Of a DNA stretch of 39,098 nucleotides, positions 1-39,098 are shown piece after piece. Location: assembly GCA_900155495.1 (NCBI GenBank), contig FTLJ01000577.1, positions 1-39,098 on the forward strand, read 5' to 3'. The notes under the pieces are model-generated. The model saw only the letters and a program-made list of their open reading frames with translations. It had not been told where the DNA came from and did not search any database. How positions within the stretch are numbered: position 1 is the first letter of the stretch; each line of letters starts with the position of its first letter. The position numbers and the translations under genes were made by a program. This stretch comes from Porogramme epimiltina. Taxonomy: Eukaryota > Basidiomycota > Agaricomycetes > Polyporales > Polyporaceae.

Positions 1-33
1 GAGATCTTGAGGGCCCTCACCGCCGACGACTAA
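1..33 (+). CDS. Possible 3' end of a gene cut by the window edge
   Basis: The first 33 bases read as an open frame of ten codons (E-I-L-R-A-L-T-A-D-D) followed by TAA. The composition is like a hydrophilic C-terminus, but ten codons are far too few to identify a product, and an open frame this short could be chance. Confidence 0.25.
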   Translation, partial: EILRALTADD

Positions 34-966
34 GGAGAGACGCCCAGAGCTGACCGTATGCACAAGCATAAATCATACACACGCATGGGCGGGGCAGGCA
101 TTAATGTAGTATTTGGGTACGGAAAAACGCGCATATGATATGGTATGTATCTGAAAGCAGCGTGGGGGCAAGGGTGCAGCGACACTAGTAGGTCCTGGAG
201 CGAGAGGACTCACGGAGACGGATGGGCCAATAGACGATATATCTACGACAAAACTGACGGCGAGAAACATATCTTGGAAGGACAAAACCAAAATAACAAA
301 GGAACGCACCTGTTTATGAGAATGCATGACAGACGGACTCTGAGGCCACCTCACTGTCCCGCGCGCCAATGAACCAATCCACCTTCCGACACCGTATGCC
401 CTAGTCAATCATCACTACACAGCTCCGACACCCCTGAGGTAGTGATTTCCGTATATCGACTCATATTGGAGTGATTTGAGGGACTAGATGGGGGGCATGT
501 TGAGGACGCGTGCCACGAGGGCGAACGACAGCTGGCACCGTGCTCGACGCACTTCTTGGAGCACTACAGCCAGTGAGGGCTTGCGTGCGGACGTTCATGA
601 GGGCGTATTAAGGGGGTTTGAAGAGAGAGCAGACGAGGAAGAGGTGCAATGGGCGAGAACGATGCCAGAACGCATTTTTGGAATTGTTTGGATTTTTTGA
701 TTTCTTTTGCGCCGTTGGCGCCTGCGGCAACCTTTTCGGAAGCTGCTGTAATGTAAGGCGCGCATATCAAGAGCTGGGAGGATATACAATAGGAGAGGCG
801 AGAGGAGCATACAATTCGAGCAAGTATATCGAGAACGAAACGCGAATCCGGTCCATGGCAACACTGGGAACAAAGAGACATAGTATGTAAAAGTCCGTCC
901 GAGACACGAAGCGCAGAGCGTCCAAGTCCGAACCGAAGACCTTCCGGTCCGAGAAGTACGGCAACG
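34..966. other. Intergenic stretch with no gene I can support
   Basis: Open frames here (the longest about 144 codons, minus strand) overlap each other, lack protein-like composition and show no recognisable domain. The stretch probably holds the 3' flank of the gene leaving on the left and the 3' untranslated region of the minus-strand gene that ends at 967. I see no RNA gene or clear repeat. Confidence 0.4.
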
Positions 967-2148
967 TCACAAGCTGCGCGCACTGCCAGCAGGCGCACGG
1001 CGAGGAAGAGGGCCAGTAGGCCGCGTCACACCCCGCTTCGCCAGAAGGCGAGCGCTGCGTCGGGGTTGAGGAGCGGCGACCATAGGCTGGGCCATAGATG
1101 GCTGCGGCGCGATGCGCGGCGACCGGCGGCGGGGAGGGGTGATGTGGACGGACGAGGGGGACTCGTCAACGTCGAGGGGGTGGTCGAAGAGGATGCGATG
1201 GATGGTGACTTCTTCGTCGTCTTGTTCGGCTTTGGCGAACGATGAGACGGGGACGAGGATGTCGTCTTCGTCGTCAGAAGTATCCAGGGTGAGGATGTCG
1301 CTGTCGGAGGAGGACTCGGAGGCGGCGTAGTCGGAGGCGGTCCACGGGGGAAGTTCGAAGTCGTTTACGTTGAAGATCGGACCTGTCTCACCAAGGAAGA
1401 GATCGTCAACAGAGGGAATAGGGAAGATCGGAAGAGTCTCAGGGGGTGTGTAAAGCCGCACGAAGATATCATCATTCGAGGAAAAGGATGCGAGGATAGA
1501 CCTAGAGAGCCCAAGAGTGTCATCCAGCGAGACGATGGCCGTAGCGGCAGCGAAGACGAGTTGACCAGCACTGTAGAGAACGCAGACGGAGGTGAAGAGC
1601 ACCAAGCCGAAGACGCACGCGAGACCGAAGAACAGGAAGAGGCAGACGACGCAGACATAGGCGCACAGCTTGCCCAGCGCAGAGAATACCCTAGAAGACA
1701 TACGGTACGAGGCTACAAAAACACGACAGACGGACGACAAGAATATGTCAAAGGCGCGGCAGGACGCAGTAAGAACGCGACGAAGGGAGGCAAGAGAGCG
1801 GTATGCCGAAGTGAACAGCCGACAGACGAAGACGAGGATGCGGCAGACGCGAGCGAGAGAGAGCCAGACGGAGATAATGCAGCGCCAGAGCACAACGAAG
1901 AAGCGGCGAGTGGCGGAGAGGAAGCGATAGATAGTCATAACGGTGTCCACGATAGTGCCGTAGAAGTAGATGCCAGAGATGATGAAAGCCAGAGGATAGA
2001 CGAGGTAAGGGACGACGCATTCCAAAGAGAAGACCATGTTGTTGTCGACCGCGAAGACAGACAGAGCAGGTGTGACACCAGATAGTAGATACCGGACGCA
2101 GTGGGTGATCAAGAAAAGGGAGTAGCGGTACACAATGTAGGAGATCAT
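967..2148 (-). CDS. Hypothetical membrane protein with acidic and basic disordered tail
   Basis: A single uninterrupted frame of 393 codons; I do not recognise the family. The N-terminal half is strongly hydrophobic, with several likely membrane spans: residues about 1-30, 45-70 (around PLAFIISGIYFYG) and 160-205 (around VCLFLFFGLACVFGLVLF). A long Arg/Ser/Val/Phe stretch between them may be amphipathic helices. After about residue 210 the protein becomes soluble: a Pro/acidic segment, a Ser/Asp/Glu cluster (about 275-300), then a basic end with the motif RRSARLLAK. The start ATG follows ccacc, a good eukaryotic context, and a TATA-like box lies about 155 bases upstream. An uninterrupted frame this long in an intron-rich genome is unusual but its composition is not random. 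Whether it is expressed cannot be told from sequence. Confidence 0.5.
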   Translation of the reverse strand: MISYIVYRYSLFLITHCVRYLLSGVTPALSVFAVDNNMVFSLECVVPYLVYPLAFIISGIYFYGTIVDTVMTIYRFLSATRRFFVVLWRCIISVWLSLARVCRILVFVCRLFTSAYRSLASLRRVLTASCRAFDIFLSSVCRVFVASYRMSSRVFSALGKLCAYVCVVCLFLFFGLACVFGLVLFTSVCVLYSAGQLVFAAATAIVSLDDTLGLSRSILASFSSNDDIFVRLYTPPETLPIFPIPSVDDLFLGETGPIFNVNDFELPPWTASDYAASESSSDSDILTLDTSDDEDDILVPVSSFAKAEQDDEEVTIHRILFDHPLDVDESPSSVHITPPRRRSPRIAPQPSMAQPMVAAPQPRRSARLLAKRGVTRPTGPLPRRAPAGSARSL

Positions 2149-2302
2149 GGTGGGGAAGAAGTTGGGGAGGGAGTTTAGGAAGGGGAGGTGATGCGGTGCG
2201 GGTGCGGGTGCAGGCGCAAGGGCGCGGGGTAGCTGAGCGCAAGGCAGAGCAGAGACAACTCGGGGGAGATGTGCTGGGGGTCATGGCGCGCGACCTCAGA
2301 GG

Positions 2303-2310
2303 TTCTTATA
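2303..2310 (-). promoter_or_regulatory. TATA-like box for the membrane-protein gene
   Basis: TATAAGAA on the minus strand, about 155 bases upstream of the ATG at 2148. Position fits a core promoter with a roughly 120-base leader. Only the motif and the spacing support it. Confidence 0.35.
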
Positions 2311-2439
2311 GACCAGCAAGGCGGCATCTCGGCGGGTTGGAGAGTATTTCGGTAGCAGCTTCCTATTGGCCTAAACAATGGTCAGTGAAGAGCTCGCTGA
2401 TGCGGCTGCCTCGATAAGGTAATAAACTCGCCGAATATG

Positions 2440-2503
2440 TCACATCCTCTCTGGCGTCGTAGACGACTAGGTCACATCGTCTTTGGCGTCGCGGACGACG
2501 AGG
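2440..2503. repeat. Imperfect 32-bp direct tandem repeat, two copies
   Basis: Two adjacent 32-base units begin with TCACATC and end with AGG or AGG-like bases; 27 of 32 positions match. The unit contains GGCGTCG followed by GACGA, itself a short near-palindrome. It lies in the gap between the promoter side of the 2148 gene and the 3' end of the DUF1295 gene, away from any coding exon. Confidence 0.6.
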
Positions 2504-2820
2504 TCCTTCCCCGTAACAAATACGCACACATAATACCTTCACAATGTCAACGATTAGCACAGGTTCACAATTTGGCGGGATCACATACAAGTGAGGACGA
2601 AGACCGAAATGTGACCGCGCAGACGTGCTCCGTGGAATCCACCGTGTGGTTTCCACAGCATTCGCATGCACACATGGCATTCGGCGGAACCCCACATACA
2701 CCCGCAACACTCGTGCCAGATTCCAAGGTGAAGCACACTCTATAACACATAAATCCGGATTCAGCCCAGTCCGATAGAATACAAAGCCGCACCGCGGCAC
2801 ACGCGCCTCCACCCTGCCGC

Positions 2821-4327
2821 TCACGCCCCCTGCTCCGGCGTCCACTCATACATCGGCAAGTCGAGCAGCACCGTCCTCTTCACCCACCCCGGCAGCGCGC
2901 GGTACAGCGCGGGCGGCAGCGGGAGCAGGATGGACGTCTGCGCGCGGTACGCCCTGTAGTTCGCCCACGCGCCGTTCGCCGGGCGGCGCTCGTGCGCGTC
3001 GGAGCCGGCCGCGGAGCCGTCCTCGGGGTACGACAGGCGGTAGAACCGCTGCGCGGCGGGTTTCTCGGCCGTGGGGACGCCAGAGCCGAAGACGAGGAGG
3101 CTGGGGAGACCGAGGCGGGTTAGGAGGCAGGGAACGGGCCCGCGGGGGAGGGTGAAGGGAGACGTACACCATGGTGAAGAGCGGTGAAACGAGGGCGCCG
3201 AGTTGAGCCGAGCGGGAGGTGGAGGTGACGGATCCGCTCACGCTCGGTGCGACGGCGAGGGTCCAGATGCCCCACCAGCACATTATTCTTTGGCGGCCGA
3301 TTAGTAGGTCACCCGCAGGTGGAGGAATGGACACTTACTCGCCAAAGTACGGAGGGTGACGGGACCACCCCCAGATACCAACCTGAGATAGGAAAGTAAG
3401 GTAAGCCCCTCTTCGATCATGACAGTCGGAAGAGACGTACGTCTATCGGTTTATCCTTCGGCGCACCGGCAGCCTTAGCACGGTACTTCTGCAAGTCCGC
3501 TATTGACTCTAGAAGCCAGCCGATCACCCATATGATGACTCCTAGAACGTCGCTGGCGGTCCCAAAGGACGGCTCTCGGCCGCCCGAGACATTGGGCGAG
3601 TTGAGGATAATCACGGGGAGGGAGACGACCCAAACCCAAAGTATCTGGCCTGGAATTCTGTCAGTATCCAGGGTATAGGGGTGTAACGGATGAAAACGAT
3701 GCTCACCGACCCAGAAGCCTGTTGAATAGCGTTCGGCCTTTCAGTAGTGCACGACAGTGTTGGAGCAACCGGAAGGCTCACCGAAGAACTTGAAGAAGTG
3801 GGATCGAATATCGTCAAAGCGGGTATCACTCCCGGTTTTCAGTACGCGGAAGAGGAGAAATCCTTGACAAGCCACTACGTCAGCCATGCATGAAGGTCGC
3901 TTACGTTCACAGTCGCTCTCACCGGCAAGTCGGGCGGCCCAGATCATGACGAACACGCTGGTGACAATGTTCCTTGCGGAGAAGTTTTGCCCCAACAGGA
4001 GCGTGAGAAGGGCTTAAGGCACGGTCATGAGTGTATTTAATCGCGTTATACGGGCCATGCATACCAAGGATGAAGAAGTTCGACCCTGAAATACAGCTTC
4101 TTAAGCCGCTAGTTGGCAAGTATGAGTGCAGAAACGACGAACCTCCCGTGAAGTCCGTGATCTTGTCAAACTTTGGCCACGTCAGCAAGAGTATGAGAGG
4201 TATATACGATCCTCGCTGGTACCTGGAGTGTCCATGCTATTGCAAACCCTAGCATTTGGTACCCGACTGTGACGAGTAGGGTGATGGCAAGGTAGAAATT
4301 ATCGAGGACATGCACCGGTGCAGCCAT
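2821..4327 (-). CDS. DUF1295 / steroid 5-alpha-reductase-like membrane protein
   Basis: About ten exons. Exon 1 (ATG at 4327) gives MAAPVHVLDNFYLAITLLVT; further exons give ITDFTGG-SNFFIL, ALLTLLLGQNFSARNIVTSV, FLLFRVLKTGSDTRFDDIRS, then FWVGQILWVWVVSLPVIILN. The diagnostic C-terminal part follows: WLLESIADLQKYRAKA, the block GIWGWSRHPPYFGE around 3335-3380, and GVPTAEKP before the end YEWTPEQGA. The order (E..AD.QK, then W..SRHP.YFGE) is that of DUF1295 proteins, a branch of the steroid 5-alpha-reductase C-terminal superfamily. These are multi-span membrane enzymes presumed to reduce or modify lipid double bonds with NADPH; the substrate of fungal members is unknown to me. The protein looks full length and intact, with all splice sites GT-AG. 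It is divergent from the hydrolase at 4748, sharing about 420 bases of upstream DNA. Confidence 0.88.
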
Positions 4328-4390
4328 CTCGGGGTTTAGAGTAAGCGTGAGGGCAAGAAAGAGTGTGGGCTGTGCTGGTGGGATGCTGGG

Positions 4391-4397
4391 CTTTATA
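4391..4397 (-). promoter_or_regulatory. TATA box for the DUF1295 gene
   Basis: TATAAAG on the minus strand, 64 bases upstream of the ATG at 4327, implying a leader of roughly 30-40 bases. It sits in the region shared with the divergent hydrolase gene. Confidence 0.5.
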
Positions 4398-4747
4398 GGA
4401 CAGGCGCATCAGCAGCCGGCTGCCGCGGAAACCATCGAGGAACCTGGCAGTTGACGTTGTGTGACGCCAGCCCCGCAGATGATCGCAGGTTGTGATCGAG
4501 ATGGATCACGTGGGAGCTGTTGCTCCCTGTTGACGTTGTGGCTGCCGCTGCGGCACCACCCGTTCTGACGTCAGGGCTTGGGAGAGACGATATCTTTGCC
4601 AGTCCAGACTCCAGACCGTCCGCCATGCAGTCCAGTCTCACCACTTCTTGCTCTTTCTCTCCTCGACGCTCGTGCCGCATACCACAGTCGCTAGCTACCC
4701 TTTCCAAGCTCTCGCATACAGTAACCCGGACACCCCTCTCCTCCGCC

Positions 4748-6587
4748 ATGCCGCCTCAGCAACGTCTCGCGTACCAGGACGACATGCCCTACGCTAGGGA
4801 ACCTCTCAAGTCCATCTACGTCTGCCAACGCCTCTTTACGACTCTCGTCATGGCGGCGTGGTGGGCACTCTACTACAGCATACTTCCCCGCCGGTACCGT
4901 CCGCGCCCATCATGGTCTGTCAAGTGCTGCATCTCCGTCAACTTCACCCGCCGTGTTTACAAGGTCACTGAACTCGCTGGGGTAACCTGGGGTGTCCGCA
5001 ACCCAGACAAGCCCTGCGAAAACAGCACGCTCAAGCATACACGCTTCGAGTGGGTCGAACCTCTTCCTGAGCGATACCGTTCTGGAATCATCGCCGACCC
5101 TCAAGTCCCGTTCAAGCGCGTAGGCTGCTTCGTTTGGCCGAAGGAGCGTCCAAAAAGTGAGTGCGCCGGCCATCTCTCCTGTTCAAAAGTTCAACGTTCC
5201 AAAAGTAGTCCCGACTTGCCCAGCAGACAAGGGTTCGCGGACCAACTCCAATGACATACTCATGTCCGCCGGGGAGCTTGAGGCAACTGCAGGAAATGTT
5301 CCCCTCATAGGCATTTTCCTCCATGGCGGAGGTTACTGTCATATGTCTGCACACGAGAAGGCGGGAACATCGAAGATACCCGCTCGGCTGATGAAGGTAT
5401 GCTCTAGAGTTGTCTTGACGCGGTCACCTGCTCACTTTCGGGCGGGCCCCAGGATAAAGCTTTCACCGAGATATACGCCGTCGAGTACCGTCTCCTTCAG
5501 CACGCCCCATTCCCCGCCGCCGTGCAAGATGCAGCTGCTGTTTATGCGCACATAGTCCAACGGCACCGCGAACACGTCGCGAAGGCGGCTTCTAGCTCCA
5601 ACACGATTGACGAAACGGAAGATGAGGAGTCCGGGACGAAGGCTGCTAAAGTGATTGTGGACTACCTGGGGGTTGAAAGCAACGACTATAGGCAGCAGAT
5701 GAAGAATAAGAGGGAAAATGATGAGATACACACACGCATCGCAGAGGAGTCAGCACGCCTAGGATGCAAGATTGTTCTCATAGGTGACAGTGCTGGGGGA
5801 AACCTCGTCCTCGCGCTCGCCCGTTGGATACGTGACGAGGGTCTTCTACCACCTCCCCACGGCTTGCTCCTGCTTTCACCGTCCTGTGACCCTTGTGAGT
5901 GTTACGCGGTGATTCTATCCAATCCCCGCTGACTTGTCACCAACAGCCCACGCATTCCCCGAGACACCTTCCTCATACATTCCTCGCCCCCACGGCGACA
6001 CAGACTACCTGGTCGACACACCCGAACCCCGCGCGCTCCTCCAAAGCACTTTTCTCGGCCACAACCCGATCGAGACCATGCACAGCCCGTACGTGAGCCC
6101 TGCGTCGATGCGCGTGCTCACCGCGTTCTACGGCGACGCGTTCGCGTCCTCGGTCGCGGACCTCACCATCGCGCAGCTCGACGACTCGCACCGCGAGTAC
6201 CTGCGCACCATGTCCTCCGCGCCCGCGACGCCCGTGCCCTCGACCCCCGTCCTCGGCCACGCCGTCCCCTCCTTCGTCGGCCCCGCATCCACGGACGGCG
6301 CGCCGCTCGCGCGGAGCCCGACGTCGCTCGCGCGCCCGGTGATCGCGTCGCCGCGCGGGCTGAGCCTCTTCTCCGAGTTCCCGAGGGTGTGCGTCGTGCT
6401 CGGGGACGCGGAGCGGCTCGAGCGCGAGGTGATGAAGCTCGTGGGCGCGATGGAGCGTGACGGCGTGGCGGTGCGCACGGTGTGGGTGCGCGACGCGCCG
6501 CACGACGTGCTCATGCTGGGCTGGTGGGACGAGCGCGTGCGCGATGGGGTGTGGGCGCAGGTCGAGGCGTGGGTCGCGCAGGTGTGA
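4748..6587 (+). CDS. Alpha/beta hydrolase, HSL (fold-3) type
   Basis: Four exons: 4748-5156, about 5224-5396, 5453-5894 and 5947-6587. The family hydrolyses ester bonds of lipids or small esters. The oxyanion motif HGGGY is at 5322-5336, the nucleophile elbow GDSAGG at 5783-5800, the probable acid in VVLGDAERL, and the catalytic His in DAPHDVLML (codon 6501-6503), so the triad is complete. Residues about 25-50 (LFTTLVMAAWWALYYSIL) form one membrane anchor, as in many fungal homologues, so the enzyme is probably bound to the endoplasmic reticulum. Two inserts are unusual: an acidic/basic linker before the nucleophile (around TIDETEDEES) and a low-complexity Ala/Pro/Ser linker (around MSSAPATPVPSTPVL) before the last strand. 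The frame stays open upstream to 4520, but MPPQQRLAYQDD is the natural start. A broken copy of its 3' end lies at 9795-10494. Confidence 0.9.
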
Positions 6588-8501
6588 GTACTAGTGGTTC
6601 GGGGGACGTTGTACGATAGATGCTTTGTCGCCCTAGAGCGATGTTAAATGGACGCGGTTGAGTTCACGCATCCGTGTACTTGTTGTGCTAGTTGGACGCT
6701 TCCGCGGTGTTGTATGTTAGTCATGTTTCCAATGTATGCTGATCCTATCGGTCTGGGATGGCACACAAACAGAATTCGGCAGCCGCAGCCGCAGCGGTCA
6801 GAGACCAGACGATGCATTCGAAACCGTTACGGGGCGCGCCACCCGCAGGGAATGTCCGGACACAATCACAGGCAAAGCCTCGCGCCTGGTACGACTACAA
6901 TAGGCAAAACTGTTCACACGATACGGGAGCACGAGGACGAAGGGGGAGATACAAGGTGGAGATGAGGACGAGACGTCATGATGGAGACGGAGATGAGGAC
7001 GAACGGGTCTGCGGGAAAGACGGGGACGCAGGGCGCGCAGGGCACTGCGCAGGGCACGCAGGGAGGCTAGGGTGAGGTGCCAGTGAGAGGAAGACGAGCC
7101 TGTACATCCGATCGACTGATTTATTATAGAGGCGCTGGCAGGCACGAACTCACTCACTGCATCCCGCCCACCGTCGGGGCCTGGGAGAGAAGAATCCGGC
7201 TCACGTGCTACGCTCTCTCGCCGGCAAGAATTTCTAGCATCTATTGCCTCTCCAGATATCAATGTCCCTTTCGGCCGCGATACTATATAGTTCTTACCAC
7301 CACAATACAAGCTTACCGCACCGTTAGGTTTGTTAGGGTTACGGTTGAGTGTCAGGGGTTAGGTATTAGGTATTAGGGATTAGAAGTGGCGAGTTAGAGA
7401 TTAGGATTGTTGGTCAGGGTGTCTCGTGGGGTTTTCTCTCTCCCTCGGGTTCCCCTTTATGTGTTGTGAATTGTGTGCCAGAAGTGCCACTCTTCGTGAA
7501 TGGTAAATACTACTATCGTCGGGGGGTTCTTGACTTTTATCAAAATGTCAAGAACCCCCGTGGCAATGTTTTGAGCTGGGTAATAAACCTGGAGAAAAAT
7601 CTGTGTCACTTTATGCAACATTCGTATGCGCTATAGACGGTCTTTGAAGGGGAGAAGTGAAAGGGCGTAGTACAGTGGCCGAAGAGAATGTTATACACCC
7701 GCTAGCCCTTTAGCGCCTGCCCAGATCCTGAGTCACTCACCTTGGGAACTCGGGCGGTTTTTGGCTGGACACACCTTACATGGCAATATGAGCTATACAG
7801 TACATGCCGATTTACGAGGAACCGGTGGAAGAGTGAAGGACGGACAGAAGGTGGAATGGGACCCCCTCGGCCATCCGAAAGTTAAGACTCCGCCGTCGTC
7901 GTGCCCCACGGCGCTTTTTGCGTAGTGGGAGATGACAATGTTAGCGCTCAAATTCATATCCGGAACGAAGATGCCGCGTCGGACTTTTACATTGCCGAAC
8001 TTCCCGCACGCATCAAATTATCAAGAACTACCTCTCCTGAGAGAAAAATATTCATAGGCCTCGATACCCTCCCTTAAAAATCGTCAAACTTGGAAATGAT
8101 GAAGACATGAGTTTGCATCACAACTCTCGAAAAGTTGGGGATACGGCGAGCGAATACAAGGGAAGCACAGGCCCCCCGATGATATGGGTCGTCCCCGCGG
8201 TACAACAAGTGGAGGATTCTAGCCGCACCGTCAATGTGCTATCACGTGCTCGTGAGAGTCTCGCAGAATCTCCGAGAATCATTCTCTCCCAGGCTCACCT
8301 CATCTTCGGGCCCTTGTATCTTCTTCCTCCTTACTTCCTCCGCTTCCCACGATGAAGCCACCCCCCAAACCTGTAAAACGCTTGAACGCTGCACTGGCTC
8401 CGGTCATGGCCCGCTTCTTTAATCCGTCTGAACGACATCGAGACAGACGTGCCAGGCCCTTTCTCCGCGAGGTGGCCTCGCTGTCCTTCCCGCAACAATG
8501 G
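6588..8501. other. Long intergenic stretch; 3' flank of hydrolase, duplicated segment, hairpin and TTAGG-like tract
   Basis: No gene supported. The first part (to about 7080) is similar in patches to 10495-11080, showing that the duplication of the hydrolase end includes its downstream flank. From 6960 to 7075 the strand is purine-rich. A short tract of imperfect TTAGGG-like words is at about 7320-7400, and a strong inverted repeat lies at 7522-7559. Open frames in the interval are short and lack protein-like composition. Confidence 0.5.
7522..7559. repeat. Perfect 13-bp inverted repeat (hairpin)
   Basis: The arms GGGGGTTCTTGAC and GTCAAGAACCCCC match at all 13 positions around a 12-base centre that can itself partly pair (TTTT with AAAA). 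It lies in intergenic DNA about 930 bases after the hydrolase stop. Arms of this length are unlikely by chance. It could be a small transposon relic, a structured RNA element or a protein-binding palindrome; nothing nearby decides. Confidence 0.7.
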
Positions 8502-8508
8502 TATATAA
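8502..8508 (+). promoter_or_regulatory. TATA box of the four-exon orphan gene
   Basis: TATATAA preceded by GG and followed by GC, 169 bases upstream of the ATG at 8677. The bases between are pyrimidine-rich, as in many fungal leaders. Confidence 0.55.
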
Positions 8509-8676
8509 GCTGCCCGTCCTACCCTCGTTTGCATCATCTTGCTCGTTCTCCTCCCATTCCCAAACACCCACGTCCTGCCTTTCCCTGTGTATTAGATTCT
8601 GATACCCCGCGGCGCGTCCCCGCTAACCACCGCTTCCTTACCCGTCGCCTCCGCCGCTATCGATCCCCGCTCGCGC

Positions 8677-9377
8677 ATGATGGATACCATTGCCATTGCC
8701 AACGACCACTCTCATTCCCATCTTTCAGAAGCTCATGCTTCGCAGACGGTAAGTAGAGAACTCGTACATAGCATTAAGCAGTAGTTACTAACCAGCTTGT
8801 CTTGTAATACAGACATATGTGGACGTGCAATTAGTACCTTACCACAAGGGACAACCTAGCAGATACCGCAACGACGTCGTTAATTTCGTACCCAAGGATG
8901 GCACCACGGGCGTTCCGGTATCCGCGACCTTGATTGGTCATCTGGCCACTATATTGATGGACCAGGATTCACCCGCCGCATTACCGCACGACGTCTCAAC
9001 TAAACTGTGGCTTCGAATCCAGGTAAGGTGCTCCTCTCCTTGTGTCGGGCTGGCGACTCTTAACACCATCTGCCTCCTAGTTACTCGATTACCACCCTCA
9101 CAGTAAATGTATTGTTGTCAGGCGATGCACCGCCAAGGCTCAGCCCGTCGCACTCAAGGTGCTAGTGAAGAAGGTCATAGATGAGGTGATATGCGCCACA
9201 GTGAGTGCAATCCCTGTCTGTGCTGGATACATGAATAATAAGAATTTAAATCTCGAGCAGGCTGTTCATCGCGTTCAGGAAGGTCGCCCACCCGTCAGAC
9301 ACCAGGATCTGATTCTTTGCGGGCTCCGCCGTATCGGCAAGGGGTCTTGGGTTCCTGTATTGAAAGTTCGTCTTTAG
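8677..9377 (+). CDS. Orphan protein of about 172 residues, four exons
   Basis: Exons 8677-8748, 8813-9022, 9081-9200 and 9261-9377 join in phase 0 at every junction, with GT-AG introns of 58-64 bases. This regularity supports a real gene even though I do not recognise the product. The protein begins MMDTIAIANDHSHSHLSEAH and is soluble, with no signal peptide or membrane span. The middle has a mixed helix/strand composition (TYVDVQLVPYHKGQPSRY, NFVPKDGTTGVPVSATLIGH), and the last exon ends GSWVPVLKVRL. No catalytic motif or zinc-ligand pattern is evident. The upstream ATG pair (MM) makes the exact first residue uncertain by one codon. It lies between the hydrolase and its broken copy, so it may have been there before the duplication or carried in with it. 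Confidence 0.6.
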
Positions 9378-9418
9378 TAGGGATGACGTGAGGCTGAAAG
9401 CGGCGACCGACATCCGGG

Positions 9419-9437
9419 CGATGTTCGGCGAACATCG
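9419..9437. repeat. 9-bp perfect inverted repeat in the 3' flank
   Basis: CGATGTTCG and CGAACATCG are separated by one base, 41 bases after the stop of the orphan gene. It could fold as a tight hairpin in the 3' untranslated region or bind a dimeric protein. Confidence 0.5.
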
Positions 9438-9794
9438 GGAGGGTGCTATGTAGATTTCACGTTTACCTCGCATACATGATCGCTGTTGATGATTCTACAT
9501 GACAATACAATACCCCGCACCTGGCTTAGGGGAAGTTCGTCCAATCTGGTACCCTAACGGCGATCCTGGTTTGCTCATGAACCGCATTTCTTTTCCTGCA
9601 CTCGTTCTTACCTCCATCTGTTCTGCCGCCATCTTTTGCCCCCGGCTACCCGTGCGTCTTGACAACCGTGCATGCGCGAACAGCTCCAGCGGGCCATACA
9701 ACGATTCCAGTTGGCGGGCGGAGGCGTGCACCAGCACGACATGAGCTGCCAGCGCACAGAGAGCATGTGCGTGGGAGGAGTACGGGAACATCAC

Positions 9795-10494
9795 AAGGTC
9801 GCGGACCTCACAATCGTGCAGCTCGACGACTCGAGTCTCGCATGTCGATATCCGGCCCCCATGTCCTCTGCCCCGGTAGCGCCCATCTCCTCCATCCACG
9901 TTGTACGCTCCGCGAGCCTCGCATTGCAAATACCCGCGCACCATGTCTTCTACCCCGGCAGCGCCCATTTCTTCCATTCACGTTCTAAGCCCCGCCAGCA
10001 TCGCATTACGAACACCCGCGCACCATGTCCTCTGCCCCGGCAGCGCCCATCTCTTCATCCACGTTGTACGCTCCGCGAGCCTCGCATTCCAAATACCCGC
10101 GTACCATGTCTTCTGCCCCGGCAGCGCCCATCTCCTCATCCACGTTCTAAGCCACGAGATCCGCTGCTTCATCGGCCCCGCAGCCGCAAACGGAACCACA
10201 GACGGCGCGCCGCTCCAACGCAGCCCGACGTCGCTCGCGCGGCTGGTAATCGCGTCGCCGTGCGGGCTGAGCCTCTTCTCCGAGTTCCCGAGGGTGTGCG
10301 TCGTGCTCGGGGACGCGGAGCGGCTCGAGCGCGAGGTAATGAAGCTTGTGGGCGCGATGGAGCGCGACGGCGTGGCGGTGCGCACGGTGTGGGTGCGCGA
10401 CGCGCCGCGCGACGTGCTCATGCTGGGTTGGTGGGACGAGCGCGTGCGTGACGGCGTGTGGGCGCAGGCCGGAGAGTGGGTCGCGCAGGCGTGA
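9795..10494 (+). pseudogene. Broken duplicate of the alpha/beta hydrolase 3' end
   Basis: The last 294 bases (10201-10494) align without any gap to 6294-6587 of the intact hydrolase, giving DGAPLQRSPTSLARLVIASP onward and the same stop position. An upstream block at about 9797-9870 matches VADLTI-QLDDS and the start of the Ala/Pro/Ser linker. Between them the linker has expanded into an 82-bp minisatellite. The oxyanion and nucleophile exons (HGGGY, GDSAGG) are absent. The codon for the catalytic His is changed from CAC to CGC (Arg) at 10408-10410, so even the remaining part could not complete a triad. The frame is still open from 9901 to 10494, which suggests a recent event or a secondary use, but I see no start with good context. 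The flank after the stop is also duplicated, to about 11080. Confidence 0.85.
9861..10150 (+). repeat. 82-bp minisatellite, about 3.5 copies, derived from hydrolase coding DNA
   Basis: Units start at ATGTC words at 9861, 9943, 10025 and 10106, a spacing of 82, 82 and 81 bases. Each contains TCTGCCCCGG or TCTACCCCGG, then GCGCCCAT, then CACGTT and a variable segment. The head of the unit resembles the parent hydrolase at 6210 (ATGTCCTCCGCGCCCGCGAC), so the array was seeded from the duplicated linker. Units 1 and 3 share one version of the second half (GTACGCTCCGCGAGCCTCGC), while 2 and 4 share another (TTCTAAGCC), pointing to a higher-order 164-bp unit. Confidence 0.8.
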
Positions 10495-11164
10495 GCGGTT
10501 CGCGGGGACGCTGTACGACAGACGTTTTGTCGCCCTCAAAGAGCGATGTTATGTATACTAGGACGCGGTTGAGTATATATATCCGTGTACCTGCTGTGCT
10601 AGTTGTTCCATGGACGCTGCTGCGGTGTTGTATGTTAGTCGTGTCTTCTATGCTGATCACAATAGTCCGAAATGTCACACAGATGGAAATGAGCAGCGGT
10701 AGCAACGGTCAAAGGCCGACGATCCATTTCGAAGTCAATACAAAGCGCGCGATCCACAAGAAATGCCCGAGGCAAAATTACATCAGGAGCCGTTAAACTA
10801 CTACCCAAGGCAAGAGAACAAGCGGGACACTGCACGCGCGGGACTACCGGCACGTTACTTACACGCTGGACACAGGCAAAGCGCGCCTGGTATATTTACA
10901 CAGGACAACACACTTCACACGACACGGGAGCACGGGGACGAAGAGGGAGATAACGGAGTGGGGAGGGGGACGTTAAAGAGGAGCGACGGAGATTGAGACA
11001 ACAGGGACGGGGACGGAAGGAAAGATGGAGAGAGTCCGCAGGGATGATGGCGAGAGGCGAGAGGAAGACGAGGCTGGGGGGAGGGGCAGGTAGAGGAGGG
11101 GCTCGCGCAAGCGCAGGAGTGGTGGGTATCAAGCGCCGCGGACCTCTTGAGGTCAGCGCGGGGC
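10495..11164. other. 3' flank of the broken hydrolase copy; purine-rich tract
   Basis: The first part parallels 6588-7080 in patches (for example TTGTCGCCCT, GACGCGGTTGAGT, GTGTTGTATGTTAGTC, GGCAAAGC, CACGGGAGCACG versus TACGGGAGCACG), so the segmental duplication extends past the stop. From about 10920 to 11120 the plus strand is rich in G and A. No gene supported. Confidence 0.6.
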
Positions 11165-12957
11165 TTAGAGAGTGCGCCGTGGGCTCTTGCCTTTGCCCTG
11201 GCCCTTGTCCTTACGCGCGCCGCCGTCCTCGCGTCTCCTCTTGGGTGCGCGCGCGCGCTCCTCGCCATCGTCTTTCTCCTCCTCGGCCTTCGCCTCAGCT
11301 TCAGCCTCCTCAGCCCTAGCAACCGCGCGCGTGCGCTTTCGCGGGCTCGCGGAGCTCGGACCTGCACTCGGCTCGCTGGGTGGCCCCGCCTCGGACATCC
11401 TCGGCGTCTCAGGGGACGGCGCGCGGGCGCGGGAGCGGCGGTGCTCGAGCCACGGCGCGCGCGAGCTGTACACGGGGGAGACGGACGCGTGCGGCGAGAG
11501 CGGCCACGAGTGCGCGCGGCGCGTGGCGGGCGCGGGGGTGAAGTCGAGTCGGGGGCGCACGGGGGGGCGCGGGGAGGTGTCGGCGTCTGCGTCGTGCGCG
11601 TCTGCGTCATGCTCGCGCGCGCGCTTGCGCGAGGGAGAAGGTGTGGAGGGGCCTGCGACCGCGTTTGGCTGGGCGCGATGGGATAGAGCCATGCGGCGCA
11701 AATTGGACGTCCCGGCTTGTGAGGAAGAGACGGCGCTGGAGGTGCCACGCGCGCGGGACGAAGTGGAAGGGGTGGGCGCCATGGATGATGACGCCCGCGA
11801 GGAACCCCTGGACGAGCTGACGGTTGTGGCGGGGCGCGCGAATGCGGGAGCGCTGTCATCTTCTGCCACCATGGTCTCGTCGGACTCATATCCGTCGTCA
11901 CTGCCGGCTTGCGAGTCCGCCGCGTCGTCCGCGCGTAGCTCGGACACCTCGCGATCCTCCGGGACGATCCCGCCCTCCCAGTCACCTCCGCTCCTGATGA
12001 CGCCCCAGCGTCCATCCCAACGACGAGTGTTGGAAGGACCGGCGATGGAGGAAGGGTCTGATATTTCTTCGGGGAAAAGTAGATCGAGAGCGGCTAAGCG
12101 GGCACGCTGGTTCTCCTCGAGGTGGGCACGAAGGTGTTGAGAGATTTCATAGTTGGTCAGGTTGCGGGTGACACCCAGCGCCGCGGCCCCCATTTGTTCC
12201 CTACGTTCCTGACTACCCCCAGAGGCGGCTGGTGGGTTGTTGTGGCCCTCGGGGAGAGGGGGGCGAGTCTCCCTTCGACAAGTGGCCCGCTCATTGCGAC
12301 CCGTGGGGTTGGTATGATGGGGGACGGAACGAGTGGCTCGGGGACAAGGCAGCGCTGCGACGCGCGTGGTGCGTCTTGGGTATACTGGAGGGGCTTGGTC
12401 CTGAGCTGGCTGCGGAGCAGGCTGAAGAGGCTGTGGCGCCGGTAGGGCTGGGGCCGGAACGAAAGGTGGCGGGAGTTCGAATGGCGGGACGTCGTTCGCT
12501 GGCTTTGGGATCGGTAAAGCGTATGCCTGCTGCGGGTATGGACGCACCATCTGGGAATACGGGGACGCCGGCCACTCTGATCTCTTCAAAGTTAGATACA
12601 GTTGGGCTGGGGTTAGGAGTGGGCGGCAAGAAGAGCACCGGGTCTTGTGGCGCGAGCCCGACGGGCCCGGTGCTGTAGCCGGTAGTGGGTACGGGACCCG
12701 GTTCACGGCTGTCAGTCCTGTAGTGGATCTGAGTACACACAATTGGAGAGAAGCGTAACAGCAACTCACTGCTGACTAGTAGAGAAGACCAGGCTGCCCA
12801 GCCATCGTGTGGCCCGTGCGAAAAGCGAGCTGGAGCTAGGGCCTAGTTGCCACTCAGTCTATTGTCTTGGGCCGCATGGTGATATCCAAGGTAACGTACG
12901 GGGGCTGCGTCGGCGGACACTGCGGGACTTCTTGTTCGACATCTTCCTCGAAGACAT
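11165..12957 (-). CDS. Large, mostly disordered basic/acidic protein, probably nuclear
   Basis: The core is an uninterrupted minus-strand frame from about 12550 to the stop at 11165, starting at MVRPYPQQAYALPIPKPAND. I propose two upstream exons. Exon 1 (ATG at 12957) gives MSSRKMSNKKSRSVRRRSP. A second exon encodes IHYRTDSREPGPVPTTGYS to NPSPT and joins through a 49-base intron that ends cccag just before ATGGTGCG; the frame shift is then correct. Pro/Gln-rich residues come first, then one segment with a helical look (NYEISQHLRAHLEENQRARL followed by DLLFPEEISD). After that come Ser-rich and acidic stretches and basic clusters (SPSRKRAREHD, SPRKRTRAVARAE, APKRRRED) that could be nuclear localisation signals. 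No known domain recognised. The exon-1 assignment is inference; the single frame could also simply start at 12769. Confidence 0.45.
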
Positions 12958-14303
12958 GTTTCCAGATAGTGGCGTGTAGAGACGAGAGGAGGATTGCAAA
13001 GTAGGCTGGATGAGTGTGGTGCGGAAGAGAACTGCCGCAAAACTCGACCTGTTAAGTATGTGGCCCAGGTGTGGGCGGACCGCACGACGCCGCCCATTCC
13101 TTGTCTCTGGCTGGCCTGGCCAGGAGAACGCTTTGGTCGGCACGAGGGCACAGGATTGGCCTCACCAGTGCCTGAGGCGGGGCGGCCATTGATGCCGGCG
13201 GCGTACGTCTACCATGCGTTCCCCGCGAGAAGCACCGACTGAGATTGAATCCACCTGGAGTACTTTGTCGATATATGGACAGTTCACCCTGTGAATAGAC
13301 CGATTTCATGAAAATGGCTGGTTAATTGTTACGGAGTGGGCGGGCGGTGTCCCCGGGCGCTCCGGCGTGCTACATAGCAACACCTACTTTTGTCAGGCCG
13401 AATATGTCTACGAAGTAACAACAAACGACGCCGCACCTATGGTCCCAAACTATGGCATGAATAAACAAGAGTCGCGTCTCATCGACCCCGTTGCCTGTCA
13501 ACGGGCCGAGTGGCGTTGCAGAAAACATTTTCTCGGACTCAACGCCAAATTTCTGCAAACAAAAGTCAGTAAATATGATTGCGGAGTGAGAATTAAGGGC
13601 GGTGCAACAGAGTAAAACGTGGTACGGGTGATGTCCACGCACCTTCGAATGTTCTCTTCGCTCATCCAAAAGGCAGTGCCCTGACTCGTCTTTGTGAGCT
13701 GCTCACTAGCGTACTTGGGCACGTTGCACGCCAAAGCGACGCGTCGAAGCATCGCCCTGGGCCAAACCGCGTGCTCAGATTCTCTGAGAGCCTGTGAGTC
13801 CAGCCCGTTGAGCGTTCGAGACACCAATTCCCGAGATGTCTCTGACGTCGATAGGCGGTAGAGCGTGCAGAACTCCAGCCCCTGCTGGTCCAAGGATATC
13901 AGACGGAAAGTCGATGGCAGATTTGCACATGGCGTGGAGTGGGGGTGCACAGGTCATCCGCAAGACGTCCCTGGCGTTAGGAAGAGCTATAGCGGGTGTA
14001 TGGGGAATGTCAAAACATAGTGTTCACGAACATCGGACAGATTGGGGCCACGCACCTTTCTCATTCGAAGCCAGCCTGCCGGAGGGGTCCGGCAGGGGCG
14101 CGCGCCCGCATACATGCGTTTATGCCGAAGATTTTGTATGTTGTTCTCATAATGAAATCAACAGAGGCACTGTGAAGGCGGTCCGACAAAGGCTGTCGAC
14201 ATGTACAGTGTTGAACGAAAAGGTGGAGCCCGCACAAGCGCGCGCTGTAATTCGGTGCTTCTGAGTGGGAACGCCGACATCCCGCGGCTTGTTTATCTTC
14301 ACC
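12958..14303. other. Gap with a possible minus-strand gene remnant
   Basis: Between about 13498 and 13900 on the minus strand there is protein-like sequence (RLSTSETSRELVSRTLNGLD, PRAMLRRVALACNVPKYASE, TAFWMSEENIRR) followed by a well-formed intron (gtgcgt to tttgcag, 90 bases). I could not extend it into a convincing full gene: upstream exons are unclear and the frame closes 18 codons after the intron. It may be the end of a multi-exon gene of unknown type or a decayed copy. The rest of the stretch shows nothing I can support. Confidence 0.3.
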
Positions 14304-15337
14304 ATGTTCTCTTCTGTTCAACCTGCTCTTGTCTCGCTCTTTTCGTCGACTGGCAGCGAGCCTCTCAGTCTTTTCGCAACAAGAGAAGACAACTCTCTCC
14401 CGTCGGATTCGTTTGTTTGCCTGCTCAACGACTCCAGCTACAAGCCAGGCCCCCAATCCCCTCGGACGCTCATCTCCGCAAGCGAGCTCGATGGTGGCGG
14501 AGACTCGGAACACTTCTCACCAAATTATACCCTCGACCAAACAGTTCTGCACATCCAGTCGCCGACATTGCGCACAACGTACATACAATGTCCACCAGCA
14601 CGGCCCACGACCTCCTCCCGCACGAGCGCGGCGAGCGGACATCTGGGTTTGAGACACCCATGGATCCATCTCCAAGTACGCAATATGGGCAGGGAGTGGG
14701 CATTTGACGTCGGAATAGTCGACCAGTCCGGCCGTGAGGGTATTGTGAGATGTGCTACTTTTCAGGTACGACAACTTCCTGAACTTTCCGATGTGCTCGT
14801 CTCGTTCGTTAGAGATTAGTCGAGACTTGATCTGCCCGGGATCGTACTGCAGTAGACGGATCCCTGCAATGTGGGCGCGTGACACATAGACTTTGGCGTG
14901 TCAATAGAGACCCGAATGTTGGTTCCTATACGCTCCTCTCTTCAACGCCTTCAAGTACTGACGTGCGCCCTCAGAAACGACCAAAATTGAAGCTCTCCAA
15001 CCCTCCCCTCCTACTTCTCCCGTTGTCCTTCCCACCACCCTCCTCTCGCCCACTCACATCGTGGGCGACGATCTCCCTCAATCTCCCCACCCTCATCCCT
15101 CATTTTTCGTCCGCCGCCCTCACGCGTAACGAAGGGGAAGGAGACGAGTTTTCGCCGCCACTCCATTTCGACCGTCAGGCACAAGTGCCCAGCGGCAAGT
15201 ACTCGCATGTGTCGTACGTGAAGGTGTACGCCACTTGCCGACTGCGTCGAGTTTGGTTCAGCGAAGGCGGTCCTCAACAACGGTTACCTTGGGAGCTTGA
15301 CTTGTACGCCGCCGATCCTGTCCAGCAGGATGTATAG
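14304..15337 (+). CDS. CFA20 / DUF667-domain protein
   Basis: Two exons: 14304-14765 (154 codons, ends RCATFQ at a GTACGA donor) and 14975-15337 (starts KRPKLKL after cctcag), giving about 274 residues. The conserved blocks MFSSVQPALVSLFSS, LDQTVLHIQSPTLRTTYI, GLRHPWIHLQVRNMGREW, ADVG-like VGIVDQSGREG, and VSYVKVYATCRLRRVWFSEG are those of the CFA20 domain (formerly DUF667). The domain is named after cilia- and flagella-associated protein 20, a microtubule inner-junction protein in ciliates and animals. In a basidiomycete, which has no cilia, the role must be something else; a transcription-linked role has been described for the human protein. The intron, 209 bases, is long for this genome. 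A hydrophilic Ser/Arg insert (PPARPTTSSRTSAAS) interrupts the domain at about residue 105. It is convergent with MSH6 (188 bases between stops). Confidence 0.85.
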
Positions 15338-15524
15338 GGGGGCCGAGGAGCTGCTTTGACATCAGTAGTAGAGTATCGACCAGCATGGAATGACACGAGA
15401 TATGTACTGTACGATTACATGAGATATAAGCAGAGCGATAGACAGAGCAGAGAGCACGAGAGCAATTCCGAGCGAGATCAGCATTCCACAAGCATAGCAT
15501 CGACATCTCCCCAATCCGAGAGCA

Positions 15525-18500
15525 TTAAACAACCACCGGCGCGCACTCCTTCAGCGCCCCTCTCACCGCGCCCTTGAGCACCCTGAGCACCTCCCGCTGT
15601 CGGACTTTGTCCACAGGCATCTCGAGGGCGCCTGTCGCAAGCTTGAAGATGTACGCGAAGTCCGCCTGCGCGACGAGCGGCAAGCGCCCGGAGACCTTGC
15701 TCTTCTTGCCCTCAAGCTTCTCCTTGAAGTGCTTCGCGAAGTCCTTGGACACCACGTCGGCTCGCTCGACGACGTCGAGCGGGACCCCGGCGAGGTTCGC
15801 GACGTGAGTGCCGAACGAGGAGCCTGCGACACCGTCGACAAGCTTGTATAGGAAGACCAGCTGCGATAAGGCTGTGTTAGCAAGTCATCTAACGGACTAT
15901 GTGAGACGGAGGACGCGCACCTCCCGTTTCTTGTCGTCCACGAGGGTTTCCATGTGCATGTTCCGGATGTTCGGATGGTAAGCGTAGTCGTCCGTGAGCG
16001 AGCCATAATGTGTCGCGAAGAAGGAAAGCGACAGAGTATGGGTCGCAAGCTGGTGCAACACCGCGCCCGCGATTGCCATACCATCCTTCAGACAAGTCAG
16101 CCATGCCATACTTCCTCCTAGTCAAACGAAGTCCACTCACGTAGGTTGACGTTCCACGCCCAAGTTCTGAGGTCTGGTCAGCACTAGAGCCTTATGCTGA
16201 CACACTGAACGTACCATCAAGGATGACGAACGACTTGGGCGTTGCGTCTCTGAGGATCTTGCAGCTAGAAGCAGACGTGAGCCTGGGCGAGGCGCAAAAC
16301 ATATCGAAACATACCATTCGTCAAGCTCAACCTTGAACGTAGAAGCATTCGAGAACATGTTGTCGTAGGCACCCATACGAGTGAGGATGGAGTCTACTGG
16401 ACATAACCTGTGCCATAGTGTAAGTGATCCAGTGACGTCGGGTGAAGTATTAATACACTCACCGAGCTTTTTTGGCGGGAACAAGCATTCCTAGCTGCGC
16501 CATGATCTAGTGGTCTCGTAAGTGACATGCGCGGTTCGTGCACATAGTATGAAGCTTACGATGCCGGTCGCAGTCATACGCATAGCCTGTCGCGAGGTCA
16601 GCAATAGTTGTTAGGTGCTAGTGGCCATGAACGTACCGTAGACTTTCCACTGAAGGTGATGGCATACATGTCAGTAGCTCCCTCGTAGGTCCCGCACATT
16701 TGAACTCACCCCATGTTCGGTCCTATGGGAACCGCAACGTTAGTTATGTAAGTTACTTCAGCCAAGTTCCACGTACCGGTCAACAAAGCAATCCGTCCAA
16801 CACTCTCGCCGAGCTTGACATCATTCGGAATGAAGTCGCCCTTCAACGACGTGCCCGCGCACAGCGCAGGGTGCCTCAGCTCTTCGAAATTGATGAACGC
16901 CTCATCGCCCTCGACGAGTTCAGGCCTGCACGCCGGCTCCCCGAGGGCGCTGGATGCCTTCGCGAGGCTGAAGAGACAATCAAGCTCGGCGAGGACCCGG
17001 ATCGCGCGGAGCCAAACACTGCGATCGGCGTCGAACTCTGCGTAGAGCCGGTTCTTGAACTGCTTGATCGCCCCGTTGCGGTTCTCGCGCGCTTCCTTGA
17101 GCTTGCGGATAGTGCCCTGAAGCGAGGGGACGACGTAGCGCTTGGCGTTCTGGAGACAGGCGAGTCAGGAGGATGGTCCCATTGGACATACAAAGTTGGG
17201 CACCTTGGTTGAGCTGCTGAGAGTCCAATCCTTCCCCTTCTTGTCCTTGTCCTTTCCCTGAAGTTGGACCAGGTAGATTTCCTGTGATGTAAACTCATCA
17301 GTCAATCTGCATGGATCGTGCTCGCTATCAGGAAAGCTGACCTTTGTCCCCTGAGCGCTATGCCAGTATGTAGCGTCCAGTCTAGAGGCCCGTTTCAGTA
17401 ATATATCAGCCTGAATGGTTGTGGAGGACGCACCCCGTCTTCTTGCGAATGGACTTGAGCTCGCCCTTCAACTCATCCTCAAGCTCGTTGATCTCCGTCA
17501 TAATGTTATCGTAGACCTCATCCTTGCCGTCTTCAGGAACAAGTTCATCGGCGTCTGGATGGGCAACGACACGAAGGTAAGCGACAATGGAAGGTCGAAT
17601 ATATGCGTATGGTCTCACTTTCTTCCGGAGTTTGGAACATCGCCTTCACGTGCTTCAGATTCGGCGTGAGGTTGGGGGCAGAACGCAGAAGACCAGTGAT
17701 TGTGCGAGACTCGAACGTGTCCGCGGTGTCCGCGAGTTGTGACAAGCCATTGCTGAGGCTCTTGAAGGCCTGCGTAGAATGCCGCGATCAGACACAAGAT
17801 GACCAGCGGGAAAGAGGCTGCTTACTGTAAGGACTTTGAGGAAATCTTTAACCTTGCAATTCTTAGCGTGAATCCGAGAGACGATACGCTCGAGATCTGG
17901 AAGGCCTTTTGCAATCTTGGTGAACTCGGCCTCGAAGGTCGGGTGCTCAAGTAAGTCCTGAACGGCGTCGAGACGCGCGTTAATGTCCGAGACCTCACGA
18001 AGTGGCATGCATAACCAGATGCGGAACAGACGCTTCCCTACAAAAACTCAGCACGTTCTCAACCAAGGCGAAGGGTTGAATACTCACCAGAAGGAGTAAT
18101 GCAACGACTCAACAGACGAAGAAGGGTGCCTTCCTCTGTTCCTTCGCTATTTTGCAAAACCTAGGAGCCCGTCCAGTCAGAATGACGTCATCGTCATATC
18201 GCGGTACACTCACTTCGATGTGCGCGAGTGTCTGGCCGTCTAGAACCAAGCCCTGACCGCGTTTCATCGGATCATACACATTGAAGTTCTTCATGCTGAG
18301 GATATCCTTATCGATGTTGAGTGTATGGAGATACCTACGGGTACAAATGACCGGCGCTTAGCCTCTGCGTGACAGTCGTGGTTGAAGCTTGAAGACGTAC
18401 CAAATCATCGCACCGAGAGCTTCAATGGCGCTTTCGCTGGGGAGCACCTTCCGAATAGCCTCTGGGACAGAGCTACCAAGACCGTGAGGGTTATCGACCA

Positions 18501-20558
18501 TCTCGTCGTCTTCGTCGTCGCCCTTGGGATACAATTTCTTGAGTTCCTTGATCGTATCCTGGTATTTCAGACCTTCGCTATCGCGGAGGCTCGTCCACAG
18601 GCAGTTTCCAGGAAGGACCGCCTTCAGAAGACGAGTGGTCGATACCGAAAGATTGCCCTAAGGGATCCGGAATAAGCCTAGGCGCGAGGCTCACGATCGT
18701 GAACGACTCACCTTCGTGAAGAGAATCTCCTTAGGACGCAGCTGCCGAAGCATCGTCTCCAGCTTCGTGCGACACACGTCGTCTTCGAACGCGCTGAGAT
18801 TGACTTCGCTCGTAGCACTATCCAGGACACACACGCCAAAGGACTGCTTCCCGTCCTTGTTCTCGGGGGTATCCTCCTCGCGGATCGATATGCAATGTCC
18901 GGCTTGCTCGTCTGTAAGCAACTCGGCATCGACGAGAGTGCCATTAGTGTAGACCTTGTTCAGCTCGCGGCGCACGATCTTGTCCTTTGCCTTGTCTTCT
19001 TTAGCAGCCTTCTTGCCCTTGCCCTTGCTCTTGTTCTTGTCTGCAGCGAGACGCATCTCCGCACCGAGAGCAGTTTCCGCTTGATCTACCCTTCCGACCT
19101 TGTACCCTGCGAGCGAACATGAGCAGGCTGTTGGCGAGGCAATGAGCACCGCAAACCTTTCGCTAGGAACTTGGCAGCCCAAAAGTTGAACGACATTTCA
19201 GGGACACCGACCTACAGTCACTGTAAGCCTATAGCACTGATCGCATCCGCGCCATGCTCACCATGCTCATCTTGACGCGTTGCGTCAGCTTCAAGTCGAA
19301 CTCTTGGTGGCCAATGCGAGCGTCCTCCTCGTAGAGCTCGAGAAACTTGCCCTTCTGGAAGAACAGGATTGTATCGAAATGGTTCTGCTTGATTTCCCAG
19401 AACTGCCTCTCGAACGGCGTGAATGACGCCCAAGCCGACTTCGGGACATACAGCGTGCGCGGGTCATAACCAGGCTCTCCAGGGCGCACTCCGTCCTTAT
19501 CCTTCGGGTCTACTAGGAAGCTGAAGGGGTCCTCGGAGCCCTTCTTGTCTTCTTTCTGCTGAAGCGCCCGTTTCTCGGCGGCAGTGAGGAACGTAGTAGA
19601 GCCTCCTTTATTTCCTCCATCGTTCTTCGGCTGTGAACGTGCGGGAGCTTTCTTGGACTTCTTCGGCTTCTCGTCGTCATCGTCATCGTCCAATTCGGAC
19701 AGAGCCGTGCGAGATGACAAACGGGACGATGGACGTGAAGATGCACGAGACGAAGCCCGCCCAGACTCTTCCTCCTCGTCTTCATCGACGTCGTCTGGCA
19801 CAATGAAGTCGTCATCGTCATCGTCGGTCTTCCTTCGCGCTGTCAACAAATGTCTAGAGCTGGATCATCTCACAAGCGAGGCGAACGTACCTCTGGGTTT
19901 AGCCTTGGTCGGGGACTTTTGGTACTTCGTCAGGCGCTTCGCGAACGAGTTAAGTTCCGGCGCGTCCTCCTCGTCTTCTTCGGCATCCGAGAACACGGCA
20001 GCCATGCGGGGCTTTTTCGACCGACCAGGAGCACTCTTGTAGGGGATGGGATCACTGGCAGGTAGATCATCGTCGGAGTCCTCTACGACAATCCTGCGCT
20101 TCCGTGTAGCCCGCTGCATCGACCAACAATATTCAGTGCTCCCAGGAACGCGCGCATACAAGCACCACACGTACCGAGTTTCCCGCGCTCCCCTGTGCCA
20201 CATCCGACGCGACAATGTCCGAGGAATCCATGTCCACGTCTATAGGGTCACTAGTCGGCGGCGTTTCGAAAGCACTACGCCCGCCATCCGAGCTGCGCGT
20301 GTACGTCGCGCTCGCAATTCCCGATGATTGTGAGCCGGTTTTTGGAAGAGGTGTTTGCAGCACCTTGACAAGAGGCGAAGATTGTGCATCAGCCTTCTCC
20401 TGGGCCTTTCCCTTAGGTCTTTGCGGTGTCGCAGCTACTGAAGGTTTGGGCTTGGGCTTTTCAGTCGGCGCCGCGCTCGTCGCGTCCTCCTTCTTGCCGA
20501 AGAAAGACGTGAGACTCTTCTGCTTCATATGATCCGTGTCCTTAGCCTTGGGAGCCAT
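15525..20558 (-). CDS. MSH6: DNA mismatch repair protein MSH6
   Basis: Large multi-exon gene (more than ten introns) for the MutS-alpha subunit that pairs with MSH2 and recognises base mismatches in the nucleus. The N-terminus has a PCNA-binding box, QKSLTSFF (residues 13-20), then a disordered region with NLS-like RKRR and acidic runs (DDDDDDFIVPDD). The mismatch-recognition domain starts at GYDPRTLYVPKSAW and includes GKFLELYEEDA, with the Phe-x-Glu that inserts at the mismatch (around 19340). In the ATPase domain, TGPNMGGKST (Walker A) is split by the intron at about 16650-16710. STFKVELDE, FVILDELGRGTSTYDG (Walker B, around 16160-16230) and FFATHYGSL follow. The protein ends with the helical LKECAPVVV. 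All key residues seen are intact. Exon 1 is 20175-20558 and joins exon 2 (starting 20113) in phase 0. Confidence 0.95.
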
Positions 20559-22363
20559 GTTGATGTCTTAGAACGCGTCTGTCCCAGCCAGAGTTGTGGG
20601 TGCAGCTCGAAAGGGGAGGTAGCGAGGGTCTGGAGACGAAGAGGCGTGCTTCGTGGGCGCCCAGCGCTCATTACCCCGACGCGTCTTGGCGCTTATTACG
20701 CGTTATTTTGGCGTATTTGGCCACCAAGACGCCCATGGATCGACATGGCCCAGGCCCCAGGCACAACTTCCCGCTGGTCCTTGATCAGGCTCCATTTCAA
20801 CATTCAATTCGCATTCTGGTATTTGCAGGCTTCTTCAGGCCATCTGTCTGTAACAATAGCTGTAAGCCAAATTCTCGGTGTAGGCAAGCTCCCTCTCCCT
20901 ACCTCGACATCCCGTCAAACCTCTAACCAAACTTCCCCTATGGCTACACGCCGCTTCACAGTTCCTAAATGATGGTGCCAACGTTACTGTCCACGCCGCC
21001 CAAGCCATGAGATGCGATATGTCTTGGATCACCACATACTTCAATCCAAATTGTATCGCCCTACGCCGCACGTCCCTACACAACTTCAAGGGCCCGTCAC
21101 ACCGAAAGATTATGGTTGGAACACGTGCGCAGATCCACATATACCTAAAGAATTCGCGCATTGAAATCACCCTAGCAGTGAACCCGGATAATACTCTTGC
21201 CACGCTATTCATCACTCTGACCGCGGTGCGTGCAGCGTTATGATATATCATCGAACACGCGCATCGTATACCATAGAAAGCACCAATCGATGTGACCGGG
21301 GTTGCACGGCGACAGTCAAATTTCATCGACTTGATGCGTCCACTAATGCCGGCTGTCCTTTGCCTTTTGTCATCGCCTCGGGGAAAGGACGGCGTGCAAA
21401 TACACCCTCGAGTAGGCGCGTCCCGTGTCCGATCTCGGCCTAAGCACCCGGATGAATAGTCCAGTTTAGACGGTACAACACTTCGGTTCGTTGCCCTGTC
21501 TCACTCCACATGACTCTTACCGCGGAGCATGAAGCTTACTTGTCTGCCCCTGACTTTCCAGGTTGGTCTAGCTCAGGTCTCCTGCCGAAGATTTCAAAGT
21601 CAAAGTTTGTCTCTCCATCTGTCTCCCACTCAACACCGCTGCCCGTCGGAAATTTGCCAAAGACATCTTCTTAGCATTCAACCACCAAACAAGTCGCAGA
21701 CAGAGTTTAAGTACGCATTCTCTCTCTCTCCCGTGTAGCCAGCTCCTTGTGCCGGTCGTCGGGAGAATGGTTCTAACTTGGAAGGTTTGTGGTAGATGTT
21801 ACGGCGGTAGTTCGTCCGAATCGTCCATCATACTCGACGGCGGTGCGCTACATGTGGCTGTACATGTCTTAAAGGTCAGCATGCTTATCACCTACCACCC
21901 GCCTGATATCATGAGTCTTGACTTGAAATACCTCAGACCTCCATATTACCGGACAGGCACGCATCGTGCCAAGACCTGGCATGGCCGTCCGACCCCGGGA
22001 GTGGTACCGCAGTACTAGCGCAATTGGAGGCGCTTCAGAATACTTGGGTAGCTACATGCAAACTCAAGAGGTATGTTTCTCATGTGGGTCATTTGGTTGG
22101 CCTATATGTGCGGCTAAGGAGCGATAACAACACAGATCATGGAGCACGAGCGGCCTTGTGCGGCGTCGCGCCCAGGCCCAGGTGACCCGGCGGGCCCACG
22201 TAAATCAGCCCCGCTCACTTTGATGCGCCACCACCACTTGAAGAGACATTCCCCTGGGGGCGTCGAGCAATTTACCTCGCAGCGCCTAGATTGTTTGCTC
22301 GCTCGGCTGAGAACCGATTTCATCGTCATCGAGAGCCGGCCCGAGTTCGCACATCCACACGGG
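20559..22363. other. Intergenic stretch of about 1.8 kb without a supported gene
   Basis: It lies between the divergent starts of MSH6 and the repeat-precursor gene. Open frames of up to 163 codons exist on both strands but overlap, lack introns with matching phases, and have no domain. Part of the right end must be the promoter of the secreted precursor. No tRNA-like fold or repeat noticed. Confidence 0.45.
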
Positions 22364-22370
22364 TATAAAA
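22364..22370 (+). promoter_or_regulatory. TATA box of the secreted repeat-precursor gene
   Basis: TATAAAA, 96 bases upstream of the ATG at 22460, implying a leader of about 60 bases. A canonical TATA box at this spacing is common for strongly or conditionally expressed secreted-protein genes in fungi. Confidence 0.6.
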
Positions 22371-22459
22371 AGATGTGCGACGCGACCAAACATCCCAGCC
22401 CACTCGGAACTCCCCTACAGTTTCGATTGAAGGACCTTCTATAGTTTCCAACTACCAAC

Positions 22460-24269
22460 ATGGAGTTGAAGCTGGCCTACATGTTGTCCGTCTGCCTTAC
22501 CGTCCTTGCGGTCGCGACCTCGGTGAGTTACTTCTCGCACCACACCTCAAACGTGTTCTTCTAACTCATTCCCTCTTACTCCACAGTCTGCTGCTCGTCT
22601 AGCAGCCCCTCATCACGCAGTCGTCACCAAGACTGACATTCGCGATGACCGCGGAAACCCTATCTACTCTTGGGAGATCAGCCAGGACGAGCACGACCGT
22701 CTGAGCACGATGCTTCAGCAAGATTTCTATGATACCGGCGTCAAGGGCACGCTCCTCACGTCTGAACCCCACGTATGCTCCCATTGTGGCAAGGAGACCG
22801 AGTTCATCGACTGGTGGGTGACCCTCCGCAAAGAGCAACTTTGTGCCAACTAACTAACGTTGTTGCGTAGGGTCTTCACCGCCCTCGCTCGCGGCGTACA
22901 CTCCCCCGAGTTCCTAGTGGAGGCCCTTCGCGAGGGGCGTTCTCCCGAGAACGTTTACCACGATGTCTATTGCTCCCGGTGTGGTCATCTCACTGCGTTC
23001 CATGCTCTTCCAGGAACGGAAGGCGGCGCACCCCACATCGACGAAGCCCCGGTGTGTTTTGAGCTATTCTTCGTTCTTTCATAACACTAAACCTTAACGG
23101 TGCTGCTCGATAGCTCTACGACCGCACGGTTCGGAAATTCTTAGTGAACAACGACATTTATAAGCGTGAAGCGGTCGCGGAAGTTTCAGTCAGGGTCCGT
23201 CTTCGCTGAAAAAAAATTTTCTTGCTGACACAATAGCTAATTTGGCCCCATTACCTCGATTCCAGGACCAGCCCGACGCTGCCGACGATGGAGTTTCACC
23301 CACTCCCCTCGCCGCCTGGTGCCAGCGCTGCACCGCCGGTAACTGGATTATCAAACGGGACTCCGAGGATGCCGCGGTAGATTCCGAGACTGTAATCGAC
23401 GAATCGACATCGACTGTCGAAGATGACGTATCTCCCACCCCTCTTGCTGCATGGTGCCAGAGGTGCACGGCTGGTAACTGGCTCATCAAGCGCGATGCCG
23501 AAGAAAATGAAGCGGAGCCCGAACTTGAAGTAGCCGCCGGTGACACCGCAGAGCCTACCCCTCTCGCTGCTTGGTGCCAGAGATGTACGGCCGGCAACTG
23601 GATTATCAAACGCGACACCGAGGACACTGTAGCCACAGACGCGACTGACGTCGAGGATACCGTCGGACCAAAGCCTCTCGCAGCCTGGTGCCAGCGTTGC
23701 ACCGCCGGTAACTGGCTCATTAAGCGCGAGGACGAGGGCAGCGAGGTCACGCCTGAGGCCACCATGGAAACCATCCAGCCGAAGCCTCTTGCAGCTTGGT
23801 GCCAGCGGTGCACTGCCGGCAATTGGATCATCAAACGTGACGCCGAGGTAGATACTGTGGAGGCTGAAACCGTAGACGCGGCGGAGACGGCGGAGCCGGT
23901 GCCCCTCGCTGCTTGGTGCCAGAGGTGCACCGCGGGCAACTGGATCATTAAGCGCGAATCCGAAGCAGCAGAGGTACTCTCTAGCTTCCTCGGACTGGAA
24001 TATTCGCTCACTCATCACTGCGCTCATAGGTCGAAGCGGACATAGATGCGGTCACTGAGGACGTCGCAGAGCCAGAGCCACTGGCAGCCTGGTGCATACG
24101 ATGCACCGCCGGGAATTGGATTATCAAGCGGGAGGAGGAGGCTGCCGCCGCGCTCGCCAAAGTCGCTGCTGCGAGCTCCGATTCCGTCGATCCCGAGCCC
24201 CTAGCGGCGTGGTGCCAGAGGTGCACTGCTGGTAACTGGATCATCAAACGCGACGATACTGGGGCTTAG
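22460..24269 (+). CDS. Secreted Kex2-processed repeat protein (eight Trp-Cys-x-x-Cys cores), candidate peptide precursor
   Basis: Six exons join in frame: 22460-22522, 22587-22813, 22871-23051, 23114-23194, 23266-23973 and 24030-24269; 499 residues. Exon 1 encodes a signal peptide (MELKLAYMLSVCLTVLAVAT). Residues about 25-160 form a domain with CSHC and CSRC pairs, HVCSHCGKETEF and DVYCSRCGHLTAF. A first Lys-Arg occurs in NDIYKR. Eight copies of an 18-residue core follow at residues 198-215, 243-260, 283-300, 321-338, 358-375, 397-414, 437-454 and 477-494. The consensus is PLAAWCQRCTAGNWIIKR (Leu for Ile in copies 2 and 4; CIRC in copy 7). Each copy ends in KR and is followed by an acidic spacer of about 19-27 residues. 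Kex2 in the Golgi cuts after KR, so eight peptides should be released and secreted. The layout matches fungal Kex2-processed repeat proteins, including dikaritin-type RiPP precursors; the core itself is unfamiliar. Alternative role: surface-active peptides. Confidence 0.9.
23305..24251 (+). repeat. Eight 54-bp coding repeats of the peptide core
   Basis: Core copies lie at 23305-23358, 23440-23493, 23560-23613, 23674-23727, 23785-23838, 23902-23955, 24078-24131 and 24198-24251. Unit period varies from 111 to 135 bases within exon 5 because the spacers vary. Copies 6 and 7 are separated by an intron (23974-24029). Codon choice differs between copies while the peptide is nearly identical; for example the Lys-Arg pair appears as AAACGG, AAGCGC, AAACGC, AAACGT and AAGCGG. 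Confidence 0.95.
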
Positions 24270-24766
24270 TATAAGTGCGCCACACTATTCTAGTAGGAGA
24301 CATACCCGTTCCCGGGACATCTTCTCTAGATCTATCGGTAGCTGGGACGTGTATGAGGAATTATATGTAATCGCGAATATACTTGTGTTCAAAGTTGTGC
24401 CCGCTACTACTAAGGCCTACGACATAGTATTACGGTGACGTTTATTCACGTGTTATATGTTTTACCTCCAGCTTCCTAGAACAGAGGTGGATGGGGCACG
24501 CGTACACACGTCTTCGACAGTGAAGTGAGCGTCAAATAATGTCGAGCCTGAAATCGGGCAAGCAACCGTAGGTGCCATAAATAGCCAGGTGTGCCAGGAG
24601 CTGCTGAGTCAGCCCTAGTAATGATCGCCATCAAGCCAAAGTTACTAATTGCGTGAGTATTTGCAACAGTCCTGACTCCTTATCACAGAACCGTCATCTC
24701 CCGAATATCATACACGATTCCTGTTTTAAGTGAGGCAGAAGGTTGCGTTGTTCTGCTTCATACTCA
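24270..24766. other. 3' flank of the repeat-precursor gene
   Basis: AT-richer than the coding neighbours, with no open frame of note. It probably holds the 3' untranslated region of the precursor gene and the promoter of the F-box gene. Confidence 0.5.
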
Positions 24767-24836
24767 GACTTGTTGCGCTGACAGTGAATCCCATACTAGA
24801 CTTGTTGCGCTGATAGTGAATCCCATACTAGACTTG
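24767..24836. repeat. 32-bp tandem repeat, two copies plus six bases
   Basis: Units start with GACTTGTTGCGCTGA at 24767 and 24799 and differ at one base (C or T after CTGA); a third start, GACTTG, follows at 24831. The array ends ten bases before the F-box ATG at 24847, so it lies in that gene's core promoter or leader. Confidence 0.8.
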
Positions 24837-24846
24837 CAAAAGTAGT

Positions 24847-26511
24847 ATGCATATCCCCGAGGATGAAAGACTACTCTTTCGTCAGGAGCCAACATCTGAG
24901 GCCATTCAGGCGGCCCACGAATCTATTATGAAACACGAAAGGAGTATAAACACCATAGAAAGACAGATTCAAATACTTCAGGCCCAGACTCAGGCCCTCT
25001 GCTATGAGCAGGCGAAGCATCGCGCTGCGATCGAACGCTCTTGGGGTGTTATCACCCTAGCACGACGCCTTCCAGAAGAGCTTCTCATCAAGATATTTGC
25101 GCACTGCGTTGAAGATGGATGGACTCGTGCCCCCTTAGTCGTATCCCATGTATGCTCAACCTGGCGAAAGGCCGCTCTCGCACCGGTGGTTTGGTCGCAC
25201 GTCTACGCACGCTGTGACGACACAAACGTCCACGAACGCACCAAGTTTTGGCTCAAGATGGCCGGTCGTACGGGCCTCCACGTCACAATCCAGGCCTCGT
25301 GGCGGGCTCCGCAGTGGCAATTGGCGAAGATCGTGAAGCTTCTGGCCGAGCACGCCTCTCAGTGGCAGTCGTTCACCGTTATAACAGACCTACACGTTCA
25401 AACCAACCTCATACTTCGATCCTGCTCCAGGCCAATGCCTCAACTTCGCACGATCTGTATTCAAACCCTGACAATGGATACGACTCCTCCCGATGGCGAT
25501 ATCACCCTACAACCTCTAGACGACATCTTTGCCCATAATCGAGCACCACGACTTCGCCACGTTAATCTCATTTGTGGGCTCCCCCCAGACGTACCAGTGC
25601 TCCCCTCTCATATCACCAGTCTCTCACTTGACGTTCAAAACACCCGTTCAGACCGTCCTCTCTCTATGGGGTGGATCATAGACACTCTGGAACCCCTACA
25701 AGATCTCCGCACACTCACCCTATCCATGCCTCTCGTATATGATCATCCCTTCATCCTTGAAGTGGATTCGCCCCGTCTCATCTCCCTACCAGATTTGATC
25801 ACCCTTACGCTTTATGGCCCCACCGACCTCAACAGTGTTTTATCACATTTCCACACACCCGCGCTTCGCCACCTGCACCTCCGTTCACTAGAAGACGTAG
25901 GCTACCGCCAACAGCCGATTGCTCCGAGTCTCACCCATTTCCTCGCGGAGTCCAGCCCGCCGCTCGAGCTGCTCGAGCTACACGATATCGACCTCTCACC
26001 CGAAGCTTTTGCCGAATGCTTTGTCTCACTTCCGTACCTACGCGAACTGCGTTTGCACGAGTCGTCGATCTCCGACGCGACTGTTGCCCTTCTTCGTGGC
26101 CCGAGCGGGCTGTGCCCACGCCTCGCGCGCATCGACTTCCGCTGGTGTAGCATGCTCCGTGGGCGGGCGCTCGTCGACCTCGTTCGAAGCCGATGCGCCG
26201 TCGACAACCTCCCGTCACGATCCCTGTATCAGGTGGAGGAGGTCGGGCTCGTAAACTGCTGTTTCGTGATGGAGGAAGACGTACTGGAGCTAGCGCGACT
26301 GAGTGTATGCAGGGTCGTCATGCGCGAAGGGGAAGACTATTGCCGTAAGTGTTATTACTTCAGTGAATCCTTCACAATCTGCTGACATGTCTTCATGGGC
26401 TACATAGGTGAGCGCGGATGCTGCAGCAATGGCAAGTACAGGACTCGACTCCGGTTGCGCCATATGTCAGACCTTCTAGGCCATGATGCGGGCATTCGTC
26501 TTATTCTATGA
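24847..26511 (+). CDS. F-box protein with C-terminal leucine-rich-type region
   Basis: Two exons, 24847-26344 and 26408-26511, give 533 residues; the short second exon ends GHDAGIRLIL. Residues about 20-65 form a coiled coil (around IQAAHESIMKHERSINTIER), then the F-box at about 71-118 (LARRLPEELLIKIFAHCVED, then VVSHVCSTWRKAALAPVVWS). The remainder has irregular leucine-rich repeats (LRTLTLSMPLV, LITLTLYGPTDL, LRHLHLRSLEDV, LELLELHDIDLS, LRELRLHESSIS). Such proteins join SCF ubiquitin ligases through Skp1, and the repeat region selects substrates. This coiled-coil plus F-box form is a very large, fast-changing family in Agaricomycetes, so no particular target can be named. The start codon is the first ATG after the tandem repeat. 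Confidence 0.88.
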
Positions 26512-26870
26512 TGCAGTCAGTACATTTGTTAGAGGGAGTATAGGATGGTTCCTGACTGTAGAGGTCTTCGATGGTCGTTGGAGCTTCTAGAATTGTGTAT
26601 ACTACGAATACAAGGAAGGGGGTAGAACACTGCCTCGGGGCGGTGACGGGTCGATGAGGACGGGTGCCGCAATGCTGTCCGCTTCCTAGAGTTCCCTGTG
26701 TCCCGGTGATTTGGCCAGGCAAGCGCAGTCTAGCCACTACAACATATTAATTGATAATCTGACAAGCAAGGATTTACAACTACGGAAGAGCAACGAAAGA
26801 CATCAGACAGCGAGGGAGGTAAGAAAAACGCGACATATCGTATCAGTCCACAACTTCCACGCGCATACGC
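26512..26870. other. Gap between convergent genes
   Basis: Holds the 3' flanks of the F-box gene (plus) and the SWI3 homologue (minus). Nothing else seen. Confidence 0.5.
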
Positions 26871-29089
26871 TCAACTCAACTGCGCCAAGCTAGCGTCACC
26901 AACGGGACCCATGTCTCCTTCCAAGGACGCGCCGCCCTGCACCTCGTTCACCCTTGTGCCCTGCCCGCTCGCCGCCAAACCGGCCTGTGCCTGCGTGACC
27001 GCAGCCGCGAGGCCGGCACTAGGTGCGCTGTTGTGTTTCGCAAGCTCGCTTCTGACATGCTCAAGCATGCGCTTGAGGTTGACGCGCTCGTTGACAAGCG
27101 CCATGCGCGCGCTCTCGAGGGTCTTGCGCTCCTCCTCAAGCAGCTCCTCTAGCTCCTCGAACTGTGCTGTCTTGAGCTCGAGCTTCGTGAGCGTCAACTT
27201 GATAAGCGACGCGAGCGTGGTCCGGATTTGCATCTCCTCCGCGTCCGCGAGTGCGCCCGCAGCCTTCGCCGCCGACTTGATCGCCATGTCCGCGGCGCGG
27301 ACGACGCGAGAGTGGGGGATAGACTTGGCGGCCTTTTGGACGGCAGACTCACCACCCGCATGCGAGTCCACCTGCATCTCGTCTGTTTGGCCCTCCGTAG
27401 CAGGGACCGCATTCGCCGTCCCCACCTCCTTCGACCCATCCTCCTCCATCTTCTCGTCCTTCTTCTCTTCGCCCTCGCCTGCCGTCGCATCACCATCCTC
27501 CTTCTCTCCTGCCTCCTTCTTGTCTCCGTCCGTCAATTCATGCAGCGCAGTCTTCGCGGCCTCTGCAGCCACACCGGGGTTGATGACACCGGCGAGGAAG
27601 GCGACCACGCTCATCACGGGGTTGTCCGCCTGTTCGAACGGCACGCGTGCGAACCGGAGGGGGCCCATATTGCCTTCGGCTGCAATGTAGGGGTCCTCAA
27701 TGGGGAGCTGAAGGAATTTGCGGATGCATTGCTGAGCGGAACGCGTTCCAACGTGCTCCTCGATCGCGGACCAGTCGTCGTCGAACAACTCCACACCCTC
27801 GAGCAGGAGAAGGATCTCCTGATCCGTCCAGTCGTCGTCCGCGCCGGTACCGACCGCCTGGTGTACGCCGTTTGCGCCTGTCGAGCTTGTAAGCTTGACG
27901 AAGTCTCCGCTGAACATGGTGGAAGGGAAGCGGCCATCAAGGTAACAAGGAGGACAAAGCTCGAAGTTCTTCGTCTTCAGGGAGTGATATCTGACAGGCG
28001 TGCAGTCGACGCCGCAAGTATCGCACTGGTACTTGATGGTGGCCTGTTGATCGCCAGCGACGCCATTCGGCGAGGACGTGCCGTTAGCAAGAGCTGAGGC
28101 CTCGTTAGCTGAGACGAGGCGTGACGATTTGGCGGAAGTTTGGTATATTGAAGAACGGAGTTCCAGAGACGCGGGGGCCGGCGTGGAGCCTGGCTTGGCG
28201 GAACCGTTTACAGCGGCTTGTGCGTTAGGCTGTTGTGGCTTTGTGCCGGGGTGGAGTGCTTGGAGGCCGCGGGGAGTGTCAAGAATGACGCGGAAGTGGC
28301 CCGTGAATGGCGGGGCGAGGGCAGCAGGTCTTTGGTCTGGATCAATCTGAAAGCAGTTCGCGCTTAGCGCATTCGGATGGCATGCTTGGTCGTCGTAGAA
28401 CACACCTGGTAGTTGATGAGACCCCACTGCTCCAAAAACGCGTGGACACGCATGATAGCACAAACATCCCCAGCTAGATTCCGCCGGCATGCAGTAACAG
28501 TGAGGTATTCGGAGGGGCGGAGGCGGTACGCGTTGACCATGAAGTCACGGTAGTCCTTGTAGATCGCGGGTGTCTTGGACCTGTGTCGCGAGTTGAAGAA
28601 TTCGGGGAGGGCCCTCCTCTCAACGGGGTGGATTTTGGACATATCGAACCAAGCCGCGTAGGAAGGGATTATGACTTCGTGTGTCTGCGCGGCGAGGTAC
28701 TTGCTGGCTTGTTCCTCCAGTCGAAGTCGCGTAGCCTCGAGCTGAGCAGGGTCTTCATCGTCATTGTCCTCCCCAGACTCCGCTTCTTCGTCTGCCGCGT
28801 CCCCCGCTTCCGCCATAGACACATCTCCGCTGTCGTCTCCCCCATCACCTTCGCCTTCGGTCTTCAGTAGCCGCGCGGGGATTGCGCTTGCCGGCTCCGT
28901 GGAGGTTGAGCCTGCTGGTACGGGGGGCAAGTTGCCGATGTCGCCACCCTGGATTGGTTCGAGTTCGCTGCGCTTGCCTGTCGCGTTTTCTGGATCGACT
29001 GGGGTGACACCCTGGTTAACGGTGAGTCGTATGCGCTTCGCTTCTGACGAGGCGGGCTGAGGAGAGGCCGTTCGCTTTGGGGATGACAT
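26871..29089 (-). CDS. SWI3/RSC8-like chromatin-remodelling subunit (SWIRM, ZZ, SANT)
   Basis: Two exons (28406-29089 and 26871-28346) with one 59-base intron; about 719 residues. It is the scaffold subunit of SWI/SNF or RSC complexes, which slide or evict nucleosomes in the nucleus. An acidic N-terminal region is followed by the SWIRM domain at about 136-228 ([20 protein letters not shown] to [13 protein letters not shown]). A ZZ-type zinc finger is at about 334-380 ([18 protein letters not shown], then [10 protein letters not shown]), and a SANT domain at about 398-448 ([35 protein letters not shown]). The SWIRM-associated region ([19 protein letters not shown]) and a long coiled coil near the end ([19 protein letters not shown]) complete the fold. 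All parts are present in the expected order. I chose [10 protein letters not shown] as the start; an in-frame ATG lies 18 codons earlier. Basidiomycetes often have one gene serving both complexes, so I give no symbol. Confidence 0.93.
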
Positions 29090-29571
29090 GGTGGGGTGAC
29101 GGTCAAGACCGAAGGCAAAGTGAGGGAGGCGCGCACCGCACAAACGTTGACATAAGCACGTCTTGTTACTTCTCTGATATTAGGCGCCCTTTATGATTAC
29201 AATTTCCTATTTACTACTCTATACGGTATTGAGTGTGTACTAGTTATGCCCTTCAAACGTCATCAAATACGGGTGAACAGCCGGTGCTCAATCCCTCCGC
29301 CTTCGCCCGCCCTCCCCTTCCTGGTCTCTGTCGTCCCTACTCTCCCGAATCGTTACCCCCAATACCAGCCGGCCTTCCCCCCGCGCCCTAGGACACCATT
29401 CACGCGTTTCCTACTTCCTACGGACGCTCGCGAAGGGCCTTGGGCACGCTCCCGAGGACTATAGGCCTGAAGTGCTCAGACTCGGACCGGAGCTCGTGGC
29501 AACGCTTATAAGGTACGTTTCTTATTGCTGAATTTGCGCATCTTCCTTAGAATGCTCTTCAGCACAAGCCC
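29090..29571. other. Divergent promoter region between the SWI3 homologue and the PPR-like gene
   Basis: About 480 bases, pyrimidine-rich on the plus strand at 29280-29400. A good splice donor/acceptor pair (gtacgtttc at about 29512, cttag at about 29550) suggests an intron in the leader of the plus-strand gene. The frame upstream of it closes quickly, so I did not add a coding exon. Confidence 0.4.
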
Positions 29572-31776
29572 ATGGCATCATGGGTGCTTGCGCACCCGCC
29601 ATGGCACTCCCTGACGCGTGTACGCCTCCGTTGGGATGTTCTCGTGAGACCTGGCGCGTGGACCGGCCGACATTTCCTTAACACATCGCCGTCCGCATTG
29701 GATATAGAGACACCCGCCATGCGCGAGATGGCGGTGTATCCTTACCCCTCCGCTGCTCCCGATGCAGCCCTGTTTGAGGACGTCGAAGAAGGCTACGTCC
29801 AGGCCACCGACGCCGTCCCGAACGCTACCCCATCCTTTGTCAACCCGAAGCAAGTCTCGCCCGCCAAGATTCTGTTGCGTTTGGCCCGTGCTGGCAAATA
29901 CGAGGATGCAAGCCGCGTTTACGAGGAGCTCGTCGAGATGGATGTCAACATTCCCCCACATCCTGTCTTTCACTTCCCCGCACTCGCTGTTCTTTCCGAT
30001 ACAAGCATGTCCCCTCACGCACGAGCGGACTGTTTCATCAAATGGTGGTCGCTTGTCCCTCCGATTTCCAGAGCCGACTCCCGGCGGTCTGTGCGCTCTG
30101 TCCTTTATGAGCTTCTCCAGCAGGACGCTGTACCGGACGTCGCCCTTATAGCGCGATTTGCTCTCCTCGCCGCCTCAAAAGGATATGCGCAGCAAGTCGC
30201 TGTAGAATGCATCCCTCTCATCGCCCGTTACACCGACCCTACGTTCGCACGGGACTTCGTGGAAAATTTGTGCGTCCGCGAATGGGAGTTAGAAACTTCT
30301 CAAGGAGCGTACAAGGCGTCACCTGTATCCGTGGCCCAAGAACTGCGTTCGCGATTCGAGCATTGGTACAGCATTGCTATCCAGACTATGAGGCAGGCAG
30401 GAGACTTCCGTGGGGCCCGCCAAGCTTTCGAACTAGCTCTCGAGCGAGGCAGAGGCTTCGAGAACACCAGCTATGCTGGCCTGGTTCGGCGGCTCGGAAG
30501 AGAGAAAGATGCTCAGGCCTCCGAGGAAGTGCAGGCCCTACTCGCCGAAGACGTCAAGAGGTTGTCAACAAAACGTGTTCGTATCGCACGATTGGAGAAT
30601 CCGAACGCACGCGCTATGGCCAGGTCTGTCAAGCAGTTAAAGGAAGCATTCCGCGACGCCCGGCCACTCTCAGCCTTCACCCTGGCATCACTCATCGACC
30701 TGTACTTGTCCAAAGGTCGCTCGTCCCTTGTCAGACGCTTGCGCACTCGAGCGTACAAGTATGGGAATAGCTGTATCTACACGTGGATACTTGCGGAGAT
30801 GATCTGCTACGCTCGTGCTCATAACCTTCCCTCCCTTCTCTCCGTTTACGAGAGGCACTTTTACCTCGTCGGTGTTCCTTCGCGGCTGTTCTCGTTTGAG
30901 ACAGCGCACCGGCTACGGCCAGCTGTCCTCTCCAACACCCGTTGTCTGCATCCCCTCGATTCTCTTGGACCACATCCTCCGCTACAGCGCCGACTATCAC
31001 CCACGCATCACCACTTGTACGTCCTATGGCTAACAGCTACTAGAGGAATTCGTCGCCCCGCTGCTCTTGTTCACCTATACCGCGACTTCATCGAAATACT
31101 GGCAGCGTCTCGCGGCTTCCACGACTACCCCCTCCCTCGCCTCCTCTCGTCGTCAACCCCCAGGCCTGCGGACGAAAAGGAATCTTACTCGAGAGCCAAA
31201 CCCTCAATGGTTTCCGACCATTTCTTCAAGATATTCTTCTCGGCGTTCTATAGGTTCAAATTCCGACCGTACGCAACGAAGGCAGTAATCGACATGTTCC
31301 GTCTCGGCTTAAAACCGAGCCCTGGGACTCAGGCCACGTTTATGATGTGCCTTCGCCTCCCATCCGATCCTCACTCCGTTGGCGAGCTCCTCGACTACTG
31401 GGAGGAGCAAGTCGACCAGACCGATGTTCCGAGAAAACGGGTTTCTATGGTCTTCAAGCAGAGCCTGCTCTCGTTCTTTTACAGGGCGACTTTGCGCCGT
31501 CTGATGGAAGATGGGCGGCATCAAGATGCTCTCTACGTCGCTGAACGATATATGCGAAAAGTGCCGACTGAGCCGACGAAGCAGTTTGTGTCCATAATGA
31601 TCGCGAAGATCAAGCGGTCACAAAGCCCTTCCTGGCTCTCAAGGATCCGGGAACCTAAGGCCCCGAATGATGCCAACCGCGCCCGAAACCCCGACACGTA
31701 CGTTAACCCATACCATGTTTACCCATCGATCCATTCGCTCACGCACCATTCAAGTAGCAAATCTTCGGTCACGTGA
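29572..31776 (+). CDS. Probable mitochondrial helical-repeat (PPR-like) protein
   Basis: A single frame of 734 codons, which is unusual among these intron-rich neighbours. The N-terminus is rich in Arg, Ser and Trp and lacks acidic residues until after about residue 45 (HSLTRVRLRWDVLVRPGAW), like a mitochondrial presequence. The rest is almost wholly helical, with pairs of helices resembling pentatricopeptide units: ILLRLARAGKYEDASRVYEE, AGDFRGARQAFELALERG, LRRLMEDGRHQDALYVAERY. Such proteins bind organellar RNA to control processing or translation. The repeats are degenerate and I cannot name an orthologue. The C-terminal 60 residues are polar and probably disordered. The coding frame is well supported; the family assignment is moderate. 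Confidence 0.7.
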   Translation: MASWVLAHPPWHSLTRVRLRWDVLVRPGAWTGRHFLNTSPSALDIETPAMREMAVYPYPSAAPDAALFEDVEEGYVQATDAVPNATPSFVNPKQVSPAKILLRLARAGKYEDASRVYEELVEMDVNIPPHPVFHFPALAVLSDTSMSPHARADCFIKWWSLVPPISRADSRRSVRSVLYELLQQDAVPDVALIARFALLAASKGYAQQVAVECIPLIARYTDPTFARDFVENLCVREWELETSQGAYKASPVSVAQELRSRFEHWYSIAIQTMRQAGDFRGARQAFELALERGRGFENTSYAGLVRRLGREKDAQASEEVQALLAEDVKRLSTKRVRIARLENPNARAMARSVKQLKEAFRDARPLSAFTLASLIDLYLSKGRSSLVRRLRTRAYKYGNSCIYTWILAEMICYARAHNLPSLLSVYERHFYLVGVPSRLFSFETAHRLRPAVLSNTRCLHPLDSLGPHPPLQRRLSPTHHHLYVLWLTATRGIRRPAALVHLYRDFIEILAASRGFHDYPLPRLLSSSTPRPADEKESYSRAKPSMVSDHFFKIFFSAFYRFKFRPYATKAVIDMFRLGLKPSPGTQATFMMCLRLPSDPHSVGELLDYWEEQVDQTDVPRKRVSMVFKQSLLSFFYRATLRRLMEDGRHQDALYVAERYMRKVPTEPTKQFVSIMIAKIKRSQSPSWLSRIREPKAPNDANRARNPDTYVNPYHVYPSIHSLTHHSSSKSSVT

Positions 31777-33243
31777 CTAACACGTCACCGACTCCGCAAC
31801 CCTCAACGAGTGTTCTCACCGCCCGCAGTTGCTTATGATGGCGTCAGCACCCTCGTTCTCCGCCATAGGCTATCCTAGGCGTCGGCACGTACAATACAGC
31901 ACTTCCAACCCACCCCGCGGAGCCGTTCAGCCAGCACCAAGGATAGCCATGTCGCTACATGCATGTCACTCTGCGCAGCAGGCTTCCGGTGCATCTGCCG
32001 ACATTGCCAATACGCGCCTTGGATGCCGCTAGACGTAGCACGCTCCCCCGCTCATGGAGACACGCAGAAGCAGCGTCCTGTATACATTGTACCTGGCGAC
32101 TATATGACGCTTCTACTGCTTGACATCGAATGGATATTGAACGCCTGAACACTATCCTTTGTTTGCCTCCTATTTGGCGACTGTTTAGCTTTTTGCGGGC
32201 TACCGCCCGGTTAGACGTCCGATTACGACATGACAATCACGCCCTACGTTCATTTACACCCTACTTCCACTCTAAGCATGTCCTTGCCGCCCCCCTGGCC
32301 ACGTCCAGCCTTACCTCGGAAGCAGCCTCAATTCACCCGTCGTATCCGTGCATCGCGTCCGTCAGGAGTACGTACCTTCCTCTTTCTCACGGCTATGCTT
32401 CTTCGGTGATCACTCTTACCTATTTTGACATCTGCTTTGTCGCCTCCGCTCGACGCGCCTGTTCCCCGTGCCGCTGTCACGACCGGCTCCGCGCCAGTCG
32501 CCTTCTCCGAACTCTGCACTATTGAAACGTCCACACGGTCGGAACCGTTGCGGCTAGTATGACGACGGGCGGTAGACTTCTATCTCCCTATCTAGAGCCA
32601 CCCTATTTACCTTAGCACTCCAGGGGTGCATGCATGAATCCACATCGTCCTACGCTCCGACCCTATTAAAGTTATCTAACTGCATTTGTTCTGTCAGATG
32701 ATACCGCAATATACCGACGGGCGGGACCTGGAACGCCTCCCCGGACGCGATTTTATCGGTTCTACGGCGGTGTTCACGCTAGTGTGACACAGTAATCTCC
32801 CTCGCGGCAACACGGCCAGCCTACCCAAACCGCCCATCGGAATCGGTTCCCCCGACTGTTCACCCACCGGTGGAATCGGGCGGTTTGGTTCCAGGGGCAA
32901 CGAACATCGGGCACGATGATCAAACTTACCACACATTCGACACATGCCTTCTACCCTCACCCCCCTATGCGGTGACCTTTCCCGAGTGCTGGTCCGAGCC
33001 TCCTTCTCCTGGTCGGTGTAGCCGGCCTATTCTAAGGACAGCGCATGTCCTCTCCTTGCCGGTACCTTCTGACACAGAGCATGATCGTTCCCTTCCTCAG
33101 GTAAACCTAGACGCATCTCCGATCATACCCGCGGCTGAACGCCCGCCCAGTTATAACCTCGTTGGACGCACGACAGAGCTAATACACTCGTCCCACTCCC
33201 GGTTTTTCACTCCCCACCCACTCGCTCCCACGTCGTGGCCATC
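31777..33243. other. Intergenic stretch of about 1.5 kb
   Basis: No coding frame with convincing composition or splicing, no tRNA-like fold and no clear tandem repeat. It should contain the 3' end of the PPR-like transcript and the promoter of the P450. Confidence 0.45.
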
Positions 33244-35711
33244 ATGCTTTCTTACGCCGTTGTCGCCGCCGCGATCGCTTGGGTCGTCTGGAAGATCCTT
33301 CGGCCTTACCTGGTCAGGTCACCATTGGACGTGATTCCGGGCCCTGCCCGGAAATCGTTGTTGTCAGGCGAGTTCGTGACCTTGTTGTGGGCCATGATGT
33401 CGTTCTCACCCCAGCATCAGGCAACCTTGAACAGCTCTTCGACCGGGATGCGTGGGGGTTCCATGACGAGCTGGCACAGCAGTATGGGCCGATCGTGAAG
33501 CTCAATGCGGTACTAGGAGTCCGTACATCTTCCATTCGCTCCCCCGCCTGTCACTCAGTCGTCCGACCATCCAGGACAAATGGCTTTACGTCTTCGACCC
33601 TACCGCGCTTCGCAGCATCGTCCTCAAGGAGCAGGGCACGTACGACCAAATCCCCTGGCTTATCGAGTGCGTCCCCGACTCTAGCCCCCGCCTATTCCCA
33701 ACCCATTCTGATCGACGTCTGATCTTCCCCCGCGCGCGCAGAAGCACCCGCCTGCTCCTCGGCGCCGGCATCCTAGGCGTGCTCGGTGCGTATACAGACG
33801 CACATACGCCGATTCCCGACGTCGCGTATCGTGATGCCCGATGGCCCGATGGCGGATGCTGACGTCGCTCGCTTCGCCCCTCCCCCAGGCGACGCGCACA
33901 AGCGGCAGCGCAAGATGCTCACCCCAGTCTTCTCGGAGAGCAACCTGCGGGACCTGACGCCCATCTTCTACGAGGTCGCGCACCGGGTGCGTCCCTCAAC
34001 ACCGCCGAAGCGCGCAGCCTCGCTAACGCGCCCTCGCTTCGCAGCTCGCGGAGGGCATTTCCGGGGAGGTGCAGCCTGGCGCGACGAAGGACGTGGACAT
34101 GCTCGACTGGATGGGACGCGCTGCGCTCGAGATCATCGGCCAGGCGGGACTGGGGCACTCCTTCGACCGGCTCACCTCCCACACGGGGTCCGACACGTAC
34201 ACCAAGGCGGCGAAAACATACCTGTGCGTCCGCTCCCCGACCACAATCACCTCGTGGTGGCTGACCATGGACATCTCCCGCGCAGCCCGCTCTCCTTCAC
34301 CCCCCTCATGGTCGCGATGCGGCAGGCGAGCCCGACCCTGACGAAGCTCGGGCCGGCGTGGTTCCGGCGGTGGCTCGTCGACATGCTCCCGCTCGCGCAG
34401 GTGCAGCAGCTCAAGGACGTCGTCGACGTCCTGCACGACACCTCGGTCCGCATCATTGCGGAAAAGCGCGCGCTCCTCGAGGGCGGCAAGTTCTCCGCCG
34501 GCAAGGACATCATCAGCATCCTACGTAAGTCCTGCTCGCATCTCGCTCGCGCCAGGTGTGGACTAACGACATTCCGGACGCGCGCGCGCGTATGTGTGGA
34601 CCCGGTGCGTGCGAGCAGTGAAGGCGAACATGGCCGCGGCCGAGTCCGAGAGGCTCCCGGACGAACAAATCATCGGACAAATGTCGTACGTCCTCCCGCC
34701 CCACATGCTTCCCGGCTGCCGTCGAACTCAGCGCTGAGCGCCCCCCCGCGACAGGATCTTGCTTTTCGCGGCGACGGACACGACGTCACACATGATGGCG
34801 CAGGTGCTGCAGCTGCTGGCCGAGCACCCGGACGTGCAGGACAAGGTCCGGCAGGAGATCCTCGCGTCGCGCAGCGGGCAGGACATCGCGTACGACCAGC
34901 TGAGCGCGCTCCCGCTCCTCGACGCCGTCTGCAAGGAGACGCTCCGGCTGTACGTCCCCCCGCTCGTCTCCCGTAATCACGGCTGACTTCCTCCCCTCTA
35001 GGTTCCCGCCCACCCCGATCGTCCTCCGAAAGTGCGCCCCTGCTCTCCCCCCACCCTCTCCCTTCAGCCGTCACTGACCCACACCCGCCCCCACAGAGCC
35101 TTCCAAGACTCGACGCTGACGCTCGCGCAGCCGATGGCGGGCGCAGACGGCGCGCCGCTCGCGCACGTCTTCGTGCCCAAGGGCACGAACGTGCTCGTCG
35201 GCGTGCGCGCGTGCAACCGCAGCGCCGCGCTCTGGGGCGCGGACGCGGAGGCGTGGCGCCCCGCGCGCTGGCTCGCGCCGCTCCCCAAGGCCGTCGAGGC
35301 CGCGAGCGTGCCCGGGGTGTACTCGCACTTGTACGTGCCCCCCCTCTCCTTTCTATGCCTCTCCGCGTGTACGTTCGGCGCTGACGCGTGTGCGCGCACC
35401 TTCGACAGGATGACGTTCGTCGGCGGGAACCGGTCCTGCGTCGGCTTCAAGTTCGCCCAGATCGAAATGAGTGCGCCTCCTCTCCCTCCCTCTCCCATGC
35501 CCGCACGCTGACCTCGCTCTCTCCCCTCCCCTCCCCCCCCGCAGAGGTGATCCTCTCGACCCTACTCGCGCACTTCGTCTTCGAGCGCTCCGCGACGCCC
35601 ATCTTCTGGAACGTCTCCGCGATCACCTTCCCGAGCGCAGGGCGCGAGAGCGAAAAACCCGAGATGTGGCTCAAGGTCCGGCGGTACGAGCCCCCCGCAG
35701 CCGATGCGTGA
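33244..35711 (+). CDS. Cytochrome P450 monooxygenase
   Basis: Multi-exon gene (about ten introns) for a microsomal P450. The N-terminal anchor is MLSYAVVAAAIAWVVWKILR, followed by the hinge DVIPGPARKS. Helix-C-type sequence HKRQRKMLTPVFSESNLRDL is at about 33900. The oxygen-activating I-helix motif is LLFAATDTTSHMMAQ at about 34757-34800. ExxR lies in KETLRL near 34935-34955, and the haem ligand loop FVGGNRSCVGFKFAQIEM at about 35410-35468 holds the Cys. All signature residues are present, so the enzyme should be functional. The family cannot be fixed by eye; fungal clans of this kind oxidise terpenes, fatty acids or xenobiotics. The first intron appears to use a GC donor (33368-33420). Several introns are pure pyrimidine tracts with many C residues. 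No other biosynthetic gene is adjacent. Confidence 0.92.
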
Positions 35712-36405
35712 GCGTCCCCACCCCTCCGCCCTCCACCCTCACCTCTCAACCCTTGGGAGGCTCCCAGCGAGCCCCGGCTGTCCAACGAGTCTGATATCGT
35801 ATACCCCGCCCCACCCCCCGACGCGCGTGAGCCGCAATGGATGGGGTATGTTGTAGCTACTGTACCCTTGCGCTCCTATTGTACACTACTCCTACCGACG
35901 TATACCACGCAAAACCATGCGCCGCCGCGCGCTGTTGAAGTTGTCACGCTGCGTTTGTTTGCTTGGGAGCCTTGCGCAGGAAATTATAGGATGTAGATGA
36001 GCTGATGCACGTGAGTCCACCCGCCCTTTCCGTGTTCCCTTGAACAATTCCTAGTTCTTCGAGGCTCAGGGAGAGTTGAGACGAGCCTGCCGCCTCCGAT
36101 CCCTCTCCCAGCAGAAAAAGGGTTCATCTCGCCAAACTAGTCACCGACGATGCGAGAGAGGAGGTACCGCAGCCCTCTCGCGCGCGCCCCCGCGAATGGA
36201 AGCGCGTCCTCACCGGGCCTGGATTGCAAAGAAGTGGTCGTCGACCGGCAGTATCCGATATCTCATCCCACACCACACCACTCGAAAAACCTCGCGCAGC
36301 GACGACCACCCCCTGCCGGCGTCCGGTCGAATCCAGCCTGGTATAATGCAATGCACCATGGTATACAATCTCCCCACGAAACACAACGGACGCGACGCGC
36401 ACCCA
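35712..36405. other. Gap between convergent P450 and DUF6533 genes
   Basis: Holds both 3' flanks. Open frames here are shadows in GC-rich DNA. No feature supported. Confidence 0.4.
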
Positions 36406-38891
36406 TCACGTCACCCCCCCCCGCCCCTCCTCCACGTCCCCCCGCCCTCCGCGCGGCGCCCACCCCGCACACGCGCCATACGCCTCCGGGAAGTCCCAGT
36501 CGCCCACCTCCCGCGCCCGCGCGCCCTCCCTCTCCCTCTCCTCTCTCGTCCCTCCCTCTTCCACCGCTCTCGCCTTCTCCCTCGTACCGACACCTACCAC
36601 GCTGAGGCCGACGCCAAGCCCCACCAGGGGCCCCTCCTCCACACGCGCGTCGGGCGCAGACGCCGACCGCCTTGCGACGAGCTCGATCGCGTCCCCGCGC
36701 CCCGCGAACCCCAATAGCCCCGCGTCCGCGCTCATGACGCGCCCAGCTATAGGCGGGGGGAGCCCCACCTCCGCAACATCCCCGCACTTTTCCAGCGACA
36801 CGGCGCAGCACGTCGACGACGCGCCGCCGCCGCTCTCGAGCTGCGTCGCGCGCGCGACGAGCGTCCCGCACGCGCACGCGCCGGAGGGGTCGAGCGAAGG
36901 GTCGAGCGAGAGGCAGCACGAGGGGTCCTGGACGAACGTCGGCGTCGCGAGGCGCTGCTTGCGCGCCGCGGCCTTGCGGATCCCGAGGAGGAGGTGGCAG
37001 CCCTGCGCGGGGTTCGCGGTTAGCGCGAGCCGCGGGGAGAAGAGAGGGAGGAGGCTCACCGAGTACGAGAAGATCGCGGAGAGCCAGCTGTGCGCCACCG
37101 AGTGCCGGTGCCGGTGCCGGTGCGGGAGTGGAGGGAGTGTTCAGAAAGGGGGGAGGGAGACGCGGAGGGGGCACTCACACGGACGCGATGACCGCAAAGT
37201 CTGCCGGGCCCGAGAACTGCGTGACGGTGCACACGAGCGTGATCGCTGTCCGCACAACCAGCGTCAGCTCTCCCATACACGCATACACACACGCACACAG
37301 AGAGGGAGAAGGCGGGGGCGAAGAACACTCACAGCACGTCCTGTACAGGGCAACCGCGCGTCAGCAACCGGAACAACGAAAGCAGGCGGAGAGGGGGGAA
37401 AGGCGGGGGAGCACTCACACCGCGTAGTAGAAACTCGAGTCGCGGAAGAGGCGGTAGATGAGCGGCGTGTGGTCGAGGGGCGCGAACGTCGCGCACTTGT
37501 AGAAGTTGAGGAGGAACATGACCGCTGCACCGCGCCCCCACCCCTCCGTCAGCGCCCGCCCTACCGACCAACCGAGTCGCACTCACTGTCGAACACCAGG
37601 ATCGGCACCCTGCAGAAGCGCGGTGCGGTCAGCGGTCGCGAAGGAGGCAAAAGCGGAGACGGGAGAGCAGAGACGCACCACGACACCTTGAAGAGCGCCA
37701 CCTCCTCGACGAGGCATCCGCGCATCGGCCAGTGCGCGGGGAAGGGCACCATCGAGCGGATGGCGAGCGGCCACGAGATTAAGATGATCACCAACGATGC
37801 CTGCGCGCCGCGCGGGTGAGCCTCCCGAAGCCACAACGTCCAAGAGCGCGTCGGGGTACGCACCGATATCTCCACTACACACGGCCGCGCGGGTATGGTG
37901 TCAGCGCGCGCGAACCGCGGTGAGCATGAGAAGAGGGAACGGGGACGTACCGAGGAACGCCGCGCCCATCAGGAGCCGCACTGCGGGCCGCACGAGCCGA
38001 CGCCAGCCACACGCCCGCGGTTCGCGCACACATGCATGGGAGCGATGGCGAGTGGGGAGAGAGATGAGATGATGGGACGAAGAAGAAGGAATGGGTGAAT
38101 GAAATGAAGGAAGGAGTAAGGGGTGGGATGGGGACGCACCTGTGCGCGCGCGGCCGTAGAGCGCGTCGATCCGGAGCACGAGGCTTATCTCGACGGTGAG
38201 CACCAGGGCGAACATGATCCTGCAGGTGTGGGACGCCCGCGCGGTCAGCTGGCGCGGCGGTGGGAAGGAGGCGCGCGGCACGCGAGTGGGAGGGGGAAAG
38301 AGGGAGGGGCGTACGTGGAGGAGCTCACAACCTGGCCTTCGCAGCTGCGGAGCGGGTGCGATGGTGAGCGGGAGCGGCGCGCGCGCGATTAGTTGGGAGG
38401 GACCTACAAGACCGGGAGGAGGTTGGACGCCATCAGGCTGTGGGAAGCGGGCGGGTGAGCGGAAGCGGAGCGCGAGCGAGCGGGGAGGGCACGCACAGTT
38501 GTTGAAAGAGCCCTAGGTAGCGCGAGATGAAGTAGAGGTATTTCGGGAGCGCGTTCGCGGACCTGTGTCCGTGAGCGCGGGTCAGCTCTGCGCGACGCGG
38601 AGTGGTGAGGGAAGGGAAGGCACTCACCCCCACACATACTCGACCTGTGCGCACGTCATAAAACCGTCAGACTCCAGTTCACCTGCGCGTAAGGGCGCAC
38701 TCACCTCGTCCTCGAGTGTCGTGAGCAAGTCATAAACCAAGAAGCTCGCAGACGCCACTACACCCACCACAATCAGCACAATGCGTGAAGAACGCGACCG
38801 ATAACGCGCGCGACGTACCGCTGTGTGCGATCTGCCTGCGGGCAGTAGTAAGGAGCACGGCGGCGGCGGCATCAAAGTCAACACCGCTCAT
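36406..38891 (-). CDS. DUF6533-domain multi-span membrane protein, many small exons
   Basis: The start is ATG at 38891, and exons join as MSGVDFDAAAAVLLTTARRQ, VASASFLVYDLLTTLEDE, VEYVWG, SANALPKYLYFISRYLGLFQ, LMASNLLPVL, CEGQ, IMFALVLTVEISLVLRIDAL with YGRAR, VRLLMGAAFLG, then a longer loop exon (HWPMRGCLVEEVALFK on the plus-strand span 37680-37790), VPILVFD, and VMFLLNFYKCATFAPLDHTP with LIYRLFRDSSFYYAV. The opening block (Y..LTLEDEVEYVW......KYLYF.SRY) is the DUF6533 signature, an expanded agaricomycete family of about seven-span proteins of unknown role. At least a dozen exons, some of 12-30 bases, are separated by GT-AG introns. The C-terminal segment after LLLGIRKAAARKQR is soluble and low in complexity; its stop at 36406 is the least certain edge. 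Confidence 0.8.
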
Positions 38892-39098
38892 GTGCGCCGA
38901 CGGTCAAGGGTTGGGGGGTACGTCCGATCGCGGGGCGGCGGCGCGGGGACGGAGGTCGGGCGGCGCGGGGGCGCATACGGGCCAGCGGGCGGGGGCGGCG
39001 GCTGGCACAGCAGGTGAGGAGCGGGAGGGGGAGGAGGAGGGGGCGGCTGGGAGGCGGGGCGGGGGGGGGACTTGAAGGGGAGCCTCGGAGCTACATGG
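38892..39098. other. G-rich upstream region of the DUF6533 gene
   Basis: Plus strand 39000-39078 has many runs of three or more G (nine in a row near 39060), so the minus strand upstream of the gene is C-rich. Could form G-quadruplexes. No gene supported. Confidence 0.4.

Follow-up and report, generated by a model that had tools for sequence, protein, structure and literature searches.

The 39,098-nucleotide stretch of Porogramme epimiltina DNA analysed here (the window) contains a gene which in our reading, at odds slightly better than even (about 0.55), encodes a secreted, Kex2-cut precursor of a short signal peptide present in multiple copies, and which would descend from a non-secreted, single-tail protein of the Agaricomycetes. 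Kex2 would cut behind each Lys-Arg and so yield a single short extracellular peptide in many copies; a carboxypeptidase would then trim the Lys-Arg from the released peptide, the acidic spacer would be removed in whole or in part, and the two Cys of the core would close one small disulfide ring, with the N-terminal domain acting as a prodomain. The released peptide would most likely serve as an extracellular signal, which is the weakest step of the proposal. As to the origin, an Agaricomycetes protein with no signal peptide and a single W-x2-WW tail would have acquired dibasic sites as well as a signal peptide, and its Trp-x(n)-Trp tail would have been multiplied into repeats. The rival explanations weighed below have processing steps in common with this reading, and the probabilities given therefore do not add up to one.

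The contig carrying the gene is the window itself, with 22 kb of sequence ahead of the gene and 15 kb behind it. The coding region (22460..24269, + strand) is made of six exons, 22460-22522, 22587-22813, 22871-23051, 23114-23194, 23266-23973 and 24030-24269, whose in-frame joining gives an intact 1500-base frame for 499 amino acids plus a stop; the preliminary description had placed a repeat precursor at exactly this position. The predicted joins rest on the open frame and on the GT-AG borders read from the DNA, the five introns measuring 64, 57, 62, 71 and 56 bases, every one of them GT...AG, and the coding region as a whole is backed by Polyporaceae homologues. Moreover, the exon 4 join matches a Cubamyces relative, which reads FGNNVYKREA where the window protein has FLVNNDIYKREA. 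A TATA-like stretch of putative function (TATAAAAA, 22364..22371, +) lies 96 bases 5′ of the ATG.

Residues 1-24 form a predicted signal peptide (22460..22595, +, split by the intron at 22523-22586; putative cleavage site), as judged by a simple hydropathy measure and no trained predictor, the maximum within residues 1-36 being 2.54 (12-residue window). The N-terminal domain (N-domain; residues ~25-168, 22596..23146, +) is split by the introns at 22814-22870 and 23052-23113 and contains two CxxC pairs, CSHC (22776..22787, +) and CSRC (22971..22982, +). A Lys-Arg followed by Glu-Ala in the spliced translation (residues 174-175, 23162..23167, +) marks the boundary between the N-domain and the repeats. 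A signal peptide and an N-terminal domain had both been proposed from the letters, and both were recovered.

The core alignment then gives eight cores with the consensus PLAAWC[QI]RCTAGNW[IL]IKR, Lys-Arg closing all eight. Cores 1 (23305..23358), 3 (23560..23613), 5 (23785..23838), 6 (23902..23955) and 8 (24198..24251) read PLAAWCQRCTAGNWIIKR, cores 2 (23440..23493) and 4 (23674..23727) read PLAAWCQRCTAGNWLIKR, and core 7 (24078..24131) reads PLAAWCIRCTAGNWIIKR, all on the + strand. WCQRC is found in 7/8 cores and becomes WCIRC in core 7 (Gln to Ile), and the residue behind GNW is Ile in 6 cores and Leu in 2. The spacers ahead of AAW are 21-29 residues long and mostly acidic, and the one between cores 6 and 7 holds intron 5 (23974..24029, +, GT-AG, in frame). 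Residues 185-499 contain 8 Lys-Arg dipeptides, against 0.56 expected from composition. The near-identical, Lys-Arg-ended cores with acidic spacers, and with them the Kex2-processed repeat plan, are in agreement with what had first been claimed.

By its plan the precursor is a KEP, since it combines a predicted signal peptide with 8 near-identical cores beside Lys-Arg sites; its prodomain and origin were not found described in the literature searched. It resembles the Agaricomycetes KEPs of C. cinerea, which, in the excerpt of PMC9769878, have a signal peptide and several similar cores each beside a dibasic site; according to the same excerpt, the cores of C. cinerea KEP 490115 and its relatives end in Trp, as a shared trait. 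Unlike the C. cinerea KEPs, the window protein has a large two-CxxC N-domain before the repeats and WCxxC cores, and its N-domain is part of a wider family with no signal peptide. KEP peptides have been detected in other Agaricomycetes, which favours release of the cores; against a signal role, no phenotype was apparent when six KEP genes of C. cinerea were knocked out, as far as that excerpt goes (PMC9769878). C. cinerea KEPs have also been expressed in Pichia pastoris. At least one Kex2-type P-domain gene and at least one DPP-IV-type gene were found in the same genome, the exon-by-exon scan giving lower bounds.

A whole-protein database search returned at least 5 homologues, the N-domain of a Fomes protein retrieved 20 proteins, query included, and an N-domain profile search at least 76, among them proteins of Gloeophyllum, Boletus, Serendipita, Rhizoctonia, Mycena, Pleurotus and Collybiopsis; the whole-protein and profile searches scored only candidates sharing most words, so that their counts are lower bounds. 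The Pfam label PF26731 is carried in the sequence database by 4/5, 18/20 and 54/76 proteins of these three sets, and the window N-domain, which is alignable, has both CxxC pairs and finds its place in the tree, belongs with the family so labelled. The strings WCQRC, AAWCQRC, GNWIIKR and GNWLIKR were not found in the literature searched, outside which lie KEP-listing supplements that may include relatives, and none of the titles in the literature listings concerned such a polypore family. The family had been presented as undescribed; this stands for the core strings in the papers searched, and falls for the proteins, given the relatives annotated 'hypothetical protein' and the PF26731 label. 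Likewise, the homologues that had been anticipated among basidiomycetes exist, the cores in Polyporaceae and the N-domain also Agaricomycetes-wide, there with no hydrophobic N-terminus.

The named repeat-bearing relatives are Polyporaceae, by taxonomy look-up for Earliella, Fomes, Lentinus, Daedaleopsis and Cubamyces; those of Trametes, Polyporus, Cerioporus and Lenzites we take to be Polyporaceae as well. WCQRC...GNW cores occur in four relatives, all annotated only as 'hypothetical protein': Lentinus tigrinus (7 cores, the first ending IER, not IKR), Polyporus arcularius (3), Trametes gibbosa (2) and Daedaleopsis nitida (1). The string AAWCQRCTAGNW[IL]I is identical to that of the window in L. 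tigrinus (7 copies) and in two of the three P. arcularius cores, the third having CAPGNW; near variants of the core are GWCQRCVGGNWLI in T. gibbosa and GWCQRCVLGNWII in D. nitida, and Earliella has one WCAAC...GNW core among 11. Some ten relatives (P0002-P0006, P0015, P0017, P0019, P0021 and P0022 of the 77 proteins, P0001-P0077, of our collection) join the same N-domain to other W...W cores, including WRPLWTRKR, WQPYWTRKR, WPGNWIAKR and WPAGFNWIYKR, and two Polyporaceae members, P0027 and P0030, have repeats with no paired Trp. Those of P0027 (Cubamyces sp. BRFM 1775), which has the same N-domain, read TYGWDTISC[IL][AT]KR, with one Cys. A dibasic pair closes most cores in the Polyporaceae relatives, with exceptions including cores of P0001, P0015 and P0019; the [KR]R core pattern counted only cores with such ends.

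At least two family members each were found in Daedaleopsis nitida, Lentinus tigrinus, Earliella scabrosa, Fomes fomentarius and Cubamyces sp. Same-species members, for which the longest contig has an identical length, probably share one contig and may cluster in Daedaleopsis (P0005/P0006/P0008/P0010), Lentinus (P0001/P0007), Earliella (P0024/P0025) and Cubamyces sp. (P0021/P0027). The genome search found no second family member in the window's own genome; a repeat query of 103 residues matched this locus alone in the 41.9 Mb genome at E 0.001.

How old are the eight copies? Silent sites among the cores are saturated (uncorrected mean pS 0.72, range 0.49-1.04 over 28 pairs) and replacement changes are scarce, with pN 0.031 and pN/pS 0.044 over the same 28 pairs, which are non-independent and make of pN/pS a description rather than a test. 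At one Arg of the core, all six Arg codons occur across the copies. Because silent saturation goes together with a near absence of replacements, the copies look old and individually constrained rather than recently homogenised, each kept to the same peptide, and each of the eight seems to be held by selection.

This constancy bears on the role of the peptide. A peptide secreted not as a signal but for defence or competition, directed against microbes or animals, would agree with a core that is short and holds Trp, Cys and one Arg, with the differences in cores between genera and with the several species having at least two family members; roles in the biotic environment are also those favoured by the authors of PMC9769878. 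We nevertheless regard this explanation as rather unlikely, since eight copies kept to one sequence within a gene are more like a fixed ligand than a diversifying arsenal, and since AAWCQRCTAGNW is unchanged in the window species, L. tigrinus and P. arcularius, although the latter two are close in the tree.

Which peptide would be released from the precursor? In the relatives from Lentinus and Polyporus, AAWC is immediately preceded by KK or RK, and this second dibasic pair, absent from the window, suggests a core boundary AAWC...NW[IL]I. It counts against our reading that the window cores are bounded by a dibasic site at their right end only, and that the primary Kex2 product would thus be a peptide of 37-45 residues with an acidic N-terminal half. 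The computed mass of AAWCQRCTAGNWII is 1591.739 Da reduced and 1589.723 Da with the disulfide, and that of WCQRCTAGNWII is 1449.665 Da reduced and 1447.649 Da with the disulfide. In the window and 15 relatives, taken among the 30 rows P0001-P0030 by eye for their repeats and leaving out the core-bearing P0005, an acidic residue directly follows [KR]R at 66/93 sites (background 0.18), in favour of the processing proposed. Against it, there is no overall Ste13 signature, as the next residue but one is Ala or Pro at only 25/93 sites (background 0.21). Earliella P0002 departs from this, with a Ste13-type dipeptide at 11/12 sites.

These dipeptides matter for a special case of the signal reading, namely an alpha-pheromone-like hormone acting on an STE2-type receptor. 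Like ascomycete alpha-type pheromone precursors, the window protein is multi-copy, predicted to be secreted and provided with Lys-Arg sites, and some groups of those pheromones have two Cys and Trp, as far as the source excerpts show. Unlike them it has inconsistent Ste13 dipeptides, no Pro-Gly-Gln, a conserved N-domain and a basidiomycete host. The motif Pro-Gly-Gln, absent from the cores, is that of alpha-factor. Basidiomycota KEPs with Ste13 signatures are on record, and a Trichosporon KEP peptide and the Fusarium-type pheromones have an early Trp, two Cys and a terminal Trp, like the window cores (both in the excerpt of PMC6339444); in the window, however, Ste13-type dipeptides stand behind only 3/9 Lys-Arg sites. 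The genome also contains an STE2 match, over residues 41-272 of a 373-residue spliced model (E 4.7e-6, 26.5 bits, most of the profile being covered), but this score is below the cut-off of 27.2, the model has no PDB sequence match, class I receptors are confined to Ascomycota according to the excerpts of PMC12842992 and PMC13308352, and nothing links the STE2-like gene to the precursor. On this balance a hormone of the alpha type is an unlikely candidate. The genome scan itself gave ~27.2 bits, reaching the curated cut-off only with in-frame neighbours added. The STE2-like gene, which is multi-exon (contig C63, 11664-11870 and flanks) and shows seven hydrophobic segments by eye, is a receptor lead, with no evidence of reading the core peptide.

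The N-domain gives the clue to the origin that we propose for the secreted precursor. It is found Agaricomycetes-wide, in proteins of ~200 residues with no hydrophobic N-terminus, and in the window it aligns with five relatives, both CxxC pairs being present. Its four Cys are invariant in 44 aligned relatives; two models outside that alignment, P0005 and P0067, have no first CxxC pair (alignments were made with 18/20 rows in one case and 44/77 proteins in the larger one). AlphaFold predicts a confident domain in a non-secreted relative (mean pLDDT 83.4, pTM 0.77), and in a Trametes relative pLDDT is <50 over most of the repeat part; structure searches found no solved structure resembling the N-domain. 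N-terminal hydropathy exceeds 2.0 in the window protein and in 21/30 rows P0001-P0030, the nine remaining models having, by reading, a missing N-terminus or extra starting sequence, and in 0/47 rows P0031-P0077, many of them partial, where the highest value is 1.92. In this second set a single W-x2-WW tail, mostly WGKWWLD, is present in 21/47 rows (highest hydropathy among them 1.78), and no Trp tail in 23/47, many partial, Cristinia and Phlebiopsis among them. Trp-x(n)-Trp motifs number 3 in Panus, 5 in Steccherinum and 1 in Meripilus, all Polyporales by taxonomy look-up.

The N-domain tree was made of 47 sequences, the window and 46/77 proteins. P0005, P0012, P0016, P0020, P0023 and P0026, whose models are aberrant, incomplete or contain introns, were kept out, as were 25/47 rows P0031-P0077, partial ones among them but also P0051, P0053, P0067 and P0069; its 'secreted' set corresponds to P0001-P0030 and the window, P0011, P0027 and P0028 of which have no N-terminus. 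The Polyporaceae-type proteins form one clade (support 100/100, stem of 1.82 changes per column) and 18 'standalone' proteins lie on the opposite side (99/96). Panus, Cristinia (placed in Agaricales by the look-up), Steccherinum and Meripilus are intermediate and do not form one group, and Phlebiopsis (Polyporales) groups with the standalone side. L. tigrinus and P. arcularius are near each other. The place of the window inside the clade is weakly supported, its nearest neighbour by path being Fomes and its highest identity 65%, with P. arcularius. The tree is rooted on a chosen outgroup, from which we infer the direction of change. Furthermore, P0046, P0056, P0057, P0059, P0060, P0062 and P0066 show by reading intron-like extra residues right behind ...IDW, at the site of the window's intron 2, and this agrees with the putative descent of one gene. 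That the cores descend from the W-x2-WW tail is proposed on the grounds of their position and of a loosely similar Trp-x(n)-Trp pattern, the sequences being not alignable, and against it stand Phlebiopsis and Cristinia, which lack the tail, and the repeats of P0027 and P0030, which lack paired Trp.

The intermediate proteins also raise the question of cleavage. In favour of an uncleaved repeat protein, [KR]R is absent from the relative in Steccherinum (P0033) in spite of its five Trp-x(n)-Trp motifs, and numbers three in Panus P0032 and one in Meripilus P0034. Peptides that coat hyphae, of the Rep1/repellent type, are the other form of this explanation. The Rep1 repellents of Ustilago resemble the window protein in their Kex2-cut repeats and basidiomycete host, and Rep1 peptides attach to hyphae. 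Rep1 has no Ste13 signature in the excerpt of PMC6339444, as is the case for most cores here. However, every window core ends in Lys-Arg, a dibasic end is found on most cores of the Polyporaceae relatives, and the acidic, hydrophilic spacers are unlike a surfactant, which makes an uncleaved or coating protein quite unlikely in our opinion.

The last alternative concerns the chemistry of the peptide, and here the gene neighbourhood is informative. The preliminary description had compared the precursor to UstA-type dikaritin RiPPs. In such a case oxidases, of the UstYa type or others, would cross-link the Trp or Cys of the released core and so form a cyclic compound with biological activity. The plan is indeed the same as in the UstA-type precursors of ustiloxin, phomopsin and asperipin, with a signal peptide and Kex2-separated repeated cores, Trp adjoins Cys in every core, a cytochrome P450 domain lies ~11 kb downstream (35002-35508), and the genome holds 19 UstYa matches. 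Yet none of these 19 is on the 39 kb contig (C462), over the 22 kb upstream and 15 kb downstream of the precursor, no other RiPP-type enzyme was seen among 30 chosen ORFs scanned with Pfam (out of 341 frames of at least 60 amino acids), and the window protein differs from UstA-type precursors in having a conserved N-domain and no core Tyr, the aromatic residue that is cross-linked in the known compounds. In addition, a DUF3328 neighbour is recorded for only 103/1680 Basidiomycota KEPs and, where present, sits on average 3.09 genes away in all fungi, in the excerpt of PMC7329392. The dikaritin comparison is not supported by these results, and we judge such a cross-linked product very unlikely. 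As there is no UstYa match on the contig and no RiPP cluster was seen, a KEP with a linear, probably disulfide-closed peptide is preferred.

The neighbours carry MutS, F-box, SWIRM/Myb/ZZ, TPR, P450 and alpha/beta-hydrolase domains (Pfam, 30 ORFs); the MutS-domain gene, on the minus strand, is MSH6-like by reading. The P450, whose gene start may be near 33467, is the only oxidase-type domain in the 30 ORFs scanned. The UstYa matches lie 2-3 per contig on C226, C316, C326, C223, C403, C293 and C26, which are possible dikaritin clusters. MSDIN RiPPs are known by their MSDIN leader and borosins by a fused methyltransferase; the 8 Pfam matches obtained with E values of up to 10 include no methyltransferase, and by reading the MSDIN leader is absent. 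The window also contains, at 9859-10153, a tandem repeat (82/163 bases, with 84-92% matches) and, at 24759-24836, a 32-base repeat of 2.4 copies (95% matches), which lies between the precursor gene and the F-box gene.

In conclusion, KEP peptides are widespread in fungi and their functions are largely unknown, according to the excerpt of PMC9769878. A bolder view, which we hold for a long shot, is that a once-intracellular mushroom protein turned once, in polypores, into a multi-copy hormone precursor, that its single C-terminal Trp tail, the ligand of its own two-CxxC domain, was multiplied and acquired Kex2 sites and a disulfide ring, and that the peptide is now read by the STE2-like receptor, of a class which according to the literature is missing from Basidiomycota. 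The silent-site saturation is evidence, of the sequence kind, for selection on the peptide itself, in each of the eight copies. The computed masses, and the core common to Lentinus tigrinus and Polyporus arcularius, make release and disulfide formation directly testable. Finally, the family suggests a route by which a KEP precursor may arise, from a signal-less conserved protein, through a few relatives with multiplied Trp motifs, to a clade of predicted secreted proteins with fast-changing cores.
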